A stretch of DNA of 64,000 bases, from positions 1 through 64,000 of the forward strand of contig JAKQSI010000050.1 of NCBI GenBank assembly GCA_029570205.1, written 5' to 3'. Positions 1-64,000 of the stretch are shown here, in pieces. The translations under genes and the position numbers were made by a program. This DNA is from Candidatus Omnitrophota bacterium (GTDB lineage: Bacteria; Hinthialibacterota; Hinthialibacteria; Hinthialibacterales; JAKPRU01). The first letter of the stretch is position 1; each line of letters begins with the position of its first letter. Below the pieces are notes generated by a model. It was not told where the DNA came from. It did not search any database and saw only the letters and a list, made by a program, of their open reading frames with translations.

Positions 1-122
1 ACGTGTTGATTTATGTAGACAACCTGGAAATCTACCTGTTACCCAAAGAGGGCTGTGTGCCGAACAGTCTGTTGTATGGGGAATGACGGTTTGTTCCCCC
101 GTCAATTACCCCCCCCCTCAAT

Positions 123-175
123 CCCCCCGTAAACGGGGGGAAAAATTCGGCCTGGATTCCGGCGTGCGCCGGAAT
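123..175. repeat. Two adjacent palindromic intergenic repeats
   Basis: A perfect CCCCCCGTAAACGGGGGG palindrome (123-140) is followed by an ATTCCGGCG/CGCCGGAAT inverted repeat (156-164 and 167-175). Relatives of the first lie at 52567-52613. Relatives of the second lie around 28050-28072 and 60761-60780. They are dispersed hairpin-forming repeats of the host genome. Confidence 0.7.
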
Positions 176-267
176 GACGATGGAGGTGGGCTGAGATTCC
201 TCCCATTCGTTCGGAATGACAAGGCGTTTCTGCCACATTACAACGGCAAGGCAAACCGAGATTCTGT

Positions 268-355
268 GGTGGGCCAGCCCGCAGAGAGGCTCAAGCCACA
301 CCCTACGAGCTTGGTGGGCCAGCCCGCAGAGAGGCTCGAGCCACACCCTACGAGC
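268..355. repeat. Two tandem 43-bp direct repeats
   Basis: Units 268-310 and 313-355 are identical except for one A/G difference and are spaced with a 45-bp period. Each begins GGTGGGCCAGCCCGCAGAGA and ends CACCCTACGAGC. They sit between the window edge and coaB and contain no plausible gene. Confidence 0.8.
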
Positions 356-403
356 CCACCCTACAAGATCCTCCCGCCTCTCCGTTAGCATGACCGCAAC
401 TTT

Positions 404-410
404 AAAAAAC
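404..410 (+). other. A AAA AAC slippery heptamer in the 5' end of coaB
   Basis: An ATG at 390 opens a frame reading ATG ACC GCA ACT TTA AAA AAC, so A AAA AAC (404-410) is phased exactly as a classic -1 slippery site. A -1 slip there enters the frame that encodes the conserved CoaB domain, giving a short N-terminus of about 18 residues before LQGHHILVASGP. The same fusion would result if the A-run were simply one base too short. Programmed slippage, a recent mutation and a sequencing error cannot be separated from the sequence. Confidence 0.4.
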
Positions 411-424
411 GGGAGACGTTCGCC

Positions 425-1120
425 ATTTCGGAATCATCCTCTCTTCAGGGCCATCATATTCTTGTCGCCTCCGGGCCGACACGCGCGCCGATTGACGCTG
501 TGCGGTATATCGGCAATCGCTCCACCGGTCGGCTGGGCGCCGCTATTGCCGCAGAACTGCTTCAACATGGCGCAGTGGTGACCTTTGTATTCGGAACCGG
601 CAGCCGGACCCCCGATCCGACACTCCCCAATATCACCCTCGATGAAATTGAAACGATCGACCAGGCGGAAACCCATATCCTCGGACACCTGCGAGATAAG
701 AAAATCCGCGCCGTGGTGATGACAATGGCTTGCCTGGATTATCGCCCGAAAGAGGTTGCCGCCGAGAAGATCTCTTCCGAACCCGAAGAGCGAACAATCT
801 CCCTGGTAAAATGCCCAAAAATTATCGACCGAATCAAAGCCGTTTCGCCTTCGGTTTATTTGGTGGGATTCAAATTACAGGCCGGTGTATCGGAGGAATC
901 GCTGTTCGCCGATGCGGAAAGGCTGGCCGAACGCGCCCGCTGCGATCTCGTGGTTGCCAATCGAACAGAGGACATCGTCGGAAACCGACATCGGGCATGG
1001 TTCATTTCGCTCGGTCCCTGCGGTAGAGTGGTCGAAGGCCCTTACGAGACGCCGGTTGCGATTGCGAAGGCTCTTACAGGCCGCTTGGCACACGCTCTGA
1101 ATTGTTTGGATGGACAATGA
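425..1120 (+). CDS. coaB: Phosphopantothenate-cysteine ligase (CoaB), stand-alone; unusual start
   Basis: Joins 4'-phosphopantothenate to cysteine in coenzyme A synthesis. The domain is clear: LVASGPTRAPIDAVRYIGNR matches the nucleotide-binding start of CoaB, and DLVVANR matches the conserved late motif. CoaB is usually fused behind CoaC, but here it is a separate gene placed before coaC, and it ends in an ATGA overlap with it. The start is the oddity. The frame is open from 389 but has no ATG, GTG or TTG before GTG 500, which lies inside the conserved domain. I place the start at ATT 425, 9 nt after GGGAG (411-415). The alternative is ATG 390 with a one-base shift at the A-run 404-409. The usual KxKK motif reads KISS and the GFAAET-like motif reads GFKLQA, as in non-fused CoaB types. 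Confidence 0.8.
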   Translation: MSESSSLQGHHILVASGPTRAPIDAVRYIGNRSTGRLGAAIAAELLQHGAVVTFVFGTGSRTPDPTLPNITLDEIETIDQAETHILGHLRDKKIRAVVMTMACLDYRPKEVAAEKISSEPEERTISLVKCPKIIDRIKAVSPSVYLVGFKLQAGVSEESLFADAERLAERARCDLVVANRTEDIVGNRHRAWFISLGPCGRVVEGPYETPVAIAKALTGRLAHALNCLDGQ

Positions 1121-1674
1121 ACCTGAACAAAAAGCATGTCATTCTCGGCGTGACCGGCGGGATCGCGGCGTACAAGAGTGTTACCCTAAGCCGTCTGCTT
1201 CAGAAGGAAGGCGCGACTGTGCGGATTGCCATGACGCGGAACGCAACTCAGCTGGTCGGCCCGCTTACATTTGAGACGCTCACCGGGTATCCTGTCGGCC
1301 TGGATTCGTTCGCGCTGGAGTCGCCGAGTCGGATTCTGCATATCGAATGGGCGGAATGGGCGGATTTGTGTGTCATCGCCCCTGCAACGGCGAACATTCT
1401 CGGCAAGGCCGCCTGCGGCATCGCCGATGACCTGCTGTCCACGTTGATTCTCGCGCTGAAATGCCCCCTTGTGTTTGTCCCCGCCATGCACCATCAGATG
1501 TGGGCAAACCCGGTTGTTCAGCGGAACGTGAAAATCCTGCGGGATTTGGGCTATGATGTTATGCCACCCGCGGAAGGGGAACTCGCGTCGGGCGGAACGG
1601 GGCCGGGACGACTGCCCGAACCGGAAGAAATCGTGCGCTATCTACAAAACCTCAAATCGGAAGGAGCCGACTGA
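1117..1674 (+). CDS. coaC: Phosphopantothenoylcysteine decarboxylase (CoaC), stand-alone, Cys158 to Ser
   Basis: An FMN-dependent flavoprotein of 185 residues that converts phosphopantothenoylcysteine to phosphopantetheine in CoA synthesis. Family features visible are GVTGGIAAYK (11-20), the active-site histidine in RILHIEWAEWAD (His75), PATANI in place of PASANT (89-94) and PAMHHQMW (122-129). The substrate clamp reads LASGGTGPGRLPEP (156-169). In the family this loop carries a conserved cysteine (Cys158 of E. coli Dfp) needed to reduce the enethiol intermediate; here residue 158 is serine (codon TCG). I chose ATG 1117 over TTG 1102 because it forms an ATGA overlap with the coaB stop, indicating coupled translation. 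Confidence 0.88.
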   Translation: MNLNKKHVILGVTGGIAAYKSVTLSRLLQKEGATVRIAMTRNATQLVGPLTFETLTGYPVGLDSFALESPSRILHIEWAEWADLCVIAPATANILGKAACGIADDLLSTLILALKCPLVFVPAMHHQMWANPVVQRNVKILRDLGYDVMPPAEGELASGGTGPGRLPEPEEIVRYLQNLKSEGAD

Positions 1675-2043
1675 ATGCTCGGACTGTTTGCCGCTCTCGC
1701 GTATGCTCAAGACACAACCGGTACGTCCACGTCCGCCCCGGGCGGTGGATTCATGGATCAGATTATTCTTCTGATCGCAATCTTCGGTATTTTCTACTTC
1801 TTGCTGATTCGTCCCCAGCAGCAACAGCGCAAAAAGCACCAGATGCGTCTCAGTCTGCTCAAAAAGGGCGACCGGGTCATTACCGCCGGGGGCATTTATG
1901 GAACCGTGGTCGGAGTAAAAGATGCCGTTGTCGTATTAAAGATTGCCGAGGTCGCCAAGGAAAATGTAAAGGTCGAGGTACAGAAAGCGACCATTTCTGC
2001 CGTACTTGATAACCAGGGCGAAACGGAATCGAAAGCGGAGTAG
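1675..2043 (+). CDS. yajC: Preprotein translocase accessory subunit YajC
   Basis: A 122-residue single-span inner-membrane protein that associates with SecDF/SecYEG. After a short N-terminal hydrophobic stretch there is a strong membrane segment (about 27-45) ending in FLLIRPQQQQRKK, the hallmark of YajC. A basic region and a small beta domain with the typical GDRVITAGGIYGTVVGVKD follow. The ATG directly follows the coaC stop (TGAATG), so it is probably co-transcribed with coaB and coaC. No secD or secF lies in the window. Confidence 0.93.
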   Translation: MLGLFAALAYAQDTTGTSTSAPGGGFMDQIILLIAIFGIFYFLLIRPQQQQRKKHQMRLSLLKKGDRVITAGGIYGTVVGVKDAVVVLKIAEVAKENVKVEVQKATISAVLDNQGETESKAE

Positions 2044-2398
2044 GCTCAATCCAATCTCATTTGATACCCCTGTAAATCCGCCTCGGTCACCTCTTCCGGC
2101 AGAACAAGGCGGTGGTGCTTTTCAGGGGTTACCCGCCGCCGGCTGCTAATGTCCGACAAATCGACGGTTTGAGAAATCCATACGTTCTTTCACTTGCGAT
2201 TCTTGACCGGGCAATTATTAAAGGTCGGTGTTCCTGGATTGGTTGGATGAATGTACTGCAATTGGGGGCGATTTCCTCTCCCCCAAGAATAATCCTTGCT
2301 GTGCTGGTGAACGGCTATAATTAAGCGCCGGACATCTTTCTCTTGCAGCATCCATTTACCCCTTGAATTGCCTGCGTTCTGCCTGTCAGGTCCAAAGT
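2044..2398. other. Intergenic region with a possible gene remnant
   Basis: No gene is convincing. On the minus strand a frame of 46 codons (2046-2186) ends with HRLVLPEEVTEADLQGY and looks protein-like, but it has an upstream stop and no start codon. It may be the decayed 3' end of a gene. I could not identify its family. Confidence 0.35.
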
Positions 2399-2608
2399 CT
2401 ACGACAATGGAGTATTCCGAACGCGATCTCTATACTCTTCGTATTCATCCGTAGTCATGAATCGACCCTGCGAAAGGCGAACAGAACCTCTGTAACGAAG
2501 AGATTGTTGCTTGATCTGTTCGCGAGTCTCATCGGTAATCGGCCCGATATCGGGAAAATCCACGTCAATGAGCTCCTTCCATTCATCTCCCATTTTCAGC
2601 CGCCGCAT
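2399..2608 (-). CDS. Small hypothetical protein, 69 aa
   Basis: A small, charged, soluble protein starting MRRLKMGDEWKEL and ending in an acidic/basic stretch (DEYEEYRDRVRN). I do not recognise the family. ATG 2608 is preferred over the upstream start at 2674 because it has a good ribosome-binding site (AGGAG, 6 nt upstream). It stands alone between two + strand transcription units, next to what may be a decayed gene (2046-2186). That setting would suit a small accessory or toxin-antitoxin-type locus, but nothing in the protein proves this. Confidence 0.55.
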   Translation of the reverse strand: MRRLKMGDEWKELIDVDFPDIGPITDETREQIKQQSLRYRGSVRLSQGRFMTTDEYEEYRDRVRNTPLS

Positions 2609-2942
2609 GATCGTCTCCTTTTTTGTCTTAAAATTGCAGAACCGATTTCGGGAAGCATCACTACTATTCAACACGACCTTTCAGCATTATTGCAAGCACA
2701 TCTCCAATAATCTTGACCTGTCAGGGCAGAGTTTAACACGGTAAAAATGAATTATCGACGGGAAATCTCATAAGAATCTTTTGAACAATGCAACAAATCA
2801 CGGGCAAGTTTTCCAGTTGATCGATCCGTTCAGAAGCTCAACGGTTCCACTCAATTGAACCGGGAATAAGACTTCTCCACCGCCAAATCGTTCTACAATG
2901 GGGATGAATATCCCCAAATATCTCACCCGCCGGAGGTAAACC

Positions 2943-4586
2943 ATGAAAACCGCTGTTCAAGTCACCGTTGTTCTGTCGTTCGTCGCGTGTGTGTGTTTCG
3001 CCGATGACCCCGCCGTCGTTGATTTGACCGCGAAGCCGGTCAAGGTCGCCATGTTCAAAAATGGTGTGGGACTGGTCTCCGCACAGGTGGAGTTGCCCGA
3101 AGCCTCCGGGCATTACCGGGTTCGCCCCTTGCCGGACGCCACACTGGGCAGTTTCTGGATCAGCTGGCCGCAAACCATCACTCTGATCGATGTAAGAGCC
3201 ACGCAATCCGAAACCACCAGGAAAGTCCCCGCCGCCACTGTCCAGGAACTGCTCGAAGCCAATATCGGGAACACGGTCGATCTCAAAATCCAGGATGTCT
3301 GGCAGCGGGTCACCATTCGGGGCCTTCCCAAGCGGAGCGATGAACCGTTTATCCTTCCGCGCGAGGAAAAAATCATTCCGCCGCCCCCACCCCCCAACCG
3401 TGGCGAATTACTTCTGATCGAGGACCCCATGGGAGTTCGGGGCATACCACGCGATTGGGTTCAGGAGATCCGTTTTGATGCGAACAAATCCGGCATGGAA
3501 CTGGAGCGCCCAATGCTGGAGAATGTCATTGAGTTCACTGCCGAATCGGTGAAAGAGGCTCCATCCGGCCATATACCGGTGATACTCACGTATCTCGCCA
3601 AGGGAATTGCGTGGTCGCCCAGCTATGTGGTCGACCTCTCCAAAGAGGATAAAGCCACGTTCTCTGCCAAAAGCGTCATTGTGAATGATCTCTTGCCGCT
3701 TGAAAACACCGATGTGGAACTGATCTCCGGGTATCCGCACATCCAATTCGAAAATGTCGCCTCCACATTCTCTCTTGCATCGTTGCAACAGATTCTGGAA
3801 GCGGCACGCGCTCCCAAAAAAACAGGCAGAGCTGACATCGTGAGCAATGTAATGACCCAGGTGGCCCGATTTGACATTGGGGATATCGCCCAGACCCCTT
3901 CCATGCCGGTCGCTCCCGTGGAGGGCGAAGGTGCGGAAGACCTTTATTTCTATGAACTTAAGGGAATCACACTCAAGAAGGGCGAGCGGGGATACCAACC
4001 GGTTTTCTCGGGGGAGGTTTCATACGAGCATGTATACACCTGGGATATTCCAAATTACATCATGCCCGAAACTCCAGGCTCTCAACCCGAAGGCGGAGAC
4101 CGTCAGGTGGTGTGGCATTCCATCAAACTGCAAAACAGTACGGGGAAACCCTGGACCACCGCACCCGCGCTGACAATGAAAGACGGGCATATTCTCGGAC
4201 AGGATACAATCTACTACACACCGGATCGTGCCTCGACCGAACTGAAAATTACCCAGGCCGTCGCGGTGGACACCGAACAAACCGAGAATGAGACCGCTCG
4301 CGAACGAAATGCCGCCAGTTTCAACCGGAATTCCTATGACCTGGTGACAGTAAAAGGCGAGTTGGCTGTCACAAACTATAAAGACAAACCCATCGCCCTG
4401 AAAATCACCAAGACGCTTATCGGCGAGGTCCAGCAGGCGGACAGGGAACCGGTCATCACAAAACTGGCCAGGGGGTTGCGTTCCATCAATTCTCAGTCGC
4501 AACTCGTTTGGACTGTGGAGGTCAAGCCGGGCAAGGACAATGCGCTCAAATGGTCGTACACGTTCACTGTGTATGTCAGGAGCTGA
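2943..4586 (+). CDS. Secreted DUF4139-like protein
   Basis: A 547-residue exported protein of unknown function. It has a signal peptide (MKTAVQVTVVLSFVACVCFA) and a predicted beta-rich body. The section around YLAKGIAWSPSYVVDLS followed by VNDLLPLENTDVELISGYP resembles the DUF4139 domain of MuiA-like proteins. A seven-proline run lies near residue 148. The C-terminus (LVWTVEVKPGKDNALKWSYTFTVYV) also fits this family. It has a strong ribosome-binding site (GGAGGT, 6 nt upstream) and appears to be transcribed alone. The family is not enzymatically characterised, so only an envelope location can be inferred. Confidence 0.7.
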   Translation: MKTAVQVTVVLSFVACVCFADDPAVVDLTAKPVKVAMFKNGVGLVSAQVELPEASGHYRVRPLPDATLGSFWISWPQTITLIDVRATQSETTRKVPAATVQELLEANIGNTVDLKIQDVWQRVTIRGLPKRSDEPFILPREEKIIPPPPPPNRGELLLIEDPMGVRGIPRDWVQEIRFDANKSGMELERPMLENVIEFTAESVKEAPSGHIPVILTYLAKGIAWSPSYVVDLSKEDKATFSAKSVIVNDLLPLENTDVELISGYPHIQFENVASTFSLASLQQILEAARAPKKTGRADIVSNVMTQVARFDIGDIAQTPSMPVAPVEGEGAEDLYFYELKGITLKKGERGYQPVFSGEVSYEHVYTWDIPNYIMPETPGSQPEGGDRQVVWHSIKLQNSTGKPWTTAPALTMKDGHILGQDTIYYTPDRASTELKITQAVAVDTEQTENETARERNAASFNRNSYDLVTVKGELAVTNYKDKPIALKITKTLIGEVQQADREPVITKLARGLRSINSQSQLVWTVEVKPGKDNALKWSYTFTVYVRS

Positions 4587-4918
4587 TTGTCTCGTGTTGT
4601 GAAGCCGGATTGTTTCTTTTCGAACCGGTCCGGCAGATTCTGCTTTTGATGACATCCCTCCATTCGGTCGAAATGACAGATGCATTGTCATTCCGAACGA
4701 ATGGGAGGAATCTTGGCGGTTGAACGACCGCTGATGGTAACAAGCAGCATTTCCCTCCGCTTCTTTTCCGAGGGAGAATGACTTGTGGTAAAGTACCGCG
4801 TTGCTTTTTTCAGTCTGTTCAGTTCCAGGTTCAGTCCAAAATGCCGTGGAATCGACGGCCTGCGCCGCGTAGTTCCTGACGGCCCGGCCATTGTCGATCT
4901 TTGCCGAGGTGATTTTTT
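4587..4918. other. Intergenic region with dispersed repeats
   Basis: Contains GTCATTCCGAACGAATGGGA (4687-4706) continuing to 4713. It is the exact reverse complement of a 27-bp stretch near the start of the window (about 195-221). A related copy (ATTCGGTCGAAATGACA) lies just upstream. No gene is seen. The promoter of the downstream transglutaminase-like gene should be here, but I cannot place it with confidence. Confidence 0.6.
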
Positions 4919-6460
4919 ATGACGAAGGCTTCAAAGAATAAACCGGCCCCGCGGCCGGAATTAGAAGGTGCGGGTAAAAAAACCGTTTCCTTTGTTCTGG
5001 CCGTATTTCTGTTGATCCTGGCGATGTACTGGATCAACATTTTCTTGAAAAGATCGCGGGAACAGGTGTCGGACAGGCAGGAATCCGTCATGGACTATAC
5101 AATTCCCGAAGCATGGCGGTCTCTGCCCCATCTCCTTCTTCAGGGCCGGCTTGACGAGGCGAATGCAGTTCTTGCCGGTGAAGATGTATCGGGGGACCGA
5201 CCCGCCGAAGAGCTGTATGCCTTGGGGCTTCTTGCGGGCTACTTCAACGACCAGCTTACCTGCAACAGTCTTCTGGTGCGAGCTTCGAATAAGAAACTCC
5301 CGCCTGTCACAGGGATCACCTGCCGGGTAATCGAGAATAACCTGAGCGATTTGGCCCTTACGAAAGAAGAACTGTACCGACAGAGCTATGACTGGGAGGA
5401 TGCGCAATTTGTTTCAAGAGCCTTCCTGTACCGATGTATCGCGGAGTCTGTGCTGGAAGGCGTCCCGGAGGGGGTGGAGCAAGCAGAGGCGCTTGTTTCC
5501 TGGGTGCGTCGGACAGTCGCGCCGTTCGAACCCACGGTACACAATGCCCCACCGTTCGTGATTCTTGCGCGCGGGTACGGTGTGTATGACCGGATGTGCT
5601 GGACGCTTCTCTGTATTGCCCGACAAGCAGGGATTCGGGGCTTTATGGTTCACTTGATGAAACCGGGAACAACGGAGGTTCCACACACAGTTTGCCAGAT
5701 TTTTCCGGGTGGAGTACCGGTTCTCTGCGATCCGCTCTATGGGATTGTTTTTCGAACATCGGACGGCAAACCGATGGATTTCTACCAGGCCTGCCGGGAC
5801 CCCATTTCGTTGCGCCGTTATGCGCCCTATTCCGGAGAACTCGCGGACTGCCTGTCTCATGCCATCATTCGAATCTGGCCGACAGAGGCTCAGGCGACTT
5901 TTCCGCGAATGAAATACCTGCAGGATCTTGCGGATCAAATACCGCTCGCGCCAATCCTGTATCAGGACATGGATGAGGAAATGACATTTGTCAATACCTA
6001 CATACAGAATCTACCGGCCGGGTCTTATCTGGAGCGGGAATTGCAGCCCGCGATGGCCTATTACCCGCACCGGGTTCGACGCTCCTTTATGGAGGCCGGG
6101 CACCGCAATTTTGTTGCCGGGTATATGAAACAATATGAACCCATAGCCGCGGCTCGCCGTTTTCACTTGCAGGGCCGGTTCCATCTCGCGGAACGCGGGT
6201 ATGCCGCAGCGATCGGGTCCGGGCAGCCTCCGGAAACCGAAGAGTTAGCGTCGATTTTTCATGCGGAAGCTCTGTTCGAGTTGGGACAATTCGCGGACAG
6301 CCGTCGCGAATTCCTTGCCTTTGTCGACAAATACCCGGACAGTCTCTGGAAAAGCCAGGCCCAATATTACATGACTCTGCCGGAGCGGGTTCCGAGGAAT
6401 TCGGTAGAGGCGCAGGGAGTCTCTGCCGCAAGTCCCGAACAAACCACCCTGCCCCGATAA
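4919..6460 (+). CDS. Membrane-anchored transglutaminase-like protein with C-terminal repeat region
   Basis: A 513-residue protein with a basic N-terminus and one membrane span (about 22-43), so the bulk is probably periplasmic. The middle contains a transglutaminase-fold core with candidate Cys-His-Asp residues: Cys227 in GVYDRMCWTLLCIARQAGI, His256 in VPHTVCQIF and Asp271 in VLCDPLYGIVF. The C-terminal third has a TPR-like helix pair (EALFELGQFADSRREFLAF). Proteins of this superfamily can act as proteases, peptide N-glycanases or cross-linkers; the substrate cannot be told here. It is followed after 13 bp by a YbhN-like multi-span protein, suggesting a shared envelope role. Confidence 0.72.
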   Translation: MTKASKNKPAPRPELEGAGKKTVSFVLAVFLLILAMYWINIFLKRSREQVSDRQESVMDYTIPEAWRSLPHLLLQGRLDEANAVLAGEDVSGDRPAEELYALGLLAGYFNDQLTCNSLLVRASNKKLPPVTGITCRVIENNLSDLALTKEELYRQSYDWEDAQFVSRAFLYRCIAESVLEGVPEGVEQAEALVSWVRRTVAPFEPTVHNAPPFVILARGYGVYDRMCWTLLCIARQAGIRGFMVHLMKPGTTEVPHTVCQIFPGGVPVLCDPLYGIVFRTSDGKPMDFYQACRDPISLRRYAPYSGELADCLSHAIIRIWPTEAQATFPRMKYLQDLADQIPLAPILYQDMDEEMTFVNTYIQNLPAGSYLERELQPAMAYYPHRVRRSFMEAGHRNFVAGYMKQYEPIAAARRFHLQGRFHLAERGYAAAIGSGQPPETEELASIFHAEALFELGQFADSRREFLAFVDKYPDSLWKSQAQYYMTLPERVPRNSVEAQGVSAASPEQTTLPR

Positions 6461-6473
6461 CCAAGGATCCGAC

Positions 6474-7478
6474 ATGCCGTTCACCCGGAAAATCCTGACC
6501 TCCATCGCGGTAGCCGCCGCCATTTTCTTTGTCATCGCTCTCTGGGCAAACTGGAAAGATATGGTTGCCGCCCTGGCGTCATTTCGCTGGTGGGTCCTGC
6601 CCATTTGCCTGTTGCTGGCGTTTGGAAATTATGTCGTGCGTTTTTTCAAATGGCACTATTATGTGCGAATCCTGGGTATCCCTCTGGACCGAAAATTGTC
6701 TCTGAAGGTCTTTTTTTCCGGGCTCTTGATGTCCGTCAGTCCGGGAAAATTCGGCGAGGTATTCAAATCGTTCCTGGTAAAGGAATCCGTCGGCACGCCG
6801 ATCAGCCGATCCGCGCCCATTGTGCTGGCCGAACGGTTTACCGACTTCGTTGCGCTGGCCGTCATGTCCTTACTCGGATTAGCCATTCTGCCGAAAGAGT
6901 ACCGGTTTCTCCTGTGGATCGCGTTCGGTATCATTGCGCTGACATTGGTTCTGGTTGCCTGGCGCTCGGCCATGTTTCGGTTTATCAACCTCCTGGCGCA
7001 TGTCCCCGGATTCTCCAGCCGGACGGATAAATTGCATAACGCATATCAAAGCGTTTCCTCTCTTATTGCGCCGAGGCCGCTGATGTGGGCAACGGCAATC
7101 AGTATCGGCTCGTGGTTCTTTGAATGCCTGGCATTTGCGCTCGTGCTGTGGGGGTTCGGAAATCCTCTGCCGCTTCTTCCGGCAACCTTTATTTATGCCT
7201 TCGCGACCATTGTCGGGGCCATTGTAATGATTGCTCCGGGTGGAACCGGACCGACAGAGGGAGTAATGGTCGCCTTCTTGTGCTACCGGGGACTTTCGAA
7301 TGCCACGGCGGCCTCCGCGACGTTAGTCATTCGCCTTTGCACTCTCTGGTTTGCCGTGGCGGTAGGCATGACTACCCTGTTTCTCAACCGAGACTCGTTC
7401 GGCAAAGCGGCGCAGCGATTGGAGCATGAAGGCAATTTGGATACGGAAAACTCGTGTCCCGGAACCGAACAGCCTTGA
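6474..7478 (+). CDS. YbhN/lysylphosphatidylglycerol-synthase-type transmembrane protein
   Basis: A 334-residue integral membrane protein with about seven or eight hydrophobic segments. The family pattern is visible: FKWHYYVRILGI, then LLMSVSPGKFGEVFKSFLV, then PIVLAERFTDFVAL, and a late APGGTGPTEG loop. Members (UPF0104, YbhN, the membrane half of MprF, AglD-like proteins) are linked to lipid or glycolipid translocation. No C-terminal aminoacyl-transferase domain is present, so it is not MprF itself. It has a ribosome-binding site (AGGA, 7 nt) and probably forms a two-gene operon with the transglutaminase-like gene upstream. Confidence 0.85.
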   Translation: MPFTRKILTSIAVAAAIFFVIALWANWKDMVAALASFRWWVLPICLLLAFGNYVVRFFKWHYYVRILGIPLDRKLSLKVFFSGLLMSVSPGKFGEVFKSFLVKESVGTPISRSAPIVLAERFTDFVALAVMSLLGLAILPKEYRFLLWIAFGIIALTLVLVAWRSAMFRFINLLAHVPGFSSRTDKLHNAYQSVSSLIAPRPLMWATAISIGSWFFECLAFALVLWGFGNPLPLLPATFIYAFATIVGAIVMIAPGGTGPTEGVMVAFLCYRGLSNATAASATLVIRLCTLWFAVAVGMTTLFLNRDSFGKAAQRLEHEGNLDTENSCPGTEQP

Positions 7479-7784
7479 TCATTCTTTACAGGCGAGATAC
7501 TCTCATGCCGGTCATCTCCCAGGGCGTGATGACGAATTCCCGTTGTTCTCTCGAGGAATGCCTGCAACCCGTATTCGACACGGAGATACAACGGCGCCGG
7601 CTGCTTGAGTACCGGGCCAAGGCGAAAAAACCGCATGGGTATCGGTTTCATCACCGAGCCTCTCCGCATCCGTCGTTCGATCTCTTGCTGTTGATTAGAT
7701 CTCATGTAACCATATCGCCTGTATCGGGGACAGTCTGCCTTGTTTCCGGCAGCCGGAAATTCTGACAAAAAAGCGGACCGAAAA
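7479..7784. other. Intergenic region, nothing recognisable
   Basis: Open frames exist on both strands but match no family I know and lack ribosome-binding sites. No hairpin terminator or clear promoter was found. Confidence 0.5.
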
Positions 7785-8228
7785 ATGAGTGAACGAACCA
7801 AAGGACGGGAACTGGCGCTCCGAATTCTCTATGGACAGGATTTTGCCCGATCAAATGAGAAACCGTTCGACAGCCAGGTGAACTGGTGGAACCCGGATGA
7901 TCGTTTCCATGCGGGCAAGGGAGTACGACAATTCGGACTCCGTATCGTAAAAGATGTAACGGCGAACAAGGAATCCATTGATGCCGCAATTGTGTCGATT
8001 ATCGAGCATTGGGCGATGAACCGCCTTACACCCGTTGACCGCAACCTGCTCCGTATCGGCGTGTATGAGATTCTTTATCGACCGGACATTCCTCCCCGCG
8101 TGACCATCAACGAGCTGATCGAGCTGGCAAAAGTCTACGGGGATGAAAATTCGGGGACATTTATCAATGGTGTATTGGATGCGCTTCTGAAACAGCAATC
8201 CGCACCGAACGCCGAAACCATGGCGTAA
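7785..8228 (+). CDS. nusB: Transcription antitermination factor NusB
   Basis: A 147-residue all-helical RNA-binding factor that acts with NusE (S10) in rRNA transcription antitermination. Diagnostic stretches are RELALRILYGQDF near the N-terminus, NRLTPVDRNLLRIGVYEILYR in the middle, and PPRVTINELIELAKVYGDEN followed by FINGVLDAL at the end. I chose ATG 7785 (MSERTKGR) over the upstream start at 7740, because the extra 15 residues match nothing in the family. It appears monocistronic. Confidence 0.95.
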   Translation: MSERTKGRELALRILYGQDFARSNEKPFDSQVNWWNPDDRFHAGKGVRQFGLRIVKDVTANKESIDAAIVSIIEHWAMNRLTPVDRNLLRIGVYEILYRPDIPPRVTINELIELAKVYGDENSGTFINGVLDALLKQQSAPNAETMA

Positions 8229-8268
8229 AACCGTTGCACGGGCGTCTCGCCCATAACCCCACACCCCT

Positions 8269-9513
8269 CTACAAATATCTCCCCCATTCCCTGCCTTTCA
8301 AATAGAACTCCCACAGGTTCTCCAGGGGACAGCGTGGGGGTAAGTTATTTCCCTCCCGCAACACAAACTTCTTCCCTTCCCGCACACCGCTGTCCAAAAT
8401 ACGCCTTGTCTCACTCAGTAACGGTCCGACTTCCCCCAGAAAGAACTCCACTCGCGGCCCGCCGAAAATCTCCACCTCCGGTCCCAACTCGCGACGTACC
8501 GCTCCGTGGTCAATCGGATATCCGGTGTCGAAATGGAGAACTTTCAATTCATCCTTGATGATCTTGAACAGCCGTGAGGCGTTACCGCAAAGGTGAATGG
8601 AATTATCTCGCCCATTTGTAAACATCTCTATCAATCGTTTGTGATATGGCAGGACATGCTCGCGATACATCTCTACCGAAAGCAGTTCGACACAATCATC
8701 CGCGAATGTAAATGTAGGCTGGATAATTTCGCGGCCCATATACTGACGGTAAGCCCTGATCCGGGTTGAAATGGCTTCTGTCAGGAAACTCATCATGCAG
8801 TGAAAGTATTCCGGGTCCAGCGCCATATCCAGACAAGCGTTTTCCGCGCCGCGGAGTTCGCAGTACGCCGTGAACGGACCGTCGGTGCCCGTTCCGCTCA
8901 ATTCGACTTCCTGGTTGACCGGTTTGCCCTGAAAAACGGTGGTTTTTGCGAGCTCCATCATTCGTTCCTGCGTTCGGATATTCCGCTCTATCCATCCGCC
9001 GTCTTTGAACGGATCGGGAATCCCGCGATCAAACAGAAGCTCTTTCTTGTCGTCGGTCAGCAGCGGCACACAATACGGTGACTCATTATGTCCCGGAAAC
9101 TCGACCGGGCATCCCAGCCAGGCCCCTTCGTAGACATTCTGAAAATCAACATAAATGGTCCACCCGCTGCTTTCGTCTTCCTCCCCCTGTTGAACATCGC
9201 ACCGTCCCAGCATATATCCCCATTTTGAGCGCGGCAGCCCCATTTCCTGATCCTGAGGAATATGGTGACGCACGTAGTATTGATGTTTCAGTTGGACCTG
9301 AAACATGACATCGGGATTCAGCACATACTCTCGGAATGTGATTCCTTCCGTGTTCAGCTTGGGGTCCTGCAAATATAAGCGCGGGTTGATCCCGAAAACG
9401 ATCGGACAGCGTGACGGATCACCCTCCCGATACGCCTGCCACAGATCCCGGACCTCCGCGTTGTGCCGATCCAGGTCCAGCGAGCGGGACCCACACGAAA
9501 TCGTCGGAGACAT
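8269..9513 (-). CDS. Uroporphyrinogen decarboxylase-fold protein (methyltransferase-like)
   Basis: A 414-residue protein with the overall shape of the URO-D/MtaA superfamily. It is not HemE: it is longer, lacks the HemE N-terminal arginine motif, and has a late NSIHLCGNASRLFKII segment, where a His-x-Cys pair resembles the zinc site of corrinoid-dependent methyltransferases. The middle contains PTFTFADDCVELLSVEMYREHVLPY, typical of the superfamily. The start has a good ribosome-binding site (AAGGAA). No corrinoid protein or reductive activator gene is adjacent, so the substrate is unknown. Confidence 0.75.
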   Translation of the reverse strand: MSPTISCGSRSLDLDRHNAEVRDLWQAYREGDPSRCPIVFGINPRLYLQDPKLNTEGITFREYVLNPDVMFQVQLKHQYYVRHHIPQDQEMGLPRSKWGYMLGRCDVQQGEEDESSGWTIYVDFQNVYEGAWLGCPVEFPGHNESPYCVPLLTDDKKELLFDRGIPDPFKDGGWIERNIRTQERMMELAKTTVFQGKPVNQEVELSGTGTDGPFTAYCELRGAENACLDMALDPEYFHCMMSFLTEAISTRIRAYRQYMGREIIQPTFTFADDCVELLSVEMYREHVLPYHKRLIEMFTNGRDNSIHLCGNASRLFKIIKDELKVLHFDTGYPIDHGAVRRELGPEVEIFGGPRVEFFLGEVGPLLSETRRILDSGVREGKKFVLREGNNLPPRCPLENLWEFYLKGREWGRYL

Positions 9514-9579
9514 GATTCATTCCTTTCGATTTGCCGCTTCGTATTACGGAACGGAAAGCCCTTACAAAAATCTTTGTCT

Positions 9580-9879
9580 TTATGTTATCAGGCCACGGTA
9601 GAAAGTCTGTGCTACTTTCGCTCCATCACCCCGACCCTCTCCCGGGAGAAAGCAGGAAAAGAGTTCCCCCGCAGGAATGGCGGAGAACACGCCGGCGCCG
9701 GTTCGTTCCCCGGCAGCGCAGAGAACGTGAAGCAGGGTGGATGGCGTCTGGGGACGTTGTCTTGGGCAGTTGAAGGCTTTGCCCTCCGCCCAGTCCCGCA
9801 TGATTCCCTCAACCGCTTCAATCGCATCCTCGATACAAATCAACTGTTGCGTTTCTTCCTCGTTGATGTAGATCGCCAT
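9580..9879 (-). pseudogene. Truncated ornithine cyclodeaminase/mu-crystallin-like remnant
   Basis: The first 55 or so codons (from ATG 9879) read like the N-terminus of the ornithine cyclodeaminase family: MAIYINEEETQQLICIEDAI, then EGIMRDWAEGKAFNCPRQR and TLLHVLCAA. The family is normally about 320 residues. Here the similarity stops and the frame runs into repeat DNA containing CCCTCTCCCGGGAG before stopping at 9580. It looks like a gene cut off by deletion or repeat insertion. It lies between floA and the UROD-like gene. Confidence 0.5.
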
Positions 9880-9955
9880 GTTCTTGTTCGTCAGAAAACA
9901 GGGGCGGGAAAGTCTCGCCCCTGTTTCGCGGTTCGTCATGGGAAAAGCACACAGA

Positions 9956-10987
9956 TTACGGACTCACGGTCCCGCTATCAAGTTTGGGCTTCCCCCCCTC
10001 CACGCCCTTCGCAATGGAAGAGCGCATATCGGTATCTGCCGCAAGGTTCTTGTAACGATAATAGTCCATGATTCCCAGGTTGCCGTTTCGGAATGCTTCC
10101 GCAATGGCGAGTGGGACCTGGGCTTCCGCCCGAACGACCTCCGCCCGCATTTCCTCAACCCGCGCGCGCATTTCCTGCTCTCGCGCGACGGCTTCCGCGC
10201 GACGTTTCTCTGCGAGCGCCTGCGCGATCAACTTATCCGCGTTGGCCTGATCAATCTGCAACTTTGCGCCGATATTGTCGCCGACATCCACATCGGCAAT
10301 ATCGATGGAAAGAATCTCAAAACCGGTTCCCGCGTCCAGGCCTTTCTCCAGAACGGTGCGTGAAATCGTGTCAGGATTTTCCAAAACCTTCTTGTGCGAT
10401 GTAGCCGAGCCGATCGTTGTGACAATGCCTTCCCCCACCCGTGCAATAATGGTTTCTTCGGTCGCTCCACCCACGAGGCGTTCCAGGTTCGCCCGCACGG
10501 TCACACGGGCTTTTGCCCGCAACTGGATTCCATCCATTGCCACAGCGGCAACAAATTCGTTCCCCTTACGCGGGTCCGGTGCATCGATCACTTTCGGTTT
10601 GACCGACATCTGCACCGCCTCCAGCACATCGCGACCCGCCAGGTCAATCGCCGCCGCCCGCTCAAACGTTAACTTGATATTTGCCTTGTCCGCCGAAATG
10701 AGCGCGTTAACCACCTGGAACACATTCCCCCCGGCCAGATAGTGTGCTTCCAATTGATCCGATGTCAGATGAAGCCCCGCTTTCACCGCGCTGATGAGCG
10801 GATTCACTATGACGCTCGGCGGAACCCGACGCAGGCGCATCCCCACAAGGGAAAACAGCGAAACCGGCACACGAGACATGATCGCCGCAACCCAGAGACG
10901 GATCGGGATGAAATAGAAAAAGAAAAACAGAAGCAGAACAACAACAAAAAATAGAAGAAATATCGCTACCTCGGGGAACGGACTCAT
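9956..10987 (-). CDS. floA: Flotillin-like protein FloA
   Basis: A 343-residue SPFH-domain membrane scaffold that organises membrane microdomains. It has an N-terminal hydrophobic hairpin (about 6-48), the characteristic [18 protein letters not shown] and [29 protein letters not shown], then the coiled-coil region rich in Ala/Glu/Arg ([23 protein letters not shown]). The C-terminal [15 protein letters not shown] motif is typical of FloA (YqfA type). It follows short nfeD and long nfeD on the same strand with gaps of about 44 bp, the classical nfeD-floA operon. Confidence 0.95.
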
Positions 10988-11031
10988 GGCGTATCACCTC
11001 GTCATCAGAAATTCCGAATGTCCCAGTACAC

Positions 11032-11511
11032 TTACACCCGTCGAACCACGATCCGGTTCGAGGCCACCTCGACCACCCGGACCCGTGTTCCGACCTCAAT
11101 ATAATCGCCGTCGGTCATCACATCCATCCGTGTTCCGTTAATCGTCGCAACGCCCGACGGTCGCAGGTCGCTTACCGCAACTCCCTCCTGGTTCAACAGG
11201 GAATCTGCGTCATCCGCCTGTGCCGTATAACCCGTGGCTTTTGATTGCCCCTCTTTCAGAATCAATACTTTGCCCAAGGGAGAGCGCGGCATCAGCTTGA
11301 AGCCGGCAATAATCACTGTGATACTGACCACAAGCGCCAAAATCAGGACAATCCATCCAATCTGTGGCCCCTCGGTCTTGAAACAAAGAAAAATCCCGAT
11401 TGCCATCAGAAACGCGCCGGTTACTCCCAGTATTCCACCCGGAACAAAGAACTCGAAAAAAACGAACAGGAACCCGACAACCAGCAATGCAACGATCAAT
11501 GCGAATGACAT
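11032..11511 (-). CDS. Short NfeD-family membrane protein
   Basis: 159 residues: two or three membrane segments (about 4-27, 32-44 and 51-71), then an OB-fold (NfeD C-terminal domain) ending RVRVVEVASNRIVVRRV. It lacks a protease domain. Its OB-fold parallels the C-terminus of the long NfeD encoded just upstream (both have a RPSGVA/RPAGIA xxNGxRxDV pattern), so the two are probably related by duplication. It is expected to work with FloA at the membrane. Confidence 0.88.
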   Translation of the reverse strand: MSFALIVALLVVGFLFVFFEFFVPGGILGVTGAFLMAIGIFLCFKTEGPQIGWIVLILALVVSITVIIAGFKLMPRSPLGKVLILKEGQSKATGYTAQADDADSLLNQEGVAVSDLRPSGVATINGTRMDVMTDGDYIEVGTRVRVVEVASNRIVVRRV

Positions 11512-11554
11512 TGTGTGCCCCTCGTTCTGTCGAAACTTCGATGGTTCACCCGCA

Positions 11555-12955
11555 TCATACAGGTTTCACCACGATTCGTCGCCCTTCCACCCTCACCACC
11601 TCGACCGGATCATCCCGATTCACAAAAGCGCCTTCACTGACTACATCTACCCGCCGCCCGTTCACAACCGCAATTCCGGCAGGCCGAAGAGCCGTATAGG
11701 CGATCCCTCGTGCCCCGACCCAATCCCGCAAATCTTCCGCCTCCTGGTGAGAGTGATATCCCTCTCCACGGGATTCCGATTCCTCCAGCACCAGGCGCCT
11801 GCCCAACCGGGTCTGGGCAACCGCAGGGAACAGAAACGGCGTCACCATAAATCCAACCGTCGCCAATCCCACCGCGATGATGGTCACCCCCATGGCGTGA
11901 ACCACATCCCCGGAGTCGACCGAATGGTAAAAATAGCTCGGGTTTGTGACCGGCGACCGCCCCACCAGCGTGATAACAAAGGAAAGCAGAATGGCAACAA
12001 TCCCGGAGACCCCGAGAATCCCGAATCCCGGCGTGACAAATATCTCCAGTCCCAACAAAAGGATCCCGATCACAAACAGCAGCGGTCCTTCCCAGCCGGA
12101 AAGATTGGCGAGGCTGTGTCCCCAGAAGAAAAGCGCGAGGCAGAGGATGCCCACAATACCGGCCAGCCCGAATCCGGGGGCGCGCGTTTCCAGGTAAATG
12201 CACAGCAATCCGACAGTCATCAACAAGCCGGAAACCGCCATGCTGGTAACGAAACGCGCGATTCTCTCCGACCAGGCCTCCTGCAACCGGACAACCGTCG
12301 CATCGGCCAGACCCAGATGCGACAGAGCCTCTTCCAGGCTCCCGACCTCCGCTTTGGCAATACCCCACCGAACCGCCTGCGGTGCGGTTAATGTCAGCAG
12401 GGAGCCTTTTTCCGAAATCACGATCTTCTCACCGTTTTCACCCGTTTTTTCCACCGCAACATCCGGGTTCACCATCGCCCGGACAATCTCTTCATCGTAC
12501 CCGCGAATCTCGGCGATACTTCGGAACTTGGCCTCGACAAACGACAGCGCCTTTTTGTCCATCATCTCGCTCTCGCCTGTGCCCGGCCCCATGACAACCG
12601 GAGCGGCCGTCCCGATCGTGCTCCCGCGAGTCATGAAAATCTTCTCCGCCGCAAGAGCAATCATCGCCCCGGCGGAAGTGGCATCTCCGCTCACAAACAC
12701 CGCTACGGGAATGCTCGAATCCAGGATCAAATCGCAGATCTCCCACGCCGAATCCACCCGCCCCCCGGGAGTGTCCATATCGATCACGATTTGAACAGCC
12801 TTGAGGTCTTCTGCTTCTTTGAATCCCCGCTGGAACACATGAAACAGACCCTTTTCCACCTCGCCGGTCAGTGGAATGACATAGACAATAGCGCCCTCAC
12901 CCATGGCGGCTGAAGCCGCAAAGAGGGCCAGGAGTATCGCAAGAAATGAACGCAT
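11555..12955 (-). CDS. nfeD: NfeD with ClpP-class membrane serine protease domain
   Basis: 466 residues. A signal or anchor sequence (1-20) precedes a ClpP/SppA-like serine protease domain: the oxyanion-type loop DMDTPGGRVDSA (59-70), nucleophile Ser94 in SGDATSAGAMIA, and candidate Lys134/135 in MMDKKALSF, consistent with the Ser-Lys dyad known for long NfeD proteins. Five or so membrane segments and a C-terminal OB-fold (ending VEGRRIVVKPV) follow. It is the first gene of the nfeD-nfeD-floA set. The family cleaves hydrophobic stretches of membrane-scaffold (stomatin-type) partners, so FloA is a likely partner. Confidence 0.93.
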   Translation of the reverse strand: MRSFLAILLALFAASAAMGEGAIVYVIPLTGEVEKGLFHVFQRGFKEAEDLKAVQIVIDMDTPGGRVDSAWEICDLILDSSIPVAVFVSGDATSAGAMIALAAEKIFMTRGSTIGTAAPVVMGPGTGESEMMDKKALSFVEAKFRSIAEIRGYDEEIVRAMVNPDVAVEKTGENGEKIVISEKGSLLTLTAPQAVRWGIAKAEVGSLEEALSHLGLADATVVRLQEAWSERIARFVTSMAVSGLLMTVGLLCIYLETRAPGFGLAGIVGILCLALFFWGHSLANLSGWEGPLLFVIGILLLGLEIFVTPGFGILGVSGIVAILLSFVITLVGRSPVTNPSYFYHSVDSGDVVHAMGVTIIAVGLATVGFMVTPFLFPAVAQTRLGRRLVLEESESRGEGYHSHQEAEDLRDWVGARGIAYTALRPAGIAVVNGRRVDVVSEGAFVNRDDPVEVVRVEGRRIVVKPV

Positions 12956-13246
12956 TGAAATTCACCGTGATAAAGACCTGAATCATGCTACGTCCGGTAA
13001 TCCAAATCGTCAAGCAGATAAGAGCCGTAGGTCAGGCCTCCCCGCCCGATGATTCACTCGATGCTCAGCCTTCTTCGGCATTCCCGGTCACAGGCAGGAA
13101 GCCTGTGCCACCCTCTTTGTGGAAACCGAATCCCCGGTTTCGCGGGAATGACGGCAAGGATGCCGGGGCACTCCGGCCAGCGTGCCATGTGCCCCCCATT
13201 CGCGGTTTGATACATTTGGGTATGACATCAGAAAGGATCTCAGAAA

Positions 13247-14008
13247 ATGCCGATTAAAATCATGCCTTGCCTGGATATGAAGAACGGGCGTGTCGTCAAA
13301 GGCGTTCATTTTGTGGATATTCGCGATGCGGGCGATCCGGTTGAGAACGCGGTGTTTTATCAGCAGGAGGGCGCGGATGAGCTGGCCATGCTGGATATCG
13401 CCGCCACCGTGGAGAACCGCAAAACCCGCCTCGAGTGGGTGAAAAGCGTATCCTCGGTGATCGACATTCCCCTGACAGTGGGCGGCGGTATCGGCAGCCT
13501 GCGGGATGTTGAAGAGGTTCTGGCGGCGGGAGCGGACAAGGTTTCCATGAACAGCGCGGCGGTCAGGAATCCCGACCTTGTGAGGCAGTCGGCGAAGGCT
13601 GTGGGATCGGACAAGGTAACGATAGCCATCGATGCGCGCCGGAATTCGGACATGCCATCCGGCTTCGAACTCGTTGTCTCCGGGGGAACCCAACCGGTCG
13701 GCAATGACGCGGTTGAATGGGCGAAACAATGCCGGGACCTTGGCGCAGGCGTGATTCTTCCTACCAGCATGGATGGCGATGGAACCCTGAACGGCTACGA
13801 TCTCGAATTCACGCGGGCGATCTCGGATGCGGTCGATCTGCCGGTTGTTGCCTCCGGTGGTGCGGGGAGCCTGGAGCACTTCTACCAGGCGGTAGTCGAG
13901 GGCGGCGCGGAGATCCTCCTGGCCGCGTCCGTTTTCCACTTTCGCACATTCAGCATCCGCCAAGTCAAGGAATACTTGAAAAGCAAAGGCTTGCAAGTGA
14001 ATTTGTGA
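13247..14008 (+). CDS. hisF: Imidazole glycerol phosphate synthase cyclase subunit HisF (variant gate)
   Basis: 253-residue (beta/alpha)8 barrel that, with HisH, converts PRFAR and ammonia to imidazole glycerol phosphate and AICAR in histidine synthesis. The catalytic aspartates are present: Asp10 in IMPCLDMKNGRVVKG and Asp129 in IAIDARR. The phosphate-binding glycines (TVGGGI, ASGGAG) are also present. One conserved segment differs: GAGEILLTS of most HisF proteins reads GAGVILPTS here, so the glutamate that forms part of the ammonia gate in Thermotoga HisF (Glu167) is Val169. Another gate residue, Arg5, aligns with Lys4. No other histidine gene is nearby. Confidence 0.9.
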   Translation: MPIKIMPCLDMKNGRVVKGVHFVDIRDAGDPVENAVFYQQEGADELAMLDIAATVENRKTRLEWVKSVSSVIDIPLTVGGGIGSLRDVEEVLAAGADKVSMNSAAVRNPDLVRQSAKAVGSDKVTIAIDARRNSDMPSGFELVVSGGTQPVGNDAVEWAKQCRDLGAGVILPTSMDGDGTLNGYDLEFTRAISDAVDLPVVASGGAGSLEHFYQAVVEGGAEILLAASVFHFRTFSIRQVKEYLKSKGLQVNL

Positions 14009-14025
14009 TCGCAGGGCGCACATTG

Positions 14026-14250
14026 AGTAGGACAGGCGTCTCTGCCTGTCAGCCCACCAGTAGGACAGGCGTCTCTGCCTGTCAGCCCACCAGTAGGACA
14101 GGCGTCTCTGCCTGGCAGCCCACCAGTAGGACAGGCGTCTCTGCCTGGCAGCCCACCAGTAGGACAGGCGTCCCTGCCTGTCAGCCCCCCAGTAGGACAG
14201 GCGTCCCTGCCTGTCAGCCCCCCGGTGGGACAGGCGTCTCTGCCTGTCAG
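14026..14250. repeat. Tandem array of seven 33-bp hairpin units
   Basis: Six full 33-bp units start at 14026, 14059, 14092, 14125, 14158 and 14191, and a partial seventh starts at 14224. Each has the core GACAGGCGTCTCTGCCTGTC, a 7-bp inverted repeat around a six-base loop, followed by an AGCCCACC-type spacer. Units 5 and 6 have CCC in the loop and units 3 and 4 have GCCTGGC in the right arm. The array fills the gap between convergent hisF and rel. Because 33 is divisible by three, both strands give open frames with an 11-residue period; these are artefacts. It is related to the 28-bp array at 57713-58045. Confidence 0.92.
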
Positions 14251-14273
14251 AAAAAAACGGTCCTGCGCCACGG

Positions 14274-16460
14274 CTAATGCTTCACCGGAGCGGTCCCGTT
14301 TCCTACATCCCGCTTACGGTGAACAATAATCACGCCTTTCACACCCAGTAACGTGTGCATTAACCGATTCAGCTGGTTCAAATCCTTCACCCCAACGGTA
14401 ACATCAAAATGGGTCAATCCGCCGCGCGTCTGCGTGTTCATCGAGGCAATGGTCGTGCTGTGCGAAGAAATGCACTGCGTAACATCGGAAATAATCCCCC
14501 GCCGGTCGTGCGCCTCCAATTCCAGATCGGCGCGGACACTCGCCCGGTCTCCACCCTCCCAAAACAAATCAATCACCCGGTCCGGCTCCCGCTCAAATTG
14601 ATACCGATTGCGGCAATTCTTCCGGTGGATAGTGATTCCGCGCCCTCGGGTTACAAATCCGAGAATGTCGTCGCCCGGCACAGGCGAACAGCAGCCCGCT
14701 CTTCGATAAACCAGATTGTCGATTTCTCCAATTCGAATTCCGGCTCCGGTCTGGGTGGGAAGCGTAACCGTTTTCTCGGTCTTGGAGGCGGTCGGAATCA
14801 GACGGGCCACAACCCGTTTCAGATCCGTTCGTCCCAGCCCGATATTCACCAGAAGGTCATCTGCGTTTTTGCGCTGAAGATCCTTAACAATCGCTTTACA
14901 ACGGTCGGACTTGTAAAACTCATTCGGATTCAGTCCGAGGTGTCTCAACTCCGGGTCGAGAATATGCCGCCCCTGAGTGATCCACTCATCCCGGTCATAT
15001 TTGGCCAGGTACCGCATGATCTTGCTTTTGGCCTGCTGGGTTTTGGCAATTTTGAGCCACTTGGGAGACGGACGCGCGTCCGCCTTAGTGATAATCTCAA
15101 CGTAATCGCCGGTCTTCAGCTCCTGATCCAGCTTGGCCATAACGCCGTTGACTTTTGCGCCGGCACAGCGGTTGCCGAGATCGGTGTGGATTTTATACGC
15201 AAAATCGATCGGGGTTGCCCCTTTCGGCAGACGACGAATGTTCCCTTTCGGAGTCAGAACCAGCACTTCCTTTGTAGAAAGCTGCTCCTGAAAACTCTTC
15301 AGGAATTGTTCGGGGTCCTCATCCGGGCTGACATCCCTGGATAAATTAACAATCCATTTCGCCGCTCGTCCAAGCCGACGTTGCGGTCCTTTTTCTTTGT
15401 AATGCCAGTGAGCGGCCACCCCCCACTCCGCCACAAGGTGCATCGATTCCGTCCGAATCTGGATCTCCACCATCCGGCCCTTCGGCCCGATTACCGTGGT
15501 GTGAAGCGACCGATAGTTGTTCTCTTTCGGTCGGGAAATATAGTCTTTGAATCGACCTTCAACCTGCGGCCAACGGGTGTGTACAATCCCCAGGATGTGA
15601 TAACAATCCTCTACGGTCCGACAAATTACCCGAAGCGCATACAGATCGTATATTCCCTCCAAACCCGTAAGATCGCGTCTCATTTTTTCATAAATACTGA
15701 AAAAATGTTTCGCTCGCCCCTCCACTTTCGCTTCAATCTTCCGGTCCTCCAGTATCCCGGCCAGCTCGCGACGAACCGCTTCCACATAAGCCTCCCGGTC
15801 GGCCCGCTTCTGGGAAACCAATTCTTTCAACCGCGAATACTGAAGCGGTTCCAGATACTGAAACGCAAGGTCCTCTAACTGCCACTTGATCCGCCCCAGT
15901 CCCAGCCGATGGGCCAGCGGCGCAAAGATGTCCATTGTATCCTGCGCAATTCGAGTGCGATCCGAGGGGGGGAGATATTGCAAAGTCTGCATATTGTGCA
16001 AACGGTCGCACAACTTGATAATAATAACACGCAAATCTTTTGCCGTCGTTACCAGCATGTGCCGCAGGTATTCCGTTTCCTTTTCCGCACGGCAGATATT
16101 GCGCACCTCATCCACCTTGGTGACCCCTTCCACCAGCATTGTGATTGTCTCCCCAAACAAGGCTGTCAGATCCTCCGCACTGTATTTCGTGTCTTCCAGA
16201 ACATCATGCAGAAGCCCGGCGGCCACGGTCTCCGGGTCCATCCGGTTCTCTGCGAGTGTTGTGGCCACCGCCACCGGATGGAGAATGTACGGCTCGCCGC
16301 TCTTTCGAAACGACCCTTCATGCGCTTCATGGGCAAATCCCAACGCCAATTCACAAAGCTGCAAATCCCGGTTCTCCAGGTACGACCCCGCTACATCCCG
16401 AAATCGCCGGAATGTGTTCAATACAGCCAGGTTTTCCCGGCTGATGAGAGCCTTGCGCAC
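14274..16460 (-). CDS. rel: Bifunctional (p)ppGpp synthetase/hydrolase Rel
   Basis: Makes and degrades (p)ppGpp in the stringent response. Domains in order: HD hydrolase with His61-Pro and AAGLLHDVLEDT (HD 85-86, ED 89-90), synthetase with RFKDYISRPKENNYRSLHTT and EIQIRT, then TGS, a central helical/zinc-finger-like region and a C-terminal ACT domain. The RFKD motif is the type found in bifunctional enzymes rather than RelA-only ones. The frame extends upstream to ATG 16727 with AGGA nearby, but the extra 89 residues are arginine-rich and resemble no Rel protein. I therefore favour GTG 16460 (728 aa, normal family length), though it lacks a clear ribosome-binding site, so the start is uncertain. 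Confidence 0.92.
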   Translation of the reverse strand: MRKALISRENLAVLNTFRRFRDVAGSYLENRDLQLCELALGFAHEAHEGSFRKSGEPYILHPVAVATTLAENRMDPETVAAGLLHDVLEDTKYSAEDLTALFGETITMLVEGVTKVDEVRNICRAEKETEYLRHMLVTTAKDLRVIIIKLCDRLHNMQTLQYLPPSDRTRIAQDTMDIFAPLAHRLGLGRIKWQLEDLAFQYLEPLQYSRLKELVSQKRADREAYVEAVRRELAGILEDRKIEAKVEGRAKHFFSIYEKMRRDLTGLEGIYDLYALRVICRTVEDCYHILGIVHTRWPQVEGRFKDYISRPKENNYRSLHTTVIGPKGRMVEIQIRTESMHLVAEWGVAAHWHYKEKGPQRRLGRAAKWIVNLSRDVSPDEDPEQFLKSFQEQLSTKEVLVLTPKGNIRRLPKGATPIDFAYKIHTDLGNRCAGAKVNGVMAKLDQELKTGDYVEIITKADARPSPKWLKIAKTQQAKSKIMRYLAKYDRDEWITQGRHILDPELRHLGLNPNEFYKSDRCKAIVKDLQRKNADDLLVNIGLGRTDLKRVVARLIPTASKTEKTVTLPTQTGAGIRIGEIDNLVYRRAGCCSPVPGDDILGFVTRGRGITIHRKNCRNRYQFEREPDRVIDLFWEGGDRASVRADLELEAHDRRGIISDVTQCISSHSTTIASMNTQTRGGLTHFDVTVGVKDLNQLNRLMHTLLGVKGVIIVHRKRDVGNGTAPVKH

Positions 16461-16733
16461 AGAAATAATTCGGCTCGTGGACCGCCCGGCCCACGTACCC
16501 GGATAGGCAATTCGATGAGGATGTTCGGAATACGACGGACGCGAGATCGAAGGAAATCGCCGCTGTAAAAGACGTCCCTGACGTTCGATTGCCCTCGCAC
16601 GGTCCAGAAGGCGGTTCCGAAACCAGGAGGGACAATGATTGTCGGACCGCTGACAATGGCGGTTCGTTGCGCCGTTCGAACTCCCACCGGCAACCCGATT
16701 CGGAAGTCTGTGAATCAAACGCCCCATCGCCGA

Positions 16734-16874
16734 TTATCCTGTCTCCGTAAGTTTGCCCCCGGCATACGACCTTAAAACGGCAAAGGGCGGACACACTTGC
16801 CCGCCCTTTACCCCGGACACCGCATTGTCAATGTGACAAATCCGCCTATGAAAGTCTTTATATCGCGCGTTCAT
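16734..16874 (-). CDS. Possible 46-codon leader ORF upstream of rel
   Basis: ATG 16874 has a near-perfect ribosome-binding site (GGAGGAG, 8 nt upstream). The frame encodes a 46-residue peptide starting MNARYKDFHRRICHIDNAV and ends at 16734, just before ATG 16727 of the extended rel frame. A strong hairpin (16782-16809) falls inside it. It could be a short regulatory leader peptide, a small protein, or chance. No family is recognised. Confidence 0.4.
   Translation of the reverse strand: MNARYKDFHRRICHIDNAVSGVKGGQVCPPFAVLRSYAGGKLTETG
16782..16809. other. GC-rich hairpin upstream of rel
   Basis: AAAGGGCGG (16782-16790) and CCGCCCTTT (16801-16809) form a perfect 9-bp stem with a 10-nt loop. On the minus strand it lies downstream of ribH and inside the possible rel leader ORF. 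It lacks a clean T-run (GCCGTTTTA follows), so it could be a weak terminator after ribBA-ribH or part of an attenuator for rel. Confidence 0.5.
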
Positions 16875-17046
16875 GTACTAATCTCCTCCCTGAAATGACT
16901 ATATCAAAATCCGGGTAATTCCACAATATCTCCAATGAATCGGCTGATCGTAAATCCAATATATTCAGCAAGTTGCCGGATACAGGCTCGGTAAGGTCCG
17001 CACAGAGATGCTTTCCTCCACGCGCGTTTTGCCCTCCCCGCGCCCG

Positions 17047-17520
17047 TCAACTCACCCGCAACTGCCCAATCAAATTGACCAGTTCCATGGCCGCCATGGC
17101 GGCGTCCCAGCCCTTATTTCCGGCCTTTGTTCCGGCGCGTTCAACGGCCTGCTCAATGGTATCGGCCGTCACAATCCCATAAATAACGGGCAGTCCGGTC
17201 TCCAGGGATACCATCGCGATACCTTTCGCCGATTCCCCGGCAACATATTCAAAATGCGGCGTTGCCCCACGGATCACGGCCCCCACCGCAATTACTGCGT
17301 CCAGACCGCCCCGCTCTACTAACTTCTTTGAAATCAAAGGGATTTCGAACGCACCCGGAACCCGCGCAATGGTAATCGCTTCATCACTCACACCATGCCG
17401 GTGCAAACAGTCCAGGCAGCCCTCAAGCAACCGCTCTGAAATAAAACTGTTGAACCGCGATACAACAATGCCGAATCGTTTCCCTGTTCCGTCTACTTGC
17501 CCTTCCAATATCTTTGCCAT
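17047..17520 (-). CDS. ribH: 6,7-dimethyl-8-ribityllumazine synthase RibH
   Basis: 157-residue enzyme that condenses 3,4-dihydroxybutanone 4-phosphate with the ribityl-pyrimidine in riboflavin synthesis. Motifs are [49 protein letters not shown] and [23 protein letters not shown]. The start is ATG 17520 (MAKILEG), 6 nt after GAGGTG; the GTG three codons earlier is part of that ribosome-binding site. It follows ribBA by 15 bp on the same strand and is co-transcribed with it. Confidence 0.96.
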
Positions 17521-17535
17521 GGCATTCACCTCGTT

Positions 17536-18795
17536 TTATTCTGCGCCGCGTGATCGCTCGACAGGTTTGATCTCCTGATTGAACAAATGGCCCATACGGT
17601 TCTTTTTCGTCTGGATATATTTGAGGTTATGTTCCGTGCAGCCCACCTCCACAGGAACCCGTTCCACGATCTCCAGACCGTACCCCTCCAGTCCGATCAG
17701 TTTCTTCGGATTGTTCGTCAGCACGCGAAGTTTCTTGATCCCCAAGTCTGCCAGAATCTGGGAGCCGATGCCGTAGTCCCGCTGATCCTCTTTAAATCCC
17801 AATTCCAGATTGGCATCCACCGTGTCAAGTCCCTGATCCTGAAGAACATAGGCACGCAGTTTATTCCGCAATCCGATCCCGCGACCCTCTTGCGGCATAT
17901 AAAGCAGCACACCACGGCCCTCCTTTTCAATCAGGCGCAACGCATAAGCAATCTGGGCGCGGCAGTCGCATCGAAGCGACCCTAAAACATCGCCCGTCAG
18001 ACACCTGGAATGAACTCGAACCAACACCGGTTCACCTATCGTCACATCGCCTTTCACCAGCGCCAGATAGTCTTTGTCGTCCACCGCGCAGGAATACAGG
18101 TGTAGATCAAACTCGCCGAACTCCGTCGGCAAATGGGTAACCAGCTCTTTCTTGACCAGTTTTTCGGTTTTGTGGCGGTATTCGATAATACTGGGAATGG
18201 TGACTATTCCGAGACCGTGCCTCTCCGCCAACCTCTCAAGAGCGGGCATCCGAGCCATCGTTCCATCATCATCCATGATCTCACACAGCAAAGCCACGGG
18301 TGGCAGGCCGGCCAGGCGCATCAGGTCAACAGCGGCTTCGGTGTGCCCCCATCGTCGCAGAACCCCGCCGGTCGCCGCACAAAGCGGTGAAATATGCCCC
18401 GGGCGTCCCAAATCTTCCGGTTTCGTCTCCGGGTCGGCCAACGCACGGATCGTGATGGCCCGATCACTTGCGGAAATGCCGGTTGTAGTCCCTTTCAAAG
18501 CATCCACCGTAACATGAAATGCGGTCCCATGGACAGCGGTGTTCTCATAAACCATCGGGGGCAATTGAAGCCGGTCCAGGCGTTCCCGAGTCATGGAAAC
18601 ACACAGCAGGCCGCGCGCCTCCCGCGTGATGAAGTTCACCATCTCCGGTGTGGTTAGAGAAGCGGCAGCTATCATGTCGCCTTCATTCTCGCGGTTTTCA
18701 TCATCAACCACGATAAGAATCTTCCCGGATTGCAGATCCTTAATGGCTTCCGGGATGGACAGAAACGGACTGCGAATCATTGTCATTTCATTCAA
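17536..18795 (-). CDS. ribBA: Bifunctional DHBP synthase/GTP cyclohydrolase II RibBA
   Basis: 419 residues in two halves. The N-terminal DHBP synthase converts ribulose 5-phosphate to 3,4-dihydroxybutanone 4-phosphate (DDENRENEGD acidic loop, GHTEAAVDLMRLAGL). The C-terminal GTP cyclohydrolase II opens GTP (zinc ligands in RCLTGDVLGSLRCDC, MPQEGRGIGLRNKL, GIGSQILADLG). The normally well-kept HIFPLRA stretch reads HISPLCA, a small deviation near the DHBP synthase active site. With ribH it forms a two-gene operon. I looked for an FMN riboswitch upstream and did not find one. Confidence 0.96.
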   Translation of the reverse strand: MNEMTMIRSPFLSIPEAIKDLQSGKILIVVDDENRENEGDMIAAASLTTPEMVNFITREARGLLCVSMTRERLDRLQLPPMVYENTAVHGTAFHVTVDALKGTTTGISASDRAITIRALADPETKPEDLGRPGHISPLCAATGGVLRRWGHTEAAVDLMRLAGLPPVALLCEIMDDDGTMARMPALERLAERHGLGIVTIPSIIEYRHKTEKLVKKELVTHLPTEFGEFDLHLYSCAVDDKDYLALVKGDVTIGEPVLVRVHSRCLTGDVLGSLRCDCRAQIAYALRLIEKEGRGVLLYMPQEGRGIGLRNKLRAYVLQDQGLDTVDANLELGFKEDQRDYGIGSQILADLGIKKLRVLTNNPKKLIGLEGYGLEIVERVPVEVGCTEHNLKYIQTKKNRMGHLFNQEIKPVERSRGAE

Positions 18796-19118
18796 TCTGC
18801 GCCAGATTCAGGTACTCATGCTGAATATATGACATAATGCATGAGTATCTTGGATTCAGTATATCTTCAGTCGAGTCAGGTTCCTACGGAACTCATTTCC
18901 CTGCGCCGCTGCGGTCAATGGCCATTGGTACACACAGAAAACTCGATGAATGCTCGCTGAGGTGAATCATGGAGAATCGCACGAACACGATTCTTGATGA
19001 AACTGCTTTCCTCACCCCACAGATCTCCGATCTTTGGTGAGGAAAATAAAACACTCTCCCCGAATTGGGCGAGATACACAGGGGTTGAAATTACGGAACT
19101 TATCAACCCCGCATGTAC
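18796..19118. other. Upstream region of ribBA with a strong hairpin
   Basis: Holds a perfect 10-bp inverted repeat, TTTCCTCACC (19007-19016) with GGTGAGGAAA (19036-19045) and a 19-nt loop, just downstream of the DUF6807 gene. It may end that transcript, although no T-run follows on the minus strand. Around 18805-18870 there are AT-rich inverted repeats around CATGAGTA that could hold the ribBA promoter. No gene is seen. Confidence 0.5.
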
Positions 19119-20300
19119 TCAGCCTCCGGTTTTAAACTCTATGACCGGAGGGTGTATCCAATCGTGATAGGCATCTGCCACTTTGCCGGTTTCGGAGTCG
19201 CCTTCATGCACGAAAAGTCGATATCGGAAACAGAAAGCCGCTCCTTTTCGCAACAGGTAACTTCCATCCTGCTCCGCATCGCCATAATAATGCGACAGAC
19301 CGAACGGGTTGGCGGTCATGAGGCCGTAGTTACGGACATGCCAGTAAGTCGGGTGTCGGAAATTAGATGGGTGGTCAAAGATTGCCAAGCCAACCTCGGA
19401 CCCGTCCACTACCCCGCTGTAATCACACCACGGAGACCGTTTGCCCCAGGTTTCGGCCTCATTGATCCCTTTCTGGGCATTCTGGATCTTGCCGCCCCGG
19501 GTGACATCCATGGAACTGGCGACTCGAACAGAGAGAATGCCGCCCTCCTTGGTGTCTCCGAATCGGACATCGCCTTCGGTGGCCTTAAAAGTGATTTCAA
19601 AATCCATCATGCGAGCCGCCTTCGGAAGACCATAGAAAGTGATTTTGCGGGTTTCTTCGAGAACTTTTCCCCCGCCGACTTCGATCCAGTCGTTCAAAAC
19701 TGTAAACGAGCCATAAATCGGCCCTTCTTGCAGTTGCAGCAGATCGACATGCTGCTGCTTTCCATGACCTTCCAACTCGGACCAGAAGTCTCCGCCACCC
19801 ACGTCACCGTGTGCCACCCAGATTGACTTATGGTGCGGGTGATCCTGCGTTTCTCCGCTGATTTCCGCCATGGGATAGCTTCGGGTAACCGACATCCCGT
19901 GTGGACCGATCAGGGGATACAGATAGGGACGGGCGTTTTTGCGGCCGTACATGTAATTGGTGACCTGATCTCCGCCGATCATCACGCCGATCTGCGACTG
20001 TTTTTGTTGGAAAATCACCGGATGAGACAGGGGTTCGTGAGGGGGTTTGGATCGGATGGTAGTTCCCACAAGTCGATAGACACGAGTGGTGTTTGCAGGG
20101 ATGTGGTTGAGAATCATCGAAAGGGTAGTGGGTTTTCCACGGGTTCCAGGTTCCACTTGTGCCCCGAACACCCGTTCGGTTCCTTCTTCGATCAGCGCCA
20201 CACTTCCCTGGGGAAGGAACCGGCTGGGGATTTCAACTGATACGGGGCAGTGACGCCGAGGATGAGGACCGGCATGGACATGTAATTCGTTTTTTTTCAT
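19119..20300 (-). CDS. DUF6807 (PmoA-like) family protein
   Basis: A 393-residue protein with the family signature GETQDHPHHKSIWVAHGDVGGGDFW in the middle, followed by a beta-rich region (WCDYSGVVDG, AIFDHPSNFRHPTYWHVRNYGL) and DPFG-like ANPFGLSHYYGD. Members are common in carbohydrate-rich genomes of planctomycete-like and uncultured bacteria and are often called PmoA, but they are unrelated to methane monooxygenase. The function is unknown; histidine-rich motifs suggest metal or sugar binding. I start at ATG 20300 (MKKNELHVHAG); the longer frame to 20402 runs toward the dispersed repeat at 20384. Confidence 0.8.
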   Translation of the reverse strand: MKKNELHVHAGPHPRRHCPVSVEIPSRFLPQGSVALIEEGTERVFGAQVEPGTRGKPTTLSMILNHIPANTTRVYRLVGTTIRSKPPHEPLSHPVIFQQKQSQIGVMIGGDQVTNYMYGRKNARPYLYPLIGPHGMSVTRSYPMAEISGETQDHPHHKSIWVAHGDVGGGDFWSELEGHGKQQHVDLLQLQEGPIYGSFTVLNDWIEVGGGKVLEETRKITFYGLPKAARMMDFEITFKATEGDVRFGDTKEGGILSVRVASSMDVTRGGKIQNAQKGINEAETWGKRSPWCDYSGVVDGSEVGLAIFDHPSNFRHPTYWHVRNYGLMTANPFGLSHYYGDAEQDGSYLLRKGAAFCFRYRLFVHEGDSETGKVADAYHDWIHPPVIEFKTGG

Positions 20301-20383
20301 GGGAGTTATCGACGCTCCAAACCGTTCAAGATTGCGGCTGGGTTCGACCCGCCGTGAAAACTCGTATCCTGTGACTGAATTAC

Positions 20384-20492
20384 CTTTACAGAATCGCGTC
20401 ATCGCGAGGAGCGAAGCGACGTGGCGATCTCAAGTCTTTACGTGCCAACAACGAGATTGCCACGCTTGGCTCGCAATGACGGTATTGTAAAG
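20384..20492. repeat. MITE/REP-like inverted repeat element
   Basis: Outer arms CTTTACA (20384-20390) and TGTAAAG (20486-20492) enclose imperfect inner arms: CGTCATCGCGAGGAGCGAAG (20397-20416) continuing to GTGGCGATCTC, and GAGATTGCCACGCTTGGCTC (20453-20472) continuing to GCAATGACG. Elements of this kind (GAGGAGCGAAGCGACGTGGC type) are widespread dispersed repeats in bacteria. It lies between the DUF6807 gene and proC and encodes no protein. Confidence 0.75.
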
Positions 20493-20581
20493 ACTATTCG
20501 GTTCAACAACACTTGTATGTTCATGCAGTCGGTTTCTTGCATTGTATTTTCGGCTACCGACCGCTTTTGCCGACGATAGGC

Positions 20582-21391
20582 TTATTTCCGGCCCAGCTCC
20601 TTCGAGCGCTCCGTTGCGGCGCGGATGGTCTCCCGGATGATTCCTTCCAGGTCCGCTTGCTCTAATACTTTCAGACCCGCCTCGGTGGTTCCGCCGGGGG
20701 TGGCCACCTTCTTAACCAGTTCGGCGGGGTGATCGCCGCTCTGTTCCAGGAACCGGGCTGTGCCCAGCATGGTTTGAACCACTAATTGTCGCGCGACCGG
20801 CTCCGGCAGTTGAACCGCCTTTGCCGCCTCGATCAAATAAGATGCCAGCTGGAACAGGAATCCCGGTCCGCTGCCGGATACGGCAGTGACCGCATTTTGA
20901 AGTTCCTCCTCAACCTCCACAACCGACCCCACCGCAGAGAGGATTTCGTTCACAATCACGCGTTGGTTGCAGTCTACGTCCTCTCCGAAAGTCACTGCGC
21001 TGATCCCCGCGCCTGCCTGGGCCGGTAGATTCGGCATAACCCGCACCATCCGGGCTGCCCCTCCTAATGCCCGACTCAATTTCGCCCGGCTCTGTCCGGC
21101 GAGGATCGAGACAACCAAGTGATCTTTTGTCAGTCGATCCCGGAGGCGATTCCCGACCTCTGTCAGGTGTATTGGCTTGACAGCCAGAAGCAGAATCTTT
21201 GCGAATCCCGGAGCATCCTCCAGCGATTCGCTCACCTCAACCCCGTAAGTCTCCCGAAGGTGTTCCCGGCGATTTGCATCGATTTCACAAACCAGAACAT
21301 CGCCGGGAGGAACAATTTTGTTCTTGACAAGGCCACCGACCAGGGCCGATCCCATGTTACCGCCGCCGATGACTGCGATTCTTTCATCCAT
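20582..21391 (-). CDS. proC: Pyrroline-5-carboxylate reductase ProC
   Basis: A 269-residue NAD(P)H-dependent enzyme for the last step of proline synthesis. The Rossmann loop AVIGGGNMGSALVGGL is followed by LLAVKPIHL, MVRVMPNLPAQAGAG and the substrate-binding C-terminal domain with AVSGSGPGFLFQL and TPGGTTEAGLKVLE. ATG 21391 (MDERIAV) is preferred over 21415 because it has AAGGA upstream and leaves 13 bp after the carB stop. It is the last gene of a carB1-carB2-proC run. Confidence 0.95.
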   Translation of the reverse strand: MDERIAVIGGGNMGSALVGGLVKNKIVPPGDVLVCEIDANRREHLRETYGVEVSESLEDAPGFAKILLLAVKPIHLTEVGNRLRDRLTKDHLVVSILAGQSRAKLSRALGGAARMVRVMPNLPAQAGAGISAVTFGEDVDCNQRVIVNEILSAVGSVVEVEEELQNAVTAVSGSGPGFLFQLASYLIEAAKAVQLPEPVARQLVVQTMLGTARFLEQSGDHPAELVKKVATPGGTTEAGLKVLEQADLEGIIRETIRAATERSKELGRK

Positions 21392-21404
21392 TGATGCATC
21401 CTTC

Positions 21405-23258
21405 TTATCCCGCATTACCTGCTGGGGATGGTTTGTAATAGTCCTGAATTGCCTTGACGGTTAATGCGCCTTCCATGCAGGAGCGGATCCCATGGACAGC
21501 CGCCTCTGCTGCTGCGACGGTGGTGATATAGGGGATGTTGGATTCGACGGCGCACCGGCGCAGCGCTTTCTCATCGTAAGCCGAATCGGCATCCGAAGGC
21601 GTGTTAATCACCAGTCCGACACGGCCTTCCTTCATCAGGTCGACCAGATTGGGCCGTCCCTCGTGAACCTTGAATGTATGGGAGCACGGGATTTTGTTCT
21701 TACGGAGAAACGCTGCCGTGCCTGTGGTGGCCACGATCTCAAAGCCCATCTCGTGCAGTGCGCGGGAAACCGGAGCGATGCTCTGTTTGTGACGGTCCTG
21801 GACGCTCACAATGATCTGGATTTTTCGGTCCGTATGGCTGGGGATGGGCAGGGTCATGCCTGCCCCCATTTCCGCTTTGGCGTACGCCGGGCCGAATGCG
21901 GAGTCGATCCCCATCACTTCCCCTGTGGAGCGCATTTCCGGTCCCAGGAGAGGATCGACGTTGGGGAATTTCACAAAAGGTAGAACCGCTTCTTTAACCG
22001 CGAAATGCTTGATCTGAAAGCGTTCGCCCAATTTGAATTCCGCCAACGGTCTGCCGACCATAACCAGAGCGGCGATCTTCGCCAGCGGAATCCCGGTTGC
22101 CTTGCTGACATAGGGAACCGTGCGGGAGGCCCGCGGATTCACCTCCAGCACGAAGACCTCTTCTTTGCCGCCGTGGCGTGAAACCGCAAATTGGATGTTA
22201 ATCAGACCTTTCACCTGCAATCGGAGCGTCAGCTGAACTGTCTGGCGACAGATCTCGTCCACGGTCTCTTTCTTCAACGTTCGCGGAGGAATGATGCAGG
22301 CGCTGTCGCCCGAATGGATCCCTGCAAACTCGATATGCTCCATGACTCCGCCGATATAGACATCCTTCCCGTCGGACACCGCGTCAACGTCCAGTTCGAT
22401 GGCGTTTTCAAGATACTTATCAATCAGGATCGGGCGGTCAGGGGAAGCATCCACGGCCTGAGCGATGTAGGACTCAAGCGTATCGGGACCGTACACGATC
22501 ACCATGGCTCGTCCGCCGAGGACAAAAGAGGGCCGCACGAGAACGGGGTAAGTCAGTCGTTCCGCGATTTCACGGGCCTCCTCGTAAGAAGTGGCGGTTC
22601 CGTTCGGCGGCTGTTTGATCCCGAGATCGTTAATCAGGGCGGAGAATCGTCGTCGATCTTCGGCGATGTCGATACTGTCCGGGCTGGTTCCAAGGATGCG
22701 AACGCCTGCCTCCTCAAGCGAGATGGCCAGTTTCAGCGGTGTCTGACCGCCGAACTGGACGATCACACCCATGGGCTTCTCGGCGTGAATGATATGGAGG
22801 ACATCCTCGAGCGTAAGCGGCTCGAAATAGAGCCGATCCGCCGTATCGTAATCCGTGGAGACCGTTTCGGGATTGGAATTGACCATGATGGTCTCATACC
22901 CTGCCTCCCGAAGCGCGAACACCGCGTGGCAGCAGCAATAGTCAAATTCGATCCCCTGGCCGATTCGGTTCGGGCCGCCGCCAAGGATCACGATCTTATC
23001 GCGCTCGCAGGGCCGAATTTCGCTTTCCTGTTCGTAAGTTGAGTAGTGATAAGGGGTATAGGCCTCGAATTCGGCGGCGCAGGTGTCCACCGTTTTGTAG
23101 ACAGGCAGAATTCCCCAGGATTCACGCAGGGCACGAACGTCCGATTCGCTCACTCCCCACATCACGGCAAGTTGACGGTCGGAGAACCCCATCTCCTTCG
23201 CCTCCCGAAGCAAGAGACTCTGTTCTGTCTCCTTATGGAAGTCCGTAATGACACTCAT
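21405..23258 (-). CDS. carB2: Carbamoyl-phosphate synthase large subunit, C-terminal half
   Basis: 617 residues corresponding to the second half of CarB. It begins in the oligomerisation domain (AKEMGFSDRQLAVMWGVSES), then the second ATP-grasp unit (ILGGGPNRIGQGIEFDYCC, VQFGGQTPLKLA, VLEVNPRASRTVPYVSKATG), and ends with the MGS-like allosteric domain (GFEIVATTGTAAFLRKN, VGLVINTPSDADSAYDEKALRRCAVE). It has its own start (GGAG, then ATG 23258), 28 bp after the first half and in another frame. No carA is in the window. Confidence 0.93.
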   Translation of the reverse strand: MSVITDFHKETEQSLLLREAKEMGFSDRQLAVMWGVSESDVRALRESWGILPVYKTVDTCAAEFEAYTPYHYSTYEQESEIRPCERDKIVILGGGPNRIGQGIEFDYCCCHAVFALREAGYETIMVNSNPETVSTDYDTADRLYFEPLTLEDVLHIIHAEKPMGVIVQFGGQTPLKLAISLEEAGVRILGTSPDSIDIAEDRRRFSALINDLGIKQPPNGTATSYEEAREIAERLTYPVLVRPSFVLGGRAMVIVYGPDTLESYIAQAVDASPDRPILIDKYLENAIELDVDAVSDGKDVYIGGVMEHIEFAGIHSGDSACIIPPRTLKKETVDEICRQTVQLTLRLQVKGLINIQFAVSRHGGKEEVFVLEVNPRASRTVPYVSKATGIPLAKIAALVMVGRPLAEFKLGERFQIKHFAVKEAVLPFVKFPNVDPLLGPEMRSTGEVMGIDSAFGPAYAKAEMGAGMTLPIPSHTDRKIQIIVSVQDRHKQSIAPVSRALHEMGFEIVATTGTAAFLRKNKIPCSHTFKVHEGRPNLVDLMKEGRVGLVINTPSDADSAYDEKALRRCAVESNIPYITTVAAAEAAVHGIRSCMEGALTVKAIQDYYKPSPAGNAG

Positions 23259-23286
23259 CTCCGTCTCTGTCTACTGACTTTGCCGC

Positions 23287-24801
23287 TCAGTGTAAAACCT
23301 TGCCCAGACCTGCAATCTCGGATCGAAAGGCATCGGCCTGCCCGATCAATGTGTTTTCCATATCCACAATCTGGCGGATGTTGTCGAGGAACCAGGGGTC
23401 GATTCTCGTCAGGTTATAGATCTCTTCCGTAGTGAATCCAAATTGATAAGCGTAACGGATATAGAATACCCGTTTGGAATTGGGCTTGCGCAACAAGGTT
23501 GTGATCTCCCGTCGAACGCCCTCCGGGTCCGTTGATGGCGGCAGGGGGAAAGTGAAACGGTCTTTTCCGTCCCGTCCAAGGCCGTATCGGTCGATTTCCA
23601 GGGATCGAAGACCCTTCTGGAGAGCTTCCTTAAAGGTCCGCCCGATGGACATAGCCTCACCGACGGATTTCATTTGAGTGCCGAGGATGTCTTCCGATCC
23701 GGGGAATTTTTCGAAGGTCCACCGGGGGATTTTGACGACACAATAGTCTATCGTGGGTTCAAACGAGGACGGGGTTTCCCTGGTGATGTCGTTGCGGATT
23801 TCGTCCAGGGTATATCCGACAGCGAGTTTGGCGGCAATTTTGGCGATGGGGAATCCGGTGGCCTTGGAGGCGAGGGCGGAGCTTCGGGAGACACGGGGAT
23901 TCATCTCGATCACCACCATTTCGCCGTTGTCCGGGTTGATTGCGAATTGGATATTGGAGCCGCCGGTTTCGACACCGATTTCCCGGATGATCGCGATGGA
24001 GGCATCGCGCATGAGTTGATATTCTTTATCGCTGAGGGTTTGTGCCGGGGCGACGGTGATGCTGTCGCCGGTATGGACACCCATCGGGTCGAAGTTCTCG
24101 ATGGAGCAGATAATCACGACGTTATCCGCCAGGTCCCGCATCACCTCAAGTTCGAACTCCTTCCAGCCCAGAACGGACTGTTCGATCAGGACGCGGTGTA
24201 CCGGGCTGGCCTGCAAACCCCATTGGACCACACTGCGAAACTCCTCGGAGTTGTAAGCCGTGCCCGCTCCCGTGCCGCCCAAGGTGAACGACGGGCGGAT
24301 GATTGCCGGGAATCCGACTTCCGGGACCAGACGCTCCGCCTCTTCCAGGCTGGCGGCATAGCCGCTGCGGGGTACGACCAGGCCGATCTTCTCCATGGCC
24401 GCCTTGAACTCGTCGCGGTCTTCCGCCTTGCGGATGGCATGCAGCTTGGCTCCGATCAGCTCCACCCCGAAATCGTCCAGAATCCCTTCCTCCGCGAGTC
24501 GCACCGCCGTGTTGAGCGCAGTTTGGCCGCCCAGCGTGGGCAGAAGGCAATCCGGATGCTCTTTCTCGATGATTTTTGCAACGCTTTCCGGCAGGATAGG
24601 TTCGATATAGGTTCGGTTACCCAGCTCCGGGTCGGTCATGATGGTTGCGGGATTGCTGTTGACCAGGACTACCTCGAAACCTTCTTCTCGAAGGGCCTTG
24701 CATCCTTGGGTCCCTGAATAATCGAATTCGCAGGCCTGACCGATAATGATCGGGCCGGAACCGATAATCAGAATCTTGTGGATATCCGTTCGACGTGGCA
24801 T
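23287..24801 (-). CDS. carB1: Carbamoyl-phosphate synthase large subunit, N-terminal half
   Basis: 504 residues carrying the first ATP-grasp unit of CarB, which forms carboxyphosphate and carbamate: [35 protein letters not shown], and [21 protein letters not shown]. It ends inside the oligomerisation domain after [19 protein letters not shown] and a short extension. The second half is a separate gene just downstream. Both halves look intact, and about 40 extra residues separate the conserved blocks, so this is gene fission rather than a simple frameshift. Split carB genes are known in some archaea and Aquifex. Confidence 0.93.
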
Positions 24802-25004
24802 TCTGCCTTTTTGGCGCAGATTCGTGCATTCTGCAACAGTCAGTCATGTTAAAAGCTGTATAATCTTACGTCAAAACGCTTTTCTCGCCAAGCGGCGGTA
24901 GGTATCTTGAAAATAACCGGTTGATAAATAAGGGGTTAGAAAAACAGGGCAATCGGGATATCAATAGTTTTTTACCGGATTCGAGCGCGAGCAGGCCGAG
25001 CATC

Positions 25005-25520
25005 TCAAAGAAGGATAGGAGTTGCAAGGATCGTATCGCCCAGTTCCAGCAGAAGGCAACTTTGAGTTCCATCCTGATTTGCCGCAACACTGCCCGGATT
25101 CACCAGGAATATCTTGTTCACCCATTCGGTGCGTGGTTCATGGGAGTGCCCGTAGATCAGGATGTCCACATTCCCCAGACGGGCAAGGACACGTTGTTCC
25201 AGTCCCGCGCAAGGTCCCCAGCCATGGGTCAGCCCGATTCTCCGGCCTGCTACTTCGAATTCCGTCACGGCGGGAAGCAGGGAACAGAGATGCTCATCAT
25301 CCATATTCCCGCGCACGGCTCTCATTTCCTTCAAGCCGTCCAACTGCTCAAACACCGAGTGAGAAGTAAAATCGCCGGTGTGGATAATCAAATCCACTCC
25401 CTGAATGACTTCCAGGAGACGACGGGGCAGGCGGCTTGCACGTTCAGGAACGTGCGTATCGCCCAGAACACAGATCCGAATGGTCTTTTGGGATTTGTCG
25501 CCCTTCAGTTCATCAGCCAC
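25005..25520 (-). CDS. YfcE/MJ0936-type metallophosphoesterase
   Basis: A 171-residue calcineurin-like phosphodiesterase with the full metal-site set: GDTHVPERA, HTGDFTS, RGNMDDE, LTHGWGP and YGHSHEP, then LVNPGSV. Homologues hydrolyse small phosphodiesters, and the true substrate is usually unclear. The start is GTG 25520 with GGGAA 8 nt upstream. It follows the hypothetical gene at 25536-26027 by 15 bp on the same strand. Confidence 0.9.
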   Translation of the reverse strand: MADELKGDKSQKTIRICVLGDTHVPERASRLPRRLLEVIQGVDLIIHTGDFTSHSVFEQLDGLKEMRAVRGNMDDEHLCSLLPAVTEFEVAGRRIGLTHGWGPCAGLEQRVLARLGNVDILIYGHSHEPRTEWVNKIFLVNPGSVAANQDGTQSCLLLELGDTILATPILL

Positions 25521-25535
25521 AGAGTAATTTCCCTT

Positions 25536-26027
25536 TCAAGGAACTTGAATCTCCGGAAACTTGACGATACACCGATAGCCCATCGCCTGAGCCGCCTCAG
25601 TCTGCGGAATGCCGTGGGCGGCGCAATCCCACACGAACGGGCCGTCGATTAAGACCGCCGTATTCCCGTTTCGATTCTTCACCCGGACCACGAGTCGGCC
25701 CGTGTATGTGCTGCATCCCGATTCGACATCAAGAAGCGACACACTGTCAATGCTCCACCCGCCTTCCACTGGATTGGCTGTGTGCTTCTCCAGGGATTCC
25801 ATAAGGCAGGCGAGGATGCGGTATACCTTGCTCATCGGGCCGGATGCCTCGATGACCCCAATGCCGACTTGTTTGAAGTGATTCTCCGCCTGCTCCCAAT
25901 TCGAAACCCTGTCCAATCCTTCCTGCAGGATTTGCAGGTCTTTTCTCAAGGATGTGGATAGGGTTCCGGCGGCGTTCAGGCGGTCCAGCCCGGCCCGGAA
26001 TGCATCGGCGGTGATTTTTTCGACCAT
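25536..26027 (-). CDS. Hypothetical protein, 163 aa
   Basis: I do not recognise this protein. The N-terminal half is helical (EKITADAFRAGLDRLNAAG, LRKDLQILQEGLDRV). The C-terminal half has alternating hydrophobic residues and two or three cysteines (LLDVESGCSTYTGRLVVRVK, FVWDCAAHG), suggesting a small beta domain. No signal peptide or membrane span is seen, so it is probably cytosolic. The ribosome-binding site is strong (GAGGAG, 8 nt). It is paired with the downstream phosphoesterase. Confidence 0.75.
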   Translation of the reverse strand: MVEKITADAFRAGLDRLNAAGTLSTSLRKDLQILQEGLDRVSNWEQAENHFKQVGIGVIEASGPMSKVYRILACLMESLEKHTANPVEGGWSIDSVSLLDVESGCSTYTGRLVVRVKNRNGNTAVLIDGPFVWDCAAHGIPQTEAAQAMGYRCIVKFPEIQVP

Positions 26028-26140
26028 GGCAAATCTCCTCTTGATATTTTTCAGTATAAGTGAAATTTCCTACTTGCCAAGCGCGCAAGAAATCCTATCA
26101 TTATACAGGGCTGTCATCCCTGGCGATCAGGAGCGATTCC

Positions 26141-26677
26141 ATGGAGACCAAAATCGGTTCCGCCACATTGGAGTTGGTGCAAGGAGATATCACCGAACAG
26201 ACCACAGACGCCATTGTGAATGCGGCGAACAACGGGCTGACAGGCGGCGGCGGTGTGGATGGGGCGATTCATCGGGCCGGTGGTCCCGTCATTCTCGAAG
26301 AGTGCAAGAAGCTGCACGGGTGTGCGACCGGGGATGCGAAAATCACAACCGGCGGGAATCTCAAGGCGCGTCATGTCATTCACACGGTCGGGCCTGTCTT
26401 TCACGGTGGGGATCGCGGCGAGCCGGAGGCTCTGGCCCGCTGCTATCGCCGGAGTCTGGAAGTTGCGCGGGAGAACGGGATCAGGACGATAGCGTTCCCC
26501 TCAATCAGCACGGGGGTGTACGGTTATCCGGTCGGCCAGGCGGCACGGATCGCGCTGAATACGGTTAGAGGGGAACTGGCACAGCATGGCGAAATTGATC
26601 TGGTGCGCTTCGTCCTCTTCGACCGCCATACGTTCGATATCTACGCCAGTACGCTGCAGGAGTTTGACGGGGTGTGA
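26141..26677 (+). CDS. Macro-domain protein (O-acetyl-ADP-ribose deacetylase type)
   Basis: A 178-residue single macro domain. Key motifs are LVQGDITEQTTDAIVNAANN, the glycine-rich GLTGGGGVDGAIHRAGG loop that binds the ADP-ribose diphosphate, and FPSISTGVYGYPV near the second ribose. This is the MacroD/YmdB pattern, associated with removing acetyl from O-acetyl-ADP-ribose or ADP-ribose from acidic residues. ATG 26141 has AGGAG 8 nt upstream; the longer frame from 26060 adds an unrelated 27 residues. No sirtuin or DarT-like partner is adjacent. Confidence 0.92.
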   Translation: METKIGSATLELVQGDITEQTTDAIVNAANNGLTGGGGVDGAIHRAGGPVILEECKKLHGCATGDAKITTGGNLKARHVIHTVGPVFHGGDRGEPEALARCYRRSLEVARENGIRTIAFPSISTGVYGYPVGQAARIALNTVRGELAQHGEIDLVRFVLFDRHTFDIYASTLQEFDGV

Positions 26678-26791
26678 GAGGAGTCGTTCTATCAGCTCGA
26701 TCGCAGTGGGTATTTTACACCCAAGTCGGCGGAATCAACTATGTAGAGCGCATCTGTGATACCACTCCTTAGGAAGGTATAACCAGACAAC

Positions 26792-28045
26792 ATGGGTATT
26801 CGTCATGGAATGCGACATAGACTTCTGATTGTGGGTACCGGACTTGTAGGGATTCTGGTTATTTCTCTTCTGATGTTACAAGAGGTTCCGAAATGGGGGT
26901 TATATTTCCTTTCCGGATGCCCTTGGCAACCGGGTGCGCCATTCCCCTCTTATCTCTATATTGCTGAAGAAGGCCGGCAATCTATAAGACAGACAAGGAC
27001 TGTCGTCGCGCTTGAACATGGAACGGAGTTCATTCGGACCTACTACGATCAGCGAATCCTCCTCCTTTATGAGTGTCGCTTGGGAGACTTCGCCGAGCAG
27101 AATCCGGGAAACATGAATTTCGTCTTGATACGTATGGACGACCCGCGAACCGAACAGAGATTCGCTATTGCCCCGCGTTCGGCACTTCCCCATTCCCTTT
27201 TGCATGTCCCCGAAAAGGGACTATACCAAACGGCCATTGATTTGGAGGATACGGAACGTCGATGTTGTTTGGGTGTCAGTCTATCGACATTTCAGCAGGA
27301 AATGCTCAATTGGGATCTTTATAAATACTCGATTGTATCTGGAACATACGGTCCTGGTGTTCAGGATCCTGACATCCTATTCCTCCTTCTGGATAACAAC
27401 GACCATGTTTATAGCGGCCTTAGTCGTCGCAAGGTGGACTGGCAGCTCCCGGCTTCACTGATCGCGCCTGCTTCCCCAGAAAAATCCGGTCCAAGGGACG
27501 TGATCACAGTCCACTTGGACAATCAAACCATGCGGGTGATCAATTCGGACAGGTTGCGCGAACGAAACAGTAGCAAGGGGAAAGTATCGACGCTTTACCT
27601 CAACATAAAGCAGTCCGGTGAATGGCGAGAAGTTACTTTTGATGGCGACCTCACGGGAGTTCGATCCTTTGGCCCATGGATTGTCGGCTATGTTTCCTAT
27701 TTCGAGCAGAAAGAGAGTCCCGGGAAAGATCAGCGGCGTCAAACGCAGGCTGAGACCGGATATCCATTTGATTGGAAAATCATGGACCTGAAGATGTACT
27801 TCCCCGGAATCCTTTTTCTCTACGATATTCGCACGGGCAAGAAATACACTATCGAGACCAACCAGGGCGACAGCGAGATCCTGCTGGTAGAGGAAGATAT
27901 TGTGTATTACCGTGTGAACGACCGGATACTCAAGGCAAGAATCGGCAAGGAGAGCATCGGAGAGCCGGAACTTGTCGTGGAAGGTGAAGTTGTGCCGGAT
28001 ATCCATTGGGCCTTCATGGGGCCGGAGGTGGCCGGGAAGCAGTAA
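26792..28045 (+). CDS. Hypothetical membrane-anchored protein, 417 aa
   Basis: No family recognised. It has a basic start and one N-terminal membrane segment (about 10-28), then a long extracytoplasmic domain rich in short beta-type segments with recurring LLLYECRLGDF, ILFLLLDNNDHVY and ILFLYDIRTGKKY patterns, resembling beta-propeller blades. The codon use looks slightly more AT-rich than neighbouring genes, which may indicate acquisition. It lies between a macro-domain gene and ligA and is probably monocistronic. Confidence 0.65.
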   Translation: MGIRHGMRHRLLIVGTGLVGILVISLLMLQEVPKWGLYFLSGCPWQPGAPFPSYLYIAEEGRQSIRQTRTVVALEHGTEFIRTYYDQRILLLYECRLGDFAEQNPGNMNFVLIRMDDPRTEQRFAIAPRSALPHSLLHVPEKGLYQTAIDLEDTERRCCLGVSLSTFQQEMLNWDLYKYSIVSGTYGPGVQDPDILFLLLDNNDHVYSGLSRRKVDWQLPASLIAPASPEKSGPRDVITVHLDNQTMRVINSDRLRERNSSKGKVSTLYLNIKQSGEWREVTFDGDLTGVRSFGPWIVGYVSYFEQKESPGKDQRRQTQAETGYPFDWKIMDLKMYFPGILFLYDIRTGKKYTIETNQGDSEILLVEEDIVYYRVNDRILKARIGKESIGEPELVVEGEVVPDIHWAFMGPEVAGKQ

Positions 28046-28049
28046 TCCT

Positions 28050-28072
28050 GGCTTCCGGCTTGCGCCGGAATG
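28050..28072. repeat. Dispersed CCGGAAT-type inverted repeat
   Basis: GGCTTCCGGCTTGCGCCGGA (28050-28069) and the following ATG form a short inverted repeat of the same type as 156-175 and 60761-60780. It lies between convergent genes (the hypothetical gene and ligA). Confidence 0.6.
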
Positions 28073-28087
28073 ACGCGACGGTTGAAT

Positions 28088-30172
<2,085 letters not shown>

Positions 30173-30241
30173 TCATTCCGGCGGAATCCGGAATCCAGAA
30201 AAGGCGGTAGCTGCGCTACCGCACTCCAAAGTGTCCGGCCT

Positions 30242-32062
30242 CTATCGTGTCGCCGGACCGGATGGGGTTGCATTCTTTTTCAATTTCTCGAGTCTCTTCT
30301 GTGCCTCGGAGAGGTATGCCGCCTGCTGCGGTTCATCCGTGGCAGATTGAATATAATGATCCCAGGCTGCGATGGCTTTGGGGGGATCGAGTTTTTCATA
30401 GATCATTGCCAGAAGATAAAGCACTCGCGACTCTTTCGGGTTCTGCTCCAAAACCGGTTCGATCTGCGCGGCGGCTTTTTGATATTCTCCTCGTTCGTAC
30501 AGAAGTTGAGCGTAGTTGAAACGAATGAGGGTATCATCCGGCGCAAGTTGGATGGCCTGCTGGTAGGTGGTTTCGGCTTCGTCCAAGGCTCCGAGCGCTT
30601 TGAGGGTATTGGCCAGGTTGTTGCGGGCCTGGCGGTGTTTGGGGTCGCATTCGATCGCCCGGCGGTAGGATACGGCGGCCTCTTCCAGGTGCCCCTGTTT
30701 CTGGCGGAGCAGGCCAAGATTGAAGTGCGCCGAGGCATTCTGCGGATCGATTTCCAGCAATCGGTGGAAAGCGCTTTCGGCGAGAGCCATTTCCCCGAGA
30801 TTGGCGTAGGCCACCCCCAAATTATTCAGAGCATCCTTGCGGTCCGGTTCGGCTTCCAAGGCCCGCAGGTACGACTCGACCGCTTCCGAGTATCGGCTCT
30901 GGCGGTCGAGAATCAGCCCCAGGTTGTAATGCGCGACCGCGTGATCGGGTTTGAGCGCAATCGCCTCTCGCAAGGCTTTCTCCGCTTCCTCATAGCGACC
31001 CAGCTGCCCCAAAGCCCTGCCGAGGCCGTTGAACGCCGGTGCGTAAGTCGGATTGATCTTGATCTCCTCCCGGTACTCGCGAACGGCATCTTCATACTGG
31101 TTCTTGGCGAAGTAGAGACTTGCTAAGTTGGCATGGCCCGTCGGAAAATTCGGGCGCAGGTCAAGGAGCTGCCGATAGGTTGCAATGGCGGCATCCAGGT
31201 CCTGCTCGTTGTCGAGAGAGCAACCCAGATTGTACAGGGCATCGGAATGGCCCGGTGCGGACTGAAGAGCGGCCTGAAAGGCCACGATGGCCTCGGCATG
31301 TCGTCCCAGCCGGCGGTAGCAGTTTCCCAGGTTGTTGTAGGCATCGGCAAATGAAGGCTCCAGCTGGAGAGCGGCCTCGTATTCGGAGACCGCCTCGGCA
31401 TACCGACCCTGAACCTCATAGGTAATGCCGAGATTATAGTGGGTTCCGAAATCGTTCTGATCAATCTCCAAGACCTCTCGGTATTCTTTTTCGGCCTCCT
31501 CATACCGTCCGGCCCCGTGAAGAGACAGTGCCAGATTGAAATGTCCACGGGGGTTGTCCGGCAAAATGGCGACAGCCTCCCGGAGCTGTTCGATGGCTTC
31601 TTCATGCAAACCCTTGCGTTCCAGCACAACTCCCAGGTTAAGGCGCACGTCGAAAGACTGGGAGTCCAGTTCCAGTGAAATCGCCAATTCCCGCAGGGCC
31701 TCATCATCCTGGTCGGCATCCATAAAGGCGCGCGCAAGGTAAGTGCGGACCTCCGCGCTGTCAGGACAGATTCGGGCAGCGGTGCGATAGGATTCGATTG
31801 CCTCGACGAGATTCCCTGTGTTCTGATGTACATACCCCAACAGGAGGTACGTCGGAAGATGGTTGGGAGAGGATACCAGGGCGCGGTTCAGGAGATCCAC
31901 AACCTCTTTTGTATGTTCCTGTTTTTCGTCTTTTTCATACAAAGCGCGGGCCTGCTGATACAGGTCATCCGCTGAGGTATTATCGGAAGTCCGATCCGAA
32001 TCCGCGGACGGAATCTGCACGACCAGCATGAGGGAGTAGAGCAGGCACGCGAGTTTCATCAA
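30242..32062 (-). CDS. Exported TPR-repeat protein, 606 aa
   Basis: A signal-like hydrophobic N-terminus (1-20) is followed by about 15 tetratricopeptide repeats covering almost the whole protein, with consensus blocks such as AHYNLGLILDRQSRYSEAVE and DAYNNLGNCYRRLGRHAEAI. Such proteins are protein-protein scaffolds. It is the last gene of a minus-strand run with VanZ-like, Wzc-like, Wza-like and PilZ proteins, so a role in assembling an envelope polysaccharide machine is a reasonable inference. No catalytic domain is present. Confidence 0.88.
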   Translation of the reverse strand: MMKLACLLYSLMLVVQIPSADSDRTSDNTSADDLYQQARALYEKDEKQEHTKEVVDLLNRALVSSPNHLPTYLLLGYVHQNTGNLVEAIESYRTAARICPDSAEVRTYLARAFMDADQDDEALRELAISLELDSQSFDVRLNLGVVLERKGLHEEAIEQLREAVAILPDNPRGHFNLALSLHGAGRYEEAEKEYREVLEIDQNDFGTHYNLGITYEVQGRYAEAVSEYEAALQLEPSFADAYNNLGNCYRRLGRHAEAIVAFQAALQSAPGHSDALYNLGCSLDNEQDLDAAIATYRQLLDLRPNFPTGHANLASLYFAKNQYEDAVREYREEIKINPTYAPAFNGLGRALGQLGRYEEAEKALREAIALKPDHAVAHYNLGLILDRQSRYSEAVESYLRALEAEPDRKDALNNLGVAYANLGEMALAESAFHRLLEIDPQNASAHFNLGLLRQKQGHLEEAAVSYRRAIECDPKHRQARNNLANTLKALGALDEAETTYQQAIQLAPDDTLIRFNYAQLLYERGEYQKAAAQIEPVLEQNPKESRVLYLLAMIYEKLDPPKAIAAWDHYIQSATDEPQQAAYLSEAQKRLEKLKKNATPSGPATR

Positions 32063-32228
32063 GCATTAACTCCCGGCACATCCCGGCCCAGGATGGCGTC
32101 CTGGATTACCGGATTCGTCCTGGTTCACCCGGATTATCTAATGTCCTTCGCAATTCAGACAAGCCGAACGGCCAGAAAATCGAGAATTCGTGCACGGCTG
32201 GGCCTATTCCATCTTCCATGCCGGAACA

Positions 32229-32669
32229 TCAATCATCGCCGGGCAGGCGACCGGATGTTCTAACGTTTGATCGAAGTTGCGGACCGGGGGGGCGACCTCG
32301 CAGGGCATCCTGCGGGGATCGGCTGTCTCGCGACCGGAGACGGACAACGTACTGTGACCGGGGCGATCCCTTTCGAGACCATAGGGCCGCGATAAGGAAC
32401 CCGATCACAATCCCTACCAGGTCTGCAAGAGCATCAGCCGCTTCCAGGGTTCCCAAGCCCAGGCTGTCGCCCCATTCCTTCCAGATGCCCAGCACGACCA
32501 CGGCGACAATTCCGAGAACGGCTCCGGCAATGAGTTGCCTGCGCCGGACAGTCTGCGCTGCACTTATCTGCCAACGTTCCACCTTCGTGTCTGACGCGCG
32601 CGAAAAGAGCCACAGCACCATCCCGAAAGCAATCAGCGCCGATACGATCAGATGAAATATCTTGTCCAT
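32229..32669 (-). CDS. VanZ-like small membrane protein
   Basis: 146 residues with three or four hydrophobic segments. The pattern LGIWKEWGDSLGLGTLEAADALADLVGIVIG resembles the VanZ family, where a KE/D helix is followed by a DLLADLxG helix. The C-terminal 45 residues are arginine- and proline-rich and unconserved in appearance, possibly extended by loss of a stop. ATG 32669 has GGAGAG 5 nt upstream. VanZ-like proteins often accompany exopolysaccharide clusters, which fits its neighbours. Confidence 0.7.
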   Translation of the reverse strand: MDKIFHLIVSALIAFGMVLWLFSRASDTKVERWQISAAQTVRRRQLIAGAVLGIVAVVVLGIWKEWGDSLGLGTLEAADALADLVGIVIGFLIAALWSRKGSPRSQYVVRLRSRDSRSPQDALRGRPPGPQLRSNVRTSGRLPGDD

Positions 32670-32763
32670 ACAGGCTCTCCGGCGGTTCCCCAAGGTTCCT
32701 ATAACCGTATCACCACACAGCAGGTCGGAGGAAACTTCTTACAAAGACTTGAGGGCGTGGCAA

Positions 32764-35094
32764 CTACGCGCTGCTCTCGGATGGCTCCCCGTATGCCTCC
32801 GCACCGCCGTAATTGTATCCGTAACCGTATTGCCGATAAGCCCGTCGCTCTCGTTTGGGCACGCGGTTCAATACAATACCGGACACCTCTCCCCCGGCGG
32901 CACGAATATGGTCAATCGCGCTGTTTACCGCATCGCGGGAGACCCTTCCGCAATTGACCACGATAATGTTCCGGTCGCAATGGGCCGCGAGGATGGAGGC
33001 ATCGGGAACGACCAGAATGGGGGAACCATCGAGCAGAACAAAATCACAACAGGCCCGCAGTTCCTCCAATGCCCGCACGGTCATATCCGAAGCCAGGAGA
33101 TCGGCAGGTCGATCCACCTTGGCCCCGGCGCTGACCAGGAAGGCGTTGGGGACCTCGGTTTCACGCAGCACCTCCCTGGCATCGGCAGTCTGAAAGAGGA
33201 TGTCGACAAAACCCGGCTCGCGGAATTCCCCGAACAGGGTATGCAAACGGGGAGTCCGCAAATCGCAATCGACCACAGCGGTTTTCTTTCCGGAACGAGC
33301 CAGTGCGAACGCCAAATTCACTGCGACGGTGGTTTTTCCTTCATCCGGCAAACTGCTGGTGATCAGAATCACTTGGCTGGGGACCTGCATGGCGGAGAAG
33401 AGGACCGCTGTCCGCAACGCGACAAACGATTCCGGGGTCGGGGACGACAGCCTGCCTTCCTCCGGGGGACGCAAGGATTCCATCTCCGGCGGGTATTCGT
33501 AGTCGGGGATACATCCGATCATGGGAATCCCGGTATAGCGTTCCACCTCGGCGGGTGTGCGGATGGTATCGTCCTGGAATTCGAGGAACAGCACCGTGCA
33601 CAATCCCGCGCCCAGGGCGGCGGCGAGCGTCATCAGCATGGAAGCGAGGAGGTTACGATTGATCGGTTTGAGGGGCATTTCCGCCTGGTCGATGATCTCA
33701 AATGTGCGCTCGCCAGCATCCTCTCGCGCCTCGATACTGGCCTGGGCATTCTGCAGGTCTTCCATGAGTTTTTCATACTTGCTGATCAGGCTTTGACGAC
33801 TGCGCTCCATCTGGTTGATATCTTCGATTTCCGTTTCACGCACGTATTTTTCGCGGATGAGTTCCTGTTCCTGTGCGGTCAGTTCGGCTTCCCGCTGCGA
33901 GGTCTCCCTGTACTTGGTTTCCAATCTCTCCACGATGGCGCGCCGTTCGGCCTCGACCTGGTCATCCAGCGCACGGAGCTGATCCTGGGCCGCCCGGTAC
34001 TTGGGATGATTCTCAAGGTATTTCGTCTGGATAAGAATCCAATTCTGTTCCGCATCGGCCCGCCTGGTGATCAGCGTCTGGAGCAGGGGAGAATCCAGGG
34101 CGTCCTCCAGGAGAGCCTCCGGCTCGCCCACTTGTCCCTTTTCATAAATGGCCTCGTATTCTGCCTGCGATTTCCGACGTTCGTCCGAGGTGGCGGCCAG
34201 GCTTTCTCGGAGACGGGTCAGACGGTCGTCGATATCCTGGATGGTCCGATCCTGCGAGGGATCTCCAATTTCAAACAGGTCGTGATCTTTCTTATATTGC
34301 ACAATGCGTTCGGATTCGGCCTGAATCTGCCGGTTGGTTTCGTCGATCTGGGTCTGAATACTGCGGACATAATCCTCGGTATAGGCCGAATTGGATCGGC
34401 TGCTCTGGAGGATATAAGCCTGCGTGTGGATGTTGGCCACAGTTGCGGCGACAAACGGGCTGTGAGATCGGAAATGGACATCAATCAATTGTGGGGTTTT
34501 CCGATTGGACTCGACCGTCAATCGTTTCTGATAGACATCCACGAGGGCGGTCACCAGGGGGGAAATGTCCATGCCGGATAATGCTTTGTTGGGCAGATTC
34601 AGCTTTTGTCGAATGACCTCGGTTGCAGATTGAACAATCTTCGCGAGACGGTTGTCATCCTGGGAAGAAGGTCTCCTAAACAGGTGAACGAACGGCGGAG
34701 AGTCCGGTTCCAGAAACTCTCTCAGACTTCCCAATTCCAGCATTTCGATGACGGATCGGCAGAGTTCACGACTCTTGAGCAGCTCGACCTGGGTCTTGTA
34801 GAAATCACTGGTGACGTTTTCGAAATCCATGAATTCCTGAATGGTAAAGACCTGTTTCTTTTCCTCGACTTTGACTTGAGCATTTGCCTGGTAAACCGGA
34901 GGGTCTTTGTATATGAAGGCGACTCCGAGGAGAAACACAACCGTTGCCACCGAGGTGAAACCCCAGATGTGGCGCATAAACATTTCGTGCAGAGATCGAA
35001 CAGAAAATATCTCCTCCTCATCCATCTCCGGCGGAGGCGAAACCGGGATGGTTGCCGGTGGTGGCGCAGAGGATTGAAGTTCGGTATCGAGCAT
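32764..35094 (-). CDS. Wzc-like polysaccharide co-polymerase/tyrosine autokinase
   Basis: 776 residues that regulate polysaccharide chain length and export. The N-terminal Wzz domain has a first membrane span near residues 45-64 (FTSVATVVFLLGVAFIY). A long periplasmic coiled coil (about 240-460) and a second span follow (LLASMLMTLAAALGAGLCTV). The cytoplasmic BY-kinase has Walker A SSLPDEGKTT, Walker A' AVVDCDLRTPR and Walker B FVLLDGSPI, and ends in a tyrosine cluster (YRQYGYGYNYGG), the usual autophosphorylation site. It lies 160 bp after the Wza-like gene, whose product is its expected partner. Confidence 0.93.
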   Translation of the reverse strand: MLDTELQSSAPPPATIPVSPPPEMDEEEIFSVRSLHEMFMRHIWGFTSVATVVFLLGVAFIYKDPPVYQANAQVKVEEKKQVFTIQEFMDFENVTSDFYKTQVELLKSRELCRSVIEMLELGSLREFLEPDSPPFVHLFRRPSSQDDNRLAKIVQSATEVIRQKLNLPNKALSGMDISPLVTALVDVYQKRLTVESNRKTPQLIDVHFRSHSPFVAATVANIHTQAYILQSSRSNSAYTEDYVRSIQTQIDETNRQIQAESERIVQYKKDHDLFEIGDPSQDRTIQDIDDRLTRLRESLAATSDERRKSQAEYEAIYEKGQVGEPEALLEDALDSPLLQTLITRRADAEQNWILIQTKYLENHPKYRAAQDQLRALDDQVEAERRAIVERLETKYRETSQREAELTAQEQELIREKYVRETEIEDINQMERSRQSLISKYEKLMEDLQNAQASIEAREDAGERTFEIIDQAEMPLKPINRNLLASMLMTLAAALGAGLCTVLFLEFQDDTIRTPAEVERYTGIPMIGCIPDYEYPPEMESLRPPEEGRLSSPTPESFVALRTAVLFSAMQVPSQVILITSSLPDEGKTTVAVNLAFALARSGKKTAVVDCDLRTPRLHTLFGEFREPGFVDILFQTADAREVLRETEVPNAFLVSAGAKVDRPADLLASDMTVRALEELRACCDFVLLDGSPILVVPDASILAAHCDRNIIVVNCGRVSRDAVNSAIDHIRAAGGEVSGIVLNRVPKRERRAYRQYGYGYNYGGAEAYGEPSESSA

Positions 35095-35207
35095 AGCCGT
35101 TGATCAAATCCGCAGGGGCGTTTCTCAGACCCCGCTACATCCCTGTTTTTTTCCTAATGACTTTTCCTTCCAGAGCGTCTGTCGCCCCTCTTCCTCCGGG
35201 AGCCGTA

Positions 35208-35250
35208 TCCCATCCCCCTCTCCCCCGGGAGAGGGTTGGGGTGAGGGTCC
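35208..35250. repeat. CCCTCTCCC...GGGAGAGGG dispersed hairpin repeat
   Basis: CCCCTCTCCCCCGGGAGAGG (about 35216-35235) with trailing GTTGGGGTGAGGGTCC is one of at least five copies in the window (others near 9630, 30130, 46780 and 54586). It lies in the 160-bp gap between the Wza-like and Wzc-like genes. Confidence 0.7.
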
Positions 35251-35254
35251 TCCA

Positions 35255-36403
35255 TTATTCATTCAAGAACGTCCAGGGCATACTGATAGGGAGCAATTTT
35301 CGTACCTTGGACGAGAAGGCCAGGAATCCTCCGCCGACGGTGATGATATCACCCGGTTGGATCAGGGGGTCTTTGTCTTTACCGCTTCGGATGGTCTTGA
35401 GATCATATTTTTCGATGGTTCGCTCTCCCTTGGGATTCTCTCGGACAATGGTGATTTTGGCGCTGCTGAATTCCTGGCGGTCGCCTGCCAGGGCGATCGC
35501 GCGGCTCAGCGTCATATCTTTCTCGTAATGGAACTCGCCCGGCGCCTTCACGTATCCGCCCACAAAGAAGGTGTCTGCCATGGCGACATAGATCATATCT
35601 CCCGGCCCGACAGGTTGCAGCAATTGGGGGTCCTGTTCGGTCAGCTGGCGTTTATCGAACACAACGGTTTCCCGTTTGCCTTGGGCATTCGTGCGTTGCC
35701 AGAAAATAGCGTTGCCGGATTCCACGGCACAGCCACCGGCTGTCGCAATGGCATCGCGCACGGTGACTTCCCGGTCGATATTGAACTTGGACGGGTTTCT
35801 CACTGCGCCCGACACATAAAACACCTCGCTTTTCGGAATGATGACCTCATCGCCGGCTTCCAGGACGGGATTGTTCTTCTCGCGGATTTCCGGATTCTCC
35901 GAGTAGAGATCGCCGTGGCGGATTCGCACCGAGGTTCCATCGGTTTTCTGGATGACAATAACCGGGCCTGCGTTTTCGTCCGCAATTCCGCCGTAATCCG
36001 CCAGAAACTCCCGCAGCCGGGTTCCAGGCATGAGCGGATAGATTCCGGGTTTGCCGATGGAGCCGGAGAGGGCCACGACGGAGTTTCTTTGTTTGGTCAG
36101 TGTGACATTTACGGAGGGAAATCGCAGGAATCGTTTGTCTCGCAGCATCTGTTCCATCATCCGGGCGAGGCTGTGAGTGGAATGCCCGGCGGCTTCCACA
36201 CGTTCCAGGAGGGGATAGCTGAAGTCCCCGGATGCGGAGACTACCACCTCCATAGACAGTTCCGGTTCCTCATAGACCTCGATTTTCAGGATGTCCCCCG
36301 GCCCGATAGCCGGGTCGGCGGCGTGCACGAATGTGCCGGTCAGGGCAAACATTGCCGTCAGCAGAATCAACCGGTATCGGAGAAAAGGGCGTCGCAACGG
36401 CAT
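35255..36403 (-). CDS. Wza-like polysaccharide export protein (Poly_export/SLBB)
   Basis: 382 residues. After an N-terminal signal (LILLTAMFALTGTFVHA) come the polysaccharide-export domain (AIGPGDILKIEVYEEPELS, VVSASGDFSYPLLERVEAAG) and three SLBB-type units (ALSGSIGKPGIYPL, YVSGAVRNPSKFNIDREV, FVGGYVKAPGEFHYEKDM). It is expected to form the outer-membrane or periplasmic channel. I start at ATG 36403 (MPLRRPF) with an AGGA site 9 nt upstream; longer frames reach into the preceding gene. It follows the STAS/PilZ gene by 37 bp. Confidence 0.92.
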   Translation of the reverse strand: MPLRRPFLRYRLILLTAMFALTGTFVHAADPAIGPGDILKIEVYEEPELSMEVVVSASGDFSYPLLERVEAAGHSTHSLARMMEQMLRDKRFLRFPSVNVTLTKQRNSVVALSGSIGKPGIYPLMPGTRLREFLADYGGIADENAGPVIVIQKTDGTSVRIRHGDLYSENPEIREKNNPVLEAGDEVIIPKSEVFYVSGAVRNPSKFNIDREVTVRDAIATAGGCAVESGNAIFWQRTNAQGKRETVVFDKRQLTEQDPQLLQPVGPGDMIYVAMADTFFVGGYVKAPGEFHYEKDMTLSRAIALAGDRQEFSSAKITIVRENPKGERTIEKYDLKTIRSGKDKDPLIQPGDIITVGGGFLAFSSKVRKLLPISMPWTFLNE

Positions 36404-36440
36404 CCTGGTTTTCCTGTGAGGTCCTCTCATGGTTTGCGAA

Positions 36441-37274
36441 TCAAATCGCACGCTGGGAGTTCTGATCGACAATCTCCCACGCCCCTTCGTATTCATAGTA
36501 GTCGAAAAGCGCAAGACCGGCGCGGTAATACTCGCCCATCCGGATCTGGTTCTTAACGCGACCTCGAAACACAATCAGAACATGGCAGGAGTTATCGTCC
36601 CGTTGAGGCTGAAGTGTCGGGAATATGATATGCAGTTCCTGGTTGAGATCAAAGCGGTCGGCGGTAAAAAACCCGACGCCGGAGAAACGCTCCAGGTCGA
36701 TGTCATCGGTAATTGCCGGAGACCATTTACCAGAAACGAATTCATGCGAGGAGATGGTCCGATAGAGCATCGGGAGAGGGACCGAGTGTCGTGTTGCCCG
36801 CCTGAGCTTGACCGTCTCGCCGCATTCCATGCAGGCATGTGCGCCCGGCCGCAGAACGGCCTTGCATTTCGGACATTTTTCCTCTTTGACTTTGTGAGCA
36901 GACTTCCATTGTTTCCGGACTTGCAGGGGAATATCGCTCCGTTCAATGAACGCGGTTTCATCGCAAAAGGGATCGACCTCGATTTGCTTGTCAAGTTGGG
37001 TGGCGGAGAACAGATCCTGAAGACGTTGCGGGATTCGAATGACGCGAAGCCTGCCGCCGACCGCCGTTCTTCGGCTTGCCTCCTGTTCCAGGCAGGCAAG
37101 GCCGATCATCCCCACCAGGCCGACATTCTGGAAGTCCAGGATGAGAGGCCGGTTGCGATTGCCGAGCGCATCAAAAGCCCGTTTGAGCTGAACCGCACCC
37201 TGGCGATCCAGGTCGCCTTCCAGCGTCAACGCCGTGGTTCTGCCATTATGGATGCGCTTGATCCTCATTTCCAT
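36441..37274 (-). CDS. STAS - zinc ribbon - PilZ fusion protein
   Basis: 277 residues with an unusual domain order. Residues 1-105 resemble a STAS (anti-sigma antagonist-like) domain (TTALTLEGDLDRQGAVQLKR, LILDFQNVGLVGMIGLACLE), but the phosphorylatable serine of that loop is missing. Residues 134-151 form a four-cysteine ribbon (C134, C137, C148, C151). Residues 158-250 resemble PilZ, with an RxxxR (R158, R162) and RFSGVGFF in place of the D/NxSxxG motif. PilZ domains bind cyclic di-GMP. As first gene of the Wza/Wzc set it may be the regulatory sensor of that module. Confidence 0.75.
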   Translation of the reverse strand: MEMRIKRIHNGRTTALTLEGDLDRQGAVQLKRAFDALGNRNRPLILDFQNVGLVGMIGLACLEQEASRRTAVGGRLRVIRIPQRLQDLFSATQLDKQIEVDPFCDETAFIERSDIPLQVRKQWKSAHKVKEEKCPKCKAVLRPGAHACMECGETVKLRRATRHSVPLPMLYRTISSHEFVSGKWSPAITDDIDLERFSGVGFFTADRFDLNQELHIIFPTLQPQRDDNSCHVLIVFRGRVKNQIRMGEYYRAGLALFDYYEYEGAWEIVDQNSQRAI

Positions 37275-37700
37275 TTCCGTCCGACCCGACGTTCGCCGAC
37301 AACAGGATGCCCCTGAGAGTATACCATTCTCCCTGTTTCTGAACAGCAGCGATTTGCGGTCTCCGATTTCTTTCGGACTGCATCTGCCTCACCCGCCGGA
37401 ACAAATCGGATTTGCGGATCCGAAATGGACAAGTCTTTGCTTAACAGTGTAACATCAAGAAGAAAACTGCGCAAATTATTTGCCATTTCTTTCCCGTTTT
37501 GGGCTTCTATGGGGCATTTTCTTCCCAATGTTCTGTCATTCCGAAGGACAGGCCAGACGATCGGGAATAAACGCTGCGGCAATTTCCTCTTTGTGGACGG
37601 GGTTTTATTCGTGGCTTGCCTGGGGTAGAATTACAAGGAAAGGGAATATCTCTGTCTTTCGGCCATGTTCTGAAAGGATACGGATCAGGAAAGTAATTCG
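37275..37700. other. Divergent intergenic region
   Basis: Separates the minus-strand exopolysaccharide genes from the + strand pentapeptide gene, so promoters for both should lie here. A minus-strand frame (ATG 37486 to 37265) begins MANNLRSFLLDVTLLSKDL but has a badly spaced ribosome-binding site and overlaps the STAS gene; I do not call it. A fragment of the GTCATTCCGAA repeat lies at about 37545. Confidence 0.45.
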
Positions 37701-39584
37701 ATGGTAGTGCCCAGGGACTCCAGATTACGGGACCAGAGAGAGGCGACCTCCCAGCCGAAAGGCACGGGGGTTCCCCAGTGTTCCTATCGGAGTCCATTGG
37801 ATGGGTGGCGATGTGATGAGCCGGCAGTGGGGGGCCATGAGCATTCTCTGTGCATTCTTCACGATCCCTCGCCGGATAAGTCTCACGACCGGTTTCATGC
37901 GGCGCTCCGTCGGCGTATCGAAAGAGGGGAAACGTGGTTTGACGGCATGGTTTGCCCATTCCCCATGTCGTTCCGTGGGCAGCGATTCACCCGAAGCACG
38001 AGTTTTCATGGCGCGCAATTCCTGGCAGGAGTCGATTTCCGTGATGTCTCTTTCGGCGGTCCGACGACTCTGTTTGCGGAGGCCGTGTTTTCAGGGGGAG
38101 AGGTGGACTTTGCCGGATGCTCGTTCAACGGCGAGCGGGCGGACTTTTCACGCGCGGAGTTTCGCGGGGATGTGGTGTCGTTTGAGCAGGTATCCTTTGC
38201 GGTAAGGGACCTTTTTATGAAGGAGACCCTGTTCGATGCGAAACGGGGGGTTGCATTTGCCGGGAGCCGGTTCACAGGTGAACGGGTGTCGTTTCGAGGA
38301 GCGGTTTTTCGGGGTCATGCGGTCTTTTTCGAGGGGGTTCAGTTCTCGGCGAATGAGGTGGACAGTTCCGAAAGCCGGTTTGAGGCGGATCTGATTTCAT
38401 TTGAGGAAGTTACCCAAACCAGGGGACGGCTGACCCTGGCGAAATCGGTCATCAAGGGAAACCAGGTTTCTTTTGCCGGCGGACGGTGGGATGGCGATGC
38501 GCTTCTGTTTTCAAGAGCCGACTGGAAACTGGGTCACCTGGAGTTTCGAGGGGCGAAACTGGGGCTGAAAAGTCTGGTGTGTTTCAAGGCGGCCCGCATC
38601 GAGGGACGAAGCATTTCGTTCAGTGAGAGTGTATTTCTCACGCCGAGTGTGGACCTGACCCGGACGCAGTTGATTGCAAAAGAGAGCATCCGTTTCGAGC
38701 GAATCGACTGGGAAGGAGAAATTGTCGGCAACGGGATGCGCATGACAGCACGGGAGATCTCGTTCGACCAGGCCCATATCGGCGGCGAGTGTTTCGAACT
38801 GACCTCTTCGCGGTTGGAGGCTCGTCAATTGAATGCCTGGAAGGCGAGTTTCCTTTGCTCGCGTTTTTCATTTTCGAATGCGGTTCTGGATGTGGAGGCG
38901 GTGCATTTTCTGGAATCGAATTTCGGCGGAAATCATGTTTATTTTCATCGTATTCGGTGGTCGGGGGATCGATTCCTGATTTTGGGGACCCTGTTTGCTT
39001 CCAAGCGTCTTTCCTTCAACCGGGCTCTCCTGAACGGGCAAGTATTTGAATTGAACGATTGTGATCTGGGGGATTGTCAGGTTTCATTCTGGGAGACCGA
39101 TTTCGCGGATACGCGGGCGCATTTCGGGAATCTGGCAGGGAAGGAATGTCGCTTGAAATTCCGGGCGTATCTGAAGAATGTTCATTTTGATACGGGTCTG
39201 GATTTGTCGTGTGACCTGTCGGGCTGTGTCTGGCCGGGAGAGGGATTCCTGCGTCGCCCGAAACTTCTTCGGGAGCATGTCGCACAGAGTCCGAAAGAGT
39301 GGACCGAGTTGGAGAATGAATACCGCTGGATCGCGCGGCAGTTTGAGCGGTTCGGTCGTCGGCGTCGCGCGAATGACTTTTACTATTCCGCCTTTGAGTG
39401 TCGGCGTAAGAGACTGGCTGCCGAAGGACGCCACGTGGAACGCTGGAAGATGGAGTTTTTGAAGTGGTGTATGGGATATCGACTGACACCGTCCCGTTAT
39501 GCGCCCCTGGCTGTCCTCTTCGGATTTCTCTCTTCGCTCGCCTCCACCGTAACCAGCTGGTGGCCCGGCCACCGGAGCGGGTAG
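37701..39584 (+). CDS. Large pentapeptide-like repeat protein with N-terminal Cys/His cluster
   Basis: 627 residues. The N-terminus has a compact Cys/His cluster (C27, C38, C51, H54; a C-x10-C-x12-C-x2-H pattern) likely to bind zinc. Residues 90-510 are built of some 18-20 irregular units of about 20-25 residues with alternating F/A and polar positions (VSFRGAVFRGHAVFFEGVQF, ADFSRAEFRGDVVSFEQVSF), the Pentapeptide_3 type that folds as a quadrilateral beta-helix. A conserved-looking YRWIARQFERFGRRRRANDF helix and a C-terminal hydrophobic segment (595-617) follow. AGGAAAG precedes the ATG. Function unknown; membrane association is likely. Confidence 0.8.
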   Translation: MVVPRDSRLRDQREATSQPKGTGVPQCSYRSPLDGWRCDEPAVGGHEHSLCILHDPSPDKSHDRFHAALRRRIERGETWFDGMVCPFPMSFRGQRFTRSTSFHGAQFLAGVDFRDVSFGGPTTLFAEAVFSGGEVDFAGCSFNGERADFSRAEFRGDVVSFEQVSFAVRDLFMKETLFDAKRGVAFAGSRFTGERVSFRGAVFRGHAVFFEGVQFSANEVDSSESRFEADLISFEEVTQTRGRLTLAKSVIKGNQVSFAGGRWDGDALLFSRADWKLGHLEFRGAKLGLKSLVCFKAARIEGRSISFSESVFLTPSVDLTRTQLIAKESIRFERIDWEGEIVGNGMRMTAREISFDQAHIGGECFELTSSRLEARQLNAWKASFLCSRFSFSNAVLDVEAVHFLESNFGGNHVYFHRIRWSGDRFLILGTLFASKRLSFNRALLNGQVFELNDCDLGDCQVSFWETDFADTRAHFGNLAGKECRLKFRAYLKNVHFDTGLDLSCDLSGCVWPGEGFLRRPKLLREHVAQSPKEWTELENEYRWIARQFERFGRRRRANDFYYSAFECRRKRLAAEGRHVERWKMEFLKWCMGYRLTPSRYAPLAVLFGFLSSLASTVTSWWPGHRSG

Positions 39585-39623
39585 AGGCAGGGGCTGCGGA
39601 GTTCAGCGGAAAGGGGCATAGCG

Positions 39624-39920
39624 TTACCGTCTTCGCCCATGGAGCCAACTGAAGCTGCCCGTGAACCGTTTTCCAGCCTCACAACTTTTTGATAAGAGCA
39701 ACACCCCTGCCCCCACAAAACATAGAACAAAAAACACTATCAGGGTTGTATAAAAGCTTCTCCGCCGGGTGTTTTTTGCCCGATGCGCGAGGCGGTCTAT
39801 CCGCGCCTGCATGGCATCTTCATAGCTGTTCTCTACCGGTGCATTACCGTTTGCCAGTTTTTCCGGTCCGGCATCCTTACCGGGTGCGGGTTCTTTGGAT
39901 TGATGTTTTTTATCACCCAT
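39624..39920 (-). CDS. Small single-span membrane protein, 98 aa
   Basis: Begins with a charged, proline/lysine-rich cytosolic part (MGDKKHQSKEPAPGKDAG), continues with a basic amphipathic stretch (ARIDRLAHRAKNTRRRSF), and has one membrane span (YTTLIVFFVLCFVGAGVLLL). No family recognised. ATG 39920 has a good ribosome-binding site (GAGGAAC, 6 nt), so the longer frame from 39983 is not used. It follows the Wzt-like gene by 105 bp on the same strand and may belong to the same transcript. Confidence 0.65.
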   Translation of the reverse strand: MGDKKHQSKEPAPGKDAGPEKLANGNAPVENSYEDAMQARIDRLAHRAKNTRRRSFYTTLIVFFVLCFVGAGVLLLSKSCEAGKRFTGSFSWLHGRRR

Positions 39921-40025
39921 CAGAGTTCCTCTTTTTGCCTTCGGCCGCGATTGGTTCAAGGAGAATATACGACCAGGGAACACCGGGCAGAAGGTGAGAC
40001 AGGATAGAGCGAAAAGGGGTACGGG

Positions 40026-41279
40026 TCACTCATTCGGAACGAGGTCGGTGCGGAAAGGCATGTAGGCGGTTCCCCGAATACCGCGTCCTTTCTCACCGGG
40101 TCGAACCATGAAAGGACACAAGCACTTGCGATAATCGGAACCGAGCATGAAATTCATTGCGGACCCCGGCCCGGCATCCCGCTGGGTCAACGCCACGGAA
40201 AGGCTGTAATATCCCTCCAGCAGATTCAACTCCTCGATCACAAAACGACAGATCCCCGTTCCCCGCAAAGCCGGCAGGTCTCCCCGGATGATATGCGTGC
40301 CGGTGGTAATCAAGGCGTTGTCATCGTCATCATGAATGGAAATGCCGAACACCGGATCGGGATATTCCTCCGGGGAATGGTAATGCAGATCCACCCGCAC
40401 CCAATCGCCGGTATCGAACACATAGCGCTCGTTGCCCTCTTTATCATACATTTTGACATCGGTGATCTGCGCGCGCATATCGCCGAACCGGTTCCGAAGG
40501 GAGACCTCCGGCGGCGGCGCGATTCCGGCTGCCCGGCTAAGTTCGAACAGGTGCTGACGGTACAGGCCGATCATCTCGTAGGGATGCCCTTGCCCGATGA
40601 TCTCGCCGCGATCCATCACCACCGCCCGTGTACACAGTGCCAGGAGAACATCCAGGTCGTGCGAGACCAGGATGACGGTCTTGCCGGATGCTGCAATCTG
40701 CCGGAGATGGCTGACGCATTTCCGCTGGAACAGCTGATCTCCGACAGCCAGGATCTCATCGACCAGCAGGATGTCCGGCTCGACATACGCGCCCACGGCG
40801 AAACCCAGGCGCAAAAACATGCCGGAGGAATAATGTTTGACCGGTGTGTCGATGAATTTCCCGATCCCGGAGAAGTCGATGATATCGTTTACCCTCGCCT
40901 TAAGCGTTGCCTCCGGGATGCCGAGGAGTGCGCCCGACAGGAAGATATTCTCGCGACCTGTCAAATCCGGGTGAAAGCCGACACCCACCTCCAGAAGGGA
41001 TGCGATTGTGCCCCGGACGGTCAGCGTGCCGGAAGTGGGATCGGTAATTCCCGCAATAACTTTCAACAGTGTACTTTTGCCGGACCCGTTATCCCCAATA
41101 ATGCCGAGAATCTCGCCCGAATGGACATCGAGTGAAACCTCCCGCAGGGCCAGAAACTCCTCCGAGCGAACGCGGCGTGCCCCCCAGCGCAGGATTCTTT
41201 CTTTTAAAGTGGGATATTGCTCGTGGGAGAGATAGTAGCATTTGGTGACGCGATCCAGGCGAACGACAGGCTGCGTCAT
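40026..41279 (-). CDS. Wzt-like polysaccharide ABC transporter ATP-binding protein
   Basis: 417 residues. The ATPase has Walker A GIIGDNGSGKST, a signature KHYSSGMFLRLGFA and Walker B DILLVDEILAVGD, with the VHSGEILGIIGDNG and SLLEVGVGFHPDLTGRENI stretches typical of the TagH/RfbB/Wzt class. The C-terminal 150 residues form a Wzt-type substrate domain (HYHSPEEYPDPVFGISIHDDD, LNLLEGYYSLSVAL) that recognises modified O-antigen. The partner membrane subunit Wzm is not in the window. Its ATG overlaps the argH stop (ATGA), so translation is coupled to argH, an unexpected pairing. Confidence 0.92.
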   Translation of the reverse strand: MTQPVVRLDRVTKCYYLSHEQYPTLKERILRWGARRVRSEEFLALREVSLDVHSGEILGIIGDNGSGKSTLLKVIAGITDPTSGTLTVRGTIASLLEVGVGFHPDLTGRENIFLSGALLGIPEATLKARVNDIIDFSGIGKFIDTPVKHYSSGMFLRLGFAVGAYVEPDILLVDEILAVGDQLFQRKCVSHLRQIAASGKTVILVSHDLDVLLALCTRAVVMDRGEIIGQGHPYEMIGLYRQHLFELSRAAGIAPPPEVSLRNRFGDMRAQITDVKMYDKEGNERYVFDTGDWVRVDLHYHSPEEYPDPVFGISIHDDDDNALITTGTHIIRGDLPALRGTGICRFVIEELNLLEGYYSLSVALTQRDAGPGSAMNFMLGSDYRKCLCPFMVRPGEKGRGIRGTAYMPFRTDLVPNE

Positions 41280-42763
41280 TGTGGTTCATACTCCCTCACG
41301 GTTTTGCGCAGTTGCGCCAGCCTTTGAGCCTCCTGATCGCGCCAAGCCTTGATGGTCTGGGCTTGCAGGGCGATCTGCTCCAGAGACTCTCGGACCCTGT
41401 CGGGATGCGGGCCGAATGCCTGATGCCTCCGTCGCACATTCTCCGCCGGATCGGCAACGGCCGCGAACTCCGACTCCGTGAGAATCGCCTGCCCCGCCTC
41501 TCTCAGTACGTTGTTTATGTGTTCCAGGGAGAATCGTCCCGTTTCTTCGCACGCGGCGACGGCATCGGAGACGATTCGATACGCAGTGCGAAACGGCATT
41601 TTTCGCTCGCGGGCCAGCATGTCCGCCAGATCGACCGCCTCAATAAATCCCTGTGTTGTGGCCTTCTTCATTGCCTCCGTGTGTATCTCCAGTCCTTCCA
41701 GCAACCCGGCCAGGCCATCGGCGATTCCGGACACTTCTCGGATGACATCCATTTCCACGAACTTAGTCCATTGAGTATCCCGATTGTATCCGGAGAGGTT
41801 TCCCAGATTGGCGGCGAGCAACACCTGGGTGTGGCCGATGACGACTCCGGCTCGCCCCTTAATGACCTCCAGGAGATCCGGGTTGCGTTTCTGCGGCATA
41901 ATGGAGCTGCCCGTGGTCCAGGCTTTCGGCAAACCGACAAACGAGAACGCGGGCATGGAGAACAGAATGAGATCCTGCGAAGTGCGTGCAGCATGACGCA
42001 TGAATTGGGCACAGGCGGCGGCCAGGTCTGCCCCCATTTCCCCGCGACTTTCTACGGCGTCCAGGGAATTGATTTCCGGCCCATAGAAACCGAGCAGGTC
42101 AGCGGTGCGCTCGCACCGGATTTCCCAAGTTGTTCCGTAACTCGCGGCTCCGCCAAGCGGGGAGCGGTTCAGGCGCGGATAGATATCCCGCAAACGCTGG
42201 AGATCGCGCAGCAGGCCCGCCGCGTATGATGCGCACCAGTGCCCCCACGTGGTGACTGTCGCCGGGCGGTGATGAGTGAATCCCGGCATGACCGTCTCGA
42301 GGTGCTTCTCGGCGTGGTTCAAAACGGCCTCCAAGAGGACCTGCCATTCCTCCAGGAACGATAAGAGCGCATCCCGCAGATACAACCGCACATCCGTCGC
42401 GGACTGGTCATTCCGACTTCGCCCGGAGTGCATCCACCCGCTGATCGATTCTCCGGCAACCTGGGCGACCTCGGCCTCGATACAGATATGAACATCTTCC
42501 AGCGCAGGGTCCAGTTTCCACACACCCCGCTCGAAGCGGGTCTCGATCTCGCTCAACACCTCAAGGAGTTTTTTCAACTCTTCTTTTTGATAAATGCCGA
42601 TCTCCCCCAGCATGATACAATACGCCCGGTTGGTCCACAGGTCGTACGGAATCAGCAGTTCATCCGCCGGTGGAATGGCGGTAACATCCCGTCCGGCGCT
42701 CAATGCGATCATCCGCTCCTCGGCGGTTCCCTTTTTCCGGGTGGCCCATACTGCGCGATCCAT
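41276..42763 (-). CDS. argH: Argininosuccinate lyase ArgH
   Basis: 495-residue enzyme of the fumarase/aspartase superfamily that splits argininosuccinate into arginine and fumarate. Signature loop GSSIMPQKRNPD, plus GWMHSGRSRNDQSATDVRLYL and the catalytic-region PGFTHHRPATVTTWGHW. The last is slightly divergent, since most ArgH proteins have PGYTHLQxAQP. ATG 42763 (MDRAVWATR) is chosen. No other arginine genes are adjacent; it is followed with ATGA overlap by a Wzt-like transporter gene. Confidence 0.9.
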   Translation of the reverse strand: MDRAVWATRKKGTAEERMIALSAGRDVTAIPPADELLIPYDLWTNRAYCIMLGEIGIYQKEELKKLLEVLSEIETRFERGVWKLDPALEDVHICIEAEVAQVAGESISGWMHSGRSRNDQSATDVRLYLRDALLSFLEEWQVLLEAVLNHAEKHLETVMPGFTHHRPATVTTWGHWCASYAAGLLRDLQRLRDIYPRLNRSPLGGAASYGTTWEIRCERTADLLGFYGPEINSLDAVESRGEMGADLAAACAQFMRHAARTSQDLILFSMPAFSFVGLPKAWTTGSSIMPQKRNPDLLEVIKGRAGVVIGHTQVLLAANLGNLSGYNRDTQWTKFVEMDVIREVSGIADGLAGLLEGLEIHTEAMKKATTQGFIEAVDLADMLARERKMPFRTAYRIVSDAVAACEETGRFSLEHINNVLREAGQAILTESEFAAVADPAENVRRRHQAFGPHPDRVRESLEQIALQAQTIKAWRDQEAQRLAQLRKTVREYEPQ

Positions 42764-42866
42764 GGTGATGTCTCTCTTTCCTCGCACGTTTTTTACAAGA
42801 ATATCTATGAAAATAAAGGGATATCGGCGAGGGAGCTAAGGATTAAAAATGGAAAGTGAGGTGGTG

Positions 42867-43286
42867 TCAGATTTTGCGGACTGAGTCGCCGATGGAGATC
42901 GGGTTGACATTGGGTCTGCCGGAGATCTGGTCTCTTCGGATGGGAAGCGGTCCGCGTTCTGTGGGAGTCACCCCCGGAAGTGTCCCACCGGAGGGGGCGT
43001 GTGTCAGAAGGGCAGACATAACCGTGTGGGGCTGTTCCGCCTGATGGGGCAACCGGGCCATCAGGATGGACATGTGTTCCTGGACATGAACGGCTTCCAT
43101 TTCGGCCTTTACGAGTTCCAATTTGCCCAGAGATTGTCCGGTCTGGGGGTCCAGAATCTCTTCGCCCTCCTCGAAAACCACCAGGAGATCTCCCTTGGCC
43201 CAGCCATCCGCCGAGCCGCGATTGGCCACAAGACGATGATCGTCCAGAATACGTATGATCTGTCCAATTACCGGAGTTTCGTTCAT
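42867..43286 (-). CDS. Small protein with FlgT-C/CsgG-like domain
   Basis: 139 residues. The central part (HRLVANRGSADGWAKGDLLV, then EEILDPQTGQSLGKLELVKAEMEAV) matches the beta-barrel domain found at the C-terminus of FlgT and in curli/LPO-associated proteins, where it reads GxxxGVxxGDxxxVxRxGxxIxDPxTGExLG. No signal peptide is visible, which is odd for this domain. The last 55 residues are proline-rich and look disordered. The ribosome-binding site is AAGGAAGG. It is divergent from the phosphorelay cluster. Confidence 0.65.
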   Translation of the reverse strand: MNETPVIGQIIRILDDHRLVANRGSADGWAKGDLLVVFEEGEEILDPQTGQSLGKLELVKAEMEAVHVQEHMSILMARLPHQAEQPHTVMSALLTHAPSGGTLPGVTPTERGPLPIRRDQISGRPNVNPISIGDSVRKI

Positions 43287-43505
43287 GGAAAACCTTCCTT
43301 GACACCAAAAGCATGTACCGGCTTGGGATGATTTCCTGCATTTCGTATCTTGTTCTATCATTCGCGTTCGGCATTGCAGTGTCAAGGTCCTTCTGCCGTA
43401 CCGGAGTTTCCACGGCGGCATCCGCGTGGCTCTCAAAAAGGGTCAAGGATTCATGCTAAGATGATGGCTGGAAAAGTCGAAATACCCTGAAAAGGAGTGT
43501 CGGAG

Positions 43506-44021
43506 ATGAGCGCGGCCAAACGTGTGCTGATCTGTGAAGATGATGCGGACGCCCGTCTCCTGATTCGTTCGATCCTGAACACCATCCATTTTGAAATCGC
43601 CGGAGAAGCGGAAACAGGAATACAGGCTTTAAATCTGTTCAGGGAAACAAGACCGGATATTGTCCTCCTGGACATTCAGATGCCGCAGGGGGACGGATTA
43701 ACGGTGCTTCGATTCCTGCGCGAAATCGATCGGCAGGTCCGTGTGATTTTGCTTACAGCGGATGATACCTCCCATTCGGTGAACACGGCCTTGAAATTGG
43801 GAGCGAATGATTATGTCATTAAAAGTTCATTGACTACACCTCGATTCTTACAGGCATTGCAGGTAGACGGTGTGTCGCAGCCGGAAGAGTCCACAGGCGG
43901 AGAAAAATCCAAATCCGACGAGGCTGCCGATGAGGAAGCAAAGAGCAAAACGTCAGGGGATCCCCAGCGGCGTATGACCACCATGGAACGACGCGAAGAG
44001 AAAAATTCCAGCCGGCGGTGA
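43506..44021 (+). CDS. Response regulator receiver protein, 171 aa
   Basis: A receiver domain (phospho-acceptor Asp56 in IVLLDIQMPQGDG, acidic pocket CEDD 10-13, Lys in DYVIKSS) followed by a 50-residue low-complexity charged tail (EKSKSDEAADEEAKSK) with no output domain. ATG 43506 has AGGAG 8 nt upstream. It is the first gene of a nine-gene + strand run. Its receiver resembles that of the convergent protein at 52636-54498 (both have REID and LTAD[DN]TS), suggesting duplication. Confidence 0.88.
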   Translation: MSAAKRVLICEDDADARLLIRSILNTIHFEIAGEAETGIQALNLFRETRPDIVLLDIQMPQGDGLTVLRFLREIDRQVRVILLTADDTSHSVNTALKLGANDYVIKSSLTTPRFLQALQVDGVSQPEESTGGEKSKSDEAADEEAKSKTSGDPQRRMTTMERREEKNSSRR

Positions 44022-44091
44022 TCTCCGCCCGCAACGATTTCGACCAGTTTTTCTATTCTCGATCGGACTGGGATAAACACAGGGAACGGAA

Positions 44092-44451
44092 ATGAATAAC
44101 GAGAAGTGTATCGACCCCGCAGCGTTGGAACGGATTCGCGGCATCGGGGGGGACGATCTGCTGACCAAGATGATCGCCCTGTTTATTCAAAATGTAGAAA
44201 AGCGCCTTCAGGAAGCCTTGGAGGGGAAGGCGGCCGGGGACTCGGAAATGATCGGTCGTGCGGCGCATTCCATCCGGTCCAGTTCGGGGAATGTGGGCGC
44301 GATGAGGCTTCAGCGGGTGGCATACGAGATCGAGCGGCTGGCGATGGAGGGAAATATCAACCGGGCCTGGGAGCGATTTGCCGAGTTGGAAAAAGTTTTC
44401 GCGGCAGTTAAAGCGCGTTTGACCGAGGAAGGAGAACAACCGGCACAATGA
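44092..44451 (+). CDS. HPt (histidine phosphotransfer) protein
   Basis: 119 residues, a single HPt four-helix bundle. The phospho-accepting histidine is His59 in GRAAHSIRSSSGNVGAMRL. It would relay phosphate between a receiver and a histidine kinase. Its stop overlaps the start of the next receiver gene (ATGA), so the pair is translated together. Confidence 0.9.
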   Translation: MNNEKCIDPAALERIRGIGGDDLLTKMIALFIQNVEKRLQEALEGKAAGDSEMIGRAAHSIRSSSGNVGAMRLQRVAYEIERLAMEGNINRAWERFAELEKVFAAVKARLTEEGEQPAQ

Positions 44452-44813
44452 AGAAAATTACCGTAGTGGAAGACAATCCGGACAACCGGCTCCTGGTCCG
44501 GGCCATTCTGGAAGATCTTTACGAAATAGTGGAATACGAGACAGGGAAGAATGCACTGGAAGGGATCAAACAAGCGAAACCGGATCTGGTCCTTCTGGAT
44601 ATCTCGCTTCCGGAGATGGATGGGATGGAAGTGCTGAGGCAAATCCGTGCCGATGCGGACCTGAAACAGCTTCGGGTGGTTGCCCTGACCGCTCATGCCA
44701 TGGCCGGCGACCGGGAGAAGTTCCTGGAAGCGGGATTTGACGGGTACGTCATAAAGCCGATTGTGGATGAATTCGCCTTGCTGGATATTATTCAAGCGCT
44801 TCTTGCGAAGTGA
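44448..44813 (+). CDS. Single-domain response regulator (DivK/CheY-like)
   Basis: 121 residues, receiver only. It has the acidic pair in VVEDNPDNRLLV, Asp51 in LVLLDISLPEMDGMEV, LTAHAMAGDREKFLEAGFDGYVIKPI and no output domain. The NPDNR and AHAMAGD features are typical of receivers working in phosphorelays with HPt proteins. ATGA overlap with the HPt gene upstream; the kinase gene starts 7 bp downstream. Confidence 0.92.
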   Translation: MKKITVVEDNPDNRLLVRAILEDLYEIVEYETGKNALEGIKQAKPDLVLLDISLPEMDGMEVLRQIRADADLKQLRVVALTAHAMAGDREKFLEAGFDGYVIKPIVDEFALLDIIQALLAK

Positions 44814-44820
44814 GAATGCC

Positions 44821-46767
44821 ATGACCGACAGCCCAGCGCCACTCAATCGAGCGGCATTTTGGAAACGATTCTGGGTCGCGTTTCTGCCGTCTATGCTGCT
44901 TGTGTTCGGTATTTCTTTTCTTCTGCATCACGTGAGCGCCCATTCGATAGAACCGTTTTCCGTCCGGAATGTGTTGCTGATCGACATCATTCTGGGGGTT
45001 GTCGTTGGAATCGTTTGTTTCCAGATTTCCCGTGAGGGATCCCGGAGAGAACAGGCAAAGGAAGATCTTGAGAAAGCGGTTACTGCATTGGAGGAACGGA
45101 TTCAGGATCGGGTTGCGGTTCTCCGGGAGACTAACGAATGGCTTCAACAGGAGATTCAACAGCGGGGACAAGCCGAGAAGGCGCTGACGGAAGCGCATTT
45201 GCAAATTCGTGGTTTGCTGGATGCCGCAACGAGAGTGTCCATGATTTCCACCGATCCGAACGGGATCATCACATTTTTCAATAAGGGCGCGGAACGACTC
45301 TTGGGATACAAGGCGGAAGAATTGGTCGGGCGGAAGACCCCCGAACTGTTTCATCTCAAATCCGAAGTCATCGCACATGGAGAGGAACTGTCACGGGAGT
45401 TTCATCGTTCCATCGAAGGATTCGAGGTCTTTGTGGCCCGTGCGCGGGAGGGAGGACATGAGGAACGCGAATGGACATACATTCGGAAGGACGGAACTTA
45501 CCTCACAGTCATCTTATCGGTTACCGCCGTTCGCGATAAGGCAGGCGAGATCACCGGCTATCTGGGAATTGCGCAGGATATTACGGAGAGGAAACGGGCC
45601 GAGAAGGCCCTGCAGGAAAGCGAGGAACGACTGCAAGACTTTCTCGACAACGCCATCAGTCTGATTCAAAGTGTCTCGCCCGACGGTCGTTTTCAATATG
45701 TCAACGCGGCCTGGAAACGAACGCTGGGATACCGGGACGAGGATCTGGCCGAATTACACTATTTTGATGTGGTCTGCCCGGATGAGCGGGAGCATTGCAT
45801 GGACACTTTCCGGCGGGTCCTCAAAGGAGAGGTCTTGCGGGATATTGAAACGGCGCTTGTCGCGAAAGATGGCCGTCGGATTCCTGTCTCCGGAAGCGCG
45901 AACTGTCGTTTTGAGGACGGAAAACCGGTGGTGATCCGCAGCATGTTTCGAGATATCACAGAAAGCAAACGCGCCGCGGAAGAACTGCAACGCGCGAAAG
46001 AGGAGGCCGAGGCCGCCAATAAGGCCAAGAGTGTTTTTCTGGCCAACATGAGCCACGAGCTGCGGACCCCGCTCAACTCGGTCATCGGTTTCTCCAATAT
46101 CCTCCTCAAAAACAAAACGGGAAATCTCACCGATCAGGATTTGTCATTCTTACGAAGGATTCTGGACAACGGCAAGCATCTCTTGAACTTAATCAATGAT
46201 ATTCTGGACCTCTCGAAGGTGGAGGCGGGCCGCATGGAAGTGGTGAAATCCACGACGGATCTCCACGCGTTGATCGTCGATATTATTGCGCAGTTCGAAG
46301 GACAACTGCGGGGGCGGGACCTGGACCTTGTGACCGACGTCCCCCAGCCCCTGGCCACGATCCAGGCAGATACCGGAAAACTCAAGCAGGTTATCATCAA
46401 CCTGATCGGCAATGCGATCAAATTCACCGAGAAGGGAACGGTTACGGTTCGGGTTGTCACAGACCCGACGACCCGTCAACCGATACGAATCGAGATTTCC
46501 GATACGGGGATCGGCATTCCGAAGGAGAAATTGGGTGATGTTTTTGAAGCGTTTCTGCAAGCCGAAGCCTCGACGAACCGAAGGTACGGCGGGACGGGGC
46601 TGGGATTGAGCATCTCACGGGCGTTCTGCGAGATGATGGGATACGCACTTGAAGTGGCCAGTGAGGTCGGCAAGGGATCAACGTTCAGCATTGTGCTTCA
46701 TCCGTCCAAGGAATCAAGGAAGCTGGATGGGCACGAAAACACGGTTGAAAGCATGGCAATACAATAA
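44821..46767 (+). CDS. PAS-PAS sensor histidine kinase
   Basis: 648 residues: two membrane spans (about 18-36 and 50-68) with only a short outer loop, a coiled coil (75-135), two PAS domains (about 135-255 and 272-385, each ending in a DITE/DITES PAC motif), then HisKA with phospho-acceptor His412 in LANMSHELRTPLNSVIGF and an HATPase with NLIGNAIKF, DTGIGIP and GTGLGLS. With so small an external loop, it probably senses cytosolic or membrane signals through PAS. No C-terminal receiver; the neighbouring receivers and HPt supply the relay. Confidence 0.95.
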   Translation: MTDSPAPLNRAAFWKRFWVAFLPSMLLVFGISFLLHHVSAHSIEPFSVRNVLLIDIILGVVVGIVCFQISREGSRREQAKEDLEKAVTALEERIQDRVAVLRETNEWLQQEIQQRGQAEKALTEAHLQIRGLLDAATRVSMISTDPNGIITFFNKGAERLLGYKAEELVGRKTPELFHLKSEVIAHGEELSREFHRSIEGFEVFVARAREGGHEEREWTYIRKDGTYLTVILSVTAVRDKAGEITGYLGIAQDITERKRAEKALQESEERLQDFLDNAISLIQSVSPDGRFQYVNAAWKRTLGYRDEDLAELHYFDVVCPDEREHCMDTFRRVLKGEVLRDIETALVAKDGRRIPVSGSANCRFEDGKPVVIRSMFRDITESKRAAEELQRAKEEAEAANKAKSVFLANMSHELRTPLNSVIGFSNILLKNKTGNLTDQDLSFLRRILDNGKHLLNLINDILDLSKVEAGRMEVVKSTTDLHALIVDIIAQFEGQLRGRDLDLVTDVPQPLATIQADTGKLKQVIINLIGNAIKFTEKGTVTVRVVTDPTTRQPIRIEISDTGIGIPKEKLGDVFEAFLQAEASTNRRYGGTGLGLSISRAFCEMMGYALEVASEVGKGSTFSIVLHPSKESRKLDGHENTVESMAIQ

Positions 46768-46828
46768 TGGAAATGCTCCCTCTCCTATCGGGAGAGGGTA
46801 CAGCCGGCAACAGCGGCAGGGAACCAAT

Positions 46829-48376
46829 ATGCCCGACATGGATGAAGAACTGAAAGCGCACTACCGGCAGGGACTTCGCGCGCGGATTGAGGCCCTGGAG
46901 GCGGTCCGAGCAGCCTTGCCGGAAGTTGCGCCGGAAGCGATTGAGCAGGTGAAGCGAACGGCCCATTCTTTGCGCGGTTCCGGAGCGACCTACGGATTCC
47001 CGCAGATCAGCCGGGTCGCGGAGGTCCTGGAATCCGCGAACGACAAGGATTTCCCCGAAGCGCTCGGCAGACTGATCGAGGTCCTGTGGGAAACGGTCTC
47101 CGAGGAACAGAAAACAAGAAACACCGTCCTGATTGTCGAAGACGATCCGGATATCACACACCTTTTCCAGGTCCGTCTCTCCGCCCCGGGACGAAGGATC
47201 CTGTTTGCGGAGACTTCTAAAGAGGCACAGAGAATCCTGCAACAGGAATCCATCTCGCTTATCTTGCTGGACCTTGTTCTGCCGGATATAGACGGTCGGC
47301 GGTTCCTGGAGATTCTGCGGGAACAGCCGCATACAGCGGAAATCCCGATTTTTGTCGTTTCCGGGGGATTGGGGAAACAGACACGGGAAGAATGTCTCGC
47401 CCTCGGAGCGGAGGCCTATTTCGAGAAACCTTTCGATCCGGCGGTGATATCGAAAGCGATCTCGATCAGGTTGCTCGAAACCGCAAGACCGGCTCAGGAA
47501 CCGTATCAAGACCCCATGACCGGACTCCCCAACCGAGCGGCCCTGAAAAACTCTTTCACGGATATGTTGGAAAAGACAACCCGTGCGCAGCAATCGCTGT
47601 CTCTCGCCATTATCGACATCGACCATTTTGAATCCATCAAGAATGCCTACGGCCACACGGCTGTGGAAACGGTATTGAAAGAGACCGCCGCCGCGATTGC
47701 GCAATCGGTTCGAACCGAGGATTTCCTGGCCCGCTGGGGCGAACAGGAATTCTGCCTTTTGTCTCCAAACCTCTCGAAAGAGGAAACCGCGCAACGCCTC
47801 GATAACGCGCTCAAGATCCTTCGGTCGAAGCGCTTCCGTCTCAAGGAAGGCCGAACGTTCCAGGTTGGATTTTCGGCAGGAGTCACGGACGTGACCGATG
47901 ATATCTCCCTGGAAGACATCGTCACAGAAGCGGGGAGATATGTTTATCAGGCCAAGACATCGGGTCGAAACCGGGTCATGTTTTCAAAAGGCCCGGAGGA
48001 AACAATCGACAAGAAAATCCTCCTGGCGGAGGATGATGACCTGATTGCCTCTATTATTGTGCATCGCCTGAAGCGGGAGGGATTCGAGGTAATTCATACG
48101 TCTGATGGGGTATCCGCACTCGAGGCGGCCAGAGAATCTCCGTATTCCATGATTATCGCGGATGTGAAGATGCCGGCCATGGACGGTTTTGAACTGCTTA
48201 CCGAGTTACGCAAGGACTCCTCGTTCAGTTCCGTGCCGATTGTGATGCTCACGGCGATGGGGAGCGAGAAAGACATACGACGCGGATTCGATCTGGGTGC
48301 GGACGACTATATCCCGAAACCTTTTTCGCCGATCGAACTTCTGGCACGAATTCGGCGCTTATTGAAGAGACGATGA
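46829..48376 (+). CDS. HPt-REC-degenerate GGDEF-REC protein
   Basis: 515 residues. HPt at 1-95 (His46 in VKRTAHSLRGSGA), receiver at 98-215 (Asp148 in LILLDLVLPDIDG), GGDEF domain at 225-390 (DPMTGLPNRAALKNSF retained) and a second receiver at 396-515 (Asp445 in MIIADVKMPAMDG). The GGDEF signature reads GEQEF (304-308): the second glycine and the acidic residue are changed, so cyclic di-GMP synthesis is doubtful and a GTP- or c-di-GMP-binding role is possible. It combines acceptor and donor sites of a phosphorelay. ATGA overlap with the next receiver gene. Confidence 0.92.
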   Translation: MPDMDEELKAHYRQGLRARIEALEAVRAALPEVAPEAIEQVKRTAHSLRGSGATYGFPQISRVAEVLESANDKDFPEALGRLIEVLWETVSEEQKTRNTVLIVEDDPDITHLFQVRLSAPGRRILFAETSKEAQRILQQESISLILLDLVLPDIDGRRFLEILREQPHTAEIPIFVVSGGLGKQTREECLALGAEAYFEKPFDPAVISKAISIRLLETARPAQEPYQDPMTGLPNRAALKNSFTDMLEKTTRAQQSLSLAIIDIDHFESIKNAYGHTAVETVLKETAAAIAQSVRTEDFLARWGEQEFCLLSPNLSKEETAQRLDNALKILRSKRFRLKEGRTFQVGFSAGVTDVTDDISLEDIVTEAGRYVYQAKTSGRNRVMFSKGPEETIDKKILLAEDDDLIASIIVHRLKREGFEVIHTSDGVSALEAARESPYSMIIADVKMPAMDGFELLTELRKDSSFSSVPIVMLTAMGSEKDIRRGFDLGADDYIPKPFSPIELLARIRRLLKRR

Positions 48377-48738
48377 AGATTATCCTGGTAGACGATGATT
48401 CTGATATGCTGTTCCTGACCTCAATGGCGCTGGAGAGAATCGGCGGGCATGAAGTGGTAGGCTTTCACTCGGCGAATGACGCGCTCGAATATGCGCGAGC
48501 AAATCCGCCGGATGCTATTCTGACAGATTACTTGATGGAAGACATGGATGGGCCTGAATTTCTGAGCCGGATTCTGGCCCAGGAAGAGACCGCCCGTATT
48601 CCGGTTGTGTTTCTGACAGCGAAAACGGATGCGAATACCGCGGAGCGATTGAGGACCCTGGGGGCGAAGGGGATGATCCGCAAACCGTTCGATCTCATGA
48701 AGATTGCAGAGGAATTCGAACGGATTCTTGCGGGATGA
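48373..48738 (+). CDS. Single-domain response regulator
   Basis: 121 residues, receiver only: VDDDSDMLFLT acidic pocket, Asp52 in AILTDYLMEDMDGPEF, VVFLTAKTD, GMIRKPFD. No output domain. Overlaps the HPt-REC-GGDEF-REC gene by ATGA and precedes the HEAT-repeat gene by 15 bp, linking the relay genes to the polysaccharide genes. Confidence 0.92.
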   Translation: MKIILVDDDSDMLFLTSMALERIGGHEVVGFHSANDALEYARANPPDAILTDYLMEDMDGPEFLSRILAQEETARIPVVFLTAKTDANTAERLRTLGAKGMIRKPFDLMKIAEEFERILAG

Positions 48739-48753
48739 TCACGGAGATCCTCA

Positions 48754-49830
48754 GTGCGTATTTTCGAGACGGAGTATTTTGCGGACCTGTCTTTTCAGCA
48801 TCGGGTATTGTTTCTGCTTTCCCTGGCGATTGTTTTTTTGTTGTTCTGTTCCGTGATCTTTGCGGTCTATGCGATCCTGCTGCGGATTCGCAACAATCGG
48901 AAAGCCGCATACTGGAAGCGTCTGGAAGCTGCTTGGGAAGAGACGATCCTGGAAGTCTTGTCCGGGGAAAAGCAACCCTCGGAGCTTCAGCAGCGGGTGG
49001 GGCGGAAAGACACGTTGTATTTTGTGGATTTTGTCTTGCGGTATGCGCGTCAACTGCGGGGACAGGAACGGGAGATCCTGACCGAGGTGGTACGTCCGTT
49101 TCTCGGCCGGATTGCAGAGCGAACCGTGGGCGGTGACGCGGAACGTCGCGCCCGCGCAGTACGGACAATCAGCGCGCTGGGTTTTGAGGAATACACGGAT
49201 CGTATTATTGCGGCTCTGGACGACCCGTCGCCGCTGGTGGCGATGATTGCCGCTCGCGCTCTCGCGCAGAAAGAGCATCCGCAATATGCCGTGCAGGTTC
49301 TCAAGCGTCTTCATCGATTTCAGGGCTGGAGTCGGAGTTATATGGCGACGATGCTTTCGGCGGTCGGGCCGCAGATTGCTCCTGCGCTGCGGGAGACACT
49401 GTTGGATGCCGGTCAGCCGCCGCAAGCCCGCGCCGTAGCCGCCGAAGCGCTTCGGGAGTTGAACGAATTCACCGCAGCGGATGATGCGGCCCGTATTCTG
49501 ACAAGCGAACACGACCGGGACTTGCTGGCATCCTGCCTCCGGCTTCTGGCACAGACCGGTCGCCCGGAACATTTGCCCGTTATCCGCCCCCTTCTGAAAT
49601 CGCCCGACTTTGTGGTTCGAGCGCAGGCGGTGGGAGCGCTGGGCGCTATTGGAGACGAGCAGGAAATCCCGTTTCTGCGAGACGCCTTTGAAGACCCATC
49701 CCCCTGGGTGGCAATTCAGGCCGCCCAGGGGTTGAAAGAGTCCGGCGGAGTGAAGGTCCTCGAACGGATCGCCGATTCGGACCATCCACGCGCCGATCTA
49801 GCCAGGCAAATCCTGGTGGGAGAGAACTGA
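48754..49830 (+). CDS. Membrane-anchored HEAT-repeat protein
   Basis: 358 residues with one membrane span (about 18-44) followed by HEAT/PBS-lyase-like repeats, seen as paired helices such as FEEYTDRIIAALDDPSPLVA, DFVVRAQAVGALGAIGDEQE and SPWVAIQAAQGLKESGGVKV. These form an alpha-solenoid that binds other proteins, probably on the cytoplasmic side if the short N-terminus is outside. The start is GTG 48754 with GGAG upstream. It sits directly before the glycosyltransferase gene (2-bp gap) and is probably a scaffold or regulator of that enzyme. Confidence 0.85.
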   Translation: MRIFETEYFADLSFQHRVLFLLSLAIVFLLFCSVIFAVYAILLRIRNNRKAAYWKRLEAAWEETILEVLSGEKQPSELQQRVGRKDTLYFVDFVLRYARQLRGQEREILTEVVRPFLGRIAERTVGGDAERRARAVRTISALGFEEYTDRIIAALDDPSPLVAMIAARALAQKEHPQYAVQVLKRLHRFQGWSRSYMATMLSAVGPQIAPALRETLLDAGQPPQARAVAAEALRELNEFTAADDAARILTSEHDRDLLASCLRLLAQTGRPEHLPVIRPLLKSPDFVVRAQAVGALGAIGDEQEIPFLRDAFEDPSPWVAIQAAQGLKESGGVKVLERIADSDHPRADLARQILVGEN

Positions 49831-49832
49831 CC

Positions 49833-51251
49833 ATGGTGAAAGCGCTTTGGGCGTTTGTCTGGTTTTGCAATGCCCTGGTAATCGGATACTTCATTACCAT
49901 CAGCGCCGTGTATTTTCTGACCAGCTTGCTGGCATTTGGAGCGCTGCGTAACTATGTCCGGCGGCTCCATTCTCTGGATACAAGAGAGCTGATCACCTCT
50001 GCCGGTGCGCCGCCCATCACCTTGCTGGTCCCCGCGTACAATGAGGAAGCCACCTGTGTGGAATCCACCCGGTCATTCCTGACCCTGGAGTATCCCGAGT
50101 ATGAGGTTCTGGTTGTGAATGACGGATCTCGGGATCGAACGCTGAACCGCCTTACGGAGGCGTTCGACCTGGCTCCGACGGTGCGTGCGCCGATGGCGGA
50201 AATTCGCACCGCGCGCATCCGGGGCATTTATCGCAGCCGTCGGTATCCGAATCTCTGGGTGGTTGATAAGGAGAACGGCGGTAAGGCGGACTCGCTGAAC
50301 GCCGGTCTGAGTTTCTGCCGGACCTCTTTGTTTTGCGCCTTGGACGCCGATAGTCTGATCGAGCGGGAAGCGCTGGTCCGTGTGGCGCGGCTGTTTCTGG
50401 AAGACCGAACAACGGTAGCCGCAGGCGGGATGATTCGCATTGTGAACGGCTGCACGATCCGCGCGGGAATGGTAACCGATATTCGGCTGCCGGAAAACTA
50501 CCTGGCACGATTTCAAGTATTGGAATACCTGCGGGCTTTTCTCGCCGGCCGAATGGGATGGAGCGTGCTGAATGCCACGTTTGTCATCTCCGGCGCGTTT
50601 GGGGTGTTCCGACGGTCCACAGTAGTCGATGCGGGTGGATTTGCCGTCGACACCGTGGGGGAAGATATGGAACTGGTCGTTCGACTCCATCGCTACTGTC
50701 GAGAGAACAAGATCCCGTACCGGATCGCCTACATGCCTGATCCGGTCGCCTGGACGGAGTGCCCCGAATCGACACGGGTCCTGGGCCGTCAGCGCGACCG
50801 CTGGCAGCGCGGGCTGATGGAGACAATGTGGCGGCACAAACGGATGCTGTTGAATCCACAGTATGGAATAATCGGACTCCTGGTTTATCCGTACTTTTTC
50901 TTCCTGGAGATGCTCGGTCCCATTATTGAATTCATGGGGTACATTTCATTCCTGATTGTTTTATTCCTGGGTTCGCCCGAGATGATATACATTGTGGCGT
51001 TTCTTCTGGTCGCGTTTGTACTGGGTGTGGCGTTGTCGCTGGCGGCCGTAGGCCTGGAAGAGATTTCGTTCCGCCGGTATCCGCGAACCGCCGACCTGGT
51101 CGGATTATTTCTCCTGGCCGTCCTGGAGAACTTCGGCTATCGACAGATGAATATCTGGTGGCGATTCCGTGCGGTGTATTCCAAGATCCGCGGCGTGAAA
51201 GGGTGGGGAAAAATGGAACGGAAAGGATTTACTACGCAGGCAAGTAAATGA
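49833..51251 (+). CDS. Processive family-2 glycosyltransferase (YaiP/PgaC-like)
   Basis: 472-residue inner-membrane polysaccharide synthase. One or two N-terminal spans (about 5-38), then a GT-A catalytic domain with VPAYNEE (66-72), Asp97 in VVNDGSRD, DAD (171-173), GED (276-278) and QRDRW (320-324), the set found in processive beta-glycan synthases. Four or so C-terminal spans follow. Resembles PgaC/IcaA and E. coli YaiP; the sugar cannot be told. It overlaps the YaiO-like gene by ATGA, echoing the yaiP-yaiO association of E. coli. Confidence 0.93.
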   Translation: MVKALWAFVWFCNALVIGYFITISAVYFLTSLLAFGALRNYVRRLHSLDTRELITSAGAPPITLLVPAYNEEATCVESTRSFLTLEYPEYEVLVVNDGSRDRTLNRLTEAFDLAPTVRAPMAEIRTARIRGIYRSRRYPNLWVVDKENGGKADSLNAGLSFCRTSLFCALDADSLIEREALVRVARLFLEDRTTVAAGGMIRIVNGCTIRAGMVTDIRLPENYLARFQVLEYLRAFLAGRMGWSVLNATFVISGAFGVFRRSTVVDAGGFAVDTVGEDMELVVRLHRYCRENKIPYRIAYMPDPVAWTECPESTRVLGRQRDRWQRGLMETMWRHKRMLLNPQYGIIGLLVYPYFFFLEMLGPIIEFMGYISFLIVLFLGSPEMIYIVAFLLVAFVLGVALSLAAVGLEEISFRRYPRTADLVGLFLLAVLENFGYRQMNIWWRFRAVYSKIRGVKGWGKMERKGFTTQASK

Positions 51252-52534
51252 GTCCGATATCTTTTTGCATTTTGCTGTCCACGATATCTGTGTCGCCCTT
51301 TACCGGGGCGGACCAGGCATTAGCGCGCGGAGAGTACGACACGGCGATTCGCGAATACCGTCGCGTTCTCGAAACGGAACCGAAATCTTACGAGGGGCGG
51401 TTCGGACTGGCACGCGCGCTCTATTACACAGGAAAACACGCCGAAGCGGTCGAAGTCTGCTCATCGATTCTGGAGGATACGCCGAGGGATCCCGATACCC
51501 ATCTCTTGCGGGGACGCGCACTGGCGGTTCAGGAACGTTTTGAAGAGGCAGAGAAGGACTTGCTTTTCGTGGCAGAAAACTACCCGAAATATGGCGATGC
51601 CTGGTCGGCTCTTGGTGATGTCTATCTCTGGTCGAAACGACCGGAACAGGCAGCCCAGGCCTACACGAAATGGATCGAGTTGGAACCCGATAATCCCGAT
51701 GCATACCTGGCCCGGGCAAAAGCCTATCGGGAGAACCGGCAATTTTCGCTTACCCGCCGAGACCTGGCTGCCGCGCGCTCGAAGGGCGGCGATACAGACG
51801 AGATCGACCGGATATCAAACGGATTGAACCGGATACCGGATGCCCTCCCGTGGGAATTCGGTATGAATTATTCTTATCAATCCTTCAACGAAGACCGCGC
51901 AGATTGGCATGAGACCAAGGTGTACGTACAGCGGAGTTTTTCGCGAGGTTCCCTGGCGGTGGAATCCATCCGAGTCCGACGGTTCTCGTCCTGGGATGAG
52001 GCGGTGGCGCTGGACGGCTACCTGGATCTCTGGCCGGATGCATACATCAATCTTCGGGGCCAGGTTACCCCCGAAGCCGATGTGCTCTCCGATTCGGAAT
52101 ATGCGGTAGAGTTGTTCCAGGGATTCGGCGACGGCTGGGAAATTTCCGGCCGATACAACTATCGAAATTACCCCGATAACAATCTCGATATCTATGGAAT
52201 CTCGTTGGGAAAATACCTGGGGGACTGGTATCTTCGCGCGCGGGCCTCTTTTTTGCCGGAGGATGACCACACACTGGACTCTTACGGAGTAACCGTTCGA
52301 CGTTATTTGACTGCGGCGGATGATTTTATCGAGATCAACGCCGGGCGCGGCAAGGAGATGGTAACGATCGGCGCAGGCCCGCAGATCGAGACCCATCGCA
52401 CGTATTCCTTTTCCTTCCGGTTACAGAAATTCGTTACCCCGCATTGGGGATTTACCCTGGGGGCCAATTACGACGATCAGGAAGAATTACCTGTAGGACG
52501 CGGCGTGTCAGCGGGAATTATCACACGCTGGTAG
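51248..52534 (+). CDS. TPR plus YaiO-family outer-membrane beta-barrel protein
   Basis: 428 residues: signal sequence (about 1-20), three or four TPR units (25-170, e.g. YDTAIREYRRVLETEPKSYE), then a C-terminal beta-barrel (about 195-428) with alternating aromatic strands and a terminal aromatic residue (GVSAGIITRW). This matches YaiO-type outer-membrane proteins and the general plan of PgaA/BcsC-like exporters (TPR scaffold plus barrel). Coupled to the glycosyltransferase gene (ATGA), it is the likely export pore or anchor for that polymer. Confidence 0.88.
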   Translation: MSPISFCILLSTISVSPFTGADQALARGEYDTAIREYRRVLETEPKSYEGRFGLARALYYTGKHAEAVEVCSSILEDTPRDPDTHLLRGRALAVQERFEEAEKDLLFVAENYPKYGDAWSALGDVYLWSKRPEQAAQAYTKWIELEPDNPDAYLARAKAYRENRQFSLTRRDLAAARSKGGDTDEIDRISNGLNRIPDALPWEFGMNYSYQSFNEDRADWHETKVYVQRSFSRGSLAVESIRVRRFSSWDEAVALDGYLDLWPDAYINLRGQVTPEADVLSDSEYAVELFQGFGDGWEISGRYNYRNYPDNNLDIYGISLGKYLGDWYLRARASFLPEDDHTLDSYGVTVRRYLTAADDFIEINAGRGKEMVTIGAGPQIETHRTYSFSFRLQKFVTPHWGFTLGANYDDQEELPVGRGVSAGIITRW

Positions 52535-52566
52535 TTCTTGGTGGCGTGGATATCTACCCCCTCAAT

Positions 52567-52613
52567 CTCCCCGTAAACGGGGGGACTTCTTCTCCCTCCC
52601 CGTTTACGGGGAG
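52567..52613. terminator. Perfect 16-bp inverted repeat between convergent genes
   Basis: CTCCCCGTAAACGGGG (52567-52582) and CCCCGTTTACGGGGAG (52598-52613) are perfect reverse complements with a 15-nt loop. It lies between the ends of the YaiO-like gene (+) and the receiver gene (-), where it may stop transcripts from both sides, although no T-run follows. The arms belong to the same repeat family as 123-140. Confidence 0.55.
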
Positions 52614-52635
52614 GGCCGGGGGGAGGTCTGTTGCC

Positions 52636-54498
52636 TCACGTCTCCTCATACTTCTCCCGATACTTCTGTTTCAGCCGTTCCTTTTCCGCCGCCCGTCTTC
52701 GTTTAACAATGTCTTCCTCGCTTACTTCCTCGGTCTGCTTACTTTTCGCCGGTAGTTTATCCACAGCGGAATATCGTTGTGTGATCCGGCGGAGCAATTC
52801 TTTAACATAGCTCGGGTTGGATTCATTGATATCGAGTGTCCTCAGTTCGTCACAGGCTTCTCGGTACAGGAACGGATACGCTTTCTCGATGGCCTGAAGT
52901 CCGTTTCCGCTCAAGAGTTCTTTGACATGATTCCCCCTTGAATAAACATCCGAGCGAGACCCCAGGGTCGGTTCCAGCCGCAGAGAAAGATATCTGGCCA
53001 ACAGCGTGTTGAGCAGCAGGGGACGCATCAAGTCGGGAAGCCGGACGGAGTCGAATCGGCGGGTGAGTTCCTCGATGGAGAAAACAGTGTATCCCTTGTC
53101 ATCGAATATATCTATCGGATCCAGCGAGTTCTTTAAGCCATATCGATGTCTCTGGCCGTGCGTGATAAGTAAAGAAAATGTTCCGAATTCGGTCAGTTGA
53201 AGCAGGGGGATGACAGAGAGGGACCAGCGATTCTGGAAATGCTTGAGATGCGGGGCATACGACCGTCCGTCCATCCAGTAATACAGATCGGCCCGCTCCT
53301 CGCTGCTTGCTTCATTATCCGAGAGAGAAGAGGTCACGGCCAGGTATGTTTCCGGGGCTGCCGGGCAAGGCAGAAGCCGCAAGGAGCCGAAAATGACGGC
53401 CTTGGGGATTCCCTGCCAACTTGCGTAATCCCGCACATCGCGGATGTGGAGTCGCATTCGTTCTATCCGGGGCCGGGAGTTGCCGGATTGCTCCAGGATG
53501 GAAAGGATATTGAACGCGGAAAGAAACAGGCAGGTCTCGAGCGTGAGACCGTTGAAACTGCACACGTAGCCGGGCAATTCCTGACATTCCATATCGGCAT
53601 TCAGGGGGTACTGATTCGGCAGGGATGGGAGGGTTCGAGCATGTTCCGTGTCGTACACGGTATAGGGACGGCCATCGGGCGCTAATCCGGGCGGCAGGGA
53701 TTCAAGTTCCGCCGGCGCGTGTTGGCGAACAGCGAAGGACATAGACTCCATGCGGCTGATATTGGGTTTCGGTTCCAGGCTCAATTCATATATGCCGCCG
53801 GTCATTCCCTGGTCGTAGAGAATACCGGGGATTTCTTTGGATCCCTCGATTTTCTTGAACAGCCCCATGAAGAAATTGGGATGGCGAAGGATTTCCCGGT
53901 ATGTGCTTCTGACCTCGCCTTCCTCGCGGGATGCGCTGAGCGGGTGATAGAAAAAGAGGCTTCCATGGTCGTTTGCATGCAACCCCCCCGTGATATACAC
54001 CTTGTCATAGCCCGGCAATCTGTCGGCCACCACTTTCACGGCCTGATTGGTTTCGGTAATGAATTCTTCTACAGAAGAAGGTGGCCTGGCGGAAGGCATG
54101 GAGAATCCGGCGGCACGGTTGACAACAGATAGCAGGTGACGGGGGTCGAGGAACCGTTTTGCGATATAGCCTTTCGCGCCCAAACTGATAGCGGTGTGGA
54201 CGGATTCACTGGTGTTATCCGCAGTCAGCATGATGATGCAGAGTTTCGGGTCGATCTCGCGGAGGACCGGCAGAATGGTCAGTCCGTTTCCAAGCGGCAT
54301 ACGCACATCCAGAATCAGGATTTCCGGACGTTTTTCGACGACCTGCAGGATTGTGTCTACCCCGGTTTTGGCCTCTCCGCAGACATTGTAGCCGTTACGC
54401 TCGAAGAGTGTCTTGAGTATCAACAGGGTATCGGAATCATCATCGCTCAGGAGGATTCGCGGAGCTGGGGATGTTTGGGGAATTGACTGGTCGTTCAT
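52636..54498 (-). CDS. Receiver domain fused to a large unrecognised domain
   Basis: 620 residues. Residues 13-130 are a receiver (acidic SDDDSD, Asp64 in ILILDVRMPLGNG, LTADNTSESVHTAISLGAKG). The remaining 490 residues match no family I know. They contain GYDKVYITGGLHANDHGSLF, PGILYDQGMTGGIYELSLEP, LETCLFLSAFNILSILEQSG and a charged C-terminal helix (EEDIVKRRRAAEKERLKQKY). No DNA-binding, kinase or enzymatic signature is visible. It is convergent with the phosphorelay cluster, and its receiver resembles the first receiver there, so it may be an output of the same relay. Confidence 0.8.
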   Translation of the reverse strand: MNDQSIPQTSPAPRILLSDDDSDTLLILKTLFERNGYNVCGEAKTGVDTILQVVEKRPEILILDVRMPLGNGLTILPVLREIDPKLCIIMLTADNTSESVHTAISLGAKGYIAKRFLDPRHLLSVVNRAAGFSMPSARPPSSVEEFITETNQAVKVVADRLPGYDKVYITGGLHANDHGSLFFYHPLSASREEGEVRSTYREILRHPNFFMGLFKKIEGSKEIPGILYDQGMTGGIYELSLEPKPNISRMESMSFAVRQHAPAELESLPPGLAPDGRPYTVYDTEHARTLPSLPNQYPLNADMECQELPGYVCSFNGLTLETCLFLSAFNILSILEQSGNSRPRIERMRLHIRDVRDYASWQGIPKAVIFGSLRLLPCPAAPETYLAVTSSLSDNEASSEERADLYYWMDGRSYAPHLKHFQNRWSLSVIPLLQLTEFGTFSLLITHGQRHRYGLKNSLDPIDIFDDKGYTVFSIEELTRRFDSVRLPDLMRPLLLNTLLARYLSLRLEPTLGSRSDVYSRGNHVKELLSGNGLQAIEKAYPFLYREACDELRTLDINESNPSYVKELLRRITQRYSAVDKLPAKSKQTEEVSEEDIVKRRRAAEKERLKQKYREKYEET

Positions 54499-54512
54499 CG
54501 GTTTGGGCTGCC

Positions 54513-54620
54513 GGGCAACCACGGTGGGTTGCCCCTACGAGCCATGTTTCCTGTAAGGGCAGGCCCCTGTGCCTGCCCGATAGGTCCTCTCCCTCCGGGA
54601 GAGGGTCGGGGTGAGGGTCC
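54513..54620. repeat. Cluster of three palindromic repeats
   Basis: GGGCAACC/GGGTTGCCC (54513-54520 and 54526-54534), GGGCAGGC/GCCTGCCC (54557-54564 and 54571-54578) and a CCTCTCCCTCCGGGAGAGGG copy (about 54586-54605) occupy the region upstream of the receiver-fusion gene and downstream of hflC. Any promoter here must be embedded among hairpins. Confidence 0.7.
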
Positions 54621-54629
54621 TTAACTTCT

Positions 54630-55694
54630 TCAATCAAACGACTCCATCCGACTAAACAGGTGATTCCGGGTAGTCAGAACGAATGTAGTCTGCGCATCGG
54701 CGGCTTTTTTCAGCGCTTCAAGAGAACGGAGAAACTCATAGAATTCCGGATCGCTCTGGTAGCCGAGAATCTGGCGTGTTTCTTTTGTCTCCGGGTCGGT
54801 TTCGACGAACCCCTGGGCATAGACTCTCAGAGCCTCCGCTTCCCCTTCTCCCTCCATGACCCGCGCTTTGCGATAGGCATCGGCCTGCATGATTCGGACC
54901 TGCTTATCGGTTTCCGCTTTAATTTTAGTTTGTTCGGCCTTTCCCTGTTCCTCATATTTCATGGCGATTCGCTGACGCTCGGACTGCATTCGGTCATAGA
55001 TTTTCTGGATATTCTCTTCCGGCAACTCCACGCGCTGTATGCGGACATCGATCACCAGGACGCCAAACTGCCGCGCAAGCGGCTGACATTGCCGAGTGAC
55101 TTCTTTCATAATCTCTTCCCGACCGCCTTCAACAGGGGTCACCGTGTCGCTGAGCGGGACTTCCAGTTCACGTTCCAAAATCCGGTTGGAGGTTCGAATG
55201 ACCGCCTGGTAGTCCCGTCGGCCCAGCTCTCTGCGAATTACGGAATAAATGATGTCATCCAGGCGAGTTTGGGCTTCCTGCTCGGTGCGGACATTTTGCA
55301 TGAACCGCAAAGGGTTTGTGATACGCCACCGTGCGAAGTTATCCACAATCAGGGTTCGCTTATCGCCGGTCGTGATGGGCCGCGGATCGGACTCATATTC
55401 AAGCAATCGATTGTCAAAACGGGTTGCTTGTTGTAAAAACGGGATTTTGAAAGCGAGTCCCGCCCCGAAACGGACATCCACGTCCAAGCCGGACTGTCGA
55501 TTCATTTCCTCAATTTCTTTGCGGATCGCCTGCCTTTCTTCCTCATCACGCGCACCGGAAATTACCCGGACCGGTCGGCCCCATTGTGTGATCACAATCT
55601 GGTCTCGTTCGGTGACGATGAACAGGCAGCTGCCGATAAGGATTGCGACAATCGCCGCACCGACAAGTAGAGTTATTTTGTGAACCTGGCTCAT
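54630..55694 (-). CDS. hflC: HflC, SPFH-domain protease modulator
   Basis: 354 residues: N-terminal span (about 8-27), SPFH/band 7 domain (ERDQIVITQWGRPVRV, FDNRLLEYESDPRPITTGDKRTLIVDNFARWRI) and a helical tail (ERQRIAMKYEEQGKAEQTKI, AEALRVYAQGF). HflC forms a large membrane cage with HflK around FtsH. The ribosome-binding site GAGGTG lies in the end of hflK, only 4 bp separating the two genes. No ftsH in the window. Confidence 0.93.
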   Translation of the reverse strand: MSQVHKITLLVGAAIVAILIGSCLFIVTERDQIVITQWGRPVRVISGARDEEERQAIRKEIEEMNRQSGLDVDVRFGAGLAFKIPFLQQATRFDNRLLEYESDPRPITTGDKRTLIVDNFARWRITNPLRFMQNVRTEQEAQTRLDDIIYSVIRRELGRRDYQAVIRTSNRILERELEVPLSDTVTPVEGGREEIMKEVTRQCQPLARQFGVLVIDVRIQRVELPEENIQKIYDRMQSERQRIAMKYEEQGKAEQTKIKAETDKQVRIMQADAYRKARVMEGEGEAEALRVYAQGFVETDPETKETRQILGYQSDPEFYEFLRSLEALKKAADAQTTFVLTTRNHLFSRMESFD

Positions 55695-55698
55695 AAGG

Positions 55699-56742
55699 TC
55701 ACCTCTGTTCGGTTCCTGCAGGTTGGTTGATCGACTGCGGCTCGGAGAACGGGCTGCGCACTCCCGCTCCTTTCAGTTCCTGGAGATTCAGGAGTTTAAA
55801 GATATCCTGATCTGCGCCAAGGATGATTTTTTCTTTTCCGGGCAGGATTTCCTCCATGGTCTCGAGATACAGGCGGGTCTTGGTCACTTCTTTGGCCGCC
55901 TGGTATTCGCGCAAAATCCGGTCGAATTTCTCCACCTCTCCTTTGGCCTCAATGATCCGCTGCTCCTTTTTTGCCTCGGCGTCGTTGAGGGTTTTTGCGA
56001 CGGTTCCCTCGACCTTGGCCAGTTCGCTGTTCTTGTATCCCTCGGCTTCGTTGATATACCGCTCGAAGGACTGGCGTGCGTTCTCCACCTCTCGGAACGA
56101 ACCGGCAACGGCCGCCGGCGGAGACACATCCTGCAACTGAACAGCCACAATGGCTACACCAAGACCATAGAGATCGGCCAACTCCTGGAGTTTCTGGAAG
56201 ATTTCAGTCTCGATAGCCGCTTTATCGCGAGTGAGTGGCGCGTCGATTTCGTAATCCCCTACCACCTGACGTGTGGCGGCTTCCGCCAGATTCTTCAATG
56301 TCGAGTCCGGGTTGCGAACATCGAACCGGTATCGGAAAGCATCCGAGACCCGGTATTGCACCGCCAGCCCGATCAGCACGACGTTCTGATCGCCGGTCAG
56401 CATGACCTGTTCGCCGGGCACTTGCCGGGTCTCTGTGTGAAGATCCACCTGTGTCGATCGATACCCCAATTCGATGCGCTTGATCTCTGTGACCCGCTCC
56501 AACTCGACCGTCTCGATAGGCCACGGCCACCGGAAATGAATGCCCGGACCGGCGGATCGCACATACCGACCGAATCGAAGAACTAATCCCTGCTCCTCGG
56601 TTCCGACTGTAAACCACGGCCGACCGGAAACGATCACAATCAGAATCACGATCCCCAGGAGCGCATAGAGAAACCACTTCGCCCTTGGAGACCGGGTTCG
56701 CAGCACGATTGTGCCGTCTTTATCCGTGAACCAGTCTTTCAT
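55699..56742 (-). CDS. hflK: HflK, SPFH-domain protease modulator
   Basis: 347 residues: membrane span (about 22-40), then the SPFH domain with EEQGLVLRFGRYVRSAGPGI and RWPWPIETVELERV, both diagnostic of HflK, and a long helical segment (FERYINEAEGYKNSELAKVE) ending LYLETMEEILPGKEKIIL. Partner of HflC in the FtsH-regulating complex. Middle gene of a yicC-hflK-hflC operon, 12 bp after yicC. It lacks the glycine-rich N-terminus of proteobacterial HflK. Confidence 0.94.
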   Translation of the reverse strand: MKDWFTDKDGTIVLRTRSPRAKWFLYALLGIVILIVIVSGRPWFTVGTEEQGLVLRFGRYVRSAGPGIHFRWPWPIETVELERVTEIKRIELGYRSTQVDLHTETRQVPGEQVMLTGDQNVVLIGLAVQYRVSDAFRYRFDVRNPDSTLKNLAEAATRQVVGDYEIDAPLTRDKAAIETEIFQKLQELADLYGLGVAIVAVQLQDVSPPAAVAGSFREVENARQSFERYINEAEGYKNSELAKVEGTVAKTLNDAEAKKEQRIIEAKGEVEKFDRILREYQAAKEVTKTRLYLETMEEILPGKEKIILGADQDIFKLLNLQELKGAGVRSPFSEPQSINQPAGTEQR

Positions 56743-56754
56743 CTGTTACCTCAT

Positions 56755-57654
56755 CTACTCGACATTTTGAACCTGCTCACGCAAACGGTCAATCAGTCCC
56801 TTCAGATGCAGCACCCGTTCGACCACTTCAATCGATGAACTTTTTGCCCCCGCCGTATTCGCCTCGCGGAACATCTCCTGGCACAGGAAATCCATTCGTC
56901 GTCCGACCGCGGCGTAGTTCTCCGTATCGGCTGAATTCTCATCCAGGAGGGCATGAAACTGGCCGACATGACTCAAAAGACGCACACATTCCTCCTGAAT
57001 GTCGGACCGATCCGCGTAAAACGCGAGCTCCTGGATCATGCGGCTTTCATCCAGCTCGACCCGGTCCAGCCATTCCTTGATGCGGTCCGATATCTTCTGA
57101 CGGTATTCATTGAGGACCTGCTCCCGACAGCCCAGGATTTCACGGGTAAGCGTCTCGACCTGTTCAATTCCCTGCAGCAGTTCCTTTTCCAGGTTCGCGC
57201 CTTCGCGAATCTTCATCTCCATCAGCCCGGCAAGTCCCGTTTCCACTACGCCGTGCAACGTTTCCCAGGCATCATCCGCCGAGATCACCTGTTCATCAAT
57301 CTCAAAAACGCCCGGAAGGTTCAGGAGAAACTCCAGGTGTACCGTACCCAAGTCCGGCAATTGCTGTTGCAGCGAAGTGATGCAGTCCAGATATCGCAGG
57401 GCCAGGTCGGGATTCGCCTGCACGGCCATATCGCCGTTTCTCTGCGTATCCGCTTTCAGAAATATCTCGATTCGCCCACGGGAAATCCTCTTCTGCACGA
57501 GCTCCCGCACAGGAACCTCCAGCATGGAAAGGGAGCGGGAGGAGTGATAATGGATGTCGAATCCACGATGGTTCAGGGATTTGATTTCAAAATGATAATG
57601 GCTGGAGTTGATATCCTGGTGGACTCCGGCATACCCGGTCATACTTCGAATCAT
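56755..57654 (-). CDS. YicC family endoribonuclease
   Basis: 299 residues. N-terminal IRSMTGYAGV and EIKSLNHRGFDIHYHSSRSL are the YicC hallmarks; the C-terminal DUF1732 part has GRRMDFLCQEMFREANTAGAKS. YicC-type proteins have RNase activity involved in RNA turnover. ATG 57654 with AGGAGA upstream is chosen; the longer frame from 57711 is made from repeat sequence. It heads the yicC-hflK-hflC run. The 28-bp repeat array begins 59 bp upstream. Confidence 0.94.
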   Translation of the reverse strand: MIRSMTGYAGVHQDINSSHYHFEIKSLNHRGFDIHYHSSRSLSMLEVPVRELVQKRISRGRIEIFLKADTQRNGDMAVQANPDLALRYLDCITSLQQQLPDLGTVHLEFLLNLPGVFEIDEQVISADDAWETLHGVVETGLAGLMEMKIREGANLEKELLQGIEQVETLTREILGCREQVLNEYRQKISDRIKEWLDRVELDESRMIQELAFYADRSDIQEECVRLLSHVGQFHALLDENSADTENYAAVGRRMDFLCQEMFREANTAGAKSSSIEVVERVLHLKGLIDRLREQVQNVE

Positions 57655-57712
57655 ATCGTTTCTGTCTCCTAATAAAACTCGCCCATCGACAGGCAGGGAC
57701 GCCTGTCCCACC

Positions 57713-58045
57713 AGTAGGCCAGGCGTCTCTGCCTGGCGCCAGTAGGCCAGGCGTCTCTGCCTGGCGCCAGTAGGTCAGGCGTCTCTGCCTGGCCCCAGTA
57801 GGCCAGGCGTCTCTGCCTGGCCCCAGTAGGCCAGGCGTCTCTGCCTGACACCAGTAGGCCAGGCGTCTCTGCCTGGCCCCAGTAGGCCAGGCGTCTCTGC
57901 CTGGCCCCAGCAGGCCAGGCGTCTCTGCCTGACGCCAGTAGGTCAGGCGTCTCTGCCTGACACCAGTAGGCCAGGCGTCTCTGCCTGACACCAGCAGGCC
58001 AGGCGTCTCTGCCTGGCGCCAGCAGGCCAGGCGTCTCTGCCTGGC
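57713..58045. repeat. Tandem array of twelve 28-bp hairpin units
   Basis: Twelve units with an exact 28-bp period start at 57713, 57741, 57769, 57797, 57825, 57853, 57881, 57909, 57937, 57965, 57993 and 58021 (the last 25 bp). The core is GCCAGGCGTCTCTGCCTGGC, a 7-bp inverted repeat around GTCTCT, joined by short CCAGTA-type linkers. Some units use GTCAGGC or GCCTGAC arms; unit 9 has both, so its stem stays paired. A lone relative lies just outside (57688-57707). It fills the gap between divergent yicC and mtnP. The 28-bp unit makes long open frames with an 84-bp period, which are artefacts. Confidence 0.93.
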
Positions 58046-58199
58046 AAAAAAGGTGAGAAGAGGCGCTTTCTTTGTCAAATCACCGGCGCCGCCGGTCTGC
58101 CGTTACGGATGAGAATACCTTGACGGACAAAGTAGCGTAGCATATTTTTGATTTTTCGCCATTGCCCGGCAGATTTTACAGAAAGGTGGATCGGATTGC

Positions 58200-59057
58200 A
58201 TGACAGCGAGAATCGGCGTAATCGGTGGTTCGGGAGTGTATGATTTCGAGGGCGTGGAGTACCGGGAGGAAGTTTGTCCCGACACGCCTTATGGAAAGCC
58301 TTCGGATTCCATCCGGCTCGGGACCTGCGGGGGAAGAGAACTGGCCTTTTTGCCGCGTCACGGACGAACCCATCGGCTCAATCCAAGCAATGTGCCTTAC
58401 GCGGCGAATATCTACGCTCTGAAAACGCTGGGGGTGGAATGGATCATCGCGCTGAACGCCGTCGGCAGCCTGCGAATGGAGATGGCCCCGCTGCACCTGG
58501 TAATCCCGGACCAGTTAATCGACCGGACGCGGAGCCGGGTCAATACTTTGTTCGATCCAATCGCCGTGCATGTGGGATTTGCCGACCCGTTCTGCAATTC
58601 GCTTCGGCAGGTGTTGATCCGCGCGGCGAAAGAGTGCGACCTGACTGTGCATGAGAAAGGAACATACATCTGCATGGAGGGGCCGCTGTTCTCCACCAGG
58701 GCGGAATCGCATCTTTATCGCAGTTGGGGTGCGCACCTGATCGGCATGACCGCGCTGCCGGAAGCGAAACTCGCGCGCGAGGCGGAAATCTGTTACGCAA
58801 TCATCGCTTCGGTGACCGATTATGATTGCTGGCATGAAGAAGAGGAAACCGTGGATATCCAAATGGTGATTCGTAACCTGCTCAAAAATGCGGAGAATGT
58901 GAAGAAAGTGGTTCTGAAAGCGATCCCTTATATTCCTCAATCGCGGGATGGCGACCCGTGCGCATCCGCTCTCGCTACAGCAGTAATCTCAAAACCTCAA
59001 GATTTTCCGCCCGATAAACGAGAAGCCTTTGAATTTCTCACAAAGAAATATCTGTAA
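58200..59057 (+). CDS. mtnP: S-methyl-5'-thioadenosine phosphorylase (MTAP)
   Basis: 285-residue purine nucleoside phosphorylase-family enzyme that splits methylthioadenosine into adenine and methylthioribose 1-phosphate (methionine salvage, polyamine by-product recycling). Motifs are IGVIGGSGVYDF, PRHGRTHRLNPSNVPYAANI, MEGPLFSTRAES, GMTALPEAKLAREAEICYA and TDYDCW, the last typical of MTA-specific enzymes. The 28-bp palindrome array ends 155 bp upstream, so its promoter lies between the array and the start. No mtnA or other salvage gene is adjacent. Confidence 0.95.
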   Translation: MTARIGVIGGSGVYDFEGVEYREEVCPDTPYGKPSDSIRLGTCGGRELAFLPRHGRTHRLNPSNVPYAANIYALKTLGVEWIIALNAVGSLRMEMAPLHLVIPDQLIDRTRSRVNTLFDPIAVHVGFADPFCNSLRQVLIRAAKECDLTVHEKGTYICMEGPLFSTRAESHLYRSWGAHLIGMTALPEAKLAREAEICYAIIASVTDYDCWHEEEETVDIQMVIRNLLKNAENVKKVVLKAIPYIPQSRDGDPCASALATAVISKPQDFPPDKREAFEFLTKKYL

Positions 59058-59061
59058 ATAC

Positions 59062-59122
59062 ATGGCACAGGGGTCTCACAGGGGGGTAAGCAGAAGGGTG
59101 GCACAGGGGTCTCACCTGTTGA
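59062..59122. repeat. Two copies of a GGCACAGGGGTCTCAC repeat
   Basis: GGCACAGGGGTCTCAC appears at about 59063-59078 and again at about 59100-59115, in the gap between mtnP and the acyl-CoA synthetase gene. It is a further family of short dispersed repeats; CACAGGCAGGAAGCCTGTG near 13089 is similar in style. Confidence 0.6.
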
Positions 59123-59229
59123 CCGGCGTATCTACCTTGCAGCTCTTTCATAACCTGCCTATATTTCCCTCCTTACAATTTTGAGGGGTGAGACTTAAAC
59201 TCAAAATTGCCGTGAGGCTGCCGAAGAAA

Positions 59230-60729
59230 ATGAATCTGTATAAGGCTTTTCTGGATTCCGTTGACCGCCATGCGGGGTGTTGCGCCCTGCTGTGGGAGGA
59301 CCGAAGCATGACCTTTGCCGAGCTCTTCGCGCAGGTCCAGCGCGCGGTGAACTGCCTGGCGCAGCATGAGCGCAACGACCCGCCGCATATCGGCCTTCTG
59401 GCGCCGAACACCCCCCATTTTGTAGCAGGTCTGTATGCGATTCTCGGTTCCGGGAATGTGGCGCTGCCCTGGAATCCCCTCATGAAATCGGATGACATCG
59501 CGTTTCTCTCCAAACACGCCGGTTCAAGGCTCCTGCTGTACGATCCTGCGCTGAAAAGCATCGCGGAGGCGGTGCAGGCAAAGTCCGAAGACGGATTCGA
59601 GATCCTTTCCGTTGCCGAGGCGGTCGAGAAAGGCGCCTCGCTTCCGAATGCGCAATGCGACCTGCCGGATGAGGACACAACCTCGATGATCCTCTATACC
59701 TCCGGCACAACCGGCGATCCGAAAGGGGTCATGCTCAGCCATAGGAACCTGTACAGCAATTATGTCTCTTATGTCGAGGTCTTCAACTTCAACAAAGAGC
59801 ACCGATTCCTGACCGCTCTGCCGCTGTTTCATTCCTATGGGATGACAACCAACCTGTTCGGGGCGCTTCTGTCCGGGGCCTCGATGCGTTTGTTTGTCCA
59901 GTTTGATCCCCATGCCCTGTTGCGCTCGATCACCACGGAAAAGAACCTGGTGCTGACCGCTGTGCCGCCGATGTTTCATTTCCTGGCGCGACGTGCCCCG
60001 GAGGGTATCGCGAACAACCATGGCTTGGCGATCAGTGTCTCCGGAGGTGGTCCCCTGCCGGTGGAGGTGAACCTCCTGTACTCGAAAAAATTCGGTGTGG
60101 AACTCCTGGAGGGTTACGGGTTGACCGAGACCTCCCCGGTCATCGCGGTCAACCGCATGGGCCAGAATCGAATTGGCACAATTGGCCACCCCTTGCCGGG
60201 TGTTGAGGTGACTATCCGAGATCAATCCGGCAAAGATTTGCCGGCCAACGAGGTGGGCGAACTGAATGTCCGTGGCGAGCTGGTGATGCAGGGCTATTAT
60301 CGCGCGCCGGAACTGACCCGAAATGTGTTCTGGAAGGATGGCTGGTTCCGCACCGGGGATCTCTCGACCATTGATGAGGACGGGTACATCCGGATCGTCG
60401 GGCGGCTCAAAGATATGATTGTCGATTCCGGTGAGAACATTTATCCGCGTGAAATCGAGGAATTGCTGACCTGTTGTCCGGGCGTGCTGGAGGTGGCGAT
60501 CGTGGGCCATCCTCACCGTGTGCGCAGTGAGGTCCCCCATGCGTTTGTTGTGCTTGATCCCGATGCGCCACGGCCCCTGACCGAAATGGAAATTCGTACC
60601 TTCGCCCGCAACCACCTGGCGAAATACAAAATCCCCGAACTGTTCACGTTCCGCACCCAGCTCCCTAAAACCGCCACCAACAAGGTCCGCAAGGAAGTTC
60701 TGCGCCAAGAGCTGGAGATGCTGGGGTAG
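59230..60729 (+). CDS. Acyl-CoA synthetase (AMP-forming)
   Basis: 499-residue adenylate-forming enzyme that activates a carboxylic acid, probably a medium- or long-chain fatty acid, to its CoA ester. P-loop MILYTSGTTGDPKGVMLSH, then EGYGLTETSP, GWFRTGDLSTIDEDGYI, GRLKDMIVDSGENIYPREIE, and the C-terminal catalytic lysine region KTATNKVRKEVL. ATG 59230 (MNLYKAFLD) is preferred over GTG 59188, whose 14 extra residues are basic and unconserved. Substrate length cannot be told from motifs. Monocistronic. Confidence 0.92.
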   Translation: MNLYKAFLDSVDRHAGCCALLWEDRSMTFAELFAQVQRAVNCLAQHERNDPPHIGLLAPNTPHFVAGLYAILGSGNVALPWNPLMKSDDIAFLSKHAGSRLLLYDPALKSIAEAVQAKSEDGFEILSVAEAVEKGASLPNAQCDLPDEDTTSMILYTSGTTGDPKGVMLSHRNLYSNYVSYVEVFNFNKEHRFLTALPLFHSYGMTTNLFGALLSGASMRLFVQFDPHALLRSITTEKNLVLTAVPPMFHFLARRAPEGIANNHGLAISVSGGGPLPVEVNLLYSKKFGVELLEGYGLTETSPVIAVNRMGQNRIGTIGHPLPGVEVTIRDQSGKDLPANEVGELNVRGELVMQGYYRAPELTRNVFWKDGWFRTGDLSTIDEDGYIRIVGRLKDMIVDSGENIYPREIEELLTCCPGVLEVAIVGHPHRVRSEVPHAFVVLDPDAPRPLTEMEIRTFARNHLAKYKIPELFTFRTQLPKTATNKVRKEVLRQELEMLG

Positions 60730-60760
60730 CCCCGTATCGCCCAACCATCCCGCTCCCCTC

Positions 60761-60844
60761 ATTCCGGCGGATGCCGGAATCCGACAGGCAGAGACACGTG
60801 TCCTGCCGAACCAAGCCAATTTGACAGGCAGGGACGCCTGTCCT
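60761..60844. repeat. Mixed dispersed repeats between convergent genes
   Basis: ATTCCGGCGGATGCCGGAAT (60761-60780), a GACAGGCAGAGACACGTGTC-like copy (60783-60802) and GACAGGCAGGGACGCCTGTC (60823-60842). The latter two are single units of the palindrome family that forms the tandem arrays at 14026 and 57713. They separate the ends of the acyl-CoA synthetase gene and recA. Confidence 0.75.
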
Positions 60845-60981
60845 ACTCAGATTCTCCCACTCGCCGGTGTAAGAGCAATTCATGAATTGCCCTTACGGCC
60901 GTCGTCATGGCGCATACCGGAGCCCAAGGGCGCACAGCCGTGCGCCGCTGCAATCCGTAATCCCCAACCCGCAGTCCGCAA

Positions 60982-62016
60982 TCACTCCTCCTCTTCGGGC
61001 ATTTCGCGGCTGGTTACGGCGGTCACGCTGAGGGATTCGCGGAGCTTGGCGGCAATTTCGTCGGCGATCTGGGGATTCTCTTTCAGAAAGGCCTTCGAGT
61101 TCTCCCGCCCCTGGCCGATCCGCATGTCGCCGTAGGTATACCACGCCCCGCTTCTCGCCAGGATCTTGCTCTCCACACCCAGATCCACCAACTCCCCCAT
61201 TCGTGAAATTCCCTCGCCGTAAACGATATCGAACTCGACCTCCTTGAACGGCGGAGAAACTTTATTTTTCACCACACGCACGCGTGTGCGGTTTCCGACG
61301 GATTCGCCCTTCTCTTTCACCGTGCCGACCCGGCGGATATCGAGCCGTACCGAGGAATAGAATTTCAGCGCGCGGCCGCCGGTAGTGGTTTCGGGATTGC
61401 CGAACATGACACCGATTTTCTCACGAATCTGGTTGATAAAAACGGCGCAGGTCATGGATTTCGACAGAACTCCAGTCAGTTTGCGCAGCGCCTTTGACAT
61501 GAGGCGAGCCTGCACGCCCACGGAGGAATCGCTCATCTCGCCCTCGATCTCCGATCGGGGAACAAGTGCCGCCACTGAGTCGATTACAATCACATCCAGC
61601 GCACCGCTTCGGACCAGCATCTCCACAATGTCCAGCGCCTGCTCGCCGGTATCCGGCTGACTCACCAGGAGCTCGTCGATGTTAATCCCCAGTTTCCCCG
61701 CGTATTCAACATCGATCGCGTGTTCCGCGTCAATGAACGCCGCCGCGCCACCGAGTTTCTGCGCCTCGGCGATAATATGCTGCGCCAGGGTGGTCTTGCC
61801 GGACGATTCCGGTCCGAAGATTTCGATAACACGCCCCCGTGGAACGCCGCCGACTCCCAAAGCGCAGTCCAGGGCAATTGATCCCGTCGGTATCACCGGG
61901 ATTTTCCCGCGCGGCGCTTCTCCCATCTTCATGATGGAGCCTTTGCCGAACTGTTTCTCAATTTGCGAGATTGCACTATCGATGGCCCGTTGTTTCTCTT
62001 TACCTGTGAGTGTCAT
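60982..62016 (-). CDS. recA: Recombinase RecA
   Basis: 344-residue ATP-dependent strand-exchange protein for homologous recombination and the SOS response. Walker [10 protein letters not shown] (69-77), [37 protein letters not shown] (Walker B and loop 1 start), [25 protein letters not shown] (loop 2) and the [11 protein letters not shown] stretch are all standard. The acidic tail (SREMPEEEE) is present. ATG 62016 with GAGGGG upstream is preferred to 62049. A good promoter lies at 62066-62094. I found no clear LexA operator. Confidence 0.98.
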
Positions 62017-62065
62017 GGGTCCCCTCGTGTTCCGGCGGGTTGCCGCCAAATTTAAATTTCACGCG

Positions 62066-62094
62066 ATCATAAACATTTGAGCAATAAACGTCAA
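62066..62094 (-). promoter_or_regulatory. Predicted recA promoter
   Basis: On the minus strand, TTGACG (62094-62089) and TATGAT (62071-62066) are separated by exactly 17 bp, a strong sigma-70-type promoter. Transcription would start about 60 bp... of which roughly 40-45 bp lie upstream of the recA ATG at 62016. It is back-to-back with the promoter at 62156-62184. Confidence 0.7.
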
Positions 62095-62155
62095 GCCCCC
62101 GCGAGCGCCCGATTTGACAAAAATGACAGGTTATGCTGAATTTCGAACAGGGGGG

Positions 62156-62184
62156 TTGCAATATCTTCACAGTCATGCTATAAG
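62156..62184 (+). promoter_or_regulatory. Predicted promoter of a small + strand transcript
   Basis: TTGCAA (62156-62161) and TATAAG (62179-62184) with a 17-bp spacer. A transcript starting near 62191 would run through a 130-nt leader and a 49-codon ORF to the terminator at 62473-62509. The leader contains GGCCAAAGGCC, a small hairpin. Confidence 0.65.
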
Positions 62185-62320
62185 TCCGGGCGTATCCGGG
62201 GATTCTTGTTCTCCTTTGTTGGCCAAAGGCCTTCCTTGAGATTGTGCAGTCAAAACAAGTGTTTTATATGGGTACAAGCGGGATGGTGGGAAATACGGAC
62301 AAAGCAGGCAGGTAAGATAG

Positions 62321-62470
62321 ATGCGTAAGTTTTTCTCCTTCATCTTTTCCTTGTTTGTTCGCCGCCGTCAGAAACACAGGTATGTCTTGCCCAAGCGGAA
62401 TAAGCCTGGCGGGTGGGAATTGCCGGTCTCTTCACGCGAGCGACGCATTTACTCCCCGCTTGAGCGCTGA
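62321..62470 (+). CDS. Small basic protein, 49 aa, between recA and dnaA
   Basis: ATG 62321 opens a 49-codon frame starting MRKFFSFIFSLFVRRRQKHR, with a short hydrophobic N-terminus and a very basic remainder ending at 62470, three bases before a strong terminator. A promoter with a 17-bp spacer lies upstream. The ribosome-binding site is only moderate (AGGTAAG). It is not ribosomal protein L34, the basic protein usually near dnaA. It may be a small membrane-binding peptide, or the transcript may be a non-coding RNA. Confidence 0.5.
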   Translation: MRKFFSFIFSLFVRRRQKHRYVLPKRNKPGGWELPVSSRERRIYSPLER

Positions 62471-62472
62471 AA

Positions 62473-62509
62473 CAGGCGACTCCCTTTTGGAAAGTCGCCT
62501 GCTGTTTTT
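62473..62509 (+). terminator. Strong intrinsic terminator
   Basis: CAGGCGACT (62473-62481) pairs perfectly with AGTCGCCTG (62493-62501), and CTGTTTTT follows. It ends the small + strand transcript and may also serve dnaA, which ends at 62570 on the other strand. Confidence 0.88.
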
Positions 62510-62569
62510 GACGATGGGTGATCGAATCCGACAGTTTCCTGTCAGGGTGTATGTTTTGTCTGTCCTTTT

Positions 62570-63949
62570 TTATTGGAACGCATCCAGAAATCCCTGAATA
62601 AACGCTTTGAATTCCGGCTCTTCCTTCATCTGCTTTTCGACTTTCCGGCAAGCAAATAAGACGGTTGTATGATCCTTGTTGCCGAAAAACACGCCGATTT
62701 CCGGCAGGGAGTGCGTAGTCAACACCCGTGACAGGTACATAGCGATCTGACGGGGGACGACAATCGACTGGGACCGACTGCGACCTCGAATGTCGGATGC
62801 CTTTACCCGGAAGTGCTCGGCCACGTGTTTTTGGATTTTGTCGATGGAGATTTCGCGATCCTGCCGGTTATAGAGGTCTCCGAGAATCTGCCGCGCAATT
62901 TCCGGCGTAATTTTCGTGCCGCTGAACTTGGCGTGCGCGCCGAGGCGAATCAGGGCGGATTCCAGTTCACGAATCGAACTGGTGATTGCGCCGGCCACAA
63001 ATTCCAGGACTTCCCCCGGCAACTGGATATTCTCTTTTTCGGCTTTCCGGCTCAGAATGGCCAGGCGGGTCTCAAAGTCCGGTGAGGATATCTCCGTAAT
63101 CAGACCCCACTCGAACCGGGAGCGAAGACGCTCTTCCAGTTTCTGAATCTCTCTGGGCGGTTTGTCGCTGGAAATGACAATCTGCTTGTGATTGTTATGC
63201 AGCTCGTTGAACGTGTGGAAAAACTCTTCCTGGGTTCCCTCTTTACCCGCCAGAAAATGGATGTCGTCGATCAGTAGAACATCCAGTCCGCGAAAACGGG
63301 TCTGGAACTGGAATCGCTCGTTTCGCTTGATGGACTCGACATACTCCGTGAGAAAACGGTTGGCTGAAATGTAAATAAAACGCAGATTCGGGTGATACTC
63401 TGCCACATAGTGCCCGATGGCCTGCATGAGGTGGGTTTTTCCAAGACCCACCCCGCCATAGATGAACAGCGGATTGTAAGAATCCGACGGTGCGCGTGCG
63501 ACCGAAAGAGCGGCGGCATGAGCCATCTTGTTGTCCATCCCGACCACGAAGTTCTCAAACCGATAGTTCGAGTGCAGTACTTGGTAAGACGAGATCGGAG
63601 GAAGTTCCTCACTCTCTTCCGAGCCATTGCCCGATACCGGTGGGGCATCCACAGGTTCCGGAATCGGAGGTTTGTGATTCTCCACCGCAATCAACTCCAC
63701 ATGAATGTCCCGCCCCAGAACTTTCCCGAAAGCGAGATGCAACAGGGGACCATACGACAGCTCGATCCAGCCTTTCCGAAAACTGCCCGGTACCTCTAAT
63801 TGCACCGTCTCCACGTTGCACCCCACCATGCGAACTCCCTCAAACCAAGTGTCGAATTCATCCGGTAAAAGCTGCTTCGACAGAATATGACAGACTTGCT
63901 CCCAGGTATCCCCGGGCATTTCTCTTGTGACAACTGAAATTTGTCTCAT
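62570..63949 (-). CDS. dnaA: Chromosomal replication initiator DnaA
   Basis: 459 residues. Domain I (TWEQVCHILSKQLLPDEFDTWF), a short linker, the AAA+ domain III with Walker A IYGGVGLGKTHLMQAIGHY, Walker B LLIDDIHFLAGKEGTQEEFF and sensor residues, and domain IV with the signature GNKDHTTVLFACRKVEKQ for DnaA-box binding. ATG 63949 (MRQISVVTREM) has GGGAG 8 nt upstream; ATG 63919 is a weaker alternative. I found no cluster of DnaA boxes in the 550 bp downstream, and upstream sequence is cut off by the window edge. Confidence 0.97.
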   Translation of the reverse strand: MRQISVVTREMPGDTWEQVCHILSKQLLPDEFDTWFEGVRMVGCNVETVQLEVPGSFRKGWIELSYGPLLHLAFGKVLGRDIHVELIAVENHKPPIPEPVDAPPVSGNGSEESEELPPISSYQVLHSNYRFENFVVGMDNKMAHAAALSVARAPSDSYNPLFIYGGVGLGKTHLMQAIGHYVAEYHPNLRFIYISANRFLTEYVESIKRNERFQFQTRFRGLDVLLIDDIHFLAGKEGTQEEFFHTFNELHNNHKQIVISSDKPPREIQKLEERLRSRFEWGLITEISSPDFETRLAILSRKAEKENIQLPGEVLEFVAGAITSSIRELESALIRLGAHAKFSGTKITPEIARQILGDLYNRQDREISIDKIQKHVAEHFRVKASDIRGRSRSQSIVVPRQIAMYLSRVLTTHSLPEIGVFFGNKDHTTVLFACRKVEKQMKEEPEFKAFIQGFLDAFQ

Positions 63950-64000
63950 TCCGGTTTCTCTCCCGCCGCGCAATAAAGCCTTCTTGCCCGATCTCACACT

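Follow-up and report, generated by a model that had tools for sequence, protein, structure and literature searches.

A phosphorelay gene run with a recurring HEAT-GT2 core: a proposed receiver-controlled polysaccharide synthase in a Candidatus Omnitrophota bacterium

The well-studied bacterial polysaccharide synthases PgaC, BcsA, and NfrB are switched by c-di-GMP. In the NfrB-NfrA-YbcH system of E. coli, a GT2 synthase has its own outer-membrane partner and is locally contacted by a signalling protein; NfrB contains an MshEN c-di-GMP domain, and DgcJ makes contact with it (PMC8669469). In the present study, we analyzed a stretch of 64,000 nucleotides from a Candidatus Omnitrophota bacterium (GCA_029570205.1, contig JAKQSI010000050.1), hereafter called the window. 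It contains a run of nine same-strand genes at 43506-52534, which was confirmed, with all nine genes present, by ORF translations and Pfam searches:

43506..44021, + strand: REC1, a stand-alone receiver whose C-terminal tail is charged and of low complexity (PF00072, 1.2e-25)
44092..44451, + strand: HPt phosphotransfer protein with the histidine motif AHSIRSSSGNVG (PF01627, 1.6e-13)
44448..44813, + strand: REC2, a stand-alone receiver, in ATGA overlap with the HPt gene (PF00072, 1.2e-26, and sequence)
44821..46767, + strand: membrane histidine kinase, TM-PAS-PAS-HisKA-HATPase_c, without a receiver of its own (Pfam)
46829..48376, + strand: HPt-REC-GGDEF-REC protein with the degenerate GGDEF motif GEQEF (PF01627, two PF00072, PF00990)
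48373..48738, + strand: REC3, a stand-alone receiver adjoining the HEAT gene, starting in an ATGA overlap, proposed relay output (PF00072, 3.2e-23)
48754..49830, + strand: TM-anchored HEAT-repeat protein, predicted to be cytoplasmic, with a GTG start (PF13646, 3.1e-24)
49833..51251, + strand: processive GT2 of 472 aa (QRDRW), proposed polysaccharide synthase (PF13641, 3.1e-19)
51248..52534, + strand: protein combining TPRs with an outer-membrane barrel of the YaiO type, the proposed exporter, in ATGA overlap with the GT2 gene (PF19413, 7.2e-25; TIGR04390, 2e-38)

The Pfam results bore out the component list of an earlier note made from the sequence: three receivers, an HPt, a PAS kinase, the HPt-REC-GGDEF-REC protein, the HEAT protein, the processive GT2, and the TPR/barrel protein. 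That note also counted four ATGA overlaps, and we found three (44448, 48373, and 51248). The fourth is invalid: an ATG at 48735 does overlap the stop of REC3, but its reading frame is not that of the HEAT gene. The HEAT-GT2 gap of 2 bp and the overlap of GT2 with YaiO indicated tight coupling, and the run is looser at a 70-bp gap after REC1 and a gap of about 60 bp after the kinase. A promoter scan gave nothing above chance.

We then compared the locus with the described synthase systems. The PgaABCD/IcaADBC systems share with it a processive QxxRW GT2, a small membrane partner, and a TPR/barrel exporter, and the window GT2 shares 25% identity with E. coli PgaC across 343 aa. However, it scored 130.7 bits against the PgaC equivalog model TIGR03937 (cutoff 422.3 bits) and PgaC falls outside its clade, and Pfam detected neither PgaB or another deacetylase nor PgaD in the nine proteins. 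The window barrel is predicted to have 14 strands, and the HEAT protein and phosphorelay stand in place of the c-di-GMP co-subunit PgaD. The locus resembles the NfrB system in pairing a GT2 synthase with its own outer-membrane partner and a signalling protein, but the 472-aa GT2 lacks MshEN, its neighbours are receivers and an HPt, and NfrB lies outside the clade. BcsA chains were the nearest solved GT2 relatives by phmmer (E about 1e-12); the window GT2 nevertheless has no PilZ domain and scored 63.7 bits against TIGR03030 (cutoff 699.1 bits). Unlike BcsA-BcsB-BcsC, the window has no BcsB and a different exporter barrel, and BcsA is again outside the clade. With E. coli yaiP-yaiX-yaiO, the window shares a YaiO-family barrel (PF19413, TIGR04390), whereas no HEAT or receiver gene is annotated there and pairwise BLAST between the two YaiO proteins was not significant. 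The locus resembles a synthase-dependent exopolysaccharide system, yet it falls outside the Pga, Bcs, Nfr, and YaiP systems.

Among the parts, the barrel alone is a member of a named family: it scored 88.4 bits against PF19413 (cutoff 23.9 bits) and 132.7 bits against TIGR04390 (cutoff 32 bits). Its AF2 model (pLDDT 93.0) showed a TPR superhelix and a 14-stranded barrel, with a fold similar to the OmpG, CymA, and FadL barrels. No NCBIfam model names the HEAT or the GT2 protein above its cutoff. We found no description of HEAT-GT2 systems in the open-licence full-text literature, which agrees with the earlier view that the set is not a described system, and a description elsewhere is possible; the HEAT-GT2 system is apparently undescribed. 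The literature leads (EmbRS of Rubrivivax, Actinoplanes EPS clusters, Xanthomonas, and the Bacteroides iron stimulon) proved to be other systems.

The GT2 carries the motif of processive enzymes (QRDRW), and D97, D171/D173, E277/D278, Q320, R323, and W324 were invariant in alignment A1. From this motif and the relatives of the protein, we infer that the GT2 makes a polymer. All 115 HEAT-type GT2s formed one clade (support 0.907), and PgaC, BcsA, NfrB, YaiP, and every control GT2 fell outside it. The window GT2 was nearer to PgaC/BcsA than to YaiP, and E. coli YaiP lacks QxxRW. The label "YaiP-type" is therefore wrong, since the HEAT-type GT2s form their own clade apart from YaiP. In two loci, a GT2 of the clade is fused to a membrane-bound PF00884 domain that resembles sulfatases and phosphoglycerol transferases (L150:1437-4874 and L151:615-4019), and a similar PF00884-like gene adjoins in L094; the fusions suggest that some members decorate the polymer. 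Fusion-like frames of GT2 and a YaiO-like barrel were found in two related loci (L082:9078-11213 and L141:8531-11482), where a signal-peptide-like stretch separates the two parts. The long GT2 frames in L049, L135, and L148 were rejected as fusions; in these, the open frame extends upstream over other genes.

When species genomes were scanned with the GT2 alignment, 80 loci were returned. These came from Gemmatimonadota, Neomarinimicrobiota, Acidobacteria, Actinobacteria, Firmicutes, Bdellovibrio, gamma- and alphaproteobacteria, Bacteroidota, Ignavibacteria, Elusimicrobia, Thermus, Myxococcota, Margulisbacteria, and two archaeal MAGs. The full nine-gene order, including REC1, was retained in the same genus (L013). 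Within the same order, the HPt-REC-GGDEF-REC protein, REC3, HEAT, and GT2 were retained, and YaiO mostly so. Neomarinimicrobiota/FCB loci (L022, L027, and L030) had nearly the order of the window, namely HPt, REC, hybrid kinase, HPt-REC-GGDEF-REC, REC, HEAT, GT2, and YaiO. The domain-order tables revealed a recurring core of receiver, TM-HEAT, and GT2, with or without the YaiO barrel. The barrel sits between receiver and HEAT in proteobacteria (Stutzerimonas, Vreelandella, Brevundimonas, Erythrobacter, and Luteimonas), and none was detected in the neighbourhood of the archaeal, actinobacterial, and Thermus members or of most Firmicutes ones. The two archaeal MAGs with a HEAT-GT2 pair (L061 and L081) are from Methanomicrobia, with a kinase and receiver, and Thermoplasmatota, without them.

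HEAT was the immediate upstream neighbour of GT2 in 83/84 related loci and in 29/30 loci of a broader sample, drawn from about 370 genomes irrespective of the HEAT-GT2 system; a receiver just upstream (same strand, within 2.8 kb) was present in 71/78 and 18/28 loci, respectively. Since related loci are not independent, these figures are counts and not probabilities. The GT2 was carried by 28 of about 372 distant genomes (about 7.5%). As controls, 30 other processive GT2 loci were retrieved with E. coli PgaC from an overlapping genome sample. In their 1.5-kb flanks, we found HEAT at 0, REC at 1, and YaiO at 0 loci, whereas the same flanks of 24 HEAT-type loci contained HEAT at 23, REC at 14, and YaiO at 6. 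As background, the genome encodes about 46 REC domains, and its HEAT ORFs number about 10. Given this background, the order kept across phyla, and the control loci, the gene run is more than chance. These results demonstrated that the HEAT-GT2 pairing is firm and that the core is widespread, so that the window holds one local version of a conserved system and not a one-off. The earlier note had treated the relay genes and the HEAT-GT2-YaiO trio as one set and had named a gene order not conserved in relatives as counting against this; the order was conserved, which supports the grouping.

The HEAT assignment was based on the PF13646 match and the AF2 model (pLDDT 95.8), in which a helix at residues 14-69 (56 residues, membrane part and stalk) is followed by a regular solenoid. 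The model resembled designed and natural HEAT proteins, with alphaRep matches at Z of about 19-20. In 92/94 HEAT proteins, a single N-terminal helix precedes a basic stretch (mean 5.4 vs. 0.7 K/R). According to the positive-inside rule, the solenoid is therefore predicted to be cytoplasmic in these 92 proteins. The HEAT and GT2 distances correlated at 0.68. An enlarged scaffold, a HEAT protein of about 1200 aa preceding the GT2, was observed at L154:5941-9555.

Judged from the sequences, the parts of a multistep phosphorelay are all present: a HisKA kinase, a receiver, an HPt with its histidine motif, and a terminal receiver. Pfam detected neither an HTH nor any other output domain in the receiver proteins of the run. 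Among the receivers adjoining HEAT (or YaiO before HEAT), 87/90 end with a REC domain and 60/90 are single-domain; the remaining architectures are HPt-REC, HPt-REC-REC, HPt-REC-GGDEF-REC, and similar. The claim that no receiver has a DNA-binding output thus held for this gene run and for almost every relative. The phosphorylation residues were kept in these receivers (acceptor D in 95%, K in 98%). By the count of label changes on the tree, the HEAT-adjacent RECs were far more clustered than shuffled labels (23 vs. a mean of 74.5 changes), and the tree rejected a single clade for them.

The best explanation, which we favor with somewhat more confidence than doubt, is a phosphorelay-controlled polysaccharide synthase in which docking of REC3 on HEAT switches the GT2. 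The GT2 would polymerize the polysaccharide and translocate it across the inner membrane, and YaiO would export it across the outer membrane, where one exists. TM-HEAT would be the constant partner subunit, anchored by its one N-terminal helix with the solenoid in the cytoplasm by the GT2 active site. A His-Asp-His-Asp relay would run from the kinase through REC1/REC2, HPt, and the HPt-REC-...-REC protein to the output-less REC3, which, once phosphorylated, would dock on HEAT and switch the synthase. We infer which way the phosphate flows, that REC3 contacts HEAT, and that GT2 is gated. That a phosphorylated REC binds HEAT and changes GT2 activity would be the simplest reading, because the receivers lack an output domain and keep their place beside a HEAT protein paired with GT2. 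Synteny, predicted topology, and the missing output domains favor control by contact through HEAT, and the last receiver probably gates the GT2 in this way.

The REC-HEAT step is put forward as a hypothesis, because receiver and HEAT showed no extra co-divergence and about one third of the broader-sample loci had no nearby receiver. In the distance-matrix (mirror-tree) test, receiver-HEAT co-divergence was weak (0.20), and the HEAT-adjacent RECs reached 0.15 compared with 0.28-0.41 for the remaining RECs of these loci, with no specific REC-HEAT signal. Natural REC-HEAT or HEAT-GT2 fusions were not found in about 115 loci.

An alternative is control by c-di-GMP, in which c-di-GMP made or sensed by the GGDEF protein would act on GT2 or HEAT, as in the PgaCD, BcsA, or NfrB systems, and the receivers would serve only to regulate the cyclase. 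Known synthases are activated by c-di-GMP, as is NfrB (PMC8669469), Neomarinimicrobiota relatives have an intact WGGEEF, and the Stutzerimonas loci have a GGDEF protein. However, the signature in the window reads W-G-E-Q-E-F and departs from the GG[DE]EF of active diguanylate cyclases, so the cyclase site is degenerate; the motif was likewise degenerate in 4/4 examined same-genus or same-order relatives (GEQEF, GEKEL, GNDDF, and NGEDL). The domain is missing from the HPt-REC-REC versions (L026, L034, L036, L039, and L040) and from loci with only stand-alone receivers, and no PilZ or MshEN was found by Pfam in the nine proteins. Being intact in Neomarinimicrobiota, degenerate in the order of the window, and absent from the HPt-REC-REC versions, the GGDEF domain is not a constant part of the system. 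We therefore regard control by c-di-GMP as unlikely.

It is also rather improbable that HEAT serves constitutively as a structural subunit or co-polymerase and that the receivers, co-located for co-expression only, control something else, such as a distant transcription regulator via phosphate flow or localization at the cell pole. The near-universal HEAT-GT2 pairing, together with the receiver-free third of the broader sample and the mirror-tree result, is consistent with such a subunit. The recurring receiver, however, is nearly always output-less and adjoins HEAT in the majority of loci from very different lineages, and receivers were rare near the control GT2s. That a signalling operon and an unrelated polysaccharide operon are neighbours by chance, for which the 70-bp and ~60-bp gaps inside the run might speak, is hardly credible, being contradicted by the synteny in same-genus, same-order, and other-phylum genomes and by the clean negative control.

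Returning to receiver docking on HEAT, a broader proposal is that the locus represents an unnamed synthase class, present in about 7% of sampled prokaryotic genomes including archaea and gated post-translationally by a phospho-receiver docking on HEAT; we put this forward tentatively, at slightly short of an even chance. The pattern suggests that many microbes may switch polymer production by protein contact and not by gene regulation or c-di-GMP. If true, output-less receivers and the HEAT-GT2 core would be a second way to switch polysaccharide synthases, including in archaea, and a phosphorelay counterpart of the c-di-GMP-gated synthases. Single-domain receivers would gain a concrete target, and many unannotated operons a testable function.

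On the flanks of the run, an ABC-transporter ATPase gene resembling those of polysaccharide exporters overlaps a gene resembling argininosuccinate lyase upstream (40026-41279 and 41276-42787, - strand). Downstream, the interval between YaiO and a convergent gene (52550-52620) contains repeated CCCCGTAAACGGGG-type palindromes that are terminator-like, with a hairpin at 52566 on the + strand. The convergent gene (52636-54522, - strand) encodes a receiver followed by about 490 aa without a Pfam match; its REC is similar to REC1, and both same-genus genomes have the gene in the corresponding position.
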